A stretch of 64,000 nucleotides of DNA from positions 186,001 to 250,000 of the forward strand of contig NZ_AQRA01000004.1 in the NCBI RefSeq assembly GCF_000626715.1, written 5' to 3'. The DNA is from Aquimarina atlantica (lineage in GTDB: Bacteria; Bacteroidota; Bacteroidia; Flavobacteriales; Flavobacteriaceae). The notes beneath the pieces were generated by a model. That model made no database searches, was not told the DNA's origin, and saw only the letters and a list, made by a program, of their open reading frames with translations. Of the stretch, positions 1 through 64,000 are shown in pieces; positions within the stretch are counted from its first letter, which is position 1; every line of letters starts with the position of its first letter. A program made the translations under genes and the position numbers.

Positions 1-560
1 CCTTTTTCAGAAATCTCTTTAGCATTTTTTAATACATTCTGCAGCGTATCACTTCGCGAAATTCCTCTGGCAAGTGGAATTGTGCAATAGGTGCATTTAT
101 AATCACAACCATCCTGCACTTTTAAGAATGCACGGGTACGATCCCCTATAGAGTAGCTACCCACATAAAAATCGGCTTCTTCGATTTCGCAAGAATGCAC
201 TTCTCCAAAATCATTTTTAGAGAGATCATTAATATAATCGGTAATCTTAAATTTTTCTGTTGCCCCCAAAACCAAATCTACACCATCAACAGAAGCTAAT
301 TCTTCTGGTTTTAACTGAGCATAGCATCCTACTGCAGCTACAAAGGCATCTGGATTTACCTTTTGCGCTTGTTTAACTATGGTTTTAAATCTTTTATCTG
401 CATTTTCGGTAACAGAACATGTATTAATTACATAGATATCTGCATTCTCAGAAAAATCTACACGATCAAAGCCTTCATTTGTAAAATCTCTTGCTATTGT
501 AGAGGTTTCTGAAAAATTCAGTTTACAACCCAAAGTATAAAAAGCAACTTTTTTTCTCAT
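1..560 (-). CDS. mtaB: tRNA t6A37 methylthiotransferase MtaB, 5' part (cut by window edge)
   Basis: Reading the minus strand from an ATG at 558-560 gives 186 residues before the window edge. The start (MRKKVAFYTLGCKLNFSET) and Cys12, Cys48 and Cys79 fit the N-terminal UPF0004 domain that binds the second 4Fe-4S cluster. The radical-SAM motif CxxxCxxC is present as CDYKCTYC at residues 152-159. The GCKLN start and overall spacing fit MtaB better than MiaB or RimO. The enzyme adds a methylthio group to t6A at position 37 of ANN-decoding tRNAs. The C-terminal half with the TRAM domain lies outside the window. It is divergent from the binding-protein gene to its right. Confidence 0.9.
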   Translation of the reverse strand, partial: MRKKVAFYTLGCKLNFSETSTIARDFTNEGFDRVDFSENADIYVINTCSVTENADKRFKTIVKQAQKVNPDAFVAAVGCYAQLKPEELASVDGVDLVLGATEKFKITDYINDLSKNDFGEVHSCEIEEADFYVGSYSIGDRTRAFLKVQDGCDYKCTYCTIPLARGISRSDTLQNVLKNAKEISEK

Positions 561-574
561 AAAACATAAGTGTC

Positions 575-600
575 ATTTCCGCAGGGGCAGAAATCTCATT
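575..600. repeat. REP-like imperfect palindrome
   Basis: ATTTCCGC and GCAGAAAT flank a short GGG-containing centre, giving an imperfect hairpin inside the context GTCATTTCCGCAGGGGCAG and AAATCTCATT. It resembles the widespread intergenic family with a GTCATTCC-type start and GGAATCTCA-type end. It lies in the stretch just upstream of mtaB and ahead of the likely start of the next gene. Confidence 0.45.
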
Positions 601-660
601 ATATTTACCCATACCAAAACTCAAAAATATTGAGTCACTCTAGAATAAATTTTCAGGGTG

Positions 661-668
661 CAAATATA
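661..668 (-). promoter_or_regulatory. Candidate -7 box for mtaB
   Basis: The minus strand reads TATATTTG, an exact match to the Bacteroidetes -7 consensus TAnnTTTG. It points towards mtaB, whose start is about 100 nt downstream, which is farther than for other genes here. Confidence 0.4.
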
Positions 669-692
669 CCAACAATAATTCGTTTACTAAAA

Positions 693-2324
693 TTGAAGTG
701 TGTTCATTATTTTTTCATAATTCGCTATTTAACAATAGCTTATATTTTACTTACTCTCATATCCTGTAAAGATTCTTCTCGAGAAAACAGAGATCATTTG
801 GTATTTCGGTATAATCAATATGAAAACGTAAGCTCATTAGATCCGGCATTTGCCAGGGATGTTGCTAATATCTGGTCTACTAATCAGCTATTTAACAGCT
901 TGATACAACTAGACGATTCTTTACATATTAAACCCGATATTGCAAAAAGATGGGAAATTTCTGAAGACGCTCTTACCTATACCTTTATACTTAGAGATGA
1001 TGTAAAGTTTCATAAACATGAACAATTTAAAACCAAAGACAGTACCCGATACGTTGTTGCAGAGGATTTTGTGTATAGTTTTAATAGATTAGTTGATCCC
1101 AAAGTAGCATCTCCCGGTAATTGGGTACTTAAAACGGTAGATACCTATACCGCTGTTAATGATACTATTTTTGAAATCAAACTAAAAAAACCATTTCCTG
1201 CTTTTTTAGGATTGATGAGTATGCGATACTGCTCTGTAGTTCCTAAAGAGGTGGTATCATTTTATGGTAGTGAGTTTAGAGCGAATCCTATTGGTACCGG
1301 TCCTTTTAAATTTAAGCTATGGGAAGAAAATATCAAGCTCGTTTTGCGTAAAAATGAATTGTATTTTGAAAAGGACAAAAATGGCAAACAACTCCCCTAT
1401 CTCGAAGCTGTAGCCATTACCTTTTTACCCGACAAGCAAAGTGAATTTTTACAGTTTGCCAAAGGAAATATCGATTTATTAAATAGTTTAGATGCCTCAT
1501 ATAAAGATGAATTATTAACCCCTAGCGGAAAGTTAAGAGAGAAATACAAAGAACGCATCAATATAAGCAAAGGTTCTTATCTAAATTCTGAATATCTGGG
1601 CTTCTACCTCGATACAGACAAAAAGGAAATACAATCAAAACTATTAAGAAAAGCTGTTAATCACGGTTTCGACAGGAAAAAGATGATTACCTATCTAAAG
1701 AATGGCATAGGAACTCCTGCAATACACGGTTTTATCCCAAAGGGTATTCCCGGATTTAATAGTATTCCCGGATATGAGTATGACCCGGTAAAATCACGTA
1801 AGTTGGTCGAAACGTATAAAAAGCAAACAGGAAATAACAATCCAACCATACGAATTGCCACAGATGCAAATTATCAAAGTATTTGTGAATTTATACAGCG
1901 AGAGCTTGAAAAAGTTGGGTTAAATATCATAGTCGACGTTATGGCTCCTTCGACAATACGCCAAAAAAAATGGAAAGGAGAATTAGAATCTTTTCGAGCC
2001 AGCTGGATTGCAGATTATCCCGATGCCGAAAATTTTCTATCGCCATATTATAGTAAAAACTTTACTCCTCATGGCCCTAATTATACCCATTTTAAAAATG
2101 AAACTTTTGATCGGCTATACGAAGAAAGCTTTTTAATAACCGATATCAAAATAAGAGAGCAGCATTATGCAAAGATGGATTCTATCATTATTGCAAATGC
2201 TCCTATCGTCCCTCTATATTACGACCAGGTAGTTCGATTTACTCAAAAAAACGTAAAAGGGCTTACCAATAATCCGCAAAATTTCCTGGTACTAAAACGA
2301 GTTTGGAAAGAACCTATTAAATAA
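693..2324 (+). CDS. ABC transporter substrate-binding lipoprotein, SBP family 5 (oligopeptide/dipeptide type)
   Basis: Extracytoplasmic binding protein of the OppA/DppA family, expected to hand peptides or nickel-like ligands to an ABC importer. The open frame begins at an ATG at 570, but the first 41 codons cover a REP-like palindrome and read like non-coding DNA. A TTG at 693 gives a compact lipoprotein signal ending TLISC with the lipidated Cys at residue 25, so I prefer that start (543 aa). The family pattern is clear: SLDPAFARD near the start, the RWEISEDALTYTFILRDDVKFHK block and ANPIGTGPFKFK. No permease or ATPase genes are adjacent, so it is an orphan binding protein here. Start uncertain; family assignment firm. 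Confidence 0.85.
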   Translation: MKCVHYFFIIRYLTIAYILLTLISCKDSSRENRDHLVFRYNQYENVSSLDPAFARDVANIWSTNQLFNSLIQLDDSLHIKPDIAKRWEISEDALTYTFILRDDVKFHKHEQFKTKDSTRYVVAEDFVYSFNRLVDPKVASPGNWVLKTVDTYTAVNDTIFEIKLKKPFPAFLGLMSMRYCSVVPKEVVSFYGSEFRANPIGTGPFKFKLWEENIKLVLRKNELYFEKDKNGKQLPYLEAVAITFLPDKQSEFLQFAKGNIDLLNSLDASYKDELLTPSGKLREKYKERINISKGSYLNSEYLGFYLDTDKKEIQSKLLRKAVNHGFDRKKMITYLKNGIGTPAIHGFIPKGIPGFNSIPGYEYDPVKSRKLVETYKKQTGNNNPTIRIATDANYQSICEFIQRELEKVGLNIIVDVMAPSTIRQKKWKGELESFRASWIADYPDAENFLSPYYSKNFTPHGPNYTHFKNETFDRLYEESFLITDIKIREQHYAKMDSIIIANAPIVPLYYDQVVRFTQKNVKGLTNNPQNFLVLKRVWKEPIK

Positions 2325-2386
2325 TTAAGGTTTGGCGTATTTTATCTTATATATCACCTAGATCGAAAGGTTTTCTACTATAATTT

Positions 2387-2409
2387 GCTTCGACAAGCTC
2401 AGCATGACA
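2387..2409. repeat. Dispersed intergenic repeat (CTTCGACAAGCTCAG type)
   Basis: GCTTCGACAAGCTCAGCATG followed by ACA contains the small palindrome GCTTCGACAAGC. A related sequence occurs at 4411-4449, which suggests a dispersed element. It lies between two convergent genes. Confidence 0.5.
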
Positions 2410-2480
2410 CCACGGTTAAAAACTAACATGCCAGAAAACACGTAGTTTTCTTTTATCAAAATTAATAGTACACAAAAAAA

Positions 2481-3662
2481 TTACTTTTCATAACTCTTTC
2501 GCCATTGCCTGGTATCTTCAAAGATATGTTCGAGAATCTGTTCTTCTTGTTTTGTAAACTCAACTTTTCTTCTGGCCATAACTACTTTAGCCACTTCAAA
2601 AGCTTTTTTAGTCAGGTAGGTCGTAAAACCGGCACTTCCTCCCCAGCTATAGCTAGGTACAAAATTACGAGGAAAACCTGTACCAAAAATATTGGCATTT
2701 ACTCCTACTACAGTTCCTGTATTAAACATAGTATTGATACCACATTTAGAATGGTCCCCCATCATCAAACCACAGAATTGCAATCCTGTTTTTGTAAAAC
2801 TTTCTGCTTCATAATTCCATAAGCGAACTTCGGCATAATTATTTTTAAGATTAGAGGTATTCGTATCTGCTCCCAGGTTACACCATTCTCCTATTACAGA
2901 ATTCCCCATATACCCGTCATGTCCTTTATTAGAGCATCCAAATATTACAGAATTATTGATCTCTCCTCCTACCTTAGAATGCACCCCAATAGTAGTACCA
3001 CCATAAATCTTTGCTCCCATCTTTACTACAGCACGATCACAAAGTGCAAAAGGCCCTCTAATCATACTACCTTCCATGATTTCGGCATCTTTTCCTATGT
3101 ATATTGGTCCTTTACTGGCATTAAGTGTTGTAAATTCTAGTGTTGCCCCTTCTTCAATAAAAATATTTTCGGGTGCGATAATATTATTACTTTCAGGAAT
3201 AGGTTGACTCACCCTATCCTTTGTTAGCAGCTTAAAATCATCAGCAATCGCCTGTTTATTTTTTGAAAAGATATCCCAGGTGTGTTGTACTGTAAACACA
3301 TCGGCATCATAAGCTAGTACTTCGTAGGTTTCAAAATCTACCTCCTGCCCCTCTTTTACATAAAAAGCGATAGGTTCGTCATTGCAAAAAATAGCTTGTT
3401 CGGGTTTTAGGTTTTTGATAGCAGCCACCAACTGTTCTGATGGTAAATAAGTAGCATTGATCATTATATTCTCTGCCAGCTCTACCATAGGAAATTTTTC
3501 GCTTAGGTATTCTTCTGTTACTGTAGACGTAGTATATCCTAAATATTGCTCCCATTTCTCGCGAATGGTTAATATCCCAATCCTAATCTCGGCAACTGGT
3601 CGTGTATAAGTAAATGGCAATAACGCATTACGTGAAGCACCATCAAAAAGAATATAATTCAT
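2481..3662 (-). CDS. GlmU-like sugar nucleotidyltransferase with left-handed beta-helix domain
   Basis: 393 aa. The start (MNYILFDGASRNALLPFTYT, then RPVAEIRIG) and overall design match the alternative GlmU-like family of Bacteroidetes, predicted to act in UDP-GlcNAc synthesis or a related sugar activation. An N-terminal region of about 170 residues resembles a reduced nucleotidyltransferase domain. From about residue 170 to 345 there are hexapeptide repeats (IYIGKDAEIMEGSMIRG, VVKMGAKIYGGTTIG) typical of left-handed beta-helix acyltransferases. The N-terminal part lacks the standard GxGxRM loop of classical GlmU, so substrate specificity is inferred from family. A TATTTTTG promoter box lies 37 nt upstream of the start. 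Confidence 0.82.
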   Translation of the reverse strand: MNYILFDGASRNALLPFTYTRPVAEIRIGILTIREKWEQYLGYTTSTVTEEYLSEKFPMVELAENIMINATYLPSEQLVAAIKNLKPEQAIFCNDEPIAFYVKEGQEVDFETYEVLAYDADVFTVQHTWDIFSKNKQAIADDFKLLTKDRVSQPIPESNNIIAPENIFIEEGATLEFTTLNASKGPIYIGKDAEIMEGSMIRGPFALCDRAVVKMGAKIYGGTTIGVHSKVGGEINNSVIFGCSNKGHDGYMGNSVIGEWCNLGADTNTSNLKNNYAEVRLWNYEAESFTKTGLQFCGLMMGDHSKCGINTMFNTGTVVGVNANIFGTGFPRNFVPSYSWGGSAGFTTYLTKKAFEVAKVVMARRKVEFTKQEEQILEHIFEDTRQWRKSYEK

Positions 3663-3698
3663 GTTTTGATTTCAAAAAATTAGTTAGTTATACGGCTG

Positions 3699-3706
3699 CA
3701 AAAATA
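3699..3706 (-). promoter_or_regulatory. Candidate -7 box for the GlmU-like gene
   Basis: The minus strand reads TATTTTTG, matching TAnnTTTG, 37 nt before the ATG at 3662. Confidence 0.55.
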
Positions 3707-4218
3707 AAGACGTTAATATTAAAAATAGCGTTGTTTGACGAATTTATTTGTAAAATAATATAAATAGTCTTTGAGAGCAGACGTCACTTGGAGTAAAACT
3801 CTGTAAGAATTTAATATCGAGAAGTACTTTTTGGTTATACATTTTCTTGTTTTGGATATACCAAATCAGAGATTTGGCACTACCATTGACGTATTTCATA
3901 ATGATTTGTTTTTTCATAAACTTATATACTCCTAAGACTGTAGTTTAATTTAGCTATTATTTGGCTTTCTGTTCATTTTAGTTCACAAGGTTTTTATTTG
4001 ATAATATTGAGTTCATGAATCTACGATTTCTTTGCTCGCCCGGCAGCAAACAGAACCAAAAGAAAAGGCGCTCAACCACATCATCTCGCCCACAGCTTAC
4101 GCTATTATCGTAAGGTATTTTTCAATTTCATTGAAAACCAGATTTTTTTTACTAAAATCTTTCCAAGGCTTCATAGATGTTGCAAACGCAAAACAAATCT
4201 TATACTGGTGAAAAAAGA

Positions 4219-4239
4219 TTTCAAAGCCCTGCTTTGAAA
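4219..4239. repeat. Perfect 9-bp hairpin
   Basis: TTTCAAAGC, CCT, GCTTTGAAA: a perfect 9-bp inverted repeat with a 3-nt loop and no T-run after it on either strand. It is in the gene-free region between the GlmU-like gene and rpmE2. Confidence 0.5.
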
Positions 4240-4410
4240 CGTCAGCTTAAACACTGGATAAAATTTTATTGGATGTCTCAAACTGACGAAAATTGCTTAT
4301 CTATTATTCACATTAAAATAATAAAATGAATTTGTCATAATTTGAGTTCGATCTAAAAAAATCATGTCGATTCGAGTGTTTTGTCGTAATAGATATGGAG
4401 ACAAAATGTA

Positions 4411-4449
4411 CTTCGACAAGGCCTGTCCCGAGTTTATCGAAGGGCTCAG
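4411..4449. repeat. Dispersed palindromic repeat
   Basis: CTTCGACAA and TTATCGAAG form a 9-bp inverted repeat with one mismatch around GGCCTGTCCCGAGT, followed by GGGCTCAG. It shares its CTTCGACAAG core with the element at 2387-2409. Confidence 0.5.
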
Positions 4450-4510
4450 CAGAACTATCGAGAATAGTGATTTGCTTTCAAAAAGCTATTCTCTAGTCGT
4501 TTTAAATTAG

Positions 4511-4543
4511 CATAAAAAAAGCCTTTCCGATTAGAAAGGCTTT
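4511..4543 (-). terminator. Rho-independent terminator of rpmE2
   Basis: AAAGCCTTTC (4518-4527) pairs with GAAAGGCTTT (4534-4543), 6-nt loop. On the minus strand the stem is followed by a T-run, as expected downstream of rpmE2. Confidence 0.85.
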
Positions 4544-4564
4544 CTATTATAGTATAGTACTAAA

Positions 4565-4816
4565 TTACTTTTTGAATTTAGCATATTTGTTTTTGAATTT
4601 ATCAATACGTCCTGCAGTATCGATAAGTTTAGACTTACCGGTATAGAAAGGATGTGATGTTCTTGAAATTTCCAATTTCACTAACGGATACTCTACACCA
4701 TCTACTTCTAAAGTTTCTTTAGTATTGGCTGTAGATTTAGTTAAAAAAACTTCATCGTTAGACATATCTTTAAAAGCAACTAATCTATAATTTTCTGGGT
4801 GAATACCTTTTCTCAT
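4565..4816 (-). CDS. rpmE2: 50S ribosomal protein L31 type B
   Basis: 83 aa, the usual length for type B bL31, with the family signature [19 protein letters not shown] near the start and [20 protein letters not shown] towards the end. It lacks the zinc-binding CxxC cysteines of type A L31, as expected for the type B paralogue. It sits on the large ribosomal subunit at the intersubunit bridge. The gene is monocistronic, with a TAAATTTG promoter box 29 nt upstream and a strong terminator just downstream. Confidence 0.95.
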
Positions 4817-4844
4817 TGTATTATTCTTTTCTATTTTCGAGGTG

Positions 4845-4852
4845 CAAATTTA
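4845..4852 (-). promoter_or_regulatory. -7 box of rpmE2
   Basis: The minus strand reads TAAATTTG followed by CACC, an exact match to TAnnTTTG, 29 nt before the start codon. Confidence 0.65.
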
Positions 4853-4952
4853 CAACTATTTTTTTAAATGCAAAATTATTTCACAAATAAAGAAATGTAA
4901 ATTAATTGGTACAGCAAACACCTGTTAACTATTGTAGAATATTATCTAAATA

Positions 4953-5429
4953 TTATTGTTCTTGACAACCGCATGCCCAATTAAGCAAGGCTCCTAGTTC
5001 TTTGTAATTTGCACCAACAGAGTCACTAGCATCGCAACAACCTGAATTCTTATTAGATCTCATTTTAACATTTAATCTTAAATATTCAAATTGATAAGCA
5101 ATGCTATAAAACTCTTCTGGTGTTAAATTTAAAACTACAAGTTGATAATATACATCCAAGAATGCTTGAGTTTGATCCCCAAGAAATCCCTGAACCATAG
5201 TCTCTAATTCTGTTTGACTCAATGGTGCAGTTACTGATTTTTGAGATACATCTTTAATAAATGCCTCATATTTTCCAGTTTTAACAGCACTATTATTAAA
5301 CTCAATAATAGTTTGCTTTACCAGGTATTCTTTCTCCGCTAATGAAACTTGTGTAGTTTCCTCATCTTGCGAACAAGAAATTACAGTAAGGAAAGAAATC
5401 ACAAATGTAAAAAGTAATAGTTTTCTCAT
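4953..5429 (-). CDS. Small secreted lipoprotein of unknown function with Cys-rich C-terminus
   Basis: 158 aa from the ATG at 5427-5429. The frame is open 11 codons further upstream, but the internal Met gives a textbook lipoprotein signal (MRKLLLFTFVISFLTVISC, lipidated Cys at 19). The mature part is mostly predicted helical and polar. The last 25 residues carry four cysteines in two pairs (GCCDAS and WACGCQEQ), which could form disulfides or bind a metal. I do not recognise the family. It is single, divergent from the DUF4199 gene. Confidence 0.65.
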   Translation of the reverse strand: MRKLLLFTFVISFLTVISCSQDEETTQVSLAEKEYLVKQTIIEFNNSAVKTGKYEAFIKDVSQKSVTAPLSQTELETMVQGFLGDQTQAFLDVYYQLVVLNLTPEEFYSIAYQFEYLRLNVKMRSNKNSGCCDASDSVGANYKELGALLNWACGCQEQ

Positions 5430-5757
5430 AAATACTAGTTTCGTTAATATATTTTTATACAATTCTAATTGGGGTAAGCAATTCTAAAAAAAGTTTAAAA
5501 TTTAATAATTCATAAGGTTATCACCACCTAAAACACAAGTTATCAACAGATTACTATTTTATAGTTATTTTTGGCGAATCCCCTTATTTTACGCCTATTG
5601 ACACCTTATTCTAATTACGGTAAAACCGTAGTTATTTAGTAAATATACGATAAAAATATGAGTTCTATCGATAAAGTGCTATTTTCGTAGTAACTGTAAC
5701 ATTTTATTATATTTGTGCATTTATGGTTAACAAGCAACTGAAAAACATTTTTATACT
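5430..5757. other. Divergent intergenic region
   Basis: Lies between the minus-strand lipoprotein and the first DUF4199 gene. It contains the promoter box for the latter at 5708-5715 and AT-rich DNA in which I see no gene or structured RNA. Confidence 0.5.
5708..5715 (+). promoter_or_regulatory. -7 box of the first DUF4199 gene
   Basis: TATATTTG, preceded by TGTAACATTTTAT and followed by TGCATTTATGGTT. The same arrangement is repeated before the second DUF4199 gene, which supports a real promoter. Confidence 0.65.
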
Positions 5758-6285
5758 ATGGAAGAAACAACTATTTCTATCAAAAAACATATATTAAAAT
5801 ATGGAATAACTTTAGGAATATTATTCGTTGTATATGGTGTTATTTTATACCTAACCGATAATACGACCAGTAAAAATCAAATTTTTGCAGTTATAAGAGC
5901 AACAATACTAATTGGTATTATTATTTATGGAATAAAGGTTTACAAGTCAGCCAATAATGGTTTTTTAAAATTGAATGAAGCTCTAAAAATAGGTATTGGG
6001 ATTGCTTTAGTTGGAGGTATCATTACTATCGTTTGGAATTCTCTTTTAATGAACGTAATAGAACCCAATATGACAGATCAAATATTCGATGCTCAACGAA
6101 AGGCAATGTATGAAAAAGACCCAAATATATCTCAAGAACAAATCAAACAAAGTAGAGCACTGGTCGAAAAAATTAATTCTCCTTATATAATGTCAATAAT
6201 AGGGATAGCTTGGAATTTATTTTCTGGTTTTATCATTTCTCTAATAGGCGGGGCCATCATGCAAAAAAACAGAGATGTTTTTTAA
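5758..6285 (+). CDS. DUF4199 integral membrane protein, copy 1
   Basis: 175 aa with four predicted membrane helices (about residues 14-34, 44-60, 77-98 and 146-168). The third is preceded by the FLKLNEALKIGIGIALVGGI stretch typical of DUF4199 proteins of Bacteroidetes. Function is unknown. A soluble loop between helices three and four holds the conserved VIEPNMTDQIFDAQRKAMYE pattern (around residues 100-119). It is a tandem paralogue of the next gene, same length and same order of elements, with its own promoter. Confidence 0.8.
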   Translation: MEETTISIKKHILKYGITLGILFVVYGVILYLTDNTTSKNQIFAVIRATILIGIIIYGIKVYKSANNGFLKLNEALKIGIGIALVGGIITIVWNSLLMNVIEPNMTDQIFDAQRKAMYEKDPNISQEQIKQSRALVEKINSPYIMSIIGIAWNLFSGFIISLIGGAIMQKNRDVF

Positions 6286-6403
6286 TGTATAGACTTATTT
6301 ATCTACTTGTTACCCTAAAACTTATGTTTATTATATCTAAAAATACTAAGTATACGTTAGTGATCAATCCTATAAATTTATTACGCATGCTGTAACAATT
6401 TAC

Positions 6404-6411
6404 TATATTTG
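6404..6411 (+). promoter_or_regulatory. -7 box of the second DUF4199 gene
   Basis: TATATTTG preceded by TGTAACAATTTAC and followed by TGTACTTATGGTT, a duplicate of the arrangement at 5708. Confidence 0.65.
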
Positions 6412-6449
6412 TGTACTTATGGTTTATAATAACCTAAACTGTTTTATAT

Positions 6450-6971
6450 ATGGAAAATAAAATCCCAACAGCAAAATTTAGTTCTAGCTATGGTATTATA
6501 CTTGGTATGATCCTAGTTCTCATTCATGTAATAATGTATGTTAGCGGATTATTGTTAGATGGTGAGCAATGGCCTATGTATTTATACTACATAATATTTC
6601 CAATTTTTATATTTTTTGCAATACACACATTTAAGAAAAAAAGCAATGGTTTTTTAAGTTTAGGACAGGCTATAAAAATAGGCATTAGTATTGCTGCATT
6701 AAGTGGTCTTGTATATGCAATATATAATGGTATTTTTAATTTTTTTATTGAACCAGATTTCATAGATCAGATGTTGGAAGTTACAAGAGAAAAGATGATG
6801 GAGAATCCTAACATGACAGAAGAACAAATTGAAATGAGTATAAACTGGGCAAAGAAACTTGGAGGACCGATTATTGGGGGCGCCTTTTTTATATTATTAA
6901 GCGTCTTTTTTGGTTTTATATACTCTCTTATTGGGGGTTTAATCATGCAAAAGAAACAAGACTTATATTAA
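6450..6971 (+). CDS. DUF4199 integral membrane protein, copy 2
   Basis: 173 aa with four predicted membrane segments. It aligns along its whole length with the preceding protein: both have KKSNGFLSLGQAIKIGISIA or its equivalent before helix three, an FIEPDFIDQMLEVTREKMME-type loop, and a SLIGGLIMQKKQ-type C-terminus. The gene ends 3 nt before the glycosyltransferase start, so the two are probably cotranscribed. DUF4199 genes next to DPM-type glycosyltransferases are a common flavobacterial arrangement; the functional link is not known. Confidence 0.8.
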   Translation: MENKIPTAKFSSSYGIILGMILVLIHVIMYVSGLLLDGEQWPMYLYYIIFPIFIFFAIHTFKKKSNGFLSLGQAIKIGISIAALSGLVYAIYNGIFNFFIEPDFIDQMLEVTREKMMENPNMTEEQIEMSINWAKKLGGPIIGGAFFILLSVFFGFIYSLIGGLIMQKKQDLY

Positions 6972-6974
6972 TAT

Positions 6975-7922
6975 ATGAATATATCTGTGGTCATACCACT
7001 GCTTAATGAGCAGGAATCACTTAACGAATTATACAATTGGATTGCAAACGTTATGCAATCCAATTCTTTTTCTTATGAAATTATCTTTATCGATGATGGT
7101 AGTACCGATGGGTCGTGGGATACCATCTCTGCATTATCCACAAAAGATCCAAATGTAAAAGGAATTCGTTTTTTAAAAAACTTTGGCAAATCCCAGGCAC
7201 TACACTCGGGATTCAAAGAAGCACAAGGTGATGTCGTGATCACTATGGATGCTGATTTACAGGACAATCCAGAAGAAATCCCAGAATTGTATGATATGAT
7301 CACCAAAGAAGGATATGATCTCATTTCCGGATGGAAAAAGAAACGATACGATTCTGTTATTGCCAAAAATCTACCCTCAAAATTATTTAATGCTGCGGCC
7401 AGAAAAACATCTGGTGTTAAATTACACGATTTTAACTGTGGACTAAAGGCCTATAAAAATATAGTAGTCAAAAATATCGATGTACATGGCGAGATGCACA
7501 GATATATTCCTGTGCTAGCCAAAAATGCCGGTTTTGCAAAAATCGGTGAGAAAGTGGTACTACACCAGGCTCGAAAATATGGTAAAACCAAATTCGGGAT
7601 GAGTCGTTTTATAAACGGTTTTCTGGATCTGGTTACCATTTGGTTTATGTCGCGTTTTGGCAAAAGACCCATGCACTTTTTTGGTCTTATAGGCACCTTG
7701 CTTTTCATTATAGGATTCTGCTTTTCGTTATACCTGGGGATCGATAAACTTTTTATAGAAACCAAAGGAAGACTTATCGCGCAACGGCCGGAGTTTTATG
7801 TAGCGTTAACCTCTATGATCCTGGGAACACAGTTCTTCCTGGCAGGATTCTTAGGCGAAATTATCCTAACCAGTAAACGAAGTAAAGAGCGATATAGCAT
7901 CGCAGAAAAGATACATCTTTAA
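6975..7922 (+). CDS. Family 2 glycosyltransferase, polyprenyl-phosphate sugar transferase type
   Basis: 315 aa. GT-A domain starting NISVVIPLLNEQESLNELY, nucleotide-binding DDGSTDGSWD at about 41-50, DxD-type motif in TMDADLQDNPEEIP near residue 93, and an HDFNCGLKAYK acceptor-site block. Two C-terminal membrane helices (about 235-257 and 272-295) match the DPM1/ArnC-like branch, which moves a sugar from a nucleotide donor to undecaprenyl phosphate at the inner membrane. The sugar cannot be told from sequence. The start lies 3 nt after the DUF4199 stop, indicating an operon. Confidence 0.85.
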   Translation: MNISVVIPLLNEQESLNELYNWIANVMQSNSFSYEIIFIDDGSTDGSWDTISALSTKDPNVKGIRFLKNFGKSQALHSGFKEAQGDVVITMDADLQDNPEEIPELYDMITKEGYDLISGWKKKRYDSVIAKNLPSKLFNAAARKTSGVKLHDFNCGLKAYKNIVVKNIDVHGEMHRYIPVLAKNAGFAKIGEKVVLHQARKYGKTKFGMSRFINGFLDLVTIWFMSRFGKRPMHFFGLIGTLLFIIGFCFSLYLGIDKLFIETKGRLIAQRPEFYVALTSMILGTQFFLAGFLGEIILTSKRSKERYSIAEKIHL

Positions 7923-8018
7923 TATACTTAATCCATTTTGCAGACAAAAAAATCAAAATGATTTATATATCGAAGCAGTTTATGCGTATTTCAAAACTTT
8001 TTTACCAAAATTAAATAG

Positions 8019-8026
8019 TATTTTTG
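8019..8026 (+). promoter_or_regulatory. -7 box of the phosphohexomutase gene
   Basis: TATTTTTG followed by CAC, 17 nt before the start codon. Confidence 0.6.
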
Positions 8027-8042
8027 CACTAAAATCACAAGC

Positions 8043-9770
8043 ATGCAAATCACAGATTCTGTTATAAACCTTAGAGTTGACGAATGGTTAACTCCGGTTT
8101 TTGATACCGCCACACAAAAAGAAATTAAAAATTTACAGGATACTAATTCAGAAGAATTAAAAGAGAGTTTTTATAAAGACCTCGAATTTGGTACTGGCGG
8201 TATGCGTGGTGTCATGGGCGTTGGTACCAATAGAATCAACAAATATACCCTGGGAAAAAGCACTCAAGGATTAAGTAATTATCTGATTAAGCAATTTGCT
8301 GGAGAACAGCCCAAAGCAGTAATCGCTTATGATTGTAGACACAATAGTGATACATTGGCACAAGTTGTTGCAGATGTATTTTCTGCTAATGGGATTAAAG
8401 TCTATTTATTCTCTAGTCTTCGTCCCACTCCAGAATTATCTTTTGCCGTACGAGAATTAGGATGTCATTGTGGCATTGTACTTACTGCAAGTCATAATCC
8501 GCCAGAATATAATGGATATAAAGTATACTGGCAGGATGGCGGACAATTAGTTCCTCCGCAGGATGGTGAGATTATTTCAGAAATAAACGCATTAAAATAT
8601 TCAGATATTCGATTTGATACCAATCCCGATCTTATTCAAAAAATAGATCAGGAGATCGATACGGTTTTTATCGAACAAAGTGTAAAAAACGGAAGTTTTG
8701 CAGCTACCCAGGAAGCAAAAGACAATACAACCATTGTTTTTACTTCGTTACACGGCACCTCTATTACTGCTGTGCCCGAGACTCTCGAAAAAGCGGGATA
8801 CAAAAATGTACATATTGTACAAGAACAGGCAGAACCCGATGGTAATTTTCCTACTGTAAAATCTCCTAATCCAGAAGAACCAGAAGCCTTAACTATGGCA
8901 ATGGAACTCGCTGCCAAAGTTGATGCAGATATTGTAATCGGTACTGATCCCGATTGTGATCGATTAGGAATAGCTGTGCGTAATGATCAGGGAGAGTTAC
9001 AATTACTTAACGGAAACCAAACTATGATTGTAATGACCTGGTTTTTGTTAGAAAATTATAAAAAACAAGGGTTTACAGGTAACGAGTTTATTGCCTCTAC
9101 CATAGTATCGACTCCGATGATGCAAAGTCTGGCCCAGGCCTATGGTGTAGAATATAAAGAAGTACTCACCGGTTTTAAATGGATCGCCAAATTAATTAAA
9201 GATTTCCCCGAGCAACACTTTATTGGTGGTGGTGAAGAAAGTTTTGGATTTATGGTTGGTGATTTTGTTAGAGATAAAGATGCAGTAACATCTACCCTAC
9301 TCGCTTGTGAAATTGTTGCTTTTGCGAAAGCTAATGGCAGTTCTTTTTATAGTACTTTATTAGATTTATATACAAAACATGGTTTTTATAAGGAGCATTT
9401 GGTTTCATTAGTAAAAAAAGGAATCGATGGTGCTGCAGAGATTAAGCAAACTATGGTGGATTTAAGAAATAATCCTCCAGAATCTCTTAATGAAGAAAAA
9501 GTAGTACTGATCGAGGATTATCAAACGGGTATTGCCAAAAACGTTCAGGATCATACAGAACACAGTATCGATATCCCAAAATCAAATGTTTTGATATTTT
9601 ATACCGAAGCGGGAAGCAAAATTGCTGCCAGGCCCAGTGGTACAGAACCGAAGATCAAATTTTATATCAGTGTACAGGAATCACTTCAGACAAGTGCCGA
9701 CTTTACTACTGTACAACAACAATTAGATGGTAAAATTGAAGCCATCAAAAAAGACTTACAATTAACTTAA
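8043..9770 (+). CDS. Phosphoglucomutase/phosphomannomutase (alpha-D-phosphohexomutase)
   Basis: 575 aa, the length of the bacterial PgcA-like mutases. It interconverts hexose 1- and 6-phosphates. The phosphoserine loop is TASHNP with the catalytic Ser at 150, the Mg2+ loop is DPDCDR at 302-307, the sugar-binding loop is GGGEESFGF, and the phosphate-binding loop is RPSGTEPK at 530-537. All four functional segments are intact and in the usual order. It has its own promoter and is followed 31 nt later by the ABC exporter. Confidence 0.93.
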   Translation: MQITDSVINLRVDEWLTPVFDTATQKEIKNLQDTNSEELKESFYKDLEFGTGGMRGVMGVGTNRINKYTLGKSTQGLSNYLIKQFAGEQPKAVIAYDCRHNSDTLAQVVADVFSANGIKVYLFSSLRPTPELSFAVRELGCHCGIVLTASHNPPEYNGYKVYWQDGGQLVPPQDGEIISEINALKYSDIRFDTNPDLIQKIDQEIDTVFIEQSVKNGSFAATQEAKDNTTIVFTSLHGTSITAVPETLEKAGYKNVHIVQEQAEPDGNFPTVKSPNPEEPEALTMAMELAAKVDADIVIGTDPDCDRLGIAVRNDQGELQLLNGNQTMIVMTWFLLENYKKQGFTGNEFIASTIVSTPMMQSLAQAYGVEYKEVLTGFKWIAKLIKDFPEQHFIGGGEESFGFMVGDFVRDKDAVTSTLLACEIVAFAKANGSSFYSTLLDLYTKHGFYKEHLVSLVKKGIDGAAEIKQTMVDLRNNPPESLNEEKVVLIEDYQTGIAKNVQDHTEHSIDIPKSNVLIFYTEAGSKIAARPSGTEPKIKFYISVQESLQTSADFTTVQQQLDGKIEAIKKDLQLT

Positions 9771-9801
9771 ACAACAGTGATAGCTGTTCAGTATATTTTT
9801 A

Positions 9802-11631
9802 ATGAATTATTTTAAACAAATTCTTCGCTTTGCGAAACCCTATAAATCTTACGGAATTTTAAATATAATCTGTAATATTTTTTATGCACTTTTCAGCGCA
9901 TTATCATTTATAGCACTAATACCAATGTTAAAAGTGTTGTTTAATAAAGATGAAGGTATTGTGTATCCAAAACCAGAATGGAAAGGCATTGTAAGTTCTA
10001 AGGAATATCTAACAGATAGCTTGAATTTATATATTTCAGATACCATTGCGTCTGAAGGAAAATTACAGGTTCTTACCTATATGATTATTGTAATCATATC
10101 TATATTTATGCTAAAGAACCTTTTTAATTACCTGGCAATGTATTTTATTACTTTTTTAAGAAATGGTGTACTAAGAGATATAAGAGATGAGCTTTATGAA
10201 AAAACTATTAGTTTACCACTGTCCTTCTTCTCTGAAAAAAGAAAGGGGGATACTATGGCTAGAATATCTACCGATGTCTTAGAAATACAACATTCCTTCT
10301 TATCTATATTAGAACTTATTGTAAGAGAACCTTTAACAATTATTTTCACCTTAATATTTATGTTTTACCTGAGTACAAAACTCACCTTATTTGTATTTAT
10401 TTTTATCCCGATCTCAGGGTTTTTAATTTCATTAATTGGTAAAACACTGAAAAAGCATTCTGACAAAGTTCAACAAGAACAAGGTTTTTTTCTATCTATT
10501 GTTGAAGAAACTCTTGGCGGATTAAAAGTAATTAAAGGGTTTAATGCTGAAGGGATTTTTGGAAAAAAGTTTAAGCAATCTACTAAAAGGTTTTTCAGCT
10601 ATTCGAACACCTTATTAAACAGGCAGAATCTAGCATCACCAACAAGTGAATTCCTTGGTATTTGTGTTATCTCTGTATTATTATGGTATGGTGGAAGACT
10701 TGTTTTTATAGATGGTTCCTTAGAATCAGAAATGTTTTTAGCTTATATCGGTTTAGCATATAACATTTTAACTCCTGCTAAGGCGATTTCAAAAGCCAAT
10801 TATGGAGTTAAAAAAGGTAATGCAGCAGCAGAGCGTGTACTCGAAATATTAAATACGACCTCTCCTCTACAGGATCATCCGGATGCAAAAGAGAAAAAAG
10901 AATTTACTTCTGATATTAGTATAGAAAACATCTCTTTTAAATATGAAGATGAGTATGTTCTAAATGATTTTTCTTTACAAGTACCCAAAGGCAGTTCTGT
11001 TGCCCTGGTTGGTCAGTCTGGTAGTGGTAAATCTACTATCGCCAATCTTGTTACTCGTTTTTATGATGTAAATAAAGGAAGTATAAAAATAGATGGTATA
11101 GATATCAAAGACCTCACCAAACACTCCCTAAGAGATTTAATGGGATTGGTTACCCAGGATTCTATTTTATTTAATGAATCTATAAAAAATAATTTATTGG
11201 TTGGAGATCCTACTGCATCTGATGAAGAAATTATAAAAGCCTTAAAAATTGCTAATGCGTGGGAATTTGTAAAAGATTTACCAACTGGTATTGAAACCAA
11301 TATAGGAGATAGTGGTAACAAAATTAGTGGTGGACAGAAACAACGATTATCTATAGCTCGTGCTGTGCTAAAAAATCCTCCGATCATGATTTTGGATGAA
11401 GCCACTTCTGCCTTAGATACTGAAAGTGAGCGGTTAGTACAATCTGCATTAGAGAACATGATGAAAAATAGAACAAGTATTGTAATTGCTCATAGGCTAT
11501 CTACAATACAAAATTCAGATTTAATCGTTGTAATGCAAAAAGGAAAAATTGTTGAACAAGGAACGCACGATGAGCTTATTGCTAAAGATGGTATCTATCA
11601 AAAGTTAGTTAATATGCAATCATTAGAATAG
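9802..11631 (+). CDS. MsbA-like ABC exporter (fused permease and ATPase)
   Basis: 609 aa half-transporter. The N-terminal type IV exporter domain has about six membrane helices (residues 1-330). The ATPase follows, with Walker A GQSGSGKST at 404-412, Q-loop VTQDS, signature ISGGQKQRLS around 508, Walker B IMILDE around 532 and the H-loop IAHRLST. It would work as a homodimer at the inner membrane exporting a lipid or drug-like molecule; MsbA function in lipid A flipping is a family-based guess. It ends just before the first sRNA repeat, whose hairpin (11669-11684) is followed by a T-run on the plus strand and could terminate this gene too. Confidence 0.9.
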   Translation: MNYFKQILRFAKPYKSYGILNIICNIFYALFSALSFIALIPMLKVLFNKDEGIVYPKPEWKGIVSSKEYLTDSLNLYISDTIASEGKLQVLTYMIIVIISIFMLKNLFNYLAMYFITFLRNGVLRDIRDELYEKTISLPLSFFSEKRKGDTMARISTDVLEIQHSFLSILELIVREPLTIIFTLIFMFYLSTKLTLFVFIFIPISGFLISLIGKTLKKHSDKVQQEQGFFLSIVEETLGGLKVIKGFNAEGIFGKKFKQSTKRFFSYSNTLLNRQNLASPTSEFLGICVISVLLWYGGRLVFIDGSLESEMFLAYIGLAYNILTPAKAISKANYGVKKGNAAAERVLEILNTTSPLQDHPDAKEKKEFTSDISIENISFKYEDEYVLNDFSLQVPKGSSVALVGQSGSGKSTIANLVTRFYDVNKGSIKIDGIDIKDLTKHSLRDLMGLVTQDSILFNESIKNNLLVGDPTASDEEIIKALKIANAWEFVKDLPTGIETNIGDSGNKISGGQKQRLSIARAVLKNPPIMILDEATSALDTESERLVQSALENMMKNRTSIVIAHRLSTIQNSDLIVVMQKGKIVEQGTHDELIAKDGIYQKLVNMQSLE

Positions 11632-11662
11632 GTAAATCCTCTATAATAGCAGCTATATAAAT

Positions 11663-11684
11663 AAAAAAGAGTGCTTCCGCACTC
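11663..11684. terminator. Terminator hairpin of sRNA copy 1, probably also of the ABC exporter
   Basis: GAGTGC (11669-11674), loop TTCC, GCACTC (11679-11684). An A-run on the left gives a T-run on the minus strand; TTTTTC on the right serves the plus strand. It is therefore probably bidirectional. Confidence 0.75.
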
Positions 11685-11794
11685 TTTTTCTTCACACAAA
11701 TCATCTTAATTTAGGGGCTTATTCTAAAATTAAAACTCACTCTTATTAATATCTTCCATCTTGGGGGGGATGGAAAGACTAACTTTCTTTAATT
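11663..11794 (-). ncRNA. Candidate C-rich-loop sRNA, copy 1
   Basis: Predicted transcript of about 130 nt on the minus strand. 5' hairpin: TTCCAT/ATGGAA stem around a loop with seven consecutive C. Middle hairpin: TTTTAATTTTAG with CTAAATTAAG, loop AATAAGCCC. 3' end: GAGTGC-GGAA-GCACTC followed by six T. The first stem differs from the other copies by a C:G for T:A exchange, a compensatory change favouring an RNA. Promoter at 11801-11832. This copy is the most diverged of the four. Confidence 0.6.
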
Positions 11795-11800
11795 ATGGTG

Positions 11801-11832
11801 TAAATATACTACAAAAATCCGGTACACACAAA
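11801..11832 (-). promoter_or_regulatory. Promoter of sRNA copy 1
   Basis: On the minus strand TTTG (11832-11829), 20 nt, TATATTTA (11808-11801). This fits the Bacteroidetes layout TTTG-N19-21-TAnnTTTG with A in place of the last G. Confidence 0.55.
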
Positions 11833-11896
11833 TAAAAATTGAATTTTATCTATAAAAAATACTTTTTATCAGCATAAATTAAAATACAATATTATT

Positions 11897-11920
11897 TTTT
11901 GTAGTATAAAACCTACAAAA
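11897..11920. promoter_or_regulatory. Inverted repeat upstream of sRNA copy 1
   Basis: TTTTGTAG, 8 nt, CTACAAAA. Its centre lies about 100 bp upstream of the -7 box. The same kind of element sits at the same distance upstream of copies 2 and 3, so it may be an operator or activator site. Confidence 0.45.
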
Positions 11921-11980
11921 TTATTTATTAAAAGAATAACAAATTTTCTTTAAATAAAGGTTATCGAAAGTATGAAACAG

Positions 11981-12005
11981 AAAAAAGAGTGCTTTCGCAC
12001 TCTTT
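11981..12005 (-). terminator. Terminator of sRNA copy 2
   Basis: GAGTGC (11987-11992), TTTC, GCACTC (11997-12002). On the minus strand it is a GAAA-capped stem followed by six T. Confidence 0.75.
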
Positions 12006-12108
12006 CTCTTCACACAAATCATCTTAATTTAGGGGCTTATTCTAAAATTAAAACTCACTTTTATAAAAACTTTCATCTTGGGGGAAATGAAAGAACTCAA
12101 TCATTATT
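11981..12108 (-). ncRNA. Candidate C-rich-loop sRNA, copy 2
   Basis: Transcript predicted from about 12108 to the A-run at 11981. 5' hairpin CTTTCAT/ATGAAAG with five C in the loop, middle AU-rich hairpin with loop AATAAGCCC, and terminator AGAGTGC-GAAA-GCACTCT with a GNRA tetraloop followed by T-run. Nearly identical to copies 3 and 4. An 18-codon frame in this copy is not kept in copies 1 and 4. Confidence 0.62.
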
Positions 12109-12114
12109 ACACTG

Positions 12115-12145
12115 TAAAGATAGTAATTATTTTTAATCCACCAAA
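12115..12145 (-). promoter_or_regulatory. Promoter of sRNA copy 2
   Basis: Minus strand TTTG (12145-12142), 19 nt, TATCTTTA (12122-12115). Further upstream the ATGCATTTTATC block is shared with copies 3 and 4. Confidence 0.55.
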
Positions 12146-12210
12146 TAAAAAATGCATTTTATCTAATAATTATGTTTTTTAACACTACATACCAAACTAA
12201 AAATATCAAT

Positions 12211-12232
12211 TTTGTAATACTAACCTTACAAA
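12211..12232. promoter_or_regulatory. Inverted repeat upstream of sRNA copy 2
   Basis: TTTGTAA, 8 nt, TTACAAA, centred about 100 bp upstream of the -7 box. Confidence 0.45.
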
Positions 12233-12263
12233 TGTTAATTTTTTAAATAAGAATATAAAACAG

Positions 12264-12286
12264 AAAAAAAGAGTGCTTTCGCACTC
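12264..12286 (-). terminator. Terminator of sRNA copy 3
   Basis: GAGTGC, TTTC, GCACTC; GAAA-capped stem and seven T when read on the minus strand. Confidence 0.75.
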
Positions 12287-12392
12287 TTTCTCTTCACACA
12301 AATCATCTTAATTTAGGGGCTTACTCTAAAATTAAAACTCACTTTTATAAAAACTTTCATCTTGGGGGGAATGAAAGAACTCAATCATTATT
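12264..12392 (-). ncRNA. Candidate C-rich-loop sRNA, copy 3
   Basis: 5' hairpin CTTTCAT (12354-12360) with ATGAAAG (12371-12377), loop containing six C on the RNA strand. Middle hairpin uses 12307-12316 and 12326-12335 with loop AGTAAGCCC. The terminator stem is 12271-12276 with 12281-12286, followed by seven T on the minus strand. Very close to copies 2 and 4. Confidence 0.62.
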
Positions 12393-12398
12393 ACACTG

Positions 12399-12429
12399 TA
12401 AAGATAGTAATTATTTTTAATCTACCAAA
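12399..12429 (-). promoter_or_regulatory. Promoter of sRNA copy 3
   Basis: Minus strand TTTG (12429-12426), 19 nt, TATCTTTA (12406-12399). Confidence 0.55.
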
Positions 12430-12493
12430 CAAAAAATGCATTTTATCTAAAAATAATGCTTTTAAACTTTAAAAAACAAACTAAAATTATAAA

Positions 12494-12515
12494 ATTGTAG
12501 TATTTTACTTACAAT
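12494..12515. promoter_or_regulatory. Inverted repeat upstream of sRNA copy 3
   Basis: ATTGTA, 10 nt, TACAAT, centred about 98 bp upstream of the -7 box, matching copies 1 and 2 in position. Confidence 0.4.
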
Positions 12516-12556
12516 CATAAATCATACTCAACTTGAACTATAAAGGTATAAAACAT

Positions 12557-12578
12557 AAAAAAGAGTGCTTTCGCACTC
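12557..12578 (-). terminator. Terminator of sRNA copy 4
   Basis: GAGTGC, TTTC, GCACTC; GAAA-capped stem and six T on the minus strand. Confidence 0.75.
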
Positions 12579-12685
12579 TTTCTCTTCACACAAATCATCT
12601 TAATTTAGGGGCTTACTCTAAAATTAAAACTCACTTTTATAAAAACTTTCATCTTGGGGGAAATGAAAGAACTCAATAATTAATT
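12557..12685 (-). ncRNA. Candidate C-rich-loop sRNA, copy 4
   Basis: 5' hairpin CTTTCAT/ATGAAAG with five C in the loop, middle hairpin with loop AGTAAGCCC, and terminator stem 12563-12568 with 12573-12578 followed by six T on the minus strand. The ATG of the small frame seen in copies 2 and 3 is changed to ATT here, which argues against a peptide. The promoter of this copy is divergent from the sigma gene at 12898. Confidence 0.62.
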
Positions 12686-12691
12686 ACACTG

Positions 12692-12722
12692 TAAAGATAG
12701 TAATTATTTTCAATTCACCAAA
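12692..12722 (-). promoter_or_regulatory. Promoter of sRNA copy 4
   Basis: Minus strand TTTG (12722-12719), 19 nt, TATCTTTA (12699-12692). At the place of the inverted repeat of the other copies this one has a direct repeat, CTACAAAATT and CTTACAAAAT (12781-12800). Confidence 0.55.
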
Positions 12723-12897
12723 CAAAAAATGCATTTTATCTATAAAAAAAGCAAATAATCATGTTTTTTAACGTTTATTCCTACAAAATTCTTACAAAAT
12801 AATATTCTTGTACTAATTAAACCTTTTTTATGTACATTAGTCATATAGTAGTACCAAGGTCAAATAATTGATCTTTTAAATAAAACTAATTTTACTT

Positions 12898-13446
12898 TTG
12901 AACACTCAAGAAGAACAAGAACTACTTATTGCCTTACAATCAGAAGAGCATATCAATATCGCTTTTGGTAAGCTTGTTGCTATATATCAACAACGGCTTT
13001 ATTGGCATATCAGGAATATGGTAAAAAATCACGATGATACAGATGATATATTACAAAATGTGTTTATTAAAGTGTATAAGAATATAAAAAAATTTAAAGG
13101 AGATAGTAAATTATATTCCTGGTTGTATCGCATAGCAACGAATGAATCTATTACTTTCCTTAATCAAAAAGCAAAAAAATATAATATTAGCAATGAAGAG
13201 TTAAGTTTACAGTTAATCCAAAATCTCGAAGCAGATGTATATTATGAAGGAGATCAAATACAATTAGAGTTGCAAAAGGCTATAGCGACGTTACCACAAA
13301 AACAACAACAGGTTTTTAATATGAAATATTTTCAGGAGCTAAAATATAGAGAGATGTCAGAAATTTTAGAAACCAGTGAAGGAGCATTAAAAGCTTCATA
13401 TCATTTAGCTTCAAAAAAAATTGAAGAATTTTTAAAAAAAGATTAA
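12898..13446 (+). CDS. RNA polymerase sigma-70 factor, ECF subfamily
   Basis: 182 aa starting at a TTG. Sigma region 2 (about residues 20-90) contains NHDDTDDILQNVFIKVYKNI and the SWLYRIATNESITFL block. Region 4 (about 125-180) has the helix-turn-helix LKYREMSEILETSEGALKASYH. It would direct core RNA polymerase to a small set of promoters in response to an envelope signal. The two downstream genes encode a membrane protein and a periplasmic helical protein, a conserved flavobacterial trio, with gaps of 31 and 9 nt. Confidence 0.88.
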   Translation: MNTQEEQELLIALQSEEHINIAFGKLVAIYQQRLYWHIRNMVKNHDDTDDILQNVFIKVYKNIKKFKGDSKLYSWLYRIATNESITFLNQKAKKYNISNEELSLQLIQNLEADVYYEGDQIQLELQKAIATLPQKQQQVFNMKYFQELKYREMSEILETSEGALKASYHLASKKIEEFLKKD

Positions 13447-13477
13447 ACCTTTTTGTATTAAAAAAGTCTTACTATCA

Positions 13478-14002
13478 GTGAAAAAAGATAAATCACATAA
13501 AAACAATGACGGCTTTAAAGTACCAGAAGGCTATTTTGAAAGTTTTGAAAACAAACTTTTTGAAAAAATAGCTTCTGATACCGATGGTCAACTGAGTTCT
13601 AAAATGGATTCGGGTTTTAAAGTTCCCGAAGACTATTTTGACACTCTTAAAGATACTGTATTGCAAAAAATTGATGATGATACCCCCAAAGGGAAACTTA
13701 TCTCATTACAAACCAGAAGAACTATTTTATACTTCTCTGGTATTGCCGCAATGATTGCTATTATCATATCTATATCCATACCAAAAGAATCAAAAGTAAA
13801 TTTTGATACTATTGAAGTTGCAGATATACATGCTTATTTTAATGAAGAAGATATTGAATTAAGCACTACAGAAATAGCAGCGCTATTAGATGATGATATT
13901 ACATATTCTGAGACATTCGAAAAAGAAATAATAGATGATGAAACTTTATTAGAATATTTATCAGAAGAGGATTTAGATGATGATATTATATTTACAGAAT
14001 AA
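13478..14002 (+). CDS. Single-pass membrane protein, probable anti-sigma partner
   Basis: 174 aa from a GTG start. The cytoplasmic part has two copies of one motif, GFKVPEGYFESFENKLFEKI at 11-30 and GFKVPEDYFDTLKDTVLQKI at about 47-66. A single membrane helix follows (about 85-105). The C-terminal part is strongly acidic and presumably periplasmic. Position directly after an ECF sigma gene and this topology suggest an anti-sigma role, but it has no recognisable zinc-type anti-sigma (ZAS) motif, so the role is inferred from context. Confidence 0.65.
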   Translation: MKKDKSHKNNDGFKVPEGYFESFENKLFEKIASDTDGQLSSKMDSGFKVPEDYFDTLKDTVLQKIDDDTPKGKLISLQTRRTILYFSGIAAMIAIIISISIPKESKVNFDTIEVADIHAYFNEEDIELSTTEIAALLDDDITYSETFEKEIIDDETLLEYLSEEDLDDDIIFTE

Positions 14003-14011
14003 AACAAACAC

Positions 14012-14458
14012 ATGAAAAAGATAGTTTTACTTATTTGCTTTACCTGTTTTTCTATAGGTGCTTTTGCTCAACACGGGTCAAGAGAAAAAATAAAGGCATT
14101 TAAAATCGCATATATTACCGAAAAATTAGATTTAACCAGTAAAGAAGCACAGCAATTCTGGCCCATTTATAATGCACATGAAGAGACCGTTGGAAAACTT
14201 AGACGTCAAGAACGTAAATTAATTAGACGTATAAAAGAAGCCAATGATACTCCTGCTGGTCTAAGTGATACAGAAGCAGAAGATGCTATAAATAGTTTTC
14301 TGGAAGTAGAAGAACAGAAATCACAATCTCGAAAAAAATTAATCGTAGATTTAAAGAAAGTCATGCCGAGTAAGAAAATTCTAAAACTTATAAAAGCAGA
14401 AGCAGATTTTCATAAACGTATGCTTGCAAGAATTAAAGAGCGAAGAAAAAGGCATTAG
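14012..14458 (+). CDS. Periplasmic sensor-like helical protein of the ECF locus
   Basis: 148 aa with a clear signal peptide (MKKIVLLICFTCFSIGAFAQ). The mature part is almost entirely charged helix, with the LDLTSKEAQQFWPIYNAHEE motif typical of Bacteroidetes proteins annotated as sensors of ECF sigma factors and loosely like the Spy/CpxP LTxxQ pattern. It probably binds unfolded proteins or ions in the periplasm and signals through the membrane partner upstream. Last gene of the operon, with a terminator 20 nt after its stop. Confidence 0.75.
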   Translation: MKKIVLLICFTCFSIGAFAQHGSREKIKAFKIAYITEKLDLTSKEAQQFWPIYNAHEETVGKLRRQERKLIRRIKEANDTPAGLSDTEAEDAINSFLEVEEQKSQSRKKLIVDLKKVMPSKKILKLIKAEADFHKRMLARIKERRKRH

Positions 14459-14480
14459 AGTTTATTGATAAGAAAACAGA

Positions 14481-14506
14481 AAAAGAGGTTGTTATAAACC
14501 TCTTTT
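14481..14506. terminator. Bidirectional terminator
   Basis: AAAGAGGTT (14482-14490) pairs with AACCTCTTT (14497-14505), with A-run to the left and T-run to the right. It lies between convergent genes. Confidence 0.85.
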
Positions 14507-14507
14507 T

Positions 14508-15569
14508 TTATTTAAAAACCAGTTTGGCAATTCTTCCTTTACCTGCCGCTATTGCAATACTATCATTTATAAACCTTACCGTATAAAAACCTTCTTTACT
14601 TAGTTCTTTCCAACTTTTCCCCAAATCATTAGAAATCGATATCCCTGTAAACCCAACTGCTACCATTTCCTTACCACCACCATTAGGTATATATCGTATA
14701 CAACTCTTATACCCTGCTCCGCTACCTTCTGATACCAATTCCCAGGTCTTTCCTCCATCTTTTGTAATCGCTTTATTCGCCTCATTCCCCTCTGGAGCTG
14801 TATAATCTCCACCAAAAACAACCCCATTATTCTCGTCATAAAAATCAATAGAATATGCTCCCGTAGTTTCTTTTCCCTGAATCATAGGAGTATTATAAAC
14901 CTCCCATGTTTTTCCTTTATCAGGAGAATAAAACACTCTCGACTTCATTCCTCCTGTTGCTATCCATGTTTTATCGCCTATAATTGCGATGTTTCCATTG
15001 CTTGCGGCAAATGCTGCTTCTCCAACAAAAGTTTTGGGTAAGTTTTCGCAAGAAAGCTTTTTCCAGGTCTCTCCCCCATCTCTTGTAATAAGTATAGACA
15101 AACACGTATCTGTAGGATCACCCATTGCAATTCCTTCATTAGCATTCCAAAATGCAATTGCATCATAGAACGCTTTTTCGTGCATTTCGGTATATACTAT
15201 TTTCTCCTTTTTGCTCTTTCTATCTATTTTCCTTAATCGTGCAGGAGAGCTTACTCCCAAGCTAAAAAACGACTTATCGGTAAAACCAACAGCACGCTGT
15301 TCTGCAATCCAGTTTTTCTTTTTTGTAGTATCAGCTTTCGAAAACTCGATAATGGTCTTCTTTTCTGTAGTAAGGTTTATAAACCCGTACCCTTTATTAA
15401 AACCAAAACCAATCAAAGTATCATTATATATATCTAAGGCTCGTATACTTACAGAATCTTTTAAAATAGTTTCTATTTCAACTTTAGAAAAATGATGAGT
15501 AACCACTTTCTCTTCTGTAGTGCAAAAAACAAAAGTCAAAACAAATAATAAGGTATAGATTAGTTTCAT
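14508..15569 (-). CDS. BNR/Ycf48-like beta-propeller lipoprotein
   Basis: 353 aa from the ATG at 15567-15569, five codons inside the longest frame and giving the better signal (MKLIYTLLFVLTFVFC, lipobox Cys16). The body carries repeated Asp-box-like motifs, for example TRDGGETWKKL, YSPDKGKTWEVY, TKDGGKTWELV and SNDLGKSWKEL, as in BNR/sialidase-type and photosystem II assembly factor-like propellers. Bacteroidetes homologues are often called oxidoreductases without biochemical support, and I see no cofactor site. It probably binds a ligand at the cell surface or periplasm. Confidence 0.8.
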   Translation of the reverse strand: MKLIYTLLFVLTFVFCTTEEKVVTHHFSKVEIETILKDSVSIRALDIYNDTLIGFGFNKGYGFINLTTEKKTIIEFSKADTTKKKNWIAEQRAVGFTDKSFFSLGVSSPARLRKIDRKSKKEKIVYTEMHEKAFYDAIAFWNANEGIAMGDPTDTCLSILITRDGGETWKKLSCENLPKTFVGEAAFAASNGNIAIIGDKTWIATGGMKSRVFYSPDKGKTWEVYNTPMIQGKETTGAYSIDFYDENNGVVFGGDYTAPEGNEANKAITKDGGKTWELVSEGSGAGYKSCIRYIPNGGGKEMVAVGFTGISISNDLGKSWKELSKEGFYTVRFINDSIAIAAGKGRIAKLVFK

Positions 15570-15594
15570 AGGTTCTGATATCAATAATTATAGT

Positions 15595-15602
15595 CAAATA
15601 TA
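15595..15602 (-). promoter_or_regulatory. -7 box of the BNR lipoprotein gene
   Basis: The minus strand reads TATATTTG, 25 nt before the ATG at 15569. It supports the shorter start. Confidence 0.6.
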
Positions 15603-15624
15603 ATAGTATTTGATCACAAAGGTC

Positions 15625-15632
15625 TACCTTTG
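15625..15632 (+). promoter_or_regulatory. -7 box of the RsmB-like gene
   Basis: TACCTTTG followed by CACACC, 21 nt before the ATG at 15654. It overlaps the TTG that opens the longest frame, so translation should begin at the ATG. Confidence 0.6.
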
Positions 15633-15653
15633 CACACCTTAAAAAATAATACA

Positions 15654-16865
15654 ATGCGTTTACATAGAAATCTTGTCTTTGCTGTTATAGATGGATTACA
15701 TGAAATATTTAATGAAGGAAGCTATGCAGATAAAGTGGTTCAGAAATTATTGAAACGAGACAAAAGATGGGGATCACGTGATCGTAGTTTTATTGCAGAA
15801 ACCGTGTACGAAATTGTACGATGGAAACGCCTATATACCGAAATAGCTGAAGTAAAAGAACCTTTCTCTAGAGAAAATCTATGGAGGGTTTTTGCAGTAT
15901 GGGCTACACTAAGGGGCATTTCTCTACCCGATTGGAAACAAATTGGCCCTACACCTACTCGTCGTATCAAAGGACGTTTTGATGAGTTAAGTAAAATAAG
16001 AAAATTTAAAGAATCTATTCCCGATTGGTTAGATCAATTAGGAGAACAAGAACTGGGAAAACTCTGGGATAAAGAAATTAGTGCACTTAATGAACAGGCT
16101 CCTGTAATTCTTCGTGCAAATACTTTAAAAACATCAAGAGAAAAACTTAGAAGTCTGCTAGAAGATGAAAATATCGATACCGAATTTATTAAAGGATATC
16201 CAAACGCACTTAGGCTTACCGAAAGAACTAATGTCTTTACTACAGAAGCATTCAAAAATGGATTATTCGAAGTACAAGATGCTTCTTCTCAATTGGTAGC
16301 CGATTATCTAGAAGTACAACCAGGGCAACGTGTTGTAGATACCTGTGCAGGTGCAGGTGGTAAAAGCCTTCATTTAGCAGCATTAATGCAAAATAAAGGG
16401 CAGGTTATTGCTATGGATATTTATGGTAACAAACTTAAAGAGCTTAAAAGAAGAGCACGTAGAGATGGTGCACATAATATCGAAACCCGGGTTATTGAAA
16501 GTACAAAAGATATCAAAAAATTACACGGTAAAGCAGATCGTGTTCTTATCGATGCTCCATGCAGTGGTTTGGGAGTTTTGCGACGAAATCCTGATGCTAA
16601 ATGGAAATTACAACCTGAGTTTTTAGATAAAATCAGACATACACAAGCCGAAATACTTGAAAATTATGCTAAAATAGTAAAGCCCGGAGGAAAATTGGTA
16701 TATGCTACCTGTTCTATTTTACCCTCTGAGAACCAGGACCAGGTAAAGAATTTCCTTTCTAAGGAAACAGGGAATGATTTCACCCTAATCAAAGACAAGA
16801 AAGTACTTTCGCATCAATCGGGATATGACGGGTTTTATATGGCATTATTAGAAAGAAAACTATAA
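15654..16865 (+). CDS. RsmB/NOP-family RNA m5C methyltransferase
   Basis: 403 aa. An N-terminal NusB-like region (about 1-140) precedes a class I SAM-dependent methyltransferase. The SAM loop is DTCAGAGGK at 229-237. The PC motif DAPCSG has Cys303, and the TC motif ATCS has Cys353, the catalytic nucleophile pair of RNA m5C methyltransferases. 16S rRNA C967 is the RsmB target in E. coli; the exact target here is not proven. The TTG at 15630 that opens the frame lies within the promoter box, so the ATG is chosen. Confidence 0.88.
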   Translation: MRLHRNLVFAVIDGLHEIFNEGSYADKVVQKLLKRDKRWGSRDRSFIAETVYEIVRWKRLYTEIAEVKEPFSRENLWRVFAVWATLRGISLPDWKQIGPTPTRRIKGRFDELSKIRKFKESIPDWLDQLGEQELGKLWDKEISALNEQAPVILRANTLKTSREKLRSLLEDENIDTEFIKGYPNALRLTERTNVFTTEAFKNGLFEVQDASSQLVADYLEVQPGQRVVDTCAGAGGKSLHLAALMQNKGQVIAMDIYGNKLKELKRRARRDGAHNIETRVIESTKDIKKLHGKADRVLIDAPCSGLGVLRRNPDAKWKLQPEFLDKIRHTQAEILENYAKIVKPGGKLVYATCSILPSENQDQVKNFLSKETGNDFTLIKDKKVLSHQSGYDGFYMALLERKL

Positions 16866-17027
16866 ATCGATCACAAATATCATATACATGGTTTTAGTGA
16901 TATTATTAGAACAATTCATTCTAACAAAAATAGTTTCATAACCAAATTTCTGAAACATTGTTTAAAATTCGGTGAATAACTCTAGGATTCTATCTTAGTT
17001 TTTTATCAAATTTTAGTAAGAAAGTAG

Positions 17028-17035
17028 TAAATTTG
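17028..17035 (+). promoter_or_regulatory. -7 box of purL
   Basis: TAAATTTG followed by CAGC, 34 nt before the purL start. Confidence 0.6.
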
Positions 17036-17069
17036 CAGCTTAATAAAAATCAACACAAATAATCGAAGT

Positions 17070-20000
17070 ATGATTCATTTCTTCGGAAACCAAAACGAGA
17101 AAGTATTTGCAGTTCAAACAGCCAATGAAATCTCCCCTGAAACCATAAAAAAATTAACCTGGTTATTTGGCAACCAACCTCAACTATCTGCGGCGTCTAT
17201 TGACGCTTTTTTTGTTGGTCCACGTGCCGCAATGATTACTCCGTGGAGTACCAATGCCGTAGAGATCACTCAGAATATGGGTATTGAAGGCATTATACGA
17301 ATAGAAGAATTTCGGGGTGTTACAAAAGATTATGTTGATTTTGATCCTATGCTCTCTCAAAAGTACAGCAAATTAGATCAGGATATCTATACCATAGATA
17401 TAGAACCAGAATCAATCATAGAAATCGATGACATTGCTGCCTATAATATTGCCGAAGGTTTAGCACTTAGTAATGAAGAGATTGAATACCTCGAAGGAGT
17501 TAGCAAAAAAATAGGGAGAAAACTTACAGACTCAGAAGTTTTTGGATTTTCGCAAGTAAATTCTGAGCACTGTCGCCATAAAATATTTAATGGAACCTTT
17601 GTGATTGATGGAGAAGAGCAACCTACTTCGCTTTTTAAACTCATCAAAAAGACGTCAGAGACACATCCAAATGATATTGTTTCTGCTTATAAAGATAATG
17701 TGGCCTTTATAAAAGGACCAAAAGTTACTCAGTTTGCCCCAAAAACTGCTGATAAGCCTGATTTTTATCAGGAAACCGAATTTAATAGTGTGATTTCGCT
17801 TAAAGCGGAAACACATAATTTTCCTACTACGGTAGAACCATTTAACGGAGCTGCAACAGGGTCCGGAGGTGAAATCAGGGATCGTCTTGCAGGAGGAAAA
17901 GGATCTTTACCTCTTGCCGGAACCGCAGTATATATGACCTCTTATTCGCGATTACAAGATAATCGCCCATGGGAGCAAGCCATGACAGAAAGAGATTGGT
18001 TATATCAAACTCCAATGGATATTTTAATAAAAGCTTCTAACGGAGCTTCTGATTTTGGAAATAAATTTGGTCAGCCTTTAATTACAGGATCTGTACTCAC
18101 TTTCGAACATGAAGAAGACGCCCGCAAACTTGGTTTCGACAAAGTAATTATGCAGGCAGGTGGTATTGGTTATGGTAAAGCCGAGCAAGCTATTAAAGCC
18201 ACTCCAAAAAAAGGAGATAAAATCGTAATCCTGGGAGGAGAAAATTATCGAATCGGTATGGGGGGTGCAGCCGTATCCTCTGCAGACACCGGAGAATTTA
18301 GTAGCGGTATCGAATTAAATGCCATACAACGTTCTAATCCAGAAATGCAAAAACGTGCCTCTAATGCAATTAGAGGTATGGTAGAAAGTGAAGAAAATAC
18401 AATTGTATCAATACATGATCACGGTGCAGGAGGACATCTTAACTGCCTTTCTGAATTGGTAGAAGAAACCGGAGGAAAAATCGATTTAGATCAATTACCG
18501 GTTGGCGACCCTACATTATCTGCAAAAGAAATCATAGGTAACGAATCCCAGGAACGTATGGGATTAGTTATCGGACAACAAAATATAGATACACTGCAAC
18601 GTATTGCCGAGCGCGAACGCTCACCTATGTACGAAGTAGGAGATGTTACAGGAGACCACCGTTTTACTTTTCAATCCAAGACCAAAGGAGATACTCCAAT
18701 GGATTTGGCATTAGAAGATATGTTTGGTAGTTCTCCTAAAACCATAATGAACGACAATACTATTGATCGTAAATATGATAATCTTTCCTATAGCAAAGAA
18801 AATTTTCGAAACTATCTCGAACAGGTACTACAATTAGAAGCTGTTGCCTGTAAAGATTGGTTAACCAATAAAGTAGATCGCTGTGTAGGAGGAAAAGTTG
18901 CAAAACAACAATGTGTAGGGCCATTACAGTTACCTTTAAATAATTGTGGAGTCATGGCTCTTGATTATAATGGTAAAGAAGGTATTGCAACTAGCATTGG
19001 GCACTCTCCTATCTCGGGTTTAATTAACCCTGAAGCTGGTAGTAAAAATTCTATTGCAGAAGCATTGACCAATATCATATGGGCTCCACTACATGAAGGT
19101 TTAAAATCTGTTTCTTTATCTGCAAACTGGATGTGGCCTTGTAAAAATGAAGGTGAAGATGCAAGATTATATAAAGCGGTAAAAGCAATTTCAGATTTTG
19201 CTATTGATTTAGGAATTAATGTGCCTACAGGTAAAGATTCACTATCGATGAAGCAAAAATATGCAAATGAAGAAGTTATTGCTCCGGGAACCGTAGTGAT
19301 ATCTGCTGCTGCACATTGTAATGACATCACCAGAGTTATTGAACCTGTTTTACAAAAAAATAGTGGAGATATTTATTATATTAACCTGTCTAATGATAAA
19401 CATCAGCTTGGTGGTTCCTCATTTGCACAAATATTAAATAAAATTGGTGATGAAGCTCCTAATATTAAAGGTGCTGCTGATTTTAAGAAGACTTTTAATG
19501 TAATTCAAGACCTTATTAAAGGAGATAAAATTGTAGCGGGTCATGATGTTGCTTCGGGAGGTTTAATTACTACACTATTAGAATTATGCTTTGCCGATCG
19601 TAATCTTGGAGCAGAACTAGATCTTTCTAAAATCGGAGAATCAGATTCAATCAAGCTATTATTTGCAGAAAATTCGGGAATCGTTTTTCAAAGTGCTTCA
19701 AATTCAGATATCGAATCTATACTCTCTAAAAACAATATTGAGTTTTTCAATATTGGTACAGTAAAAGAAGAAGCTTCTTTAATCATAAAAAATCAATCTG
19801 ACTCCTTTGATCTTCCTATAGAAGAATTAAGAAATACATGGTATACAACTTCTTTCTTATTAGATCAAAAACAAACTGCAAATGATTTAGCAAAAGATCG
19901 GTTTGAAAATTATGCAAATCAACCATTACAGTATTCTTTTCCAAAACACTTTGATGGTAAACGACCTGTGATTTCTAGTGAGTTCGAAAGACCAAAAGCA

Positions 20001-20744
20001 GCTATCATACGTGAAAAAGGAAGTAATTCTGAACGCGAAATGGCTAATGCCATGTATCTCGCTGGTTTTGATGTAAAGGATGTACATATGACCGATTTGA
20101 TTTCTGGTCGTGAAACATTAGAAGACATTCAGTTTATTGGGGCCGTAGGAGGTTTCTCTAACAGTGATGTTTTGGGATCTGCCAAAGGATGGGCAGGTGC
20201 CTTTTTATATAATGAAAAGGCAAATACCGCCTTAAAAAACTTCTTCAAAAGAGAAGACACATTATCTGTAGGTATTTGTAACGGTTGCCAGTTATTTATG
20301 GAACTGGAAGTTATTAATCCCGAGCATGAAAAACATGGTAAATTAACTTATAATGATTCCCACAAGCATGAGAGTAGTTTTACTTCTGTAAAAGTACAGG
20401 ATAATAACTCTGTAATGTTATCTACTTTGGCAGGAAGTACACTGGGAGTATGGATTTCTCATGGTGAAGGAAAATTTGATCTACCGCTATCCGAAGATCA
20501 ATATAACATTGTAGCAAAATATGGGTATGAAGGATATCCTTCTAACCCTAACGGATCAGACTATAATACAGCTATGATGACAGATAAAACAGGTCGCCAT
20601 TTGGTAATGATGCCTCATATTGAACGTTCTATCTTTCAATGGAACTGGGCTAACTATCCACAGAATAGACGTGATGAAGTATCCCCATGGATCGAAGCTT
20701 TTGTAAATGCTCGAAAATGGATAGAGAAAAATACGGCTGAATGA
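17070..20744 (+). CDS. purL: Phosphoribosylformylglycinamidine synthase, large single-chain type
   Basis: 1224 aa, the fused form with synthetase and glutaminase in one chain. It converts FGAR, glutamine and ATP to FGAM in purine synthesis. The N-terminal part has QVNSEHCRHKIFNG and the ATP-binding KAETHNFPTTVEPF block followed by GSGGEIRD. The C-terminal glutaminase has GICNGCQL with nucleophile Cys1070 and MPHIERS with His1183 and Glu1185, completing the triad. No part is missing. The stop overlaps the start of the next gene (ATGA), so the cysteine hydrolase is probably translationally coupled. Confidence 0.96.
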   Translation: MIHFFGNQNEKVFAVQTANEISPETIKKLTWLFGNQPQLSAASIDAFFVGPRAAMITPWSTNAVEITQNMGIEGIIRIEEFRGVTKDYVDFDPMLSQKYSKLDQDIYTIDIEPESIIEIDDIAAYNIAEGLALSNEEIEYLEGVSKKIGRKLTDSEVFGFSQVNSEHCRHKIFNGTFVIDGEEQPTSLFKLIKKTSETHPNDIVSAYKDNVAFIKGPKVTQFAPKTADKPDFYQETEFNSVISLKAETHNFPTTVEPFNGAATGSGGEIRDRLAGGKGSLPLAGTAVYMTSYSRLQDNRPWEQAMTERDWLYQTPMDILIKASNGASDFGNKFGQPLITGSVLTFEHEEDARKLGFDKVIMQAGGIGYGKAEQAIKATPKKGDKIVILGGENYRIGMGGAAVSSADTGEFSSGIELNAIQRSNPEMQKRASNAIRGMVESEENTIVSIHDHGAGGHLNCLSELVEETGGKIDLDQLPVGDPTLSAKEIIGNESQERMGLVIGQQNIDTLQRIAERERSPMYEVGDVTGDHRFTFQSKTKGDTPMDLALEDMFGSSPKTIMNDNTIDRKYDNLSYSKENFRNYLEQVLQLEAVACKDWLTNKVDRCVGGKVAKQQCVGPLQLPLNNCGVMALDYNGKEGIATSIGHSPISGLINPEAGSKNSIAEALTNIIWAPLHEGLKSVSLSANWMWPCKNEGEDARLYKAVKAISDFAIDLGINVPTGKDSLSMKQKYANEEVIAPGTVVISAAAHCNDITRVIEPVLQKNSGDIYYINLSNDKHQLGGSSFAQILNKIGDEAPNIKGAADFKKTFNVIQDLIKGDKIVAGHDVASGGLITTLLELCFADRNLGAELDLSKIGESDSIKLLFAENSGIVFQSASNSDIESILSKNNIEFFNIGTVKEEASLIIKNQSDSFDLPIEELRNTWYTTSFLLDQKQTANDLAKDRFENYANQPLQYSFPKHFDGKRPVISSEFERPKAAIIREKGSNSEREMANAMYLAGFDVKDVHMTDLISGRETLEDIQFIGAVGGFSNSDVLGSAKGWAGAFLYNEKANTALKNFFKREDTLSVGICNGCQLFMELEVINPEHEKHGKLTYNDSHKHESSFTSVKVQDNNSVMLSTLAGSTLGVWISHGEGKFDLPLSEDQYNIVAKYGYEGYPSNPNGSDYNTAMMTDKTGRHLVMMPHIERSIFQWNWANYPQNRRDEVSPWIEAFVNARKWIEKNTAE

Positions 20745-21298
20745 AAAACAGAAAAGCGCTCTTAGTAATTGATATGCAAAAGGGTTCTTTTACTTCAAAA
20801 ACTCCACGATTTGATACAAAAGGAGTTGTAAGTAGGGTTAATACGCTTGCAGCGTTATTTAGAGCCTCTGATTTTCCTGTATTTTTTATTCAACATGATG
20901 GTACAAAAATGAATGAATTTATACCAAATTCGGTGGAGTGGGAATTACTAGATGATTTAGAAATCGAAACAACAGACCATTTTCTAAATAAGTATGCAAA
21001 TGATATATTTTATAAGTCTAAGCTTCAATCCAAACTAAACGACTTAAATATCAATGAGCTATTCGTTACAGGTTGTGCAACTGATTTTTGTGTAGAATCT
21101 ACTGTGCAATCTGCTCTAACAAAAGATTACAATATAACTGTAGTAGCAGATGGACATACTACTGGAGACCGGCCCCATTTGAAAGCTAAAAAAGTTATTG
21201 AACACTATAATTGGGTTTGGCAAAATATGATTCCGACCAATGGAAAAATAGAAGTTAAAAAATTTGAGCAGATAAAAGACGAACTAATAAGGCATTAA
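20741..21298 (+). CDS. Isochorismatase-like cysteine hydrolase
   Basis: 185 aa. Typical fold pattern: LLVIDMQKGSF with Asp11, a Lys in the FYKSKL segment near residue 88, and GCATDFCVEST with nucleophile Cys117, the expected Asp-Lys-Cys triad. Relatives hydrolyse nicotinamide, N-carbamoyl compounds or isochorismate; the substrate is not readable here. It overlaps purL by 4 nt, which hints at a link with nucleotide or amide metabolism but does not prove it. Confidence 0.85.
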   Translation: MKNRKALLVIDMQKGSFTSKTPRFDTKGVVSRVNTLAALFRASDFPVFFIQHDGTKMNEFIPNSVEWELLDDLEIETTDHFLNKYANDIFYKSKLQSKLNDLNINELFVTGCATDFCVESTVQSALTKDYNITVVADGHTTGDRPHLKAKKVIEHYNWVWQNMIPTNGKIEVKKFEQIKDELIRH

Positions 21299-21599
21299 GT
21301 TTCTTTTTCTATAAATTGTTAATATTGTTTTTAAGCTTTTAAACAATAAATATTTTATTAAAAACGATAAAATATTGAGAAGTTAACAAATTACAGCCTC
21401 TTTTTTTTATATCTTAGAGTTGTGTATTATAAGATTTTTTATAATTTGCGAAACTATGCGTGCATAATAGTTCTTTAAAGTTCTTAAGTAATGGTGTATT
21501 CTAAATTTGTTCATCTATAAATTTAATTACCCAATCACTTTAAAAACAACCATCTATAAAGAACTTTAGAAGGCTACAAAAATTATTTTTAAACAACTT
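21299..21599. other. Intergenic region before the acyl-CoA ligase gene
   Basis: AT-rich, no gene. It contains the palindromic site at 21455-21466 just downstream of a TATAATTTG sequence, probably the regulated promoter of the ligase gene, with a leader of over 100 nt. Confidence 0.5.
21455..21466. promoter_or_regulatory. Candidate MarR operator before the acyl-CoA ligase gene
   Basis: TATGC, GT, GCATA: a palindrome with the same half-sites and spacer as the perfect palindrome before marR (23511-23532). It sits a few bases after TATAATTTG, where a repressor would block initiation. Confidence 0.55.
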
Positions 21600-23372
21600 A
21601 TGACAAAAATTACGAGATTATTTGATTTCCCACATTATCAATTAGAAAAATTTAATTTAGACAAGGCTTTAATAACTAAATATAATGGTGAATGGATTGC
21701 TACTTCTACTAAGGAATATGTAGAAAAAGCAAATCAAATTAGCCGTGGTTTGTTACGATTAGGAGTAAAACCTAATGATAAAATAGCAATTATATCTTCT
21801 AATAACAGAACAGAATGGAATATCACCGATATCGGTGTCCTTCAAATCGGAGCACAAGATGTTCCTATTTACCCTACAATTTCTCAAGAAGATTATGAAT
21901 ATGTTTTAAATCATTCTGAATCAACCTACTGTTTTGTTTCTGACGAAGAAGTATTTGAAAAGGTTAAAAACATTAAAGCTAATGTACCTTCACTAAAAGA
22001 AGTCTATTCGTATAATGATATTTCGGGCTGTAAAAGTTGGAATGAAGTTCTCGAATTAGGTAAAAACGATAGTAACCAATCTGAAGTAGAAGAAATTATG
22101 GCTTCTGTAAAAGAAGATGATCTTGCTACTTTAATATATACTTCAGGAACTACAGGAAGACCTAAAGGTGTGATGCTAAGTCATAAAAATGTAGTAAGCA
22201 ATGCTATAAACAGTTCTACCCGATTTCCCATTGTAGATGGAGAAACAAAAGCTTTAAGTTTTCTTCCCGTATGTCATATTTACGAAAGAATGCTAATGTA
22301 TCTATATCAATATCGTGGTGTAGGTATATATTTTGCAGAATCTTTAGAAACTATTAGTGATAACCTAAAGGAGGTTAAACCCGAGGTTATGACTGCAGTA
22401 CCGAGATTACTAGAAAAAGTATATGATAAAATTATTGCCAAAGGAGCTGATCTCACAGGGATTAAAAAGAAATTATTCTTTTGGGCTGTAGATCTGGGGT
22501 TAAAATACGAACCCTATGGAGCAAATGGCTGGTGGTATGAGAAAAAACTAGGCCTCGCCCGAAAACTTATTTTTAGTAAATGGCAAGAAGCTTTGGGAGG
22601 TAATTTAAAATTAATTGCTTCTGGTAGTGCTGCGTTACAGCCAAGACTTGCACGAATATTTAATGCTGCCGGGATGGGAGTTATGGAAGGATATGGGCTT
22701 ACCGAAACGTCTCCTGTAATCTCTGTGAATGAAACAGGAAACGGAGGAATGAAAATAGGCACTGTAGGAAGAATGATCCCGGATACCGAAGTAAAAATAG
22801 CAGAAGATGGTGAGATTTTGGTAAAAGGCCCTCAAGTAATGTTAGGGTATTATAAAGATGAAGAAAAAACCAAAGAGGTATTAAAAAATGGATATTTTCA
22901 TACCGGTGATATTGGCGAAGTTGATAGTGATGGATTTTTGCGCATTACCGATCGTAAAAAAGAAATGTTTAAAACTTCTGGAGGTAAATATGTCGCTCCG
23001 CAATTAATAGAAAATGCCATGAAACAGTCTCGTTTTATAGAGCAAATAATGGTAATTGGTGAAGGAGAAAAAATGCCTGCAGCGTTTATACAGCCTAATT
23101 TCGAGTTTTTAAAAGAATGGGCAGAGCGTAAGGGAATACAAATAGGTAACTCTATGCAAGAAGCTCTTAAAAATCAAACAATTATTGACCGTTATCAGGA
23201 AGAAGTTGATGAACACAACAAAAAGTTCGGAAAATGGGAACGAGTAAAACGCTTTGAACTTACATCGGATGAATGGAGTATTGATGCGGGTCACCTCACT
23301 CCTACTATGAAATTAAAAAGAAAAGTAATAAAAGAAAAATACAAAGATCTTTATTCTAAAATTTATGGCTAA
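21600..23372 (+). CDS. Long-chain acyl-CoA ligase (AMP-binding)
   Basis: 590 aa. Activates fatty acids to acyl-CoA through an acyl-adenylate. P-loop motif YTSGTTGRPKGV at about 180-191, A5 motif GYGLTETSPV, A7 TGDIGEVD and A8 RITDRKKEMFKTSGGKY, all in order. The length and the FKTSGGKYVAP variant fit the FadD/bubblegum-type long-chain synthetases of Bacteroidetes. It opens the beta-oxidation cluster and ends at a terminator before marR. Confidence 0.9.
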   Translation: MTKITRLFDFPHYQLEKFNLDKALITKYNGEWIATSTKEYVEKANQISRGLLRLGVKPNDKIAIISSNNRTEWNITDIGVLQIGAQDVPIYPTISQEDYEYVLNHSESTYCFVSDEEVFEKVKNIKANVPSLKEVYSYNDISGCKSWNEVLELGKNDSNQSEVEEIMASVKEDDLATLIYTSGTTGRPKGVMLSHKNVVSNAINSSTRFPIVDGETKALSFLPVCHIYERMLMYLYQYRGVGIYFAESLETISDNLKEVKPEVMTAVPRLLEKVYDKIIAKGADLTGIKKKLFFWAVDLGLKYEPYGANGWWYEKKLGLARKLIFSKWQEALGGNLKLIASGSAALQPRLARIFNAAGMGVMEGYGLTETSPVISVNETGNGGMKIGTVGRMIPDTEVKIAEDGEILVKGPQVMLGYYKDEEKTKEVLKNGYFHTGDIGEVDSDGFLRITDRKKEMFKTSGGKYVAPQLIENAMKQSRFIEQIMVIGEGEKMPAAFIQPNFEFLKEWAERKGIQIGNSMQEALKNQTIIDRYQEEVDEHNKKFGKWERVKRFELTSDEWSIDAGHLTPTMKLKRKVIKEKYKDLYSKIYG

Positions 23373-23426
23373 TTCAATTAACTGATTACAACGCAAAACA
23401 TATGTAAGCTTTAACTGTTAATCAGT

Positions 23427-23456
23427 AAACTCCTCATTTTATGGGGAGTTTTTTTA
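23427..23456 (+). terminator. Terminator of the acyl-CoA ligase gene
   Basis: AAACTCCTCAT (23427-23437) pairs with ATGGGGAGTTT (23441-23451), followed by TTTTT. Confidence 0.8.
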
Positions 23457-23510
23457 TTAATTCAACAAAAAAGTGTAAATTACATCAACTTTTCTCGATT
23501 TTTTACTTTA

Positions 23511-23532
23511 TTTATTATGCACGCATAATAAA
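23511..23532. promoter_or_regulatory. Candidate MarR operator before marR
   Basis: TTTATTATGC, AC, GCATAATAAA: a perfect 10-bp inverted repeat with a 2-nt centre. It lies immediately upstream of a TACCTTTA -7-like box (23539-23546), overlapping the expected -33 region, so binding would repress. Size and position suit MarR-family autoregulation. Confidence 0.65.
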
Positions 23533-23538
23533 TTTTCT

Positions 23539-23546
23539 TACCTTTA
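23539..23546 (+). promoter_or_regulatory. -7 box of marR and the beta-oxidation operon
   Basis: TACCTTTA (TAnnTTTG with final A, as in the sRNA promoters), 21 nt before the ATG. Confidence 0.45.
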
Positions 23547-23567
23547 CATTTATAATAATTTTTTTGA

Positions 23568-24023
23568 ATGAGAGAAAAGACAATCGATTATGCACTTAGA
23601 GCTACCTGGATGGCTGTTGCTAAGATGTATAATGAAGAAGCCAGCAAAAAAGGAAGTACAATGGCTACTGGATTTGCATTACTAAGCATAGATCCAGAAA
23701 GCGGTACACCTTCTACTTCATTAGGTCCCAAAATGGGAATGGAAGCTACAAGTTTATCACGCACTTTGAAAACCATGGAAGAAAAAGGATTGATTTTCAG
23801 AAAGAAAAACCCTCAGGATGGACGTGGTGTATTGATTTATCTCACTCCGTTTGGTGTAGAAATGAGAAATTTCTCTAAAGAAGTGGTTTTTACTTTTGAT
23901 GCTACGGTAAGAAAACATGTTTCACAAGAAAAATTAGATATTTTCTTAGAAGTGTTTCAAATCATAAATGACCTGATTTCATCCAAAAAAATTTACTCAA
24001 AACAAGAATCTATAAAACCTTAA
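23568..24023 (+). CDS. MarR-family transcriptional regulator of the beta-oxidation operon
   Basis: 151 aa. The winged helix-turn-helix is visible as LGPKMGMEATSLSRTLKTME followed by the wing KKNPQDGRGVLIYLTP (around residues 44-91), with helices at both ends for dimerisation. It is the first gene of an operon with the bifunctional beta-oxidation enzyme, 17 nt apart. Two matching palindromes, before this gene and before the acyl-CoA ligase gene, are the probable binding sites. Acyl-CoA is a likely effector by analogy with other fatty-acid regulators, which is inference. Confidence 0.88.
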   Translation: MREKTIDYALRATWMAVAKMYNEEASKKGSTMATGFALLSIDPESGTPSTSLGPKMGMEATSLSRTLKTMEEKGLIFRKKNPQDGRGVLIYLTPFGVEMRNFSKEVVFTFDATVRKHVSQEKLDIFLEVFQIINDLISSKKIYSKQESIKP

Positions 24024-24040
24024 CAACTCGAAGTTAAAAA

Positions 24041-26446
24041 ATGAAAAGAATCATTAAAAAAGTTGCAGTTATCGGCTCAGGAATTATGGGGTCCGGTATT
24101 GCATGTCATTTCGCTAATATTGGTGTCGAAGTACTATTATTAGACATAGTCCCTCGAGAACTTAACGACAAAGAAAAAGCGAAAGGCCTTACTCTAGAAA
24201 ACAAAGTGGTCCGTAATCGATTAGTAAATGATTCACTTACCGCTGCTCTTAAATCCAAACCCTCTCCTATATACCATCAAAAATTTGCGAATCGAATCAC
24301 TACAGGAAACCTGGAAGATGATATCGCTAAAGTTGCAGATGTAGATTGGATTATAGAAGTTGTTGTAGAAAGATTAGATATCAAAAAAATAGTTTTTGAA
24401 AATCTTGAAAAACACAGAACACCGGGTACATTAATTACCTCTAATACTTCCGGTATCCCTATTCAATTTATGAGCGAAGGGAGAAGTGAAGATTTCCAAA
24501 AACATTTCTGCGGAACTCATTTCTTTAACCCTGCTCGTTATCTTAAATTATTTGAAATCATTCCGGGTCCAAATACTTCTCAGGAGGTTTTAGATTTTCT
24601 TAATGGATATGGAGAACAATACCTGGGAAAAACCTCAGTAGTTGCAAAAGACACTCCTGCTTTTATTGGTAATAGAATAGGAATCTTTAGCATTATGAGT
24701 TTATTTCATATGGTAAAAGAAATGGGATTAACAATAGAAGAAGTAGATAAACTTACTGGTCCTGTAATTGGTCGTCCAAAATCTGCCACATTCCGTACAG
24801 TAGATGTGGTTGGTCTCGATACTTTGGTTCATGTAGCTAACGGTATTGCCGATAATTGTACAGATGACGAACGTCACGAATTATTCAAACTCCCCGATTT
24901 CATCACTACTATGATGGAAAACAAATGGTTAGGAAGTAAAACCAAACAGGGATTTTATAAAAAGAATGTCGGTGCCGATGGGAAAAGAGAAATCTTGTCT
25001 TTGGACTTAGATACTTTAGAGTATAGAGAAAAGAAAAGAGCTTCTTTTGCTACGCTTGAAATGACAAAAACTATCGACAAAGTAGTAGATCGTTTTAAAG
25101 TATTAGTATCAGGTAAAGATAAAGCTGGAGAATTTTATCGTAAAAATTTATCCGCATTATTCGCATATGTATCTAATCGTATTCCTGAAATTACAGATGA
25201 TTTATATAAAATTGACGACGCAATGAAAGCTGGTTTTGGTTGGGAGCATGGTCCTTTCCAAATTTGGGATGCTGTCGGAGTAGAAAAAGGAATCGAAATG
25301 ATGCGTGCAGAAGGTTATGAACCTGCTTCATGGGTACTAGATATGACCGCATCTGGTAGTGCTTCCTTTTATACCGTAAATAACGGAGCTACATTTTTCT
25401 ATGATATTCCTAAAAAAGAACAAGTAAAAGTACCAGGGCAAGATGCATTTATCATTCTGGATAATATTCGCAAATCTTCAGAAGTATTTAAAAATAGCGG
25501 AGTTGTAGTAGAAGATCTTGGTGATGGAATCCTAAATGTAGAATTTCAAAGTAAGATGAACACTATTGGTGGTGATGTATTAGCCGGACTAAATAAAGCT
25601 ATCGATATTGCCGAGAAGGATTTTCAAGGATTGGTCGTTGGTAATCAAGCCGCAAACTTCTCTGTAGGTGCAAATATCGGAATGATATTTATGATGGCAG
25701 TTGAGCAAGAATACGATGAGCTTAATATGGCAATTAAATACTTTCAGGATTCTATGATGCGTATGCGTTATTCTGCAATCCCAACAATTGCTGCGCCTCA
25801 TGGTATGACACTTGGTGGTGGATGTGAGCTTTCTATGCATGCCGATAAAGTAGTAGCAGCTGCAGAAACATATATAGGACTCGTAGAATTTGGTGTTGGT
25901 GTAATCCCTGGTGGTGGTGGTTCTAAAGAAATGGCATTAAGAGCCTCAGACACTTTTAAGAAAAATGATGTAGAGCTTAATGTATTACAAGAACATTTCT
26001 TAACTATAGGTATGGCCAAAGTATCTACTTCTGCTTACGAAGCTTATGATACTAACATTCTTCAAAAAGGAAAAGATATTGTAGTCGTTAATAAAGATCG
26101 CCAGATTGCCACAGCAAAAGCTCATGCAAAATTAATGGCAGAACAAGGATACACGCAGCCTGTAAAACGTAAGGATGTAAAAGTCTTAGGAAAACAAGCA
26201 TTAGGTATGTTCTTAGTAGGAACTGATGCTATGGAAGCTAGTAAATATATCTCTGAGCATGATCATAAAATTGCTAATAAACTGGGCTATGTAATGGCAG
26301 GAGGAGATTTATCAGAACCAACATTAGTAACAGAGCAATATTTACTGGATCTAGAACGTGAAGCTTTCTTGTCACTTTGTACAGAACGTAAAACTCTTGA
26401 GCGTATCGAGCATATGCTTAAAAAAGGAAAACCATTACGTAACTAA
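24041..26446 (+). CDS. 3-hydroxyacyl-CoA dehydrogenase/enoyl-CoA hydratase (FadN type)
   Basis: 801 aa. The NAD-binding Rossmann start is AVIGSGIMGSGIACHFANIG at about 8-27. The dehydrogenase C-domain follows, with GTHFFNPARYLKLFEIIPG and the FIGNRIG segment. The crotonase domain is C-terminal (about 490-690), with an oxyanion segment NFSVGANIG and GGGCELSMHAD, then GLVEFGVGVIPGGGGS carrying the catalytic Glu. The order dehydrogenase then hydratase is that of Bacillus FadN, opposite to E. coli FadB. It performs the second and third beta-oxidation steps. Confidence 0.92.
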   Translation: MKRIIKKVAVIGSGIMGSGIACHFANIGVEVLLLDIVPRELNDKEKAKGLTLENKVVRNRLVNDSLTAALKSKPSPIYHQKFANRITTGNLEDDIAKVADVDWIIEVVVERLDIKKIVFENLEKHRTPGTLITSNTSGIPIQFMSEGRSEDFQKHFCGTHFFNPARYLKLFEIIPGPNTSQEVLDFLNGYGEQYLGKTSVVAKDTPAFIGNRIGIFSIMSLFHMVKEMGLTIEEVDKLTGPVIGRPKSATFRTVDVVGLDTLVHVANGIADNCTDDERHELFKLPDFITTMMENKWLGSKTKQGFYKKNVGADGKREILSLDLDTLEYREKKRASFATLEMTKTIDKVVDRFKVLVSGKDKAGEFYRKNLSALFAYVSNRIPEITDDLYKIDDAMKAGFGWEHGPFQIWDAVGVEKGIEMMRAEGYEPASWVLDMTASGSASFYTVNNGATFFYDIPKKEQVKVPGQDAFIILDNIRKSSEVFKNSGVVVEDLGDGILNVEFQSKMNTIGGDVLAGLNKAIDIAEKDFQGLVVGNQAANFSVGANIGMIFMMAVEQEYDELNMAIKYFQDSMMRMRYSAIPTIAAPHGMTLGGGCELSMHADKVVAAAETYIGLVEFGVGVIPGGGGSKEMALRASDTFKKNDVELNVLQEHFLTIGMAKVSTSAYEAYDTNILQKGKDIVVVNKDRQIATAKAHAKLMAEQGYTQPVKRKDVKVLGKQALGMFLVGTDAMEASKYISEHDHKIANKLGYVMAGGDLSEPTLVTEQYLLDLEREAFLSLCTERKTLERIEHMLKKGKPLRN

Positions 26447-26457
26447 ATATAAAGAAA

Positions 26458-26485
26458 CTAGAGGCTAGACCTTAAGAGACTAGAC
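26458..26485. repeat. Left CTAGA-rich inverted flank of the four-helix-bundle gene
   Basis: CTAGAGGCTAGACCT followed by TAAGAGACTAGAC. Its reverse complement closely matches the DNA after the four-helix-bundle gene, so the gene is bracketed by imperfect inverted repeats of about 30 bp. Confidence 0.55.
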
Positions 26486-26487
26486 AA

Positions 26488-26847
26488 ATGGCAAGACATA
26501 ATTTTAAAAAATTAAAAATTTGGCAGGAAAGCATGAAACTGGTAAGTGACAATTATAAACTTACAAGAACCTTTCCTGAATCTGAAAGATTTAATCTAAT
26601 TAGCCAAATGAATAGATGTGCTGTTTCAATTCCTTCAAATATATCAGAGGGATCAAGCAAGAGTACAAATAGACATTTCAAAAAGTTTCTAGAAAATAGT
26701 TTAGGATCAGCTTTTGAGTGGGAAACTCAACTTATTATTTCTTTTAATGAAAATTATTTTAATAAAGAAAAATTTGAGGAATTAGAAAGTAAAATTTTAC
26801 AAATACAGAAAATGATAGGATCTTTTATAGATAATTTGACTGACTAG
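26488..26847 (+). CDS. Four-helix-bundle protein (23S rRNA intervening-sequence type)
   Basis: 119 aa. The family pattern is clear: FKKLKIWQESMKLVSDNYKL at the start, FNLISQMNRCAVSIPSNISE with the conserved RRAxxSIPxNIAEG-like stretch, then SAFEWETQL. The family is known from intervening sequences inserted in 23S rRNA genes and is related to the Avd accessory protein of diversity-generating retroelements; function is unsettled. Here it splits a beta-oxidation operon between the bifunctional enzyme and the thiolase and is flanked by inverted CTAGA-rich repeats, as if it arrived as a unit. No reverse transcriptase is nearby. Confidence 0.85.
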   Translation: MARHNFKKLKIWQESMKLVSDNYKLTRTFPESERFNLISQMNRCAVSIPSNISEGSSKSTNRHFKKFLENSLGSAFEWETQLIISFNENYFNKEKFEELESKILQIQKMIGSFIDNLTD

Positions 26848-26878
26848 AGTCTAGGTTCTAGTCTCTAGATTCTAGAAT
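26842..26878. repeat. Right CTAGA-rich inverted flank of the four-helix-bundle gene
   Basis: Contains AGGTTCTAGTCTCTAG (26853-26868), the inverse of CTAGAGGCTAGACCT on the left side with small differences, plus further CTAGA units. The stop codon of the gene lies at its edge. Confidence 0.55.
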
Positions 26879-26906
26879 CTTCATTTTCAAAACAAACATA
26901 GTAACT

Positions 26907-28100
26907 ATGAGTAAAACAGCATATATAGTAAAAGCATATAGAACAGCCGTAGGAAAAGCTCCTCGCGGAGTGTTCAGATTTAAAAGAACAGATGAATTGG
27001 CCGCTGAGACTATTCAGCATATGATGAAAGAATTACCTCAATTGGATAAAGAACGTATCGACGATGTAATTGTGGGTAATGCTATGCCAGAAGGATCTCA
27101 AGGACTTAATATGGCTCGTCTTATCTCTTTGATGGGATTAAATTCAATTGATGTCCCGGGAGTAACTGTAAACAGGTTTTGCTCTTCAGGGATTGAAACC
27201 ATTGGTATTGCTACCGCAAAAATTCAGGCAGGAATGGCCGATTGTATTATTGCTGGTGGTGCAGAAAGCATGAGTTCTGTTCCTATGACAGGATATAAAA
27301 CAGAACTTAATTATGACTTGGCCAAATCAGGACATGAAGATTATTATTGGGGAATGGGAAATACTGCAGAAGCAGTAGCCAATCAATTTAATGTATCGCG
27401 TGAAGATCAGGATGAGTTTGCATACAACTCCCATATGAAAGCTTTAAAAGCTCAAGCAGAAAATCGTTTTCAGGACCAAATTGTTCCTATTAATGTTGAG
27501 CAAATCTACGTTGATGAAAATGGAAAAAAAGCTACCAAATCATATACAGTATCTAAAGATGAAGGACCTCGTGCAGGAACCAGTAAAGAAGTTTTAGGAA
27601 AGTTAAGACCTGTATTTGCTGCAGGAGGAAGCGTAACTGCCGGTAATTCTTCGCAAATGAGTGACGGTGCTGCTTTTGTTATGGTTATGAGTGAAGAAAT
27701 GGTAAAAGAATTAAATCTCGAACCTATTGCAAGACTTGTTAATTATGCTGCCGCCGGTGTAGAACCAAGAATTATGGGTATCGGTCCTGTAAAAGCTATT
27801 CCGAAAGCCTTAAAACAAGCCGGATTAAAACAAGACGACATAGAACTTATAGAGCTTAATGAAGCTTTTGCATCTCAATCGCTTGCTGTAATCAGAGAAC
27901 TAGGTCTTAATCAAGACATCGTAAATGTTAATGGTGGTGCTATTGCATTAGGACATCCTTTAGGGTGTACAGGAGGAAAACTTTCTGTTCAATTATTTGA
28001 CGAAATGCGTAAACGTGATATGAAAGGCAAATACGGAATGGTAACCATGTGTGTAGGTACAGGACAAGGTGCCGCTGGTATTTATGAATTTTTAAACTAA
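26907..28100 (+). CDS. fadA: Acetyl-CoA C-acyltransferase (3-ketoacyl-CoA thiolase)
   Basis: 397 aa, normal thiolase length. Nucleophile Cys92 in NRFCSSGIET, His350 in GHPLGCTGG and acid/base Cys382 in CVGTGQGAAG are all present. It performs the last beta-oxidation step, releasing acetyl-CoA. It belongs to the same operon as the bifunctional enzyme, although a four-helix-bundle gene now separates them by about 460 bp. Confidence 0.93.
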   Translation: MSKTAYIVKAYRTAVGKAPRGVFRFKRTDELAAETIQHMMKELPQLDKERIDDVIVGNAMPEGSQGLNMARLISLMGLNSIDVPGVTVNRFCSSGIETIGIATAKIQAGMADCIIAGGAESMSSVPMTGYKTELNYDLAKSGHEDYYWGMGNTAEAVANQFNVSREDQDEFAYNSHMKALKAQAENRFQDQIVPINVEQIYVDENGKKATKSYTVSKDEGPRAGTSKEVLGKLRPVFAAGGSVTAGNSSQMSDGAAFVMVMSEEMVKELNLEPIARLVNYAAAGVEPRIMGIGPVKAIPKALKQAGLKQDDIELIELNEAFASQSLAVIRELGLNQDIVNVNGGAIALGHPLGCTGGKLSVQLFDEMRKRDMKGKYGMVTMCVGTGQGAAGIYEFLN

Positions 28101-28116
28101 ACTAGAATTGAGATTT

Positions 28117-28160
28117 GAGTATTGAGAATACTGTACAAACTATCTTACTACTCAATACTC
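28117..28160. repeat. Inverted repeat between thiolase and acyl-CoA dehydrogenase genes
   Basis: GAGTATTGAG (28117-28126) and CTCAATACTC (28151-28160): a perfect 10-bp inverted repeat with a 24-nt spacer. It could fold in the operon mRNA. No T-run follows, so it is not a standard terminator. Confidence 0.5.
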
Positions 28161-28190
28161 ATTATTAATTGCTAAAACCTTATTAAAAAA

Positions 28191-30002
28191 ATGAGTGATA
28201 AAACTATAAATAAAGATATTCTTAGAGGAGGACAATTCCTTGTTAAAGAAACAAATTGTGAAGATGTATTTACTCCAGAAGATTTTTCTGAGGAGCAAAG
28301 AATGATGCGTGATAGTGCTAAAGAATTTGTAGATCGTGAGCTGTGGGCACATTGGGAACGATTCGAAAGTAAAGACTATGCATTTACAGAAGAATGCATG
28401 CGTAAAGCCGGTGAACTTGGACTTTTAGGAGTTTCTGTACCCGAAGCATATGATGGATTGGGAATGGGATTTGTATCTACCATGTTAGTTTGTGATTATA
28501 TCTCTGGCGCTACCGGATCGTTTAGTACCGCTTTTGGAGCTCATACCGGTATCGGTACCATGCCAATCACCCTATATGGTAATGAAGAGCAAAAGAAAAA
28601 ATATGTCCCTAAGCTTGCTACCGGTGAGTGGTTTGGAGCATACTGCTTAACAGAACCAGGTGCAGGATCAGATGCAAATTCTGGTAAAACAAAAGCTGTT
28701 CTTTCTGAAGACGGTACACATTATTTGATTTCTGGTCAGAAAATGTGGATATCTAATGCTGGCTTCTGTAGTTTATTTATTGTCTTTGCCCGTATTGAAG
28801 ATGATAAAAACATCACAGGATTTATCGTAGAAAACGATCCTTCTAATGGGATTTCTCTTGGTGACGAAGAAAAGAAACTAGGGATTCACTCCTCTTCTAC
28901 CCGCCAGGTATTCTTTAGTGATACCAAAGTACCGGTAGAAAATATGTTATCAGAAAGAGGTAATGGTTTTAAAATAGCAATGAATGCACTAAATGTAGGT
29001 CGTATCAAACTTGCTGCTGCCTGTCTTGATGCGCAACGTCGTGTGATTGGTGAAGCTACTAAATATGCCAATGAGCGTATCCAGTTTAAAACACCTATTA
29101 TGAACTTTGGTGCTATTAAAGCTAAAATTGCTGAAATGGCAACCAACGTTTATGCCGATGAATCTGCTAGTTACAGAGCAGCAAAAAATATCGAAGATAG
29201 AATTGCTATCCGTCAAGCGGAAGGAAATACACATCAGGAAGCAGAACTAAAAGGTGTCGAAGAATATGCGATCGAGTGCTCTATTCTTAAAGTTGCCGTT
29301 TCTGAAGATGTACAAAGTTGTACCGATGAAGGTGTACAAATTTTTGGTGGTATGGGATTCTCTGCAGATACCCCAATGGAATCTGCATGGAGAGATGCTC
29401 GTATCTCCCGTATCTACGAAGGTACTAACGAGATCAATCGTATGCTTGCCGTAGGAATGTTAGTAAAGAAAGCTATGAAAGGCCATGTAGATCTTCTTGG
29501 GCCTGCCATGAAAGTTGCAGATGAGCTAACTGGTATTCCATCTTTTGACACTCCTGATTATTCAGTTCTATTTTCTGAAGAAAAAGAAATTATAGCTAAG
29601 CTTAAAAAAGTATTCTTGATGGTTGCAGGGGCTGCTGTTCAAAAATTTGGACCACAACTCGAGGAGCATCAACAATTATTATTAGCTGCTTCAGATATTT
29701 TAATAGAAATTTACATGGCAGAATCTGCAATCTTACGTACGGAGAAAAATGCAAAACGTTTTGGTGAGGAAGCTCAGGAAACTCAAATAGCAATGTCTCA
29801 ATTATATTTATATAATGCGGTAGATATTGTTATTAAAAAAGGAAAAGAAGGAATAGTTTCTTTTGCTGAAGGAGATGAACAACGAATGATGTTAATGGGA
29901 CTTAAGCGTTTTACCAAATATGCAAATCAACCAAATGTAGTTGCATTAAGAACCAAAATTGCTGATAAAATTGCCAAAGAAAACGGGTATTTTATTGGAT
30001 AA
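28191..30002 (+). CDS. Acyl-CoA dehydrogenase, long form with C-terminal extension
   Basis: 603 aa. FAD-dependent first step of beta-oxidation. Motifs YCLTEPGAGSDANS and KMWISNAGFCSLFIVF mark the middle domain. RIYEGTNEINRM, with the probable catalytic Glu region, lies near residue 410. About 180 further residues follow, as in VLCAD-like dehydrogenases, so long-chain substrates are likely. Last gene of the beta-oxidation operon, followed by a strong terminator. Confidence 0.92.
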   Translation: MSDKTINKDILRGGQFLVKETNCEDVFTPEDFSEEQRMMRDSAKEFVDRELWAHWERFESKDYAFTEECMRKAGELGLLGVSVPEAYDGLGMGFVSTMLVCDYISGATGSFSTAFGAHTGIGTMPITLYGNEEQKKKYVPKLATGEWFGAYCLTEPGAGSDANSGKTKAVLSEDGTHYLISGQKMWISNAGFCSLFIVFARIEDDKNITGFIVENDPSNGISLGDEEKKLGIHSSSTRQVFFSDTKVPVENMLSERGNGFKIAMNALNVGRIKLAAACLDAQRRVIGEATKYANERIQFKTPIMNFGAIKAKIAEMATNVYADESASYRAAKNIEDRIAIRQAEGNTHQEAELKGVEEYAIECSILKVAVSEDVQSCTDEGVQIFGGMGFSADTPMESAWRDARISRIYEGTNEINRMLAVGMLVKKAMKGHVDLLGPAMKVADELTGIPSFDTPDYSVLFSEEKEIIAKLKKVFLMVAGAAVQKFGPQLEEHQQLLLAASDILIEIYMAESAILRTEKNAKRFGEEAQETQIAMSQLYLYNAVDIVIKKGKEGIVSFAEGDEQRMMLMGLKRFTKYANQPNVVALRTKIADKIAKENGYFIG

Positions 30003-30057
30003 TCATTAGAATATAAAAAACACATCATATAATGTTTTGTGTTTAATTTATCATAAG

Positions 30058-30092
30058 AAACCGCCTTTTGAATAATAAAAAGGCGGTTTTTA
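30058..30092. terminator. Bidirectional terminator after the beta-oxidation operon
   Basis: AAACCGCCTTTT (30058-30069) pairs with AAAAGGCGGTTT (30078-30089), then TT. On the minus strand it touches the end of the ArsR-type gene and could also terminate it. Confidence 0.85.
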
Positions 30093-30779
30093 TATGTCCA
30101 TATTTAGTCTTGTTTTCAATTCTAGTTTTCCTTTTCCTGTTATCAAAATCTCTCTAGAGTCTTTTTTCCTGCGTATCCAGTCATTTTGCAACATCATTGT
30201 AAGAAAAGAAGCCCCTAATGCACCTGCCAGGTGATGCCTACGCTCACTCCAATCTAAGCACGGATGAGCAAAAGATCGTTTTTGTGATATTACATCATCG
30301 ATATTAATACCAACATCTCGAAACCAACTCTTTCCTATAGAAGTAACTTTATAGGTTCGTTCTACAATTTCTATCATACCCTTATCCAGCAAGGCATCAG
30401 TAATTTTTACGCCTATTTCCCCTGCCAAATGATCATAACAGGTTCTGGCATATGTTATACCATTAAGTTCTGGCTTTTTAGCTCTGGTATATGCATCATT
30501 CATAGATACTAGTCCAGCCATAGATTCAATAACCTGAGCTACTTCTGAAGTCGCATACCTATAATAGCGATGTCTTCCTTGTTTTTCTACCTGCAATATA
30601 TGAGCCTGAATTAGTTTTTTTAAATGATTACTTGCTGATTGTGCAGAGATATTAGCACATACTGATAGCTCTAGAGCCGTATATGCTCTACCATCTAATA
30701 AGCACCATAGCATAACAGATCGAGATTTATCCCCTAATAAAGAGGCGATCTGAGCAAATTTATTTTCAAACTCTTCCAT
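30090..30779 (-). CDS. ArsR-family winged-helix transcriptional regulator with C-terminal domain
   Basis: 229 aa. The first 95 residues form an ArsR-type winged helix (LLGDKSRSVMLWCLLDGRAY, then ANISAQSASNHLKKLIQAHI and a GRHRYYRYA wing). There is no metal-binding CxC pair of the arsenic or cadmium sensors. The remaining 130 residues form a second, conserved domain with CYDHLAGEIGVKI and HPCLDWSERRHHLAGALG; similar two-domain ArsR proteins are common, ligand unknown. It lies convergent to the beta-oxidation operon. Confidence 0.82.
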   Translation of the reverse strand: MEEFENKFAQIASLLGDKSRSVMLWCLLDGRAYTALELSVCANISAQSASNHLKKLIQAHILQVEKQGRHRYYRYATSEVAQVIESMAGLVSMNDAYTRAKKPELNGITYARTCYDHLAGEIGVKITDALLDKGMIEIVERTYKVTSIGKSWFRDVGINIDDVISQKRSFAHPCLDWSERRHHLAGALGASFLTMMLQNDWIRRKKDSREILITGKGKLELKTRLNMDI

Positions 30780-30876
30780 TAACTATTATCACAATATGAT
30801 CTGGTTTTAATACACAAAACTAATGCAATATCATTTGCGCTTTGAATTTACTATAATATAATCGATATCATCATTT

Positions 30877-31347
30877 TCAATCCCATATTTTAGGTCTTTT
30901 TACTCCAAGTGTTCTCAAATAATCAAGCATCTGCCCCATATGCACTGCTTCATGAAACACGATTCTATTGAGATAGTCACCAAGCTTTTTGCTCTGCCCC
31001 ACTTCTGTTCTTTCTATTCTTATATTTTCGAGATCTGTGTCTGTTAACTCCTCTATCATATCAAGAAAACTCTTTCTATAACGCTTTGCCATCTCTAGCT
31101 CAAACTCCAGATCCACATACTTCATTTCTTGCCATGGAGAATAGTAATCTCCCAGATTTCCTCTGTTGTCAATTATTTTATGAAATAAATGCTCTGCTTC
31201 TAACACATGTCTAATCATTTCAATAATAGAGAATGCATTTTTATCTGGTTTCCAATCAAAATATTCTTCTGGTATTCCTTTCCAAAGCTTAATACTTCGC
31301 CTTCTTGTCTCTGTACAGTTTAACAAGATGATATCTATCGAATTCAT
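30877..31347 (-). CDS. DinB-family putative metal-dependent protein
   Basis: 156 aa, a four-helix DinB/YfiT-like protein. Likely metal ligands are His47 (in IRHVLEAEH), His132 and His136 (in FHEAVHMGQM), in the usual helix positions. Relatives include thiol transferases using bacillithiol or mycothiol, but most are uncharacterised. It lies 12 nt downstream of the ACT-domain gene on the same strand, so the two are probably cotranscribed. Confidence 0.82.
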   Translation of the reverse strand: MNSIDIILLNCTETRRRSIKLWKGIPEEYFDWKPDKNAFSIIEMIRHVLEAEHLFHKIIDNRGNLGDYYSPWQEMKYVDLEFELEMAKRYRKSFLDMIEELTDTDLENIRIERTEVGQSKKLGDYLNRIVFHEAVHMGQMLDYLRTLGVKRPKIWD

Positions 31348-31359
31348 TATATGTATGTT

Positions 31360-31752
31360 TTAATATATTCCTCTGCTCCAATTCTCCGAAACAATTTTTC
31401 CTTTTTCATAATCATCTACAACTAGTATTAATTGATTATCATGATCGCTATATTGTGTTATTATATTAATGTTATTTTTTTCCATTAAGCGGCAAATTTT
31501 CCCTAACTGCCCGGGAACTTCCTGATTTAATTTCTGAATTAGCACTTCATTTACCGCAAAGACTTCAACCCCATAAGACTCTAGTGCTTTCTTTCCTTTT
31601 TCTGCATCTTCTACCAAAAAATTGGCTACCCCTATATTGTTATGTACAAAAACGCCTCCTCCTTCAAGGCTTACTCCTGCATTTCCTAAAACCTCTCCCA
31701 TTTCTGCCAAAGCCCCAGGTTTGTTGTCTAACTTGATTGCTAAATTTTTCAT
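31360..31752 (-). CDS. Tandem ACT-domain protein
   Basis: 130 aa made of two ACT domains. The first starts LAIKLDNKPGALAEMGEVLG, the second is QEVPGQLGKICRLMEKNNIN. There is no catalytic domain, so it is a stand-alone amino-acid-sensing or regulatory module. The upstream DNA on the minus strand contains a small hairpin CAGATGA/TCATCTG (31782-31801) in the presumed leader. Confidence 0.8.
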   Translation of the reverse strand: MKNLAIKLDNKPGALAEMGEVLGNAGVSLEGGGVFVHNNIGVANFLVEDAEKGKKALESYGVEVFAVNEVLIQKLNQEVPGQLGKICRLMEKNNINIITQYSDHDNQLILVVDDYEKGKIVSENWSRGIY

Positions 31753-31781
31753 CTGTTCTTTTTTATTGTTTTTTTAGTTGT

Positions 31782-31801
31782 CAGATGAAATTACTCATCT
31801 G
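31782..31801 (-). promoter_or_regulatory. Small leader hairpin before the ACT-domain gene
   Basis: CAGATGA and TCATCTG form a 7-bp stem with a 6-nt loop about 30 nt before the start codon. Read on the minus strand it is followed by AT-rich DNA containing an A-run rather than a T-run. It could be a weak leader structure; no known riboswitch is recognised. Confidence 0.3.
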
Positions 31802-31901
31802 TTGATTACTTATAATTATGGTATTCGTGAATCTTTGATTTCACCATTGAACCTCTCGGTTGCTATCCACTCAATTGTTATAGCTCATTTCATATTTGAT
31901 T

Positions 31902-32357
31902 TTATATTAATTTAATTTGAATATTGGCTTTGATAGAGTTTGCGATAAAACAATTAGAATGTGCTAGGTTATGCATTTGCTCTATAGCTTTTGTTGAAGG
32001 ATAATTTCCTTTAAAAATCACCTTAGGGGATAATGTAATTACAGTAATTGCTTTTTTTCCTTTTACTTCTTTTAATAGCCCTACAGGATGATCTTCATAA
32101 CACTCTACAATGTATTTTTTCTTTGCAGCAATAGATAGAAAAAATAGCATATGACAACTCGAAACAGATGCTAAAAATGCCTCTTCGGGATCTACCGCAG
32201 ATGCATCAGACATTGGAGTAGGAATTATGTCTGGAGAAGAAGAAGCCCGTATTTCTGCTCCTCCATCAAAATACCAGGTATGCACCCTACTGTATTTTCC
32301 ACTCTCAAAGGCTTCATGTTGATTTTTCTTCCAAAGTATTCTCGCCGAATGTTTCAT
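31902..32357 (-). CDS. OsmC/Ohr-family peroxiredoxin-like protein
   Basis: 151 aa from the ATG at 32355-32357. The open frame extends 14 codons further, but the candidate promoter box lies inside that extension. Family cysteines are at 68 (SVSSCHMLFF) and 136 (AHSNCFIANS), the pair that reduces organic hydroperoxides in OsmC and Ohr. It is monocistronic with its own promoter. Close homologues with DPEEAFLASVSSCHM are usually labelled OsmC; substrate not proven. Confidence 0.86.
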   Translation of the reverse strand: MKHSARILWKKNQHEAFESGKYSRVHTWYFDGGAEIRASSSPDIIPTPMSDASAVDPEEAFLASVSSCHMLFFLSIAAKKKYIVECYEDHPVGLLKEVKGKKAITVITLSPKVIFKGNYPSTKAIEQMHNLAHSNCFIANSIKANIQIKLI

Positions 32358-32382
32358 TCTACGTATTGGTTTTTGTGTAACG

Positions 32383-32390
32383 CAAAAGTA
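32383..32390 (-). promoter_or_regulatory. -7 box of the OsmC gene
   Basis: The minus strand reads TACTTTTG, matching TAnnTTTG, 26 nt before the chosen ATG. Confidence 0.55.
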
Positions 32391-32842
32391 AAACAGCAAT
32401 GTTTTTTTTATTTCATTCTAGAATGAAGTATGAAGTTTTAATCCATAATTTCAAAAAAAAGAGACAGACGTATGTACATATTAATTTTTTAAAAGAAAAT
32501 ATTTTCTTCCTAAACCATAATGACCAAGAGCCTCTTATTTTTATTTAGTGTCCAAATTCTGTCTATATATATCTTATTTCATTCTTTTATTACTTACACA
32601 AAATAAAAGCAAACCTTAGTATTTTATTTCAAAATAAGATATTAAGGTTTATTGAATACTCACTAAAATCAAAACTCAATTTAATCCGTTTTTTAATGTT
32701 ATATAAATATAAAACATCTATTTCTGGTTATCCCGTAATCTACCATTAGAAATACAAATGATTATTACTTATTTATATGCCACATCTTATTTTTAAAATT
32801 TTGTTCACTACATTTATCATAATTATGTCACTAAATCTCATT
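32391..32842. other. Divergent intergenic region
   Basis: About 450 bp of AT-rich DNA between the osmC-like gene and the CBM9-like gene. I see no gene, RNA structure or clear operator in it. Confidence 0.5.
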
Positions 32843-33637
32843 ATGAAAAGAATATTTTTATTATTCATTTTATTATTTATACTAAGTTGTAAAAAAAACC
32901 TTCCTAACTCGACTAAAGATGAGCTGGCAGTCCTAGATCAAAAAGATTTACGAAAACAGAACGTTAAAATTGATCATCAAATCAGAAAAGTTAAAAAAGC
33001 AGTAATTGTTCCTAAGCTAGATGGTAAAATGGATGATCCTATCTGGAAAGAAGCTATTTGGTATGGTTTTGATCAAAGATGGTTGGGAGCACCGTATACT
33101 TTTAATGATTTTTTTGGAAGATATAAAGTAGTCTGGACCCCAGAAGCATTGTATGTATTAGTCGAAATCAAGGATGATGTTTTATTTGATCAAAACAAAG
33201 ATCCATTAAGTTTATGGTGGGATGATGATTGTGTAGAAATTTTTATTGACGCAGATAACTCTGGTGGGGATCATCAATATTCTAATAATGCATTTGCATA
33301 TCATGTAGCATTAGATGGAAATGTAGTGGATCTCGATAAACATAAAAAACCTGTACTATATAACAATCATGTTAGCTCTAAACGTATTACTAATGGTGAT
33401 GTATCGGTATGGGAATTTGAGATTATTGTATATGATGATACTTATGAAGAAGGAAAAGTTAATGACCCAATGATCTTAAAAAAAGATCAGAAACTAGGTT
33501 TCGCTATTGCTTATAATGATAATGATGGCAGCAAAGAAAGAGAAAATTTTATCGGTTCTGTTTTTATCCCGGGAGAAGAAAAAAATTTGGGGTGGATTAA
33601 TGCCGATATTTTTGGCACAATCATTTTAGAAGAATAA
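32843..33637 (+). CDS. CBM9-like sugar-binding lipoprotein
   Basis: 264 aa from the ATG at 32843, which gives a short lipoprotein signal (MKRIFLLFILLFILSC then KKN). The longer frame from 32777 adds a non-standard leader. One domain of about 190 residues shows the family 9 carbohydrate-binding pattern: VPKLDGKMDDPIWKEA, YVLVEIKDD and WWDDDCVEIFIDADN. No catalytic domain is attached. The gene ends 4 nt before the MFS transporter, so sugar capture and uptake are a plausible pair. Confidence 0.8.
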   Translation: MKRIFLLFILLFILSCKKNLPNSTKDELAVLDQKDLRKQNVKIDHQIRKVKKAVIVPKLDGKMDDPIWKEAIWYGFDQRWLGAPYTFNDFFGRYKVVWTPEALYVLVEIKDDVLFDQNKDPLSLWWDDDCVEIFIDADNSGGDHQYSNNAFAYHVALDGNVVDLDKHKKPVLYNNHVSSKRITNGDVSVWEFEIIVYDDTYEEGKVNDPMILKKDQKLGFAIAYNDNDGSKERENFIGSVFIPGEEKNLGWINADIFGTIILEE

Positions 33638-33641
33638 TGTA

Positions 33642-34796
33642 TTGAAATCAAAATTCTACATACTCCCTGTAATTATCATTTCGCAGTTTTTCTGTACTTC
33701 GTTATGGTTTGCCGGTAATGCTGTCATCGATGACCTTGCTTCTCAGTTTAATGTAGAGTTTAATATCCTGGGGTATCTTTTATCTTTTGTACAATTCGGA
33801 TTTATTGTAGGAACACTCACTTTTGCTTTATTAACATTAGCCGATCGGTTTTCTCCTTCTCGCATATTTATGATTTGTGCTTTCTTGGGAGGGCTTAGTA
33901 ACTTATCCTTGCTTATTCCTGATATTACAGTTTTTAATTTACTTACTGCAAGATTTGGTACTGGTTTTTTTCTTGCCGGAATATATCCTATTGGTATGAA
34001 AATAGCTTCTGATTATTATAAAGATGGCCTAGGAAAAGCACTTGGATATCTTGTAGGTGCTTTGGTATTAGGAACAGCTTTTCCTCACCTAATTAATCAG
34101 TTTTCGTGGAGTAGTGATTATAAAGCAGTAATTATTAGTACATCTATTTTAGCATTTGTCGGAGGCTTAGCAATGTGGTTTTTGGTTCCCGATGGTCCGT
34201 ACAGAAAACTTGTTTCTAAACTTCAGCTTGGGATAGTCACACAACTTTTTAACATACCCAGTTTTAAAAAAGCTGCTTTTGGATATTTTGGACATATGTG
34301 GGAACTCTATGCATTTTGGGGATTTATCCCAATTATCCTTAAAACGTATTCTCGCTTACAATCTGTACAACTACAGGTATCTTTTTGGTCTTTTATTATA
34401 ATAGGCGTTGGTTTTATTTCTTGTATTCTGGGTGGTTTGATTTCATTAAAAACCGGCAGTAGAAAAGTAGCATATAATTCATTATTAATTTCCGGAATAT
34501 TTTGTATTGCTTCTCCTCTGCTTTTTCTATTACCTCCCGAATTATTTTTAATTGCTTTATGTACCTGGGGAATGTTAGTCATTTCAGATTCCCCTCAATT
34601 TTCAACAATGGTGGCTGCTGCTGTGCCTCCCGAATTAAGAGGAACCGCTCTTACAATTATTAATTGTATTGGATTTGCCATTACTATAATTAGTATTCAG
34701 TTATTATCCTTTTTAACAGGTAAATTAGATAATACTATGCTATATGTATTTTTAAGCATAGGTCCTATTTTAGGAATATACACATTAAGAAAATAA
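33642..34796 (+). CDS. Major facilitator superfamily transporter
   Basis: 384 aa with about 12 hydrophobic segments, starting at a TTG. The loop between helices 2 and 3 is ALLTLADRFSPSRIFMIC, a variant of the MFS A motif, and helix 4 begins LTARFGTGFFLAGIYPIGMK. It resembles the nitrate/sugar-like MFS branch found beside CBM9 lipoproteins, but substrate is unknown. It follows the CBM9-like gene with a 4-nt gap. Confidence 0.82.
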   Translation: MKSKFYILPVIIISQFFCTSLWFAGNAVIDDLASQFNVEFNILGYLLSFVQFGFIVGTLTFALLTLADRFSPSRIFMICAFLGGLSNLSLLIPDITVFNLLTARFGTGFFLAGIYPIGMKIASDYYKDGLGKALGYLVGALVLGTAFPHLINQFSWSSDYKAVIISTSILAFVGGLAMWFLVPDGPYRKLVSKLQLGIVTQLFNIPSFKKAAFGYFGHMWELYAFWGFIPIILKTYSRLQSVQLQVSFWSFIIIGVGFISCILGGLISLKTGSRKVAYNSLLISGIFCIASPLLFLLPPELFLIALCTWGMLVISDSPQFSTMVAAAVPPELRGTALTIINCIGFAITIISIQLLSFLTGKLDNTMLYVFLSIGPILGIYTLRK

Positions 34797-34845
34797 GTAT
34801 CTAAGTACTAATAGGTTTGAAAGATTCTTTTTGGCCAGAAATATC

Positions 34846-35319
34846 CTAGTCTATAGGCTCGAGAGCTTCTTTAATTCTTGACATCGCTTTTGACATTTGA
34901 GCTTCGACAGTTTTTACCGAAATATCCAATTGTTCTGCTACTTCTTTATATTTAAATCCCTGGATTTTATTTAAAACAAATATTTCTTTACATTTTGGAG
35001 GAAGCTTTTCAATTTCGGCCTGAACACGATTTATTTTTTTCTTGATAAAATCGTTATCCTCCTCTACAAAAACATCTAAAGTGTTTTTTTGTATTTGTTC
35101 TATATAGTTTAACTCTTTTTTATTTTTATTATATGAATCTATCAATTCATAATAGCATGCTTTGTATAAATAATTCTTGATAGAAGTATTAATATTTAAT
35201 TTTTTTTTATTCTTCCAAATCTTAAGCATTACGTTCTGAACAACGTCTTCTGCTTGTTGTTTATTCCTTGATAAACTATAGATATAGGAGCACAATTCGT
35301 TATAGTACATTTCATACAA
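34846..35319 (-). CDS. ECF sigma factor, Bacteroides expansion type (start uncertain)
   Basis: 157 aa when counted from the TTG at 35317-35319. Region 2 (YSLSRNKQQAEDVVQNVMLK then IW) and region 4 (FKYKEVAEQLDISVKTVEAQ) are intact. The frame stays open upstream to a TAA at 35392-35394 and reads IKELKKGNEFVYRHLYEMYY, which looks like the usual N-terminus of this family, yet contains no ATG, GTG or TTG before the TTG used here. It may use a rare start such as ATA (35377-35379). It is divergent from fecR instead of preceding it, but surely controls the SusC/SusD operon. Confidence 0.82.
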   Translation of the reverse strand: MYEMYYNELCSYIYSLSRNKQQAEDVVQNVMLKIWKNKKKLNINTSIKNYLYKACYYELIDSYNKNKKELNYIEQIQKNTLDVFVEEDNDFIKKKINRVQAEIEKLPPKCKEIFVLNKIQGFKYKEVAEQLDISVKTVEAQMSKAMSRIKEALEPID

Positions 35320-35521
35320 ATGCCTGTATACAAATTCATTACCTTTTTTAAGTTCCTTTATTTGGGTCTCGTTCTTTATAGCACTCTTTTTTTAACTCAT
35401 TTTTAAACCCTCTCGCAAAACAATTAACAAAAACTTTACATAAATAATAAAAAAAATAGTTTCAGAAGTAAGGGTTTTTTATTTTTTTCAAGTCTTAACT
35501 ATAAATAAGCCAATAATTCGC

Positions 35522-36691
35522 ATGAAAAAAAATAAAGATTTGGATATAAATCAAATACTTAAATACCTAAATAATGAGATGTCCGAGCGAGAACTCACCG
35601 AGTTCAAAAAATTATTGAATGATGAAGAAAATTTAAACGAATTTAAAAAATACATTATCACCGATCATTACATCCAATTAGGCAAAAATGATTTTGATAA
35701 TCAAAAAGCAGCATCATCATTCCAAAAACATATACAAAGTACAAAATCTCGTACTAAAATCCGCAAAAATAGAATCAATAATTACTTAAAATATGCTGCA
35801 GTTTTTGTAGGGCTTATAGTTGGTAGTGCTTTATACTACAACAATACTTTTTTTGGTACCGATTCTACTCTAAATGAAGTAACATTACAGTTAAGTGATG
35901 GCAGTCTTGAAACCATACAAGAGAATGAGTTATTTAAAGAAATTAAAAATAATGATGGTACTGTAGTTGGGATTCAGGAAAAAGGTAAAATAGTATATAA
36001 CAACGAAAAAAATAACATCGCAGAAGCTAAACCAAAAATCAATACATTAAAAGTTCCTTATGGAAGAAAATTTCAGTTAGAATTATCTGATGGTACAACG
36101 GTTCATGTTAATGCAGGTTCTACATTAAAATTTCCTGTGCATTTTGTTGCCGGGCAGGTTCGTGAAGTAGAATTATCTGGTGAAGCCTATTTTGAAGTTG
36201 CCAGAAATGAAGAAGCTCCGTTCGTTGTATCTACCAATGGTATTAAAACTGAAGTTTTAGGAACAAAATTTAATGTCTCTTCTTATGCAGATGATTCATT
36301 TTCTGAGGTTGTTCTGGTAGAAGGTAGTGTAGGTGTATTTAAAAACAAGGGACGATTTGATAAAGATACCGATCAAATACTTAAGCCAAATCAAAAGGCT
36401 AGTCTTTTAAAAACAGGTCAGAATTTGAATATTTCTACCGTAAAAACAGAAAATTATACCGCTTGGGTTGATGGGATATTACTCTTTAAAAATGAAAGTT
36501 TTGAGAGTATCATTAAGAAACTTGAGAGGTCTTACGACAAGAAGATAACAGTTAATTATCAAAAAATTAAGAAAGAAAAATTTACAGGTCAGTTCGATGT
36601 AGAAAGTATAGAAGATGTATTAAAAACATTTAAAAGCAATACCTTCTTTAATTTCACCATCAAAGAAAATGAAATAATTATTAACCCCTAA
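35522..36691 (+). CDS. FecR-family anti-sigma factor
   Basis: 389 aa. A cytoplasmic N-terminal part (DINQILKYLNNEMSERELTEF) is followed by one membrane helix (about 89-107), then the FecR domain (LKVPYGRKFQLELSDGTTVH and LSGEAYFEVARNE) and a C-terminal DUF4974-like domain (ESIIKKLERSYDKKITVNYQ). It would hold the divergent ECF sigma factor inactive until the SusC-like receptor signals through its STN domain. The gene precedes susC by 92 nt. Confidence 0.9.
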   Translation: MKKNKDLDINQILKYLNNEMSERELTEFKKLLNDEENLNEFKKYIITDHYIQLGKNDFDNQKAASSFQKHIQSTKSRTKIRKNRINNYLKYAAVFVGLIVGSALYYNNTFFGTDSTLNEVTLQLSDGSLETIQENELFKEIKNNDGTVVGIQEKGKIVYNNEKNNIAEAKPKINTLKVPYGRKFQLELSDGTTVHVNAGSTLKFPVHFVAGQVREVELSGEAYFEVARNEEAPFVVSTNGIKTEVLGTKFNVSSYADDSFSEVVLVEGSVGVFKNKGRFDKDTDQILKPNQKASLLKTGQNLNISTVKTENYTAWVDGILLFKNESFESIIKKLERSYDKKITVNYQKIKKEKFTGQFDVESIEDVLKTFKSNTFFNFTIKENEIIINP

Positions 36692-36783
36692 AGCAAAAAA
36701 AGTATGTTTCCAAAGTGACTAGAAAACAAAAAAATCGAGAAATGCTGCAACATCTCCCGATTTAGAGTAAGCGTAATTTAACA

Positions 36784-39700
36784 ATGGTTCAATCATTAAA
36801 TCATATTAAAAATATGAAAATAATTAGACAAAACCACACAAATGGTGTGGCAAAATTAATATTTAATTTGAAAATGAGGCTAACAATACTATTAATTATA
36901 TTGTCTCTATTTAGAATAAATGCAAATACGTATTCTCAAAACACTAAAATTTCACTAGACGTGAAAAACTTTACAATTGAGAGAGTATTTGATTTAATAC
37001 AACAAAAAACTGAATTTAAAGTATTTTTTAAAGATGCTGAGGTAAATACTAAAAGAAAGGTATCTTTTAAAGTTTCTAACAAAAGAGTAGAATATATTTT
37101 AGATAAAATATTTAGAAATACTAATGTTTCTTATAAAATAGTAGATAAGCAAATCGTATTAGTAAAAAAAGAAGTTAATTCTAATATACCAACAATCAAA
37201 AAACGACAGTCTGCACTTATTAAACCTCAAAAAGGGTTTGAAATTAATGGGCAGGTAGTTGACAAAAACGGTCTCCCCATCCCCGGGTCTACTGTATCTA
37301 TTCAAGGAACTACTCAAGGAGTAGTTACAGACTTTGATGGAAATTTTACGATGCGAGTTTCGGTATCAGACATACTTAAAGTCGAAAACTTAGGTTACGA
37401 AACTCAAACTATTACGATTACAGATAAGAATAAAAAAACATTTAATATTGTATTAAAAGAATCTGTAGAATCACTAGATGAAGTGATTATTACTGATGGT
37501 TATAAAAAAGTAGATCGTCGTCTTTTTGCCGGAGTTGCTACGAAACTTAATCTAGAAGATATTAAAATTGAAGGTGTTTCTGATGCCTCAAGACTTTTAG
37601 AAGGTAGAGATGCAGGTGTTGTTGTAGATAATGTTTCTGGTTCTTTTGGTGCATCACCAAGAATTAGAATTAGAGGTAACACCTCTCTTAATGGTAACAA
37701 TAATCCAATTTGGGTGGTTGACGGAGTAATTCTGGAAGACAATGTTGAATTAGATCAACAGGATTTAGCTTCTGGAGATATCAATTCATTAATTGGTTCT
37801 TCTATTGCTGGATTAAATCCTGATGATATTCAGAGTTTCTCTATTCTAAAAGATGCTTCTGCAACAGCATTATACGGAGCGCGTGCCAAGAATGGAGTAA
37901 TTGTAATTACAACCAAAAAAGGTAAAAGAGGTGGATTAAGTGTAAACTATAGTAATAATTTTGCTTATCGTTTAAGACCTCGATATACAAATTTTAATGT
38001 ATTAAATTCTCAACAAGAATTATCTGTATATGCAGAATTGGTAGATAAAGGATTAATAGATCTTACTACAGCTCAGCTTGCAGAATCTTACGGTGTTTTA
38101 GGTCAGTATTACAACCTAAGAAGAACTAATGATGTAGAGATAGGAGCTAACGGAGAATTAGCAGATAGTTTTTTCAGACGTTACCAGGTGGCCAATACAG
38201 ATTGGTTTAAAACACTTTTTAGTGACTTTTCATTACAACAGACGCATTCTTTAAGTGTATCTGGGGGAAGTGATGATGCGATTTACTATTTCTCTGCGAG
38301 TTACCTTAATGATCAAGGACAAACTATTGGTGATAATGCGCAGCGATACACCACAAAACTAAATACCAAATTTAACCTTTCTGACAAGTTTTCGATAAAT
38401 ACATCATTAACGGGTAGTTTTAGAAAACAAAAAGCTCCGGGTACTAATGATAGATCATTAAACCCATTAACTGGTGAATTTGAGCGTGAATTCGAAATCA
38501 ACCCATATAGTTTTTCTTTAACCAACAGTAGAAGTGTTACCCCGTATGATGAAAATGGTAACCTAGAGTTCTTTAGAAAAAACTATGCACCTTTTAATAT
38601 CATTCATGAATTAGAAAACAACTATATTGATATTGATGTAACGGACATTACATTCCAAACAGATTTAAATTATAAGATTACTAATAATTTAACGGCTACT
38701 TCTACTTTTAACTACCGTAAAGCAATTACTCAAAGAGAGCATATTATTGGTGATAAGTCTAACCAGGCAGAAGCATTTAGAGCAGATGAAGGCGTTTTGG
38801 CAAATGTAAACCCTTTCTTATATCAAGATAGAGATAATTTAACCAGACCTCCATACTCTATATTACCAGAAGGTGGTATAAATATTTTTAATGAAGATAT
38901 TTTAGACTATGTATACTGGAGAAACTCTATTTCCTGGAACCCGTACATAGGAGATAATCATCAATTTACGTTTCTTTTAGGACAAGAAATAAAATCTTCT
39001 ACAAGACAACGTAGAGAATACAATGGTATTGGTATCTCTTATGACAATGGATATCTAATTAACACCAATCCAGATGCTATTGATCAGGCAATTGATAATA
39101 ACGATCAATATTTTGATATTGAAAACTTTAGAGATCGTTTTACCGGTTTCTTCTTCAATGCAGGATATACTTTAAACAACAAGTATACAATTAATGGTAC
39201 AATAAGATATGATGGATCTAACTTACAAGGATCAAGTCCGGATGCAAGATATCTTACAAACTATAATATAAGTGGAGCATGGAATATTGATAAAGAAGAT
39301 TTCTTTAAAGCAGAATGGGTAAATCTTTTAAAACTAAAAGCTACCTATGGTCTATCAGGAGGTAGAGGTCCATCAAACACAAGTGCTTCTCTTGACTTAA
39401 GAGGTCAGACTCCATTACGTCCTCAGGATCAAGAAAGTGTAATTAGAATTAATTCATTAGAAAACTCTAATTTAACTTTTGAAAAGCTTAAAGAATTTAG
39501 TGTTGGATTAGAATTCTCTATGTTTAACAGCCGTGTTGCGGGTGAATTAGGATATTATAAACGTAATTCATTTGACCTTATTGGAACCATTAAGACGAGC
39601 GGTGTAGGTGGTGAAGCTTTTAAAACAGGTAATTATGCCGATTTAGATGTTGAAGGATATGAATTTGCCCTATCTACAGTAAACCTAAAAACAGATAAGT

Positions 39701-40515
39701 TTAAATGGTCTACAAATATTAATGTAGGTTATAATACTGAAGAAGTAAAAGAACTTAAATTTGATCCTCGTATGGTAGATTTAATATCTCCATCAGGAGC
39801 ACCTTTTACTGGTCGTGAAATCTCTGCATTATACTCAGTTAGATTCGCTGGTTTAAATGAATTTGGTATTCCAACATTCTTTGATGCAGATAATAATAGA
39901 GTAACTAATATAGATCTTCAGAGTAGAGAAGATATTGAAAAAGTATTAAAGTATGAAGGACCTACCCAACCTAGAGGAGCAGGTGGACTTAACAATACTT
40001 TTGAGTACGGTGGTTTTTCTTTATCAGCTAACATTTCGTTTAAATTCGATTACAAGATTCGTTTAAATAGTAATTTCGATGCAGCGTATACAGATTTCAA
40101 CTCTCTTCCTGGAGAATTAATCAACAGATGGGCTGTTCCCGGAGATGAAAACGTAACGAATATCCCTGCTATACTGGATAATCGTGTTTTAATAAGTGAA
40201 CTTAACGGTTTTGTAAATAACGGAGTTGTATTTGCTGGAGATAATGCATACCAGTTATATAACAATAGTGACCTAAGAGTAGTAGACGGAACATATGCAC
40301 GTATGAGATCTATAGCATTAGGATACTCTGTACCTTCTTCATATGCTGAAAAATTAGGTCTTACCTCTGCAAGAATTCGTTTGCAAGGAGAGAATTTATT
40401 CTTAATATACTCTGACAAAGGGTTAAATGGTCAGGATCCTGAATTCTTTAATTCTGGAGGAGCTGCATTACCAGTGCCAAAAACTGTATCTCTTTCACTT
40501 AATGTTGGATTCTAA
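36784..40515 (+). CDS. SusC/RagA-family TonB-dependent outer-membrane transporter with STN domain
   Basis: 1243 aa. A signal peptide ends near NANTYSQ. The STN signalling domain (about 45-125) begins ISLDVKNFTIERVFDLIQQK. A carboxypeptidase-regulatory-like domain follows (GFEINGQVVDKNGLPIPGST), then the plug (LEGRDAGVVVDNVSGSFGAS with PRIRIRGNTSLNG) and the 22-strand barrel, ending KTVSLSLNVGF with a terminal Phe as expected for outer-membrane insertion. The STN domain explains the sigma/FecR pair upstream. Substrate is unknown, and no glycosidase is in the locus. Confidence 0.94.
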   Translation: MVQSLNHIKNMKIIRQNHTNGVAKLIFNLKMRLTILLIILSLFRINANTYSQNTKISLDVKNFTIERVFDLIQQKTEFKVFFKDAEVNTKRKVSFKVSNKRVEYILDKIFRNTNVSYKIVDKQIVLVKKEVNSNIPTIKKRQSALIKPQKGFEINGQVVDKNGLPIPGSTVSIQGTTQGVVTDFDGNFTMRVSVSDILKVENLGYETQTITITDKNKKTFNIVLKESVESLDEVIITDGYKKVDRRLFAGVATKLNLEDIKIEGVSDASRLLEGRDAGVVVDNVSGSFGASPRIRIRGNTSLNGNNNPIWVVDGVILEDNVELDQQDLASGDINSLIGSSIAGLNPDDIQSFSILKDASATALYGARAKNGVIVITTKKGKRGGLSVNYSNNFAYRLRPRYTNFNVLNSQQELSVYAELVDKGLIDLTTAQLAESYGVLGQYYNLRRTNDVEIGANGELADSFFRRYQVANTDWFKTLFSDFSLQQTHSLSVSGGSDDAIYYFSASYLNDQGQTIGDNAQRYTTKLNTKFNLSDKFSINTSLTGSFRKQKAPGTNDRSLNPLTGEFEREFEINPYSFSLTNSRSVTPYDENGNLEFFRKNYAPFNIIHELENNYIDIDVTDITFQTDLNYKITNNLTATSTFNYRKAITQREHIIGDKSNQAEAFRADEGVLANVNPFLYQDRDNLTRPPYSILPEGGINIFNEDILDYVYWRNSISWNPYIGDNHQFTFLLGQEIKSSTRQRREYNGIGISYDNGYLINTNPDAIDQAIDNNDQYFDIENFRDRFTGFFFNAGYTLNNKYTINGTIRYDGSNLQGSSPDARYLTNYNISGAWNIDKEDFFKAEWVNLLKLKATYGLSGGRGPSNTSASLDLRGQTPLRPQDQESVIRINSLENSNLTFEKLKEFSVGLEFSMFNSRVAGELGYYKRNSFDLIGTIKTSGVGGEAFKTGNYADLDVEGYEFALSTVNLKTDKFKWSTNINVGYNTEEVKELKFDPRMVDLISPSGAPFTGREISALYSVRFAGLNEFGIPTFFDADNNRVTNIDLQSREDIEKVLKYEGPTQPRGAGGLNNTFEYGGFSLSANISFKFDYKIRLNSNFDAAYTDFNSLPGELINRWAVPGDENVTNIPAILDNRVLISELNGFVNNGVVFAGDNAYQLYNNSDLRVVDGTYARMRSIALGYSVPSSYAEKLGLTSARIRLQGENLFLIYSDKGLNGQDPEFFNSGGAALPVPKTVSLSLNVGF

Positions 40516-40528
40516 AAAAAGATTAATT

Positions 40529-42010
40529 ATGAAGAATTATAAATTAACATCATATATATTACTACTACTTCTTGTAACCATTGGTTCAAGTTGTGAGAAT
40601 TATTTGGATGAAGCTCCAGATGATAGATTAGAGTTAGATACTGTTGAAAAAGCTGCCAAAGTGGTAGCAGATGCATACTCACAAGGTAGTTATGCTTTTA
40701 CAGATGCATATACTGACTTAGTAGGACCAACAGGAAATCCAGATTCTGGAGGAGTTATTCAAACTTCAGGAGGAAATACAATTAGGCTTCAGGATACTCA
40801 GATATATACCTGGGATAATGTAACCGCTATTTTTCAGGATACCCCAACGTATTTTTGGGATCAAACCTATGAGGCTATTGCACAAACCAATGAAGTATTA
40901 GCAGTAATTGATAATCTCGAAGGAGATCAAGATTTAAAAAATGCAGTAAAAGGCGAAGCTCTTCTTGCCAGAGCATATAACCATTTCATGTTAGTAAACA
41001 TGTTTGGTATGCATTATGATCAAAATGCTTCTTCAAACTTAGGAGTACCTTATGTATTAAAGCCTGAGACCGAATTTCTACCAACTTACACGCGTAATAC
41101 AGTGGCTGAAGTTTACGACCTTGTTGAAAAAGATTTATTAGAAGGATTAGCCCTAATCAAGGATGATTTTTTCTCGGGGACAAAAAAGTATCATTTTACT
41201 AAAAAAGCTGCTCAGGCTTTTGCATCAAGGTTTTACTTATGGAAAGGAGATTATGCTAAGTGTAAAACATATAGTGATTTATTTCTTGGAGGGTCTCCTC
41301 AGACGTATATTAAAGATTATGCTACACTTACAGGATCTGGTTATAATGATATTGCCGATAAATATGGTAGCCCAGAAGACGAAAGTAATGTATTAGTTGT
41401 TCAAAAATTTAGCACATTCCAACGTCGTAGTATCGGGTACAGATTAAATAGTGCTGGTATTAACAATACCTTTGCAAATATATTTAACGTGGCAGATGCA
41501 AGAACATCTACAGGAGTATGGAATGTAGGTACAGATGCCAGATATCTTTCTAGACTTAGAGAATATTTCTTTAGAGAAAACCTTTCTTCTAATTCGGGAT
41601 TAGCATATCATATTTCTCAAGAGTTAAAAGGAGAAGAAGTAATATTAAACAGAGCTGAAGCGAACCTGTTTCTTGGTGACCAAGCTGCAGCACTGGCTGA
41701 TATTAATTTGATTGCTAATAATAGATATGCAGGAAATCAATATACCGATCTTGCCGCTCTTGTTACATTTTATTCTGCAAGTAGTGAAACCGATGCTATT
41801 ACTCAATTAATATTAGATGAGAGAAAAAAGGAATTCATAGATCATGGATTACGCTGGTTCGACATCAAAAGATTCAATCTTCCTGTTACTCACGTATTGC
41901 CTGTAAGTGAAGGTGGAGGAACTTTTGAACTTACTGCAAACGATCTAAGAAAAGCAATACAAATTCCTGATGATGCTATTTCATTTGGATTAACCCCAAA
42001 CCCTAGATAA
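40529..42010 (+). CDS. SusD/RagB-family outer-membrane lipoprotein
   Basis: 493 aa from the ATG at 40529, 13 nt after the susC stop. The open frame extends upstream into susC, but only this Met gives a lipoprotein signal (SYILLLLLVTIGSSC then ENYLDEAPDD). TPR-rich body (GEALLARAYNHFMLVNMFG) and the C-terminal SusD block ILDERKKEFIDHGLRWFDIK are clear. It caps the SusC-like channel and binds the ligand at the cell surface. Confidence 0.93.
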   Translation: MKNYKLTSYILLLLLVTIGSSCENYLDEAPDDRLELDTVEKAAKVVADAYSQGSYAFTDAYTDLVGPTGNPDSGGVIQTSGGNTIRLQDTQIYTWDNVTAIFQDTPTYFWDQTYEAIAQTNEVLAVIDNLEGDQDLKNAVKGEALLARAYNHFMLVNMFGMHYDQNASSNLGVPYVLKPETEFLPTYTRNTVAEVYDLVEKDLLEGLALIKDDFFSGTKKYHFTKKAAQAFASRFYLWKGDYAKCKTYSDLFLGGSPQTYIKDYATLTGSGYNDIADKYGSPEDESNVLVVQKFSTFQRRSIGYRLNSAGINNTFANIFNVADARTSTGVWNVGTDARYLSRLREYFFRENLSSNSGLAYHISQELKGEEVILNRAEANLFLGDQAAALADINLIANNRYAGNQYTDLAALVTFYSASSETDAITQLILDERKKEFIDHGLRWFDIKRFNLPVTHVLPVSEGGGTFELTANDLRKAIQIPDDAISFGLTPNPR

Positions 42011-42022
42011 AAAATATTAATT

Positions 42023-42958
42023 ATGAAAACATCAAAAATTTTAATAAAACCAATATTGTTTATCATCCTAGGTTTAATAGTAATATCTGGATGTGATAGA
42101 GAAGAAACATTACAACCAACAACTATTTTTGAAGGAGAAGCTGAATCAACTGATCCGCTTGATATATTCCTTAAACAAGAGTTTAGAGATCCTTATGGGT
42201 GTGATGTAATATATAAGTTTGTAGATCGATATATAGATCCAACAAAATCTGCTGTACCACCGCGTAGAGATGTGGTACAACCTATTGCCGAATTAATCAA
42301 GCAAGCGTGGATAGAGCCTTATAACAAAGCTTCAGATCAGGGAGAAGATTTCTTAAAAACGTATTTCCCTGCAGAAATTGTATTAATAGGTTCTCCTCTA
42401 TTCAATGGTGATGGTACAATCACACTTGGAGTTGCAGATGCAGGAGTAAGAGTAACACTTACACAAGCTAATGAGTATGCCCCAGGTAATACTGCTTGGA
42501 TTATACAAACATTTAGAACCTTACACCATGAGTTTGCTCATATAGTAGATCAGAATTTCAATTTTGATGTAGAGTCCTTTTTCAAAATCTCAAGTGATGA
42601 TTATACATCGCAAGGAACATGGACAACTTTAATTGAAGGTGGAAACGAAAATAGTACTGCATCAATAAACAACGCAATTGTAAGAGGAATGGTAACTCCT
42701 TATGGTACTTCTTCGGTTGCAGAAGATTTTGCAGAAATCATAGCTCGTATTGTTACTACTGATCCTGCTGTTTTTGAAGCTACTTATATCACCCCTATTG
42801 ATTGTTCTGCTGCAGGAGCTCCGGCCAACTGTGCCGAAATAAATACGGGTAAAGCTCGTATTAAACAAAAATATGATGCTGTAGTAAAATACATGAAAGA
42901 AGATGTAGGAATCAATCTTTTAACAGTAAGAGACGAATTTTTAAACAGTATTAACTAA
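42023..42958 (+). CDS. Substrate import-associated zinc metallohydrolase lipoprotein
   Basis: 311 aa. Lipoprotein signal ends VISGC with DREE after it. The zinc motif HEFAH is at 169-173 within TLHHEFAHIVDQNFNFD; a downstream EDFAEIIARIV segment could supply the third ligand. The family is found next to SusC/SusD pairs and is presumed to cut the imported substrate at the surface, probably a peptide or protein. It lies 12 nt after susD in the same operon. Confidence 0.86.
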   Translation: MKTSKILIKPILFIILGLIVISGCDREETLQPTTIFEGEAESTDPLDIFLKQEFRDPYGCDVIYKFVDRYIDPTKSAVPPRRDVVQPIAELIKQAWIEPYNKASDQGEDFLKTYFPAEIVLIGSPLFNGDGTITLGVADAGVRVTLTQANEYAPGNTAWIIQTFRTLHHEFAHIVDQNFNFDVESFFKISSDDYTSQGTWTTLIEGGNENSTASINNAIVRGMVTPYGTSSVAEDFAEIIARIVTTDPAVFEATYITPIDCSAAGAPANCAEINTGKARIKQKYDAVVKYMKEDVGINLLTVRDEFLNSIN

Positions 42959-42975
42959 TTAAACATTAGAACGAC

Positions 42976-44313
42976 ATGTTAAAAAACATAAAAATATATA
43001 CATTACTATTGATTACTCTGGGTTTTATGGCCTGTAGTACCGATAATGAAGTAGAACCGTTATTTGATCAAAACGTTGATAGCCGTGTTGATGCTCTTTT
43101 AAAAGGTTATAAGAAAACACTTACTGATGCAGAATTTGGATGGAAACTTGTTTACCAACCCAACAACAGTGTAGGTTTTTATAATATTTTCTTAGATTTT
43201 AATGAGGATAATACTGTAGAAATTGTTTCTGATCATGCTCTGGGAGCACAAGATCTTGAAACAACTTATAGAGTAGGAAAAGCTCATTTCCCAGAGTTAG
43301 TATTCGAAAATTACTCTACTTTTCATAATCTTTTCGAAATCAATGGGTTTAATTTGAAAGCGGAATTCGAATTTATTTTCCAAAAAGTCGAAGCAGACCG
43401 AATCGAGTTTAGAAGTAAAACCGATACCGATGAAGAAGATATCACTATAGTTGTATTCGAAAAAGCAACTCAAGGAGAAAAAGAACGAGTTACAAATACA
43501 AGAGATTCTTACGAAGAGATTGCTTTAGGTCATGACAGTAATCGTTTCCTTAGAAATATAATTGTTACAGATCCTAATGCAGCGCCTACAGATCCTCCTT
43601 TATTTCAAGGTACATTTGCCTATGCCGAATCTGCCAGAGTAGGAGTAATTACAACTTTTGATCAATCAACAGGAAATATAGCATCTACAAATTACCCTAT
43701 AGCGGGTACAGATGTTGGATTTAATTTCGGAACCGCTTTACAAGTAAATGGTTTAGATATTTCTACCTTTACTTTTGATGAAGCAACCAATACTTTTGTT
43801 TCTACAGATGGAGGATTAAATACTGTTATTGGTTATGATCTAGCTCCTGTTGCGACGGGACCTCTTCCTTCATTATTTTCTACAGATGTAGATACTTTTG
43901 ATACAAGGTTCCCTACGTATTCATATTTTGATGATACTTCGCAATTTTACCTTCAGCGAACTTCTCCTGACTTTTTACACCTGGTTAAAAGTACTGGTGC
44001 ATTTCGTCTAGACATTTTAATGAATGCTTTTGCCCCAGGTGTACATGGCATAAGATTTAGAGGAGTTACTGGACCTAACGGAACTCTAGTTGCTGCTGTT
44101 AGTTTTACAAAAACCTTGGGAGAAAAACTTACGCTTACACTTCTTGGTGCTACTGATCCTATTGATGATGTAGTAAGTGTACTTGATCTTCTAACCGATA
44201 CGGGAGGATGGTACATACAAGAAACCGATGAAAGTCCTTTTGCTTCAAATCCATCATTTCAACTTACAAGTGTGAATTTCCCCAATTTTAGATTTTCCGT
44301 GTATGGAATCTAA
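42976..44313 (+). CDS. DUF4302 lipoprotein
   Basis: 445 aa. Lipoprotein signal MLKNIKIYTLLLITLGFMAC. The N-terminal region (RVDALLKGYKKTLTDAEFGW then KLVYQPNN) marks DUF4302. The remainder is beta-rich. The family has no known activity but regularly follows the SusC/SusD/zinc-hydrolase set, so it is probably an accessory substrate-binding or surface protein. Last gene of the operon, followed by a terminator. Confidence 0.84.
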   Translation: MLKNIKIYTLLLITLGFMACSTDNEVEPLFDQNVDSRVDALLKGYKKTLTDAEFGWKLVYQPNNSVGFYNIFLDFNEDNTVEIVSDHALGAQDLETTYRVGKAHFPELVFENYSTFHNLFEINGFNLKAEFEFIFQKVEADRIEFRSKTDTDEEDITIVVFEKATQGEKERVTNTRDSYEEIALGHDSNRFLRNIIVTDPNAAPTDPPLFQGTFAYAESARVGVITTFDQSTGNIASTNYPIAGTDVGFNFGTALQVNGLDISTFTFDEATNTFVSTDGGLNTVIGYDLAPVATGPLPSLFSTDVDTFDTRFPTYSYFDDTSQFYLQRTSPDFLHLVKSTGAFRLDILMNAFAPGVHGIRFRGVTGPNGTLVAAVSFTKTLGEKLTLTLLGATDPIDDVVSVLDLLTDTGGWYIQETDESPFASNPSFQLTSVNFPNFRFSVYGI

Positions 44314-44617
44314 TCTTATTAACAATATACACAATTGACTATTGTTCCCTCAATAGCCTTTCTAACTCAACTTTCGAAAACCCGGAGCATTAGCTCTGGG
44401 TTTTTTGATTATTTTTTTAAAAAATTAAGTGTGTTTTTAGTCTTGTTGTCTCAAGCATTTGGGTATTGAATTGCGCAGTAAAACTATAGGAGGAAATAGG
44501 TAAAAATAAGATTGATAAACGACAACATTTTAGTCAATCAAAAAAGGCTAAATGCGTTCATTAACATTTACTTAAGAATAACGTCGATATTTCAATGTAT
44601 TTTAGAAAACAAAAACA
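44314..44617. other. Intergenic region after the Sus-like operon
   Basis: Contains the operon terminator at 44377-44404. The remaining DNA is AT-rich, and I see no gene in it. Confidence 0.5.
44377..44406 (+). terminator. Terminator of the SusC/SusD operon
   Basis: AAAACCCGGAGC (44377-44388), ATTA, GCTCTGGGTTTT (44393-44404) and further T. The stem has one mismatch. Confidence 0.85.
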
Positions 44618-46147
44618 ATGAAGCACACAATTGTTCTTTTACTAGTACTTACTACAATATCTACTTTCTCACAAACCGATACCGAAGTATATCTTTTTGA
44701 TATCAACAAACAAGGAGAAACAATCAAACTTAGCAACCAAAGAAACATATCTAACAATAAAGGATATGATAATCAACCTTCTATCTTTAATGATACTATG
44801 GTTTTGTTTTCTTCTACACGTAATAAACAAACAGACATAGCTATATATGATAGTAAAAAAGCTAACGTAGATTGGATTACTGAAACCAAAAGCGGTAGTG
44901 AATACTCCCCTACCAAAATCCCAGGAAAAAATGAAATTTCATCCATTCGTCTTGATCAAGATGGTAAACAACTCCTATATCGTTATGATTACAAAACCGG
45001 AGAGTCTAAAGTTCTATTAGAAGGACTTAAAGTAGGGTACCATACCTGGTTTAATCAAGATATATTGGTTTCATCGGTACTCGAAGATAATACAATGTCA
45101 TTAGTAGTATCCAATATAAAAGAGAATACCAATCATACTTTTCAGAAAAAAGTAGGAAGGTCATTGCATAAAATACCAAAATCAAATCTAATTAGCTATA
45201 TCAGTAAAGAAAATAAAAATTGGGAGATTAGATCGATTGATCCTATATCAGGAACCACCAAAAAAATCATAAATACAATACCAGGATCCGAAGATATGTG
45301 CTGGTTACCAGATGGTACTATACTGATGGGAAAACAAAACCAGATTTATAAGTTTAATCCAAAAACAGATACCAGATGGAGCATCTTTTATACTTTTATG
45401 GATAAAGAAATTGGTAATATTTCCCGAATAGCAGCAAATACTACCGGAAACATGCTTGCTGTAGTATCAGACATATCTCCCGAACATATTGTTCAAAAAC
45501 AATTAGATGCTTATAATGCCAGAGATATAGATGCTTTTTTAGCTACATATAATGACGATGTATTAATTTATGACTATCCCAATACAGTACGTTATAAAGG
45601 CAAAGAAGCTATGCGTCCGTATTATGACAAAAAATTTAAGAATCAACCTAATTTATTTTGTGAAATTAAACATCGTATTGTACTTGGTAATAAAGTAATC
45701 GACGAAGAATATGTTACGTATAGTGATCGAAAAGTAAGGGTTATTTCTATATATGAGATTAAAAACGGAAAGATTGCCAAGGTTACTTTTATTAGACCTC
45801 AATATGATAATGCTATTGAAAAAAGTACTCTAAGCATAGTTGATAAACAGCTCGACGCATACAACACAAGAGATATCGATGCTTTTGTTGCAACCTATAC
45901 CGAAGATATAAAAGTTTACAATTTTCCTTATAAATTCTTATACGAGGGTCATGAAAATATCAAAAAAGGATATACCAGTTTCTTTAACAACACACCCGAT
46001 CTTAATTGTAAAATCAAAAACAGGATAGTTATGGGTAATGTTGTTATTGATGAAGAGTTTCTTACCATTAATAAACAACATTATAGCGCCGTTGCCATTT
46101 ATGAAGTAAAAAATGAGAAAATAGCCAAAGTTGTTTTTATTCAGTAA
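44618..46147 (+). CDS. Secreted beta-propeller protein with two C-terminal NTF2/SnoaL-like domains
   Basis: 509 aa. Signal peptide MKHTIVLLLVLTTISTFSQ. Residues about 25-290 look like a TolB/WD40-type propeller (PSIFNDTMVLFSSTRNKQTD, LLYRYDYKTGESKVLLEG). Two NTF2-like domains follow (about 292-395 and 405-509), each with an AYNxRDIDAFxATY start, an IKxRIVxGNxVIDEE core and an IYEVKNxKIAKVxFI end. The same domain ends the next protein. The fusion is unusual; the NTF2 parts may bind a small ligand or act as oligomerisation modules. 22 nt separate it from the amidohydrolase gene. Confidence 0.75.
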   Translation: MKHTIVLLLVLTTISTFSQTDTEVYLFDINKQGETIKLSNQRNISNNKGYDNQPSIFNDTMVLFSSTRNKQTDIAIYDSKKANVDWITETKSGSEYSPTKIPGKNEISSIRLDQDGKQLLYRYDYKTGESKVLLEGLKVGYHTWFNQDILVSSVLEDNTMSLVVSNIKENTNHTFQKKVGRSLHKIPKSNLISYISKENKNWEIRSIDPISGTTKKIINTIPGSEDMCWLPDGTILMGKQNQIYKFNPKTDTRWSIFYTFMDKEIGNISRIAANTTGNMLAVVSDISPEHIVQKQLDAYNARDIDAFLATYNDDVLIYDYPNTVRYKGKEAMRPYYDKKFKNQPNLFCEIKHRIVLGNKVIDEEYVTYSDRKVRVISIYEIKNGKIAKVTFIRPQYDNAIEKSTLSIVDKQLDAYNTRDIDAFVATYTEDIKVYNFPYKFLYEGHENIKKGYTSFFNNTPDLNCKIKNRIVMGNVVIDEEFLTINKQHYSAVAIYEVKNEKIAKVVFIQ

Positions 46148-46169
46148 TGTAAATAATTACACAAACTAA

Positions 46170-47900
46170 ATGATGAAAAAAATAGTAATCCTAATAATTC
46201 TATTTATAATTATTAATCCAGCTCTTAGTATAGCTCAATCAATAATCATAGAAAACATTAACATAATTGATGTTGAAACCGGGAAAATCAAAAAACAGCA
46301 AAATATAGTAATAGAAGGGGAAAAAATAATATCTATTTCTCCTAAAAAAATCGCCTCAAAAGAAAATACTAAAGTCATTAATGGTACAGATAAATTTGTC
46401 ATTCCTGGTATGATTGATTCTCATATCCATTTTTTCCAAACAGGAAGTTTATATACTCGTCCCGACGCTATAAATCTAAAGCACATAGTGCCTTATGAAG
46501 ATGAAATAAAATTTGCAAAAAAAATAGTCCCCGATAATTTTAAAAGATATTTAAGGTTGGGTATTACATCTGTTATGGATGTTGGTGGGCCATTCTATAA
46601 TTTCATAATTAGAGATAGCATATCCAAAAATAATATTTCTCCAAATGTTTATGTTACTGGCCCTCTCTTTTCTCCTTATCAACCTGAAGCTTTTTCTAAA
46701 CTTGAGGATATTCCTATTGAAAAAATCACCACCAAAGAACAAGCCACTACTCTTTTTAATAAAATGCTTCCGTATAAGCCCGATTTCATTAAGATTTGGT
46801 ATATAGCTAATAAAAATATTCCAGCAGAAAAAACATATCCTATTGTAGAGCATATTGCCAAATTAACTCATAAAAATAATTTAAAGCTTACCATACACGC
46901 TACTCAATTAAATACAGCAAAATTAGCAGTAAAAGCTGGCGTAGATATATTAGTTCATAGTGTTACAGACACTTTAATAGACAACGAGTTTGTGAAATCG
47001 CTAAAAAAGAATAATGTAACATATATTCCTACATTAATAGTTTCTAATAATTATGGAAAATCTTTTTTAGGTAAACCAGACAATCATTTTCAAGACCTTA
47101 CCTTTGCAAACCCTACTGTATATCGTTCATTAACGGATGTAAAAAAATTCTCTAAGGAAGACACTCCTAAAGGACTTAAAAGATTGAGAAATAATGAAAA
47201 AACATATCTGGAACGATCTGCAGCCAAAGATGAAATTATGTTTCAGAACCTGAAAAGATTATCCGAAAATAGTATAAATATAGCTACAGGTACTGATGCA
47301 GGAAATATAGGAACCATTCACGCTTCCTCTTACATACAGGAAATCGAAGCTATGAAGAAATCTGGCATCAGTAATTTGGATATTTTAAGAGCTTCTACTA
47401 TAAATGCTGCAAAAGGCTTTGGTTTAGATAATCAAATCGGTTCTATTTCTGAAGGAAAAATAGCAGATTTAGTTATTCTTAAAAACAACCCATTGGATAA
47501 TCTTCAAAATCTAAATTCAATCGAAGAAGTAATTAAAGGTGGTAAAAAAATAGGGGTTTTAGACTTAATCAAAGAAACACCTGAGCAAGTTGTACAGCGA
47601 CAAGTAAATGCATACAACGCAAGAGACATAGATGTATTTATGGATACATATTCTGAAGATATTAAAATTTATAATTTTCCAGAAAAAATTTCAATGAATG
47701 GAAAAGATCAAATGCGAGAAAGATTTAAAAGTATGTTTCAACGAGTACCAAATCTATATTGCGAAATTAAAAACCGTATTGTATTAGGTAATAAAGTAGT
47801 GGATCATGAGTATGTTAAGTTCGGAGAAAAATATTCAAGTGTTATAGCTATTTATGAAGTAATAGATGGTAAAATTTCTAAAGTTACATTTTTAAGATAA
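46170..47900 (+). CDS. Secreted amidohydrolase with C-terminal NTF2-like domain
   Basis: 576 aa. Signal peptide ending ALSIAQ. Metal-dependent amidohydrolase fold: entry motif FVIPGMIDSHIHFF, ligand His in TIHATQLNTAKLA and HSVTDTL, and Asp in NIATGTDAGNIGT, then the closing IGSISEGKIADLVIL. This is the imidazolonepropionase/prolidase-like branch, which acts on cyclic amides or peptides. Residues about 473-576 form an NTF2-like domain (QRQVNAYNARDIDVFMDTYS), nearly the same as the two in the upstream protein. Confidence 0.82.
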   Translation: MMKKIVILIILFIIINPALSIAQSIIIENINIIDVETGKIKKQQNIVIEGEKIISISPKKIASKENTKVINGTDKFVIPGMIDSHIHFFQTGSLYTRPDAINLKHIVPYEDEIKFAKKIVPDNFKRYLRLGITSVMDVGGPFYNFIIRDSISKNNISPNVYVTGPLFSPYQPEAFSKLEDIPIEKITTKEQATTLFNKMLPYKPDFIKIWYIANKNIPAEKTYPIVEHIAKLTHKNNLKLTIHATQLNTAKLAVKAGVDILVHSVTDTLIDNEFVKSLKKNNVTYIPTLIVSNNYGKSFLGKPDNHFQDLTFANPTVYRSLTDVKKFSKEDTPKGLKRLRNNEKTYLERSAAKDEIMFQNLKRLSENSINIATGTDAGNIGTIHASSYIQEIEAMKKSGISNLDILRASTINAAKGFGLDNQIGSISEGKIADLVILKNNPLDNLQNLNSIEEVIKGGKKIGVLDLIKETPEQVVQRQVNAYNARDIDVFMDTYSEDIKIYNFPEKISMNGKDQMRERFKSMFQRVPNLYCEIKNRIVLGNKVVDHEYVKFGEKYSSVIAIYEVIDGKISKVTFLR

Positions 47901-47980
47901 TTCTTATCATCTTATATATTTGTTAAGAGATCATCATTACTTCGCTCTTTTATTTAAATTAGGCGATCAAATTCACACAA

Positions 47981-49318
47981 ATGAAAACATTTTTTACTAC
48001 TACCCTACTTGTATTATCTACCATTTTAACCGCACAAACAGATCAACGTATTTATGATATCATCAATGCAGTTTCTGCAGATAGAATTGAAACCGATATC
48101 AAAAAGTTAGCGAATTTCGGAACTCGCAATACATTTAGTGATACTATCTCTCAAACACGAGGTATCGGGGCAGCCCGAAGATGGATCAAAACAGAATTCG
48201 AAAATATCTCTAAACAGTGCAAAAACTGTTTAGATGTATTTTATCAAAAAGATTTTGTAACCAAAGATATGGGATCCAGAGTACCTCATGATGCCTGGGT
48301 CGTAAATGTAGTAGCTATACAAAAAGGAACAAAGTATCCTAATCGCTATATTATTATGAGTGGAGATATCGATTCTCGGGCCAGTGATACTATGGATTTT
48401 ACTACCGATGCTCCCGGTGCAAATGATAATGCCAGTGGGATGGCAGGAACCATTGAAGCTGCAAGAGTATTGTCAAAATACACGTTTGAGAACAGTATCA
48501 TTTATGTTGGATTATCTGGAGAAGAACAAGGCCTCTTTGGTGGTGGAGGATTAGCAAAATACGCTAAAAACAAAGGCTGGGACATTATTGGAATCCTTAA
48601 TAATGATATGATTGGAAATATTAAAGGAGTAGACGGAGTTATCGATAATCGAGCTTTTAGAATATTTTCTGAACCTACCAACCTTACCGATGATGAAAAA
48701 ACGGTAAGACGTAGACGTTTTTATGGTGGAGAAGTTGATGGGATTTCGCGTCAATTGGCCCGATATGTACATAAAAATGTAAAAACCTATATGCCAGAGA
48801 TGAACCCAATGATGATTTATCGATTAGATCGTTTTGGTCGTGGTGGGCATCACAGACCATTTAATGATTTAGGCTACGCCGGAATTCGAATTATGGAAGC
48901 GCATGAAAACTATACCCAACAACATCAAAATATTCGCGAGGAAAACGGAATTAAATACGGAGATGTTGTAGAACATGTTAACTTTGATTATGCTGCAAAA
49001 CTTACTGCAGTTAATGCGATAAATTTAGCAAGTATTGCCTGGGCTCCTCCTGCCCCATCCGAAGTAAAAATAGGTGGTATTGTAGAACCGTCTGCAAAAT
49101 TTAAATGGAAAAAAGCCAATGATCCTAATATCAAAGGTTACAAAATATATTGGCGAGATACGACTTCTCCTACCTGGGATCATAGTCGTTTTGTAGGAAA
49201 TGTAGATAATTTTGTTCTGAATGGCATTGTTATTGACAATTTCTTCTTCGGAATAGCCACTGTTGGAAAAAACGGTCATGAGAGTCCGGTTGTATTTCCA
49301 TCAGAAACTTTTAGATAA
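47981..49318 (+). CDS. M28-family metallopeptidase with Fn3-like C-terminal domain
   Basis: 445 aa, signal peptide ending LTAQ. Zinc-site residues are Asp131 (in SGDIDSR), Asp149 (GANDNASG), Glu181/Glu182 (SGEEQG), Asp209 (NNDMIGN) and His308 (MEAHEN). The usual first ligand His of the GHYDS-type motif is Asp129 here. A fibronectin III-like domain closes the protein (KFKWKKANDPNIKGYKIYWR). It is expected to release N-terminal amino acids outside the cell. Genes before and after are also secreted hydrolases. Confidence 0.82.
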   Translation: MKTFFTTTLLVLSTILTAQTDQRIYDIINAVSADRIETDIKKLANFGTRNTFSDTISQTRGIGAARRWIKTEFENISKQCKNCLDVFYQKDFVTKDMGSRVPHDAWVVNVVAIQKGTKYPNRYIIMSGDIDSRASDTMDFTTDAPGANDNASGMAGTIEAARVLSKYTFENSIIYVGLSGEEQGLFGGGGLAKYAKNKGWDIIGILNNDMIGNIKGVDGVIDNRAFRIFSEPTNLTDDEKTVRRRRFYGGEVDGISRQLARYVHKNVKTYMPEMNPMMIYRLDRFGRGGHHRPFNDLGYAGIRIMEAHENYTQQHQNIREENGIKYGDVVEHVNFDYAAKLTAVNAINLASIAWAPPAPSEVKIGGIVEPSAKFKWKKANDPNIKGYKIYWRDTTSPTWDHSRFVGNVDNFVLNGIVIDNFFFGIATVGKNGHESPVVFPSETFR

Positions 49319-49437
49319 AGTACAAAAAAGAGTCTGCTAATAATTTCGAAACTAATACAAAATTGATTATTATGCGAATTCTACTAATCTAACCGTTAGA
49401 CATTAAATATAATTATCGAGAAATAAACATACCATAG

Positions 49438-51060
49438 ATGAAAACATTCTATACTATAGTCTTTAGCATTTTAAGCCTTACGCTACTGTCTGCGCAAGAG
49501 TCACAATTTACCAGGCAAGATTCATTGCGAGGGTCAATAACTCCAGAAAGAGCTTGGTGGGATTTAACCTATTACCATCTTGATATTGCTGTAGATCCAG
49601 ATAAAAAAACTATTTCAGGAAAAAACACAATTCATTATAAAGTGTTGAAAGAGCATAACGTAATGCAGATCGATCTGCAACCTCCTTTAAAAATAGAAAA
49701 AGTACTTCAGGATAATAAACCATTACAAGTAACATCTGAAGGAAATGCTCATTTTATAACACTATCAACAGTACAAAAAGAAAATAGCAAAAATGCAATA
49801 GAAGTATACTATAGTGGTAAACCTCGTGAAGCCGTTCAAGCACCATGGGATGGTGGTATTTCATGGAAAAAAGATCAAAACGGAAAACATTTTGTGGCTT
49901 CCTCATGCCAGGGATTAGGAGCAAGCGTTTGGTGGCCCAACAAAGATCATATGTATGATGAAGTAGATAGTTTGCTAATTAGTGTTAATGTACCATCTAC
50001 ACTTATGAATGTATCTAATGGCCGATTGCGTAAAACAGAAAAACATGACAATGATACCAAAACATATCATTGGTTTGTAAGTAATCCAATTAATAACTAC
50101 GGTGTAAATATCAATATCGGAGATTATGTACATTTTGGAGAACAATATGAAGGCGAAAAAGGTAAACTTGATATGGATTATTATGTACTAAGAGACAACC
50201 TGGAAAAAGCAAAAAAACAATTTAAAGATGCCCCAAAGATGATGAAAGCTTTTGAGCATTGGTTTGGCCCCTACCCATTTTATGAAGATAGCTTTAAATT
50301 GGTAGAAGTACCTTATCTGGGGATGGAACATCAAAGCTCTGTCACGTATGGAAACAAATATATAAATGGATATCTTGGTAATGACCTTTCTGGATCAGGA
50401 TGGGGATTGAAATTTGATTTTATTATTATTCATGAGTCCGGTCATGAATGGTTTGCTAATAACATCACCTATAAGGATGCTGCAGATATGTGGATTCATG
50501 AAGGTTTTACAGCATATTCTGAAAGTCTTTTTCTTGATTATCATTATGGAAAAAAGGCCGCTGCAGAATATGTAATAGGTACCAGAAAAAAAATCCAAAA
50601 TGACTCCCCAATTATAGGAACATATAATGTAAATAATGAAGGATCAAGTGATATGTACCTTAAGGGATCAAACATGTTACACACACTTCGACAACTTATA
50701 GAAGATGATGAAAAATGGAGATCTGTCCTAAGAGGGCTTAATTCTACATTTTATCATAAGACAGTGACAACAAAACAGATCGAAGATTATATTAGCAAAG
50801 AAACTAACATCGATTTAACTCAATTTTTTGATCAGTATCTAAGAACTATAAAAATACCTGTTCTCGAATATAATATTAAAGACGGTAAATTAAAATATCG
50901 TTATAGCAATATCGTAGATAAATTTGATATGCCCGTACGTCTTTTTATAGATGGTAATCCAAAATGGATACAACCTAATGCCAATTGGCAAACAAAAGAT
51001 ATTAAAGGAAATAAACTTACCGTAGATCCTAATTTTTATATAAATGTAAAAGAACTATAG
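49438..51060 (+). CDS. M1-family zinc aminopeptidase
   Basis: 540 aa, shorter than classic aminopeptidase N because the C-terminal helical domain is missing. Signal peptide ends LLSAQ. Exopeptidase motif is GMEHQSS in place of GxMEN. The zinc site is HESGH at 332-336 with Glu355 in WIHEGFTAYSE, the exact HExxH-x18-E spacing. It probably trims peptides in the periplasm or outside. Ten nt separate it from the TauE-type permease gene. Confidence 0.88.
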   Translation: MKTFYTIVFSILSLTLLSAQESQFTRQDSLRGSITPERAWWDLTYYHLDIAVDPDKKTISGKNTIHYKVLKEHNVMQIDLQPPLKIEKVLQDNKPLQVTSEGNAHFITLSTVQKENSKNAIEVYYSGKPREAVQAPWDGGISWKKDQNGKHFVASSCQGLGASVWWPNKDHMYDEVDSLLISVNVPSTLMNVSNGRLRKTEKHDNDTKTYHWFVSNPINNYGVNINIGDYVHFGEQYEGEKGKLDMDYYVLRDNLEKAKKQFKDAPKMMKAFEHWFGPYPFYEDSFKLVEVPYLGMEHQSSVTYGNKYINGYLGNDLSGSGWGLKFDFIIIHESGHEWFANNITYKDAADMWIHEGFTAYSESLFLDYHYGKKAAAEYVIGTRKKIQNDSPIIGTYNVNNEGSSDMYLKGSNMLHTLRQLIEDDEKWRSVLRGLNSTFYHKTVTTKQIEDYISKETNIDLTQFFDQYLRTIKIPVLEYNIKDGKLKYRYSNIVDKFDMPVRLFIDGNPKWIQPNANWQTKDIKGNKLTVDPNFYINVKEL

Positions 51061-51069
51061 GTATATAAA

Positions 51070-51795
51070 ATGGCATCTTATCTTATTCCGTTTACTGCTG
51101 CTTTTATATTAGGTGTATCTAAATCGGGGCTCAAAGGAATGGGGATTGTGGTTGTTACTCTAATGGCATTGGCACATGGTGCAAAAGCATCTACAGGAAT
51201 ACTGCTACCTCTTTTAATTTTTGCAGACGTTTTGGCTGTACTCTATTATAACCGACATGCCCGTTGGAAATATCTCTTCCGATTTCTCCCATGGATGATT
51301 GGTGGAGTTCTGGTAGCTGTTTTTGTAGGAAAAGATCTTCCTGAATATATATTTAAGAAAGGAATGGCCGTGATTATCATCATCAGTGTTATCATCATGT
51401 TTTTTTGGGAACGATACGATAAAAAAAACATCCCTAATAAGCTTTGGTTTATTGGTACTACTGGGTTTGCAGCAGGTTTTACTACAATGATAGGAAACCT
51501 GGCGGGAGCATTTACCAATATCTTTTTTATGGCAACCCGAATACCAAAAAATGAATTTATTGGTACCGCTGCCTGGCTTTTTTTTATCATCAACTTGTTT
51601 AAACTCCCTTTTCATATTTTTAGCTGGCACACCATAAATACACAGTCACTAACCATAGATTTATATTTGATTCCCGGAGTTATATTAGGATTCATTATTG
51701 GGCTTAAAGTGGTTAAACAATTTAAAGATCACCAATATCGAAAGTTTATTTTAATCATTACAGCAATTGGAGGGTTAGTTATCTTATTCAAATAA
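51070..51795 (+). CDS. TauE/SafE-family membrane permease
   Basis: 241 aa with about seven to eight membrane segments. Begins with the family pattern FTAAFILGVSKSGLKGMGIV and has the second copy FAAGFTTMIGNLAGAFTNIF. The family is annotated as sulfite or organosulfur-anion exporters; the substrate is not evident here. It is cotranscribed with the peptidase gene. Confidence 0.82.
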   Translation: MASYLIPFTAAFILGVSKSGLKGMGIVVVTLMALAHGAKASTGILLPLLIFADVLAVLYYNRHARWKYLFRFLPWMIGGVLVAVFVGKDLPEYIFKKGMAVIIIISVIIMFFWERYDKKNIPNKLWFIGTTGFAAGFTTMIGNLAGAFTNIFFMATRIPKNEFIGTAAWLFFIINLFKLPFHIFSWHTINTQSLTIDLYLIPGVILGFIIGLKVVKQFKDHQYRKFILIITAIGGLVILFK

Positions 51796-51981
51796 TCACT
51801 GGTATTATTAAATGATTATCGGGTAATAGTCTATATACATTAGGCAAAAACTTCACAAAAAGACTACTTTATTTTATCGATTAATACCTGCCAAGTTAAA
51901 TTTTTAGTTAATTAACCCTATTCTTAAAAAAATAACACTGCTAATTTGATACATTTAAGTATTAATCAAATTATATATATC

Positions 51982-52155
51982 ATGAAAAAAAAGCAATTAA
52001 AAAAACTCAAACTCAACAAAAACACAATTTCTAAGTTTAGTGCTCAAAAAATTAAAGGAGGAGTTAGCAATGAATGCGATTCTAGTTTTCGACCTTTCGA
52101 GTGTCCTCTGGGATGTGCTACAGCGGTTACTATTTGCGCAACAAACGATTGCTAA
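51982..52155 (+). CDS. Double-glycine-leader RiPP precursor peptide
   Basis: 57 aa from the ATG at 51982; the longer frame from 51946 adds an unlikely leader. Residues 1-27 are a Bacteroidetes natural-product leader (KKLKLNKNTISKFSAQKIKGG), with cleavage expected after Gly27. The 30-residue core begins VSNEC and has five Cys (core positions 5, 14, 18, 25 and 30) with Ser/Thr between them, so lanthionine or disulfide crosslinks are possible. No lanthipeptide cyclase, protease-transporter or other maturation gene is adjacent, so it is an orphan precursor. Confidence 0.75.
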   Translation: MKKKQLKKLKLNKNTISKFSAQKIKGGVSNECDSSFRPFECPLGCATAVTICATNDC

Positions 52156-52186
52156 AAAAGTTGTTATCTTTTTAAAATAATAACTT

Positions 52187-52220
52187 TAGAGTCGTAAAAA
52201 TTAATTTTTTACGGCTCTAA
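52187..52220. terminator. Stem-loop after the RiPP precursor gene
   Basis: TTAGAGTCGTAAAAA pairs with TTTTTACGGCTCTAA (one G:U), a 15-bp stem ending in T-rich sequence. Probably terminates the small gene. Confidence 0.6.
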
Positions 52221-52321
52221 TTATTGTATAGAAATAATTGATTCATTCTTATTACTGCCAAAATGTAATTTCTTTTGAATATTTTTAGCCTTTATAAAAG
52301 TTTCAAAAAACGAAATTTACA

Positions 52322-52831
52322 ATGTTTCCAGAACTACAAACCGAAAGATTATTCCTAAGACAGTTAAAAGAAAGTGATGATCAGGTGATTCTCTTTTTAA
52401 GATCTAATGAAATTGTTAACACCTATGTAAAAAGACCTAAAACAAACACAAAGGAAGAAGCAATTAATTTCATCAATAAAATTAATAAGGGTATTGATCA
52501 GCAAGATTGGTTATTTTGGGGAATTACTATAAAAGATAATCCCGAACTTATCGGTACTATCTGTTTATGGAATTTCTCAGAGGACAAAAAAATAGCAGAA
52601 GTAGGCTACGATTTACACCCAAAATTTTATAAACAAGGAATCATGAACGAAGCTCTGATAAGTATCCTGGATTATGGGTTTACAACTTTGGGGTTAGATC
52701 GTATAGAAGCTTTTACACATAAAAACAATGAGGCTTCAAAGAAACTACTCATAAGAAATAATTTTAATCATATTGAAGATAGAATAGATAATGATAACCC
52801 GGATAATGTTATTTTTTCTATTTCTAAGTGA
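52322..52831 (+). CDS. GNAT-family N-acetyltransferase
   Basis: 169 aa. Standard RimJ-like pattern: LQTERLFLRQLKESDDQVIL at the start, IGTICLWNFSEDKKIAEVGY, and acetyl-CoA-binding LHPKFYKQGIMNEALISILD, then NEASKKLLIRNNF near the end. It may acetylate a protein N-terminus or a small amine. The stop overlaps a possible GTG start of the next gene. Confidence 0.86.
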   Translation: MFPELQTERLFLRQLKESDDQVILFLRSNEIVNTYVKRPKTNTKEEAINFINKINKGIDQQDWLFWGITIKDNPELIGTICLWNFSEDKKIAEVGYDLHPKFYKQGIMNEALISILDYGFTTLGLDRIEAFTHKNNEASKKLLIRNNFNHIEDRIDNDNPDNVIFSISK

Positions 52832-52845
52832 TAAGTAACATAAAA

Positions 52846-53199
52846 ATGAGAATTTTAATAGTATTGGGTATTATAACGATTAGTATTATCATCATTCTTA
52901 TTGTTCTTCTAAAAAAACGAAAACCAATATCCAATTGTATTCTTTATAAAAATTATGTTTTAATAAGAGATTCACCTTATTCTGATACTCTAAGCGATTA
53001 TGAAATAATAAAAGAAAAAGATAATCTTAGGTTTAGAACCAAAGAAGGCTATTCTTTATTTATTATAAAAGTAAATTCTGAAGAGAACCAGGAAGTAAAA
53101 TTAATAGGGCTTGCCAGTTATGGTGCCAGAAATGTTGAATTTAATCGGTACATATGTAATTTGGTTAATCAAATTAACAATACAACGAATATTAATTAA
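52846..53199 (+). CDS. Small membrane-anchored protein of unknown function
   Basis: 117 aa from the ATG at 52846; a GTG at 52828 overlapping the previous stop is an alternative. A single hydrophobic helix (about 3-22, ILIVLGIITISIIIILIVLL) is followed by a Lys/Arg anchor and an 85-residue soluble domain. I do not recognise the family. It probably shares a transcript with the acetyltransferase. Confidence 0.5.
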   Translation: MRILIVLGIITISIIIILIVLLKKRKPISNCILYKNYVLIRDSPYSDTLSDYEIIKEKDNLRFRTKEGYSLFIIKVNSEENQEVKLIGLASYGARNVEFNRYICNLVNQINNTTNIN

Positions 53200-53347
53200 G
53201 CACATATTTCATACTTAGAGTTAGTAGATTTTAATTGGAGTATCTCTACACTACCAATTTTCGCGATTTTATCTTCAAATAAAAGTACACATACGGTATA
53301 TGTACCTTTCGCCCCCTATTATTCTTCATTTCCCAGATAATAGCATA

Positions 53348-53355
53348 TACATTTG
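53348..53355 (+). promoter_or_regulatory. -7 box of the secreted ferredoxin-like-domain gene
   Basis: TACATTTG, 40 nt before the start at 53396. Confidence 0.5.
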
Positions 53356-53395
53356 TCTTGTAAAAAAAATTCATTAATTAAAACTGAAAAACTAT

Positions 53396-54094
53396 ATGAA
53401 GCTTTTAAAAATCTCGTTATTAACACTCTTTTTGGCTGTTAATTTTATATCTCTGAATGCGCAATCAAAGACAAAAACATATGCTCTAAAAAAAGGACAC
53501 GTATTTGATATCATTTTTATAAACACCAAACCCGACACTAAACAAAAACTACAGAATTACTTTAAAACTGCATTTCCTGTTGCCGAAAAAATGGGGTACC
53601 ATAGATTACCTGGTGTTGCTATAAAAGGAAATCCGACTCAAGGTAATTATCATCCCGAAAGTATGATTTTTGGATATTGGGATACGCTTAATGGGCGAGA
53701 AAAATTCTTACAGGATATTCAAAAAATAATGCCTGATTTTCATGAAGAAAGAAGAAACATCTGGTCTACATTTGGTCTTACATATTACGAATTAAAACAA
53801 GATCTTTCTTTTAATATTGATCCTGAGAAATTTAATATTGCAACTGCATATTGGCACAAAGACAAATCTTCTTTTCAAAAATTCAAACAAAGGTGGATAC
53901 AAAAAATGAAAAAAGCAGGTGGTCAAACACAAGTTGAGCTTACAGAAGGCGCATCTCCTTTTGGGTATAACTACAATCCAGATTATTTTATTATTACCAC
54001 CTGGGAAAACAAGGCCGCTTTTGAACAATTTTATAAAGAAAATCTAAACATGGATCATAGTTCGGTGAAACATGTGAACCAGTTTCAGATTTAG
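53396..54094 (+). CDS. Secreted protein, possibly two dimeric alpha/beta-barrel domains
   Basis: 232 aa with a signal peptide ending FISLNAQ. Two halves of about 100 residues show a similar pattern of strand, long charged helix and strand (FDIIFINTKPDTKQKLQNYF and FNIATAYWHKDKSSFQKFKQ), suggesting a duplicated ferredoxin-like fold as in NIPSNAP or ABM-type proteins. This is a fold guess only. It has its own promoter and precedes an AraC-type regulator. Confidence 0.55.
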   Translation: MKLLKISLLTLFLAVNFISLNAQSKTKTYALKKGHVFDIIFINTKPDTKQKLQNYFKTAFPVAEKMGYHRLPGVAIKGNPTQGNYHPESMIFGYWDTLNGREKFLQDIQKIMPDFHEERRNIWSTFGLTYYELKQDLSFNIDPEKFNIATAYWHKDKSSFQKFKQRWIQKMKKAGGQTQVELTEGASPFGYNYNPDYFIITTWENKAAFEQFYKENLNMDHSSVKHVNQFQI

Positions 54095-54153
54095 TGACTA
54101 TTTTAGACCTATAAAAAGCAGGTTATTAAAAATAACCTGCTTAATATATCATT

Positions 54154-55260
54154 ATGCAAACACTTTTAAATCAACTCGTATATTTTGGGTATTTCCAGAG
54201 TCTATTTTTACTCTGTATTTATCTTTTTTCTCCAAAAAACAGAAAAAACATTAATGGATATGTTGCTTTTTTGGTCCTGGTTCTTATGATTGGTTTATCG
54301 GGTCGAGTACTTTATATATCAGATATCTTTGGTAAAAACTTTCGGTTGATTGCATTTTCTGAGTTCGCAACACTTTTATTTGGGTCTACAATCTATTTAT
54401 TTACCAAATCTTCTTTATTAAACAAACGCTTTTCGTACCAGGATTTGTTACATTACCTTCCCGGGGTTTTCTATATTATTTTTGTTGTTTTTATATTTAT
54501 GCTTCCTACAGACGAAGTTATTGGAGCAAGAATTAAAAGTGGAGAATTATTTCGTACCATAACTATTTTTATAGGCATTGGGTTGCTCTTCAATATTACA
54601 TATTGGATAATGAGTCTACACTTATTTCTTTCTTTCAGAAAAGAGTTACGTAATGAATTAAGTTATACGGTAAAAACACAGTTTTTTCTTAATTTCCTAA
54701 TTGCAATTGGCATTTGTCTGCTATCCTGGGTGATTGTCTATTTCATTAGTATTTTTGGATTCGAAATGATAGAAAGAAAAGCAAGAGAAACAATTTGGTT
54801 AAGTATAGCCTTAATCATTCTTTTTATCGCTTATTATGGTATGATTTCTCCTGATTTATTTAAAATTGTCCCTGCCCAAGTTCAAAAAAAGTATGCGCAA
54901 TCCAAATTATCGAAATCAGATCTTGATCAGTTACAAGCCAAATTAGATCGGTTAATGATAGAAAAAAAACCGTATCTCAACAGAAAATTATTAAAAGCAG
55001 AACTTGCTGATATGTTGGGAGTAAGTAGCCCCGAAATAGCTCGATTATTGAATGAAAATATTGGTATGAATTTCTTTGAATACATTAATTATCATCGAAT
55101 TAAAGAATTTGTAGAATTAGCACAAACAGATAAAGCAAAAAATTTAACCTTTTTCGGACTGGCTCAGGAAGCAGGTTTTAATTCTAAAACTACATTTAAT
55201 AAATCTTTCAAAAAATTGATGGGAACGTCTCCAAAAGAATATTTTACTTCTCAGCAATAA
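54154..55260 (+). CDS. Membrane-bound AraC-family transcriptional regulator
   Basis: 368 aa. About seven membrane helices fill residues 1-235, followed by a cytoplasmic AraC-type helix-turn-helix pair (about 265-368): LLKAELADMLGVSSPEIARL and the second helix-turn-helix FFGLAQEAGFNSKTTFNKSF, then FKKLMGTSPKEYF. This architecture is common in Bacteroidetes and couples a membrane signal to transcription. Target genes unknown; the flanking secreted proteins are candidates. Confidence 0.86.
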   Translation: MQTLLNQLVYFGYFQSLFLLCIYLFSPKNRKNINGYVAFLVLVLMIGLSGRVLYISDIFGKNFRLIAFSEFATLLFGSTIYLFTKSSLLNKRFSYQDLLHYLPGVFYIIFVVFIFMLPTDEVIGARIKSGELFRTITIFIGIGLLFNITYWIMSLHLFLSFRKELRNELSYTVKTQFFLNFLIAIGICLLSWVIVYFISIFGFEMIERKARETIWLSIALIILFIAYYGMISPDLFKIVPAQVQKKYAQSKLSKSDLDQLQAKLDRLMIEKKPYLNRKLLKAELADMLGVSSPEIARLLNENIGMNFFEYINYHRIKEFVELAQTDKAKNLTFFGLAQEAGFNSKTTFNKSFKKLMGTSPKEYFTSQQ

Positions 55261-55359
55261 ATAATACTACCTATTACTCATTAACATTTAAGAAAATTTT
55301 CAAACTTAATTATTAGATATCTTATATTTTTAGAAGTAAAAACAATAAGGTTTCGTATC

Positions 55360-55815
55360 ATGAAATATATACTTAAAATTGCTTTGGTATCTGGCATTAG
55401 TTTATTAATGTATCAAACAAATGCACAATCCAAACAGGACTCTCTGGATATTAAACAAGTAGCTCTCGACTATCTAGAAGCCCAACACAATGTAAACCCT
55501 AAGCAATTTGAACGTGCTGCTCATCCTAGAATGGTAAAAAGAACCTTTTGGAAAAATAAAGCTACAAACAAAGAATACCTTCGAGAAACGTTTACAGATT
55601 TTATGGTAATTCTCTCTGAGTTCTATAACAGTAATGGAGATAAATTTCCTAAAAACCCAAAAAAAGAGGTCGTCATATTAGATATTTATGACAAGACAGC
55701 TTCTGTAAAACTTATTGCAGATGAATGGATTGACTACATGCATATTGTAAAAATAAACGGTACATGGAAAATTGTAAATGTCTTATGGCAATTTAACGAT
55801 TCGTCCAAACATTAA
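55360..55815 (+). CDS. Secreted NTF2-like protein (lumazine-binding-like)
   Basis: 151 aa with signal peptide ending TNAQ. The single domain (VALDYLEAQHNVNPKQFERA, ends KINGTWKIVNVLWQF) fits the NTF2/SnoaL-type 'putative lumazine-binding' family. No catalytic residues are evident. It is not the same subfamily as the domains in the 44.6-47.9 kb proteins. Confidence 0.72.
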   Translation: MKYILKIALVSGISLLMYQTNAQSKQDSLDIKQVALDYLEAQHNVNPKQFERAAHPRMVKRTFWKNKATNKEYLRETFTDFMVILSEFYNSNGDKFPKNPKKEVVILDIYDKTASVKLIADEWIDYMHIVKINGTWKIVNVLWQFNDSSKH

Positions 55816-55985
55816 CCTGTATTCATCATAAGCTAGCGCTATACTATCTTCGTTAGCCTAACATTAATTAGAAACGAACAGCTCTTTTTTTATTTGTTTT
55901 TATTTTTTTTACCCCGGGTGTAACAATTCACAACTTTCTGCATCAAAGGGGAAAATTAAAATAGAAATACAATAAAAATAGAGAC

Positions 55986-56825
55986 ATGAAAACATTTAGA
56001 ATTACCCTCTTAGCATTAATCATCATTAACCTGGGATTTAGTCAAACATCGGCTATTACAACCAAAATAGTTGGACAAGGAAGTCCTGTGTTATTTTTAC
56101 CTGGCTTTACCACTCCTGGATCAATCTGGAACGAAACTGTAGAACATTTAACTACGAAAAGTGAAGCTCATCTTATTTCTTATGCTGGTTTTAATGGCAA
56201 TCCACCTATTGCGATGCCATGGTATGATACTATTAAAAAAGAATTGATCGCATATATCAAAAATAAAAATCTAACTAATGTAACAATTATAGGCCACAGT
56301 ATGGGCGGAAATTTAGCAGTCGATCTTGCTGCAGCACTACCCGATACAATTACCCAGTTAGTTATTGTAGATGCTATCCCGTGTATGCGAGAATTAATGA
56401 TGCCTGGTGTACCAGAAAGTCAAATACAATACGATAGTCCATATAACAAGCAAATGCTACAGGCAGAAGATACACAGTTTAAACAAACTGCTACCATGAT
56501 GGCACAAAACATGACCAATAATAAAGATAAAGTAGATACTCTAATCAATTGGATTATGGAAGCTGATCGCGAAACCTATGTATATGGATATACCGATTTA
56601 TTGAAGCTTGATTTAAGAAAAGTTCTAAACAAAGTGACTGCAAAAACTTTAATTCTGGGAGCGTCATTTCCTTCTGTAGAAATTGCAAAGTCTAATTATG
56701 AAAAACAATATGCTACTTTAGCAAACAAATCTATAGAAATGGCTTCAGACAGTAAACATTTTATAATGTTTGATCAACCCGAATGGTTTTATACAAAAGT
56801 AAACGCTTTCCTGGCAAATGAGTAA
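55986..56825 (+). CDS. Secreted alpha/beta-hydrolase
   Basis: 279 aa, signal peptide ending NLGFSQ. Oxyanion motif PVLFLPGFTTPGSIW, nucleophile elbow IGHSMGG, and a late DSKHFIMFDQPEWF segment with the catalytic His near the end, as in lipase and haloperoxidase-type hydrolases. The stop overlaps the start of the following sigma gene, suggesting translational coupling of a periplasmic enzyme with a regulatory pair. Confidence 0.85.
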   Translation: MKTFRITLLALIIINLGFSQTSAITTKIVGQGSPVLFLPGFTTPGSIWNETVEHLTTKSEAHLISYAGFNGNPPIAMPWYDTIKKELIAYIKNKNLTNVTIIGHSMGGNLAVDLAAALPDTITQLVIVDAIPCMRELMMPGVPESQIQYDSPYNKQMLQAEDTQFKQTATMMAQNMTNNKDKVDTLINWIMEADRETYVYGYTDLLKLDLRKVLNKVTAKTLILGASFPSVEIAKSNYEKQYATLANKSIEMASDSKHFIMFDQPEWFYTKVNAFLANE

Positions 56826-57312
56826 GAAGAACCAACAGCTTTTTGAGACCGTATATCGCCAGTGCTACCCTATGGTCCAGCAAATGTGCCTCGGTTTTAT
56901 GAAAGGAGATATAGATTTGGCTAATGATCTTTCGCAAGAAGTATTCATTAACATCTGGAATGCTCTCGAAAACTTTAAAGGGCAATCTACGCATAAAACC
57001 TGGGTATATAGAATCACAGTAAATACATGCCTGCAATACATAAGAAAAGAAAAAAAGAAAAAGAGATTATCCTTTGAGAAAATAGAGCATGTTCTGGTTG
57101 ATGAATCACAACATCAGGAAACAGATCAAGAACAAGGGTTATATATAGCCATAGGCCAATTAGAAGAACTGGATAGATTAATTATCATGATGGTGTTAGA
57201 AGGACAGGACTACGAAACTATATCTCATGTCTTAGGTATCAAACCTACCAATGTTAGGGTAAAAATTCACAGAATAAAGAAACGACTTAAAAAAATATTA
57301 AATCATGAGTAA
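56818..57312 (+). CDS. ECF-family RNA polymerase sigma factor
   Basis: 164 aa. Region 2: CLGFMKGDIDLANDLSQEVF then INIWNALENFKG and HKTWVYRITVNTCLQ. Region 4: LEGQDYETISHVLGIKPTNV. It overlaps the upstream hydrolase by 8 nt and the downstream membrane gene by 8 nt, so all three are cotranscribed. Targets unknown. Confidence 0.88.
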   Translation: MSKKNQQLFETVYRQCYPMVQQMCLGFMKGDIDLANDLSQEVFINIWNALENFKGQSTHKTWVYRITVNTCLQYIRKEKKKKRLSFEKIEHVLVDESQHQETDQEQGLYIAIGQLEELDRLIIMMVLEGQDYETISHVLGIKPTNVRVKIHRIKKRLKKILNHE

Positions 57313-57910
57313 TGAATTTGATGAATTGCAACGCAAGTGGCAAAAAGGGAAAAAAGATATCGAGAGTAACTCTGAAATACGGGAAGAAACACTATCTTCT
57401 ATAGCATCGAAGAAAAATTCTAATATCCGTTTTCACTACGGAAATATTATAATACTTTCAATCACTTTACTAGGAATATCTGCCTTTTTCTACTATGTCG
57501 CTCCGGTAAAAGAATTATTAAGTAGAATTGGAGTAGCTTTGATGATAGGAGGATTATTACTAAGAATACTAATCGAATGTGGTAGTGTTCTAAAGTCAAA
57601 AAAGATCGATGTCATAGACGATGTCTTAAAAACAACTAATAATACAATAGCATTTTATAAGTTTAGAAAACGTATTCATGGACCAATCACTATTACCATT
57701 ATTGCATTGTACACCATTGGTTTTTACATGATCACCCCAGAGTTTAGTTTATACTTTACCACATGGCAAATGGTGTTGATTGATGTTTCTTATATTATTG
57801 GTGCTATTATCTTTATTAAGTTCGTTAGAAGTAGTATTCAAAAAGAGATACGAACCCTTTTAGAAATTATCGAATTAAAAAATAAAATTGTTGAAGAAAA
57901 TGAGGTGTAA
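57305..57910 (+). CDS. Polytopic membrane protein, probable partner of the sigma factor
   Basis: 201 aa. A charged cytoplasmic N-terminus of about 50 residues precedes four predicted membrane helices (around 51-70, 80-96, 125-143 and 150-168), with a cytoplasmic tail. It has no classic anti-sigma zinc motif. Overlap with the sigma gene suggests an anti-sigma role. Confidence 0.6.
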   Translation: MSNEFDELQRKWQKGKKDIESNSEIREETLSSIASKKNSNIRFHYGNIIILSITLLGISAFFYYVAPVKELLSRIGVALMIGGLLLRILIECGSVLKSKKIDVIDDVLKTTNNTIAFYKFRKRIHGPITITIIALYTIGFYMITPEFSLYFTTWQMVLIDVSYIIGAIIFIKFVRSSIQKEIRTLLEIIELKNKIVEENEV

Positions 57911-57993
57911 AATCTTCCTTCCTTAACTTTTATTTCAATTTATAAATGCAAAACTGTAACGCTTTTTAGAACCATTCATTGTGCAAAATATAA

Positions 57994-58023
57994 AAAAGGA
58001 GCTAACATATAATAGCTCCTTTT
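57994..58023. terminator. Bidirectional terminator
   Basis: AAAAGGAGCTA (57994-58004) pairs with TAGCTCCTTTT (58013-58023). Serves the convergent genes on both sides. Confidence 0.8.
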
Positions 58024-58047
58024 AAATATAATCAAGTTAGACAACTT

Positions 58048-58989
58048 TTACCAATTAATATTGTGCGTCCATCTATTAGATTCTACATCTCCTGTCATTT
58101 TTTGCTTTATTGTTCCATTAAGGTTTATTTGCCAGATCGGAGTTCCTCCAAGCGATCCAGGATTGTTAAACGTTCTTAATAAAAATGATTTGTGTGAATG
58201 ACAAGAATTTGAGAACCTTAAATTATATGTAGTAGGGTTACCGCTAAAATCAGGGTAGGCCGGTCGGTTAGGGTTCTGTAAATTAGTTAAAAATGAATTG
58301 TCTGTGACATTGACAAATATCTCCCTGTTTTCTCCAGATAATCTCCACGACCCTCTTCTGTGGTTGTATTCTAAATATAACCTTAACCAAAGATTATAAT
58401 TATGTTGGAATCCTGTGATGATATATTCTCCAAAAGCTTGATGAAGGAATCTAAAATTTCTAGCAGAAGGCCCACCATGGTTTACTCCATTTTGACAATT
58501 AATATAACGCTGTTGACGAAACTCCTTAAGCTCCCAGTACGCTCTATTAAGGTTTATTTCAACACTTTTTTCTAAATCTTCATTATCTGTGGAAACAGGT
58601 GTAGCAAATACAGAGCCTACTTTTTCTGATGTAGATTTTCCATTTTTTGCAATACTTTTTTTGATAAAATTTCCGTCTACTAATTCTATAATTTCATTAT
58701 TTAGTTTGAACTGGTTATCTTCATTAAGGATAGCTTGAAGCGCAGGAGAATACACCATATTGTCTTTTTCTACACTGTAAAAAGAAGTAGATTCCAGAGC
58801 CTCAACGTCCATTTTAGCATATTCTGAATATGCTTTATGAAATGCATCCCAATTTTCATAACTGTTAATATCAGCATCTTTGATACTATCGTTTTGTTGG
58901 AGATCACTTTTTACAATTTGTTCCTCTGGTTCACAAGATATGTTTGTTATGCTAATGATCAAGGCAATTAATAAAAATGTTTTTTTCAT
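58048..58989 (-). CDS. Lipoprotein of unknown function
   Basis: 313 aa. Lipoprotein signal MKKTFLLIALIISITNISC then EPEEQ. Residues 20-150 are acidic and helical; the last 150 are richer in Trp, Tyr, Asn and His (GPSARNFRFLHQAFGEYIIT, YNLWLRLYLEYNHRRGSWRL) and look beta-rich. The family is not recognised. The gene is isolated between a terminator and a large gap. Confidence 0.6.
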   Translation of the reverse strand: MKKTFLLIALIISITNISCEPEEQIVKSDLQQNDSIKDADINSYENWDAFHKAYSEYAKMDVEALESTSFYSVEKDNMVYSPALQAILNEDNQFKLNNEIIELVDGNFIKKSIAKNGKSTSEKVGSVFATPVSTDNEDLEKSVEINLNRAYWELKEFRQQRYINCQNGVNHGGPSARNFRFLHQAFGEYIITGFQHNYNLWLRLYLEYNHRRGSWRLSGENREIFVNVTDNSFLTNLQNPNRPAYPDFSGNPTTYNLRFSNSCHSHKSFLLRTFNNPGSLGGTPIWQINLNGTIKQKMTGDVESNRWTHNINW

Positions 58990-59301
58990 AATTAATTAGA
59001 TTTAAAAGTTTATAAAATATTAGTACATCTTAAAAGATGTTGAAGCATGCTTTGTTAGTAGTGTTCTTAACCATTTAAATGTTAATGTTAAAACCATGTG
59101 AATTTCTGTTAAACCTACCCTAATTAAAAAAAGGAAAATTCCTTCATTTTTAGATATTGTGTCTTTTCGCGGTGGATTATATAATGGTTAGAGGAATAGT
59201 ATTGTAGAGTAATTCTCTTCATTTTATAGTAATATAAATATGAAGGTCTTAGTTCTAGAACTAATATATTTTACTCGTAATAACCTTAAATTATTGATAT
59301 A

Positions 59302-59323
59302 ATACCATAAGATTTTATGGTAT
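59302..59323. promoter_or_regulatory. Palindromic operator-like site
   Basis: ATACCATAA, GATT, TTATGGTAT: a perfect 9-bp inverted repeat with a 4-nt centre, in the middle of a gene-free region. Confidence 0.4.
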
Positions 59324-59476
59324 AGTGTAGATGATTTGTTCTTTCCCTACTCTGAGAAAGGAAGCTGTAGCTTAGAGCATCCGTTAAGAAAACGAAGCAT
59401 AAAAACCTTCTCTTATTAACTTCGCAAAAATTAATATTGCAAAACTGTAACAATCTTTAAACAATAGTATCTATAG

Positions 59477-59508
59477 AAAAGAGGATGTTCTTTAGTATCC
59501 TCTTTTTT
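59477..59508 (+). terminator. Orphan terminator
   Basis: AAAAGAGGAT (59477-59486) pairs with ATCCTCTTTT (59497-59506), with T-run. The upstream plus-strand region has no gene, the next gene starts only at 59716. Confidence 0.65.
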
Positions 59509-59715
59509 AAGGAATATAATTATCTATATACTTAAATTAATCATCATCAATCAAACGAACATTATTATATTTTAAAACAGGTAGTACTGCATGTACTACT
59601 TGTTTTATTTTTTTACACATACAATTCTCTTAGTGATATTCACAATACTTAAAAATTATAATTACATTGGTCTTTATAATTAATTGTCGATTGCTATTTA
59701 AAACAAAAAAAATGT

Positions 59716-60528
59716 ATGTACAAAAACATTATTGTCCTTCTTAGCTGTTTCATGATATTATCTTGCAGTAAGAAAAATACAGAGTTAATTCTTTTAGGAA
59801 CTGTTCACCAACCTGTAGAAAATTTTAATTCGGATAGTCTATATAATATCCTGGTCAAAATAAAGCCCGACCTTATCTTATATGAATGTGATTCTTCTTT
59901 TTTTACAACAGATTTTAAATTCAAAAAAACTTGGGATAGCAATGAGAATATTGCTACAATAAAATACATGAACACTTTTGATGTAAAAGTAAGACCATAT
60001 GATTTTACAGGGCGAAATGAGTATAGAATTAAAATAGGTTCAAGGCCAACAGATAGTAAAGCTTTTAAAATGCTAGATAGTTTATATAAAGAAGGAGTAC
60101 TTAATCGGGAAGAAGAAAAAGTTTACAAAGAATTCCTGGTAATAAATGATACCTTAAATTCTTTTGCCTATTTGGGGTCAAAAGCATTTAATAATCTAAA
60201 AACCGATAGTGTATCAAACATCAGACAGGATTTTCAATATAAAAAGCTGGGAAAAATAATGGCTAATATCCCTGCTTTTAAAACTACATATCATAAAAAA
60301 GCAGATGGAGATAGCATTAGCTACCTCGAAGGTTATAAACGAGCATCTGATTTTTGGCAACTTAGGAATAAAACAATGTCAAAAAATATTCTTCATTTCA
60401 CAAAAGAATATAAAGATCAAAGAATTGTAGTTTTAAATGGTTATTTTCATAGATACTATCTAAATGCCTTACTTAGACCTAAACAAAATATAAATGATTT
60501 TACGATAAAAGAATTTCATGAATATTAA
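59716..60528 (+). CDS. TIKI-fold (TraB/ChaN/EreA-like) lipoprotein
   Basis: 270 aa with lipoprotein signal MYKNIIVLLSCFMILSC. Motifs LLGTVHQP at about 27, LILYECDSSF, and RIVVLNGYFHRYYL near the end correspond to the GxxH, Glu and terminal His pattern of the TIKI superfamily. Members include peptidases, esterases and heme-related ChaN; activity here is unknown. Single gene. Confidence 0.68.
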   Translation: MYKNIIVLLSCFMILSCSKKNTELILLGTVHQPVENFNSDSLYNILVKIKPDLILYECDSSFFTTDFKFKKTWDSNENIATIKYMNTFDVKVRPYDFTGRNEYRIKIGSRPTDSKAFKMLDSLYKEGVLNREEEKVYKEFLVINDTLNSFAYLGSKAFNNLKTDSVSNIRQDFQYKKLGKIMANIPAFKTTYHKKADGDSISYLEGYKRASDFWQLRNKTMSKNILHFTKEYKDQRIVVLNGYFHRYYLNALLRPKQNINDFTIKEFHEY

Positions 60529-60591
60529 AAGCATATTATATAAATACATGAGTTTCCTTCATGTTAATATAACTACTCACTAAAAGAATAA

Positions 60592-61464
60592 ATGAAAAGA
60601 ATTGGAGTATTAGGTTTGGGAGCAATAGGTTCTGTAATGTCACGGATATTAGTCGCACATCCTGAAAACGAAATATTCTATTACACCAGAACCCCCAAAT
60701 CAAAAATCAAAATACAATTTCAAGATAAAAAACTAGAAATACCTATTAATTCTGAAAAAGAAAGATCTGAAGAACTCGATTGGTTAATAATATGCTTAAA
60801 AGAATATCATTTTGAAGCTGCCAAAGAACAACTGGCTCAATTAATTGGAGTACATACCAAAGTTGTTGTGATAAGAAACGGTATAGAATTAAAAGCATCT
60901 ATTACACCTTTTACCAAAGGTGAAAATATTTTGGAATGTATGATTGATTGCCCAACTCAACCAATTGAGGATAATTATTACTTGCAATTCTCTAAACCGA
61001 TACTAAAAGTCCAAAAAAGCGAGTTAGCAAAACGATTTAGAGCGCTTTTTGTCAAAAATGATGTACAAATAATAGAAGTGCTAGATTACAAAACCGAAAA
61101 TTGGAAAAAACTAATAGAAAGTTCTGCACTGGGATCCATACTATGCTTAACCGGAAGAACATGCTCTGTTTTTGAAAACCAGGAAGTAGTTGATCTCTTT
61201 AAAAACCTATTGAGAGAAGGAATTGAAGTAGCAAAATCTGATGGAGCTATAATCGAAAGTAGTTTCGAGTCCGAAATATTACATAAAATAACTTCGTACT
61301 CTAAAACAAAAGGAAGCTCAATGCTATCAGATCGGTTAACGGGAAACATCATAGAAGTAAATGCAAAAAACGGGGCAATCGAAAAGGTAGCTTTACAACA
61401 TAAAATTGCAACACCAATTAACGATACTATTTGTAAATTACTCAGGCAAATAAATCAGAATTAA
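60592..61464 (+). CDS. Ketopantoate reductase-family protein
   Basis: 290 aa. NADPH-binding start RIGVLGLGAIGSVMSRIL, and a C-terminal ApbA-like helical domain (ENWKKLIESSALGSILCLTG, SSMLSDRLTGNIIEVNAKNG). It reduces a 2-keto acid; ketopantoate is the textbook substrate but the agmatinase-like neighbour 13 nt downstream suggests it may act elsewhere. Assignment to panE is not claimed. Confidence 0.82.
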   Translation: MKRIGVLGLGAIGSVMSRILVAHPENEIFYYTRTPKSKIKIQFQDKKLEIPINSEKERSEELDWLIICLKEYHFEAAKEQLAQLIGVHTKVVVIRNGIELKASITPFTKGENILECMIDCPTQPIEDNYYLQFSKPILKVQKSELAKRFRALFVKNDVQIIEVLDYKTENWKKLIESSALGSILCLTGRTCSVFENQEVVDLFKNLLREGIEVAKSDGAIIESSFESEILHKITSYSKTKGSSMLSDRLTGNIIEVNAKNGAIEKVALQHKIATPINDTICKLLRQINQN

Positions 61465-61477
61465 TACCTAAAGATAC

Positions 61478-62254
61478 ATGAGTAAAATCGTCATACAAGG
61501 AATACAATTTGATAAAAAATCTTCTTTTCAGCAAGGTCCCAGATTGGCTCCTCCGCTAATTAGAGAAGCATTACACTGCGGTTCTCTTAATTTATTTACC
61601 GAAAACGGAATCACAATCGAAGATTCTAGAATAACCGATAAAGGAGATTTTGATATTTCGGACTATTTCGATATTGAAACCATAACTTCGAATCATTTAG
61701 CATCTGACACAAAAGTTTTTACCCTGGGAGGAGATCATTCTATTACTTTTCCTATCATTAAAGCGCTTCATAAAAAATATCCGAAATTAGATATTTTACA
61801 TATCGATGCACATTCTGATCTATATGATAACTATGAAGGTGATAAATACTCTCACGCATGCCCTTTTGCAAGAATCATGGAAAATGGATTCGCTGCAAGG
61901 TTAGTTCAGGTAGGGATTAGAACATTAAACACACATCAGGCAGAGCAGGCAGAAAAATTTAATATCGAAATTCATCAAATGAAAAATCTCGATATAACCA
62001 AAATATCTCAGTTTGATAATCCTGTATATATCTCACTGGATATGGATGGTTTTGATCCAGCGTATGCGCCCGGAGTTTCGCACCACGAGCCAGGAGGCCT
62101 ATCCTCTAGACAAGTAATAGATTTAATTCATACTATAAAAGGCGAAATTGTTGGTGCCGATATCGTAGAATACAATCCTAACAGAGATTTTCAGAATATG
62201 ACTGCATTTCTGGCAGCCAAAATGATGAAAGAAATTTTGGGAAAGATGTTATAA
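61478..62254 (+). CDS. Ureohydrolase (agmatinase/arginase family)
   Basis: 258 aa. Binuclear Mn ligands are all seen: His87 in GGDHS, Asp110, His112 and Asp114 in DAHSD, Asp188 and Asp190 in SLDMDGFDP. The protein is compact and agmatinase-like, and would release urea from a guanidino compound. The specificity loop cannot be read with confidence. It follows the reductase gene by 13 nt. Confidence 0.87.
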   Translation: MSKIVIQGIQFDKKSSFQQGPRLAPPLIREALHCGSLNLFTENGITIEDSRITDKGDFDISDYFDIETITSNHLASDTKVFTLGGDHSITFPIIKALHKKYPKLDILHIDAHSDLYDNYEGDKYSHACPFARIMENGFAARLVQVGIRTLNTHQAEQAEKFNIEIHQMKNLDITKISQFDNPVYISLDMDGFDPAYAPGVSHHEPGGLSSRQVIDLIHTIKGEIVGADIVEYNPNRDFQNMTAFLAAKMMKEILGKML

Positions 62255-62340
62255 TTAATTACAATATCATAGATTATGCTAACAAATATAGTATTCTATA
62301 CATTATCACAAATTGTATATGTTGATCAAATAAAATTAGA

Positions 62341-63231
62341 GTGACATCTGAAAACGAAATCATAACTTCAAAAAAATGGGAATTGGATAAAATTTCAATT
62401 TCTCATAATATTATTGATTATAAAACATTTGGATCTTATGTCTCTAAAAATAATTCTGAATCGGTTAGACTACATTTTGGACTAAGTGGAAATTATAATT
62501 TTAAGTACAAACAGCTAAACTCTTCTTTCGATTTAGTAGGATCACACAATAACATAATGTATTCTAAAGGAATAGAAATCGAAGTATCTAACAAGAGTAA
62601 AAGAATTGAGACTTTTGGAATTAATTTCGATACAGATTTTTTTATTCATATTGCTCAAAACGGAAATGAATCACTAAAAAAACTGGCCGATAAAGTAATC
62701 CTTAATGAAAATGCTATTCTATCTAATGAGTGGAGGCCTAATAATTTTAAAATACAACAAGTAATTAATGAAATTCTATATGCACAATATACTAATGAAC
62801 TCAAAAACCTATTCCTACTATCAAAAAGTATTGAACTTCTCGTATTACAAGCAGAACTATATGAATTAAGCACCACGAACAAATTCATTAAGTCAAATTC
62901 TGATAAACAAAAACTATTTGAAGCAAAAGAAGTTTTAACCCTACAAATAGATAATCCGCCAACAATTAGTCAATTATCAAAAATAATTGGTCTCAATGAA
63001 TATAAACTCAAGAAAGGGTTTAAAGAATTATTTGGCACCACTGTATTTGGGTACATTCATAATAATCGAATGCATCTGGCCAAAAGATTATTATTAGGAA
63101 CCGATCTGTCTGCAAAAGAAATTGCTTATAAAGCTGGTTATAGTTCTCCTCAACATTTTTCAAAAGCATTTAAAAAAGAATTTGGGACTACTCCCGATAG
63201 TATTAGAAATTATCCCGATCGTACAATCTAA
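62341..63231 (+). CDS. AraC-family transcriptional regulator
   Basis: 296 aa from a GTG start. The N-terminal 190 residues form an effector domain without signal or membrane helix. The C-terminal AraC pair (about 195-292) has ISQLSKIIGLNEYKLKKGFK, the second helix-turn-helix LSAKEIAYKAGYSSPQHFSK and the closing FKKEFGTTPDSIRNY. It resembles PchR-type regulators of iron uptake, a guess. It lies before the SRPBCC gene, which may be its target. Confidence 0.86.
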   Translation: MTSENEIITSKKWELDKISISHNIIDYKTFGSYVSKNNSESVRLHFGLSGNYNFKYKQLNSSFDLVGSHNNIMYSKGIEIEVSNKSKRIETFGINFDTDFFIHIAQNGNESLKKLADKVILNENAILSNEWRPNNFKIQQVINEILYAQYTNELKNLFLLSKSIELLVLQAELYELSTTNKFIKSNSDKQKLFEAKEVLTLQIDNPPTISQLSKIIGLNEYKLKKGFKELFGTTVFGYIHNNRMHLAKRLLLGTDLSAKEIAYKAGYSSPQHFSKAFKKEFGTTPDSIRNYPDRTI

Positions 63232-63280
63232 AGGAAGAAAATGGTAGCATTTTTGGTTTCAAATTGTAAAACTAAAACAT

Positions 63281-63793
63281 ATGAAAACCAGATTTTCCTT
63301 ATTAATAATCGCCTCATTATTATTAATAGGCTGTAAATCAAAAAACTCTACCGCAATTATGATGATCGAAAAAGAAATTCAGTTCAATGCTAATAAAGAA
63401 AAAGTATGGGAATTATTAACAAATCCAGCAATAACCAAACAATATATGTATGGTTGTGAAGTGCTATCAGATTGGGAAATAGGAGGCTCCATTTTTTGGA
63501 AAGGCCAAACCGAGGATGGTAAAGAAGTTACCTATGTAAAAGGAAAAATAGTTGAATATAAAAAAGGAAAACGGGTAACTTTTACCATGTTTGATCCAAA
63601 TATGGAAATTGAAGACATTCCTGAAAATTATTTGAGTCTAACGTATGACCTAAAAGAAAAAAACAATAAAACTATATTAAAACTTACTCAGGGAAATTTT
63701 GCAACCGTTGCTCTTGGAGAAAAGAGATATGAAGAATCTCTAAAAGGGTGGGAAATGGTAATCCCAACTATGAAACAGATAGTAGAACAATAA
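63281..63793 (+). CDS. SRPBCC-domain lipoprotein
   Basis: 170 aa. Lipoprotein signal KTRFSLLIIASLLLIGC then KSKN. The remaining 145 residues are an AHSA1-like SRPBCC domain (IEKEIQFNANKEKVWELLTN, GGSIFWKGQTEDGKEVTYVK, closing LKGWEMVIPTMKQIV). Such domains are nearly always cytosolic, so the lipid anchor is unusual. Follows the AraC gene by 49 nt. Confidence 0.82.
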   Translation: MKTRFSLLIIASLLLIGCKSKNSTAIMMIEKEIQFNANKEKVWELLTNPAITKQYMYGCEVLSDWEIGGSIFWKGQTEDGKEVTYVKGKIVEYKKGKRVTFTMFDPNMEIEDIPENYLSLTYDLKEKNNKTILKLTQGNFATVALGEKRYEESLKGWEMVIPTMKQIVEQ

Positions 63794-63812
63794 ATCTCGA
63801 ATAAAGAGAAAC

Positions 63813-63848
63813 AATAACGGTTTGCTTATTTTTTCAAACCGTTATTTC
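63813..63848. terminator. Bidirectional terminator
   Basis: AATAACGGTTTG (63813-63824) pairs with CAAACCGTTATT (63835-63846), a perfect 12-bp stem with T-rich loop between convergent genes. Confidence 0.75.
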
Positions 63849-63880
63849 TGCATTCACTTTTTATAGTATTTTTTTATTAT

Positions 63881-64000
63881 TTAATTTAAATTTATAATAA
63901 TATTTCCTTTTTTGTTTCCGCTTTCAATATATCTGTGAGCTTCAGCAATTTGTTCTAAATTGTATCTTTTATCAATAATTGTATTTAATTTTCCTTTTTC
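63881..64000 (-). CDS. Medium-chain dehydrogenase/quinone oxidoreductase-type protein, C-terminal end (cut by window edge)
   Basis: The last 39 codons on the minus strand, ending at 63881-63883. The tail [20 protein letters not shown] then GNIII is the standard end of NADPH:quinone reductase-like zinc-type oxidoreductases (MDR superfamily). The rest lies beyond the window, so substrate and start are unknown. Confidence 0.75.

Follow-up and report, generated by a model that had tools for sequence, protein, structure and literature searches.

Four tandem copies of a candidate small RNA gene next to an ECF sigma factor gene in Aquimarina atlantica

In the window (the whole stretch of 64,000 nt analysed here), the minus strand between an ABC exporter gene and an ECF sigma factor gene carries four near-identical blocks (Table 1), as the earlier note on this DNA had described. 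These are best read as duplicated, individually transcribed small RNA (sRNA) genes of an apparently undescribed family. At sequence level, each block is a complete gene unit, with a candidate operator, a predicted promoter, a transcript of about 130 nt and a terminator. With a probability of roughly 0.6, the array represents a family of trans-acting sRNAs that is induced by a signal and amplified in dosage, similar in logic to LhrC or FopS; homology with either is not claimed. Other Aquimarina genomes carry the RNA too, and for this reason it is probably a real regulator.

Organization of the array

The predicted transcripts are 130 to 134 nt long (copies 1–4), in line with the earlier estimate of about 130 nt. 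Their starts were predicted by placing the -7 box at -12 to -5, as for Flavobacterium (PMC9723704). Positions 11663, 11981, 12264 and 12557, previously given as the starts of the blocks, correspond to the 3' ends of the terminators. Within the transcript, copies 2–4 are 95–98% identical to each other and 82–85% identical to copy 1; the corresponding values for the promoter are 91–96% and 63–67%. Identity between the spacers is 44–64%. The suggestion that conservation runs from promoter through terminator while the spacers differ is accordingly right as to the spacers' divergence, but they contain the candidate operator, and conservation extends further upstream. Four terminators were found, all on the minus strand, where shuffled sequences would give 0.1; in the window copies the hairpin loop is GAAA or GGAA, as had been noticed.

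Table 1. Positions of the sRNA copies, their predicted control elements and the neighbouring genes in the window (CM, covariance model)
Feature	Position	Strand	Remarks
ABC exporter	9802..11631	+	Convergent with array
sRNA copy 1	11663..11796	-	Predicted transcript; most divergent, closest to ABC exporter; terminator 11663-11690; CM 150.4 bits
Copy 1 promoter region	11801..11850	-	GATAAAATTCA box; TTTG 11832-11829; TATATTTA 11808-11801
Copy 1 candidate operator, inverted repeat	11899..11918	-	TTGTAGG-N7-CTACAA; pattern search
sRNA copy 2	11981..12110	-	Predicted transcript; terminator 11981-12008; CM 158.1 bits
Copy 2 promoter region	12115..12163	-	GATAAAATGCA box; TTTG 12145-12142; TATCTTTA 12122-12115
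Copy 2 candidate operator, inverted repeat	12212..12231	-	TTGTAAG-N7-TTACAA; pattern search
sRNA copy 3	12264..12394	-	Predicted transcript; terminator 12264-12293; CM 157.4 bits
Copy 3 promoter region	12399..12447	-	GATAAAATGCA box; TTTG 12429-12426; TATCTTTA 12406-12399
Copy 3 candidate operator, inverted repeat	12495..12514	-	TTGTAAG-N7-CTACAA; pattern search
sRNA copy 4	12557..12687	-	Predicted transcript; adjoins ECF sigma gene; terminator 12557-12584; CM 149.9 bits
Copy 4 promoter region	12692..12740	-	GATAAAATGCA box; TTTG 12722-12719; TATCTTTA 12699-12692
Copy 4 candidate operator, direct repeat	12779..12795	-	GTAAGAATTTTGTAGGA; between divergent sRNA and ECF promoters
Conserved block upstream of ECF gene	12816..12845	+	ATTAAACCTTTTTTATGTACATTAGTCATA; alignment of ECF upstream regions
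ECF sigma factor gene	12898..13446	+	Sigma70_r2, Sigma70_r4_2; divergent from array
Probable anti-sigma gene	13478..14002	+	Judged solely by position and size; Pfam gave no family above its cut-off

Promoters and candidate operators

Each copy has one predicted promoter of the Bacteroidota type, TTTG-N19/20-TATMTTTA, which agrees with the TTTG-N19/20-TAnnTTTA form proposed earlier. The TTTG element is separated from the -7 box (TATCTTTA or TATATTTA) by 19 nt in copies 2–4 and by 20 nt in copy 1. A GATAAAATRCATTTTTT box immediately upstream of TTTG is conserved, and a second conserved A/T box can be discerned by eye about 21 bp upstream of it. The pattern TTG-N19-21-TAnnTT is present in 83/90 copies. 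A scan for the sigma-70 consensus gave no excess (9 found, 9.1 expected). In a search with the promoter-box pattern, three of the five sites were sRNA copies; the control gave four sites.

The candidate operator upstream of the sRNA copies is a new finding of the present analysis. Using patterns drawn up after inspection of the same 120 upstream sequences, it was recognized in 92/120 regions, as an inverted repeat, GTARG-N7-YTAC, in 72 (shuffles, 0.9) and as a direct repeat in 20 (shuffles, 0). The inverted repeat lies at 64–66 nt in 66 of its 72 regions, and the direct repeat at 54–55 nt in all 20. The two forms are distributed by position: the copy adjoining the ECF gene carries the direct repeat at 18/20 ECF loci, while the remaining copies at those loci (n=45) have the inverted repeat in 38/45 and the direct repeat in 0/45. 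Within the count, four copies of the divergent group are unmatched (L038, L080, L081 and L082). A search with the operator pattern gave 88 rows, representing 69 distinct places since palindromes are counted twice. The excess over the control, which gave 56 rows, is modest; three of the five exact matches were sRNA copies. Nine contexts of such matches were read, and no clear regulon or regulator was recognized among them.

On the other side of the divergent region, the conserved ATTAAACCTTTTTTATGTACATTAGTCATA block is probably an autoregulated ECF promoter; no such block was noticed upstream of the sRNAs. A motif resembling ATTAAACCTTTTTTATGTACATTAGTCATA also precedes the gene after the ECF gene.

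Predicted RNA structure

The predicted fold comprises hairpin 1, with a mostly C-rich loop, hairpin 2, the linker GAUGAUUUGUGUGA and the terminator hairpin. For copy 3 the folding z-score is -5.1, and 0/200 shuffles fold as well. Covariation was assessed in 28 sequences picked for diversity from 90, against their own RNAalifold consensus; compensatory changes occur in 12/34 pairs, compared with 3.6 in shuffles, and 0/500 shuffles score as high. These changes support the predicted fold. They are frequent in hairpin 1 (5/8 pairs); the hairpin 2 stem (helix 3) covaries little, with changes on both sides in 1/12 pairs.

Hairpin 2, with the loop AGAxUAAGCCCC followed by the linker, is almost invariant, as is a core of about 46 nt. 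UAAGCC is found in 89/90 copies, AUGAUUUGU in 90/90 and the C-rich hairpin 2 loop UAAGCCCC in 81/90. The CCCC[AG]A loop of hairpin 1 occurs in 76/90 copies; in the divergent group this C-rich loop is reduced or absent, and the RNA core is kept.

Distribution and genomic setting

As the earlier note had proposed, a covariance model was searched against flavobacterial genomes. The RNA was detected in 65/66 Aquimarina genomes, with 1 to 12 copies, and in 0/197 genomes from other genera of the family. Fifty-one genomes have 2 to 12 copies and 14 have one; the single genome with none is 89% complete. The range of the RNA, given earlier as Flavobacteriia, lies within that class but is narrower: on sequence evidence this is an Aquimarina family, across the genus genomes searched. 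A pattern for the 19-nt core, with one mismatch allowed, matched 8/247 other-genus genomes, against 17 genomes for the reversed control. On those eight genomes and other pattern loci no covariance model match was better than E = 0.1. Two borderline model matches (33.1 and 31.2 bits) lack the hairpin 2 core. Eight stretches from unrelated bacteria gave no match to the model better than E = 0.67, viral contigs gave one exact core match and no model match, and phage and plasmid records gave no match to copy 3 with its promoter.

The array occupies the same place in several species. Additional copies are found close to ECF/FecR/TonB-receptor genes in 7/9 chosen genomes (domains checked in one); the copies in L123 are away from any evident ECF gene. 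In the divergent single-copy group an ECF neighbour is present in 0/12 stretches, and divergent species carry their single copy in several distinct gene contexts.

Comparison with known sRNAs

Rfam 15 gave no matches at gathering thresholds in the whole window, in keeping with the earlier remark that no family of this shape was known in Flavobacteriia. With E values up to 5, nine matches were returned in 11600-12900, all far under threshold, and Flavo-1, a family suggested for testing, is absent from them. The top bacterial sRNA family was RF04180 BTnc231, a Bacteroides sRNA, which matches three copies weakly across hairpin 2 and the terminator (at best 21.1 bits, E = 0.12; gathering score, 80.4). 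It was rejected as a chance-level match, and is missing from a narrower Rfam search. Together with the negative phage and plasmid searches, the single locus in the organism's own genome and the compensatory changes, the Rfam result supports the earlier reading of the blocks as duplicated, separate sRNA genes.

LhrC1-5 of Listeria monocytogenes are described as near-identical sRNA genes of 111–114 nt, four of the five clustered, whose three sites with CU-rich motifs lie in loops, one of them the terminator loop, and in a single-stranded stretch; their expression requires the two-component system LisRK and increases under cell-envelope stress (PMC4132741, PMC12101431). The Aquimarina array resembles them in having several near-identical, mostly clustered copies of similar length. 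It differs in phylum, in its invariant middle hairpin and in its terminator loop, which is GAAA/GGAA and not CU-rich, so that the three CU motifs described for LhrC are not found; no Rfam family scored in the window.

FopS of Bacteroides thetaiotaomicron is a group of 14 paralogous sRNAs with a 3' terminator, classed as intergenic, antisense or 3'-UTR-derived. Its members are described as combining a 5' seed that is single-stranded with one terminator hairpin and as binding the RRM protein RbpB, and their targets include SusC-like outer-membrane transporters (PMC11697453). The Aquimarina RNAs share with FopS the phylum, multiple paralogous copies and a terminator at the 3' end, and the SusC-like targets of FopS are paralleled by the frequent proximity of extra Aquimarina copies to TonB-receptor genes. 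In contrast to FopS as described, the Aquimarina RNA is predicted to form three hairpins, two of them before the terminator, and occurs in tandem arrays; profile searches of its own genome gave no RRM_1 match, whereas a control Bacteroides genome does score.

Targets, protein partners and alternative explanations

The 9-mer complement of the hairpin 2 loop, TAGGGGCTT, has 165 sites in six genomes, sRNA copies included, compared with 185 for the reversed control; for genome G000 the figures are 30 and 45. Sixty stretches around such sites, among those listed (26/26 in G000 and 23/23 in G019, outside the sRNAs, and 12/19 in G016) revealed no recurring gene start at the site. Some orthologous pairs of sites recur (L214/L237, L219/L240, L223/L239 and L226/L248), none at a clear gene start, and secreted-protein-like frames follow two isolated sites at distances of 78 and 110 nt (L220 and L249). 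Across the window and 20 regions (300 frames), seed matches near starts were isolated only, and pairing with neighbour genes gave nothing consistent. The single pairing signal, between the linker and the gene after the ECF gene (probable anti-sigma), has a mean z of -2.1; most of it coincides with an ECF promoter motif, and the window's own sequence shows it weakly.

The conserved stem and loop of hairpin 2 exceed what a pairing seed needs, which counts against a pairing model. An RNA that binds or titrates a protein is possible, if unlikely: hairpin 2 and the linker would be bound by an RNA chaperone, translation factor or regulator, and additional copies would raise the dose of decoy, as with CsrB. 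The near-invariance of both stem and loop, the scant covariation of helix 3 and the negative target searches are in keeping with this. There is, however, one core per RNA and its motifs are not repeated, and no candidate protein emerged, the organism's own genome giving no match to the Hfq profile, as for RRM_1.

It is very improbable that the transcripts are short mRNAs for a nine-residue peptide, VSFNFR[VIL]SP, or another small frame. The earlier note had regarded a conserved peptide as evidence against sRNA genes, and a GTG-started nine-codon frame is indeed intact in 69/90 copies, its sole strongly variable inner codon alternating between Val, Ile and Leu. Against this, third codon positions show no excess change (85 copies with the core), invariance continues beyond the stop (TTAAGATGATTTGTGTGA is kept in 86/90), and the divergent copies lose the start (12/12) and stop (10/12) yet retain the RNA core. 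Barring forms containing VSFNFR[VIL]SP, the other commonest frames listed are each common to at most 10 copies.

Equally hard to sustain is a cis-acting role, with the copies serving as a stack of terminators, as roadblocks to transcription or as an insulating repeat array between the ABC exporter and the ECF operon. The four strong terminators between two genes, at a site shared by several species, would suit such a role, but conservation includes promoters, operators and the transcript interior, copies occur at unrelated loci too, and single-copy species keep the RNA core.

There is little to commend the RNA as a counterpart of Rfp18, a Flavobacterium psychrophilum sRNA affecting metalloprotease mRNAs. 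The two have in common that they are structured, intergenic and from Flavobacteriaceae; Rfp18 has at least three stem-loops, and its organism has the TAnnTTTG promoter class. Rfp18 is described as widely conserved in Flavobacterium, and there a single gene was deleted (PMC9723704). The Aquimarina RNA belongs to another genus, and no homologue was found in the sampled genomes of other genera (0/197 with the covariance model). As the named RNA-bearing records are Aquimarina (12/20 stretches), Rfp18 was dropped as a homologue and is compared by description only.

Least credible is a mobile or REP-like repeat. Copy number ranges from 0 or 1 to 12, additional loci (a second or a third) occur in some species, and the neighbourhood of the single copy varies among divergent species; nevertheless, the only strong matches in the organism's own genome are the four copies, all at one locus, which is unlike an insertion element, a possibility named earlier as an objection. 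The inverted repeats detected at the array consist of its own terminators together with A/T-rich pairs; phage and plasmid records gave no match, and most copies retain the promoter pattern.

Proposed mechanism and implications

If the array is a dosage-amplified family of trans-acting sRNAs, a dimeric transcription factor would bind the GTARG half-sites, arranged as a direct repeat on the first, ECF-adjoining copy and as inverted repeats on the rest. One factor might switch all copies jointly upon a signal, perhaps related to the cell envelope, so that copy number would set dose and speed. The RNAs would act in trans on mRNAs, pairing with them, probably near their starts, through bases exposed in a loop or in the linker, and would block or alter translation. 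Since the ECF-adjoining copy has its regulatory region in common with the ECF gene, the two outputs may be linked.

A more elaborate version, which we regard as doubtful and which the lack of an ECF neighbour in the divergent group makes somewhat less likely, takes the array to be a polar regulatory ladder. Here the direct repeat would sit between the two divergent promoters, that of the sRNA and that of the ECF gene, with inverted repeats on the downstream copies; one factor acting on the two half-site geometries would let one signal set both the ECF sigma factor and a copy-scaled pulse of an Aquimarina-specific sRNA that retunes outer-membrane receptors. If so, the sRNA would be a partner of ECF signalling in multicopy species, its spread to further ECF/FecR/TonB-receptor loci would be selected, and the single-copy group, which has no ECF neighbour, would represent the older state.

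To our knowledge, sRNA function in Flavobacteriaceae has been little explored, Rfp18 being one studied case. Shine-Dalgarno pairing is considered minor in this phylum, and the organism's own genome gave no Hfq match; both points bear on how such RNAs choose their targets. As the RNA is near-universal in the genus, often multicopy and structured, and has a readable operator, its regulator, the effect of dose and the link with ECF and TonB-receptor genes are directly testable.

The putative sRNA array

Four putative sRNA units lie head-to-tail on the minus strand, with an ABC exporter gene and an ECF sigma gene on either side. In each unit a TTTG element is separated by 19 or 20 nt from TATCTTTA or TATATTTA; then come a predicted transcript of about 130 nt and a hairpin terminator with its T-run. 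The transcript starts were predicted by placing the promoter box at -12 to -5, the position given for the TAnnTTTG box of Flavobacterium psychrophilum in PMC9723704.

Predicted sRNA transcripts and flanking genes (window coordinates)
Feature	Position	Strand	Remark
ABC exporter	9802-11631	+	One flank of sRNA array
sRNA copy 1, predicted transcript	11796-11663	-	First base placed by promoter box
sRNA copy 2, predicted transcript	12110-11981	-	First base placed by promoter box
sRNA copy 3, predicted transcript	12394-12264	-	First base placed by promoter box
sRNA copy 4, predicted transcript	12687-12557	-	First base placed by promoter box
ECF sigma gene	12898-13446	+	Other flank of sRNA array

Transcripts of copies 2-4 share 95-98% identity among themselves versus 82-85% with copy 1; the corresponding promoter values are 91-96 and 63-67%. 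Four terminators were found in the array, against 0.1 in shuffles, and copy 3 folds with z = -5.1. The earlier note had described four near-identical minus-strand blocks, each with a promoter, a transcript of this length and a hairpin/T-run; all are present by sequence, and the differing spacers that it reported are confirmed (44-64% identity, compared with 82-98% for the transcripts). Its reading of the blocks as duplicated sRNA genes is supported by the separate putative promoter, terminator and operator of each copy.

Structure and conservation

The predicted fold contains three hairpins. Compensatory changes affect 12 of 34 pairs, against 3.6 in shuffles (0/500 as high), in a test whose shuffles ignore relatedness and whose structure derives from the same alignment; sliding the pair partners leaves 2 to 5 compensatory pairs. 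The support comes from hairpin 1 (5/8) and the terminator (6/10); hairpin 2 (1/12) shows little covariation because its sequence is too invariant. Among 90 copies, AUGAUUUGU occurs in the linker of all, UAAGCC in hairpin 2 of 89, a hairpin-1 loop of CCCC[AG]A in 76 and the full 46-nt core in 72. Twelve Aquimarina genomes, most of them with one copy and A. agarilytica and A. agarivorans among them, form a divergent group, delimited without a tree, that retains the hairpin-2 core and linker and differs from the main type in the sequence of hairpin 1 and the terminator.

The frame GTG AGT TTT AAT TTT AGA xTA AGC CCC TAA is intact in 69/90 copies. Its third codon positions show no excess of change, invariance runs beyond its stop codon, and of the 12 divergent copies all have lost the start and 10 the stop.

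Occurrence

The predicted RNAs form a new family, of a kind already known. As the earlier note suspected, no Rfam family reached gathering score anywhere in the window. In relaxed searches every match fell far short of threshold; BTnc231 (21.1 of 80.4 bits) and Yfr1 (20.6 of 38) scored best among the bacterial families, the latter on the strand opposite to the sRNAs. Among the open-licence papers listed for Aquimarina small RNA and for Flavobacterium sRNAs, none describes the family in its title or the beginning of its abstract. Searched with copy 3 and its promoter, phage and plasmid records gave no similar sequence. In the genome of the organism itself, strong matches are confined to the four copies; 13 others at E up to 1 are all short, with E 0.1 or worse.

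A covariance model, R1, was built from 28 copies that we chose for diversity out of 90. It matches 65 of the 66 Aquimarina genomes: 14 carry a single copy and 51 carry 2 to 12, and the sole exception is an 89% complete assembly. Under strict filters, by which weak matches are lost, R1 matched 0/197 genomes from the family's other genera; a search for the core pattern outside the genus agrees, and a further covariance-model search of 40 other-genus genomes gave two borderline hits, both rejected. A scan tailored to the divergent sub-type, with main-type species outside its count, returned 20 stretches, 12 of them Aquimarina contigs (A. agarilytica and A. agarivorans included). At L268:1501-1601, from another genus of the family, a T-run follows a hairpin whose loop is UUCCCCAA; the element resembles hairpin 1 but has no hairpin-2 core, and is perhaps an unrelated sRNA or a terminator with a C-rich loop.

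Promoter and operator

A conserved GATAAAATRCATTTTTT box lies upstream of the promoter, with a second, similar A/T-rich box, seen by eye, approximately 21 bp further up. Beyond these lies a putative operator: 72 of 120 distinct upstream regions carry an inverted repeat, GTARG-N7-YTAC, in 66 cases 64-66 nt from the profile start, and 20 carry a direct repeat, GTARGAA-N4/5-GTARGA, always at 54-55 nt. Shuffles gave 0.9 and 0, respectively, for these patterns, which were composed after inspection of the same sequences. The remaining 28 regions match neither, several being degenerate forms by eye, and the four divergent-type copies among the regions counted (L038, L080, L081, L082) have no operator.

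The ECF gene is in view at 20 loci, and at 18 of these its nearest sRNA copy has the direct repeat (exceptions, L023 and L036); among the 45 remaining copies the inverted repeat occurs in 38, neither repeat in 7 and the direct repeat in none. This count used a slightly looser operator pattern and omitted six larger regions repeating counted loci. Such an apparent polarity along the array was unexpected. The copy nearest the ABC exporter has its own promoter sub-type, TATATTTACAYCAT (11797-11850), shared with the last copies in L010, L012, L013, L014 and L015. As species have this sub-type in common, the copies seem to have retained positional identity.

Elsewhere in the same genome (L157 near 1500; contig C7:275853), the region between two divergent frames holds a perfect match to the inverted-repeat operator and, downstream of it, a TATATTTA box, possibly marking a further member of the same regulon.

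Relationship to ECF sigma loci

A separate block, ATTAAACCTTTTT...GTC (12816-12845), is conserved upstream of the ECF gene; a promoter-like motif of the ECF type, AAACCTTTTT...GTC, occurs there and again in the interval to the next gene (between 13446 and 13478). Both sites are probably ECF promoters, which suggests that the ECF gene is autoregulated, with a second internal start. Since no such motif was noticed before the sRNAs, they are probably not transcribed by the neighbouring sigma factor.

Seven larger regions cover the main locus (L129-L133, L135, L137); all of them contain the ECF gene, and all except L130 the ABC exporter. In nine genomes picked for having extra copies (L118-L122, L124-L128), these lie near genes for an ECF sigma factor, FecR, a TonB-dependent receptor and lipocalin-like lipoproteins in 7/9, neighbours being named mostly from likeness of protein starts; in L121 FecR and receptor genes alone are in view, and in L125 and L126 adjoining metabolic genes alone. 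The second sRNA loci of this type, in other Aquimarina species, are L118, L119, L121, L122, L124, L127 and L128. Pfam confirmed sigma, FecR, plug/CarbopepD and lipocalin domains in L122. The receptor-like gene appears duplicated or broken up in ORF maps of L118, L119, L124, L127 and L128, judged by eye. The single copy in L134 has ECF, FecR-like and large SusC-like genes next to it, also read by eye. The association is weakened by L123, where no ECF gene is evident beside the copies. As the regions were not randomly drawn, the link to ECF sigma loci is suggestive only.

The ECF signature was found in 0/12 stretches of the divergent group, which likewise speaks against the link. Three of its single copies (L098, L100, L102) adjoin an RsmB-like methyltransferase gene that is also near the main array (15630-16865), and the ECF operon is absent; the sRNA may therefore be older there than its ECF neighbour.

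Possible mode of action

With separate promoters, terminators and operators, each copy would be its own gene, and the several near-identical copies with one operator type suggest that copy number would set dose. Recognition of RNA or protein in trans is suggested by the conservation of bases in the loop and linker. A target search with the loop complement gave no enrichment, and neighbouring genes showed no consistent pairing with the sRNA. Action through protein binding by hairpin 2 is possible because this hairpin is extremely invariant; Hfq and RRM_1 profiles had no match in the organism's own genome and scored in control genomes.

The logic behind clustered sibling sRNAs has a precedent in LhrC (PMC4132741, PMC12101431), and multicopy paralogous sRNAs are likewise known in Bacteroidota from FopS (PMC11697453). 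The operator polarity and the suggestive link to ECF loci deserve experiments.
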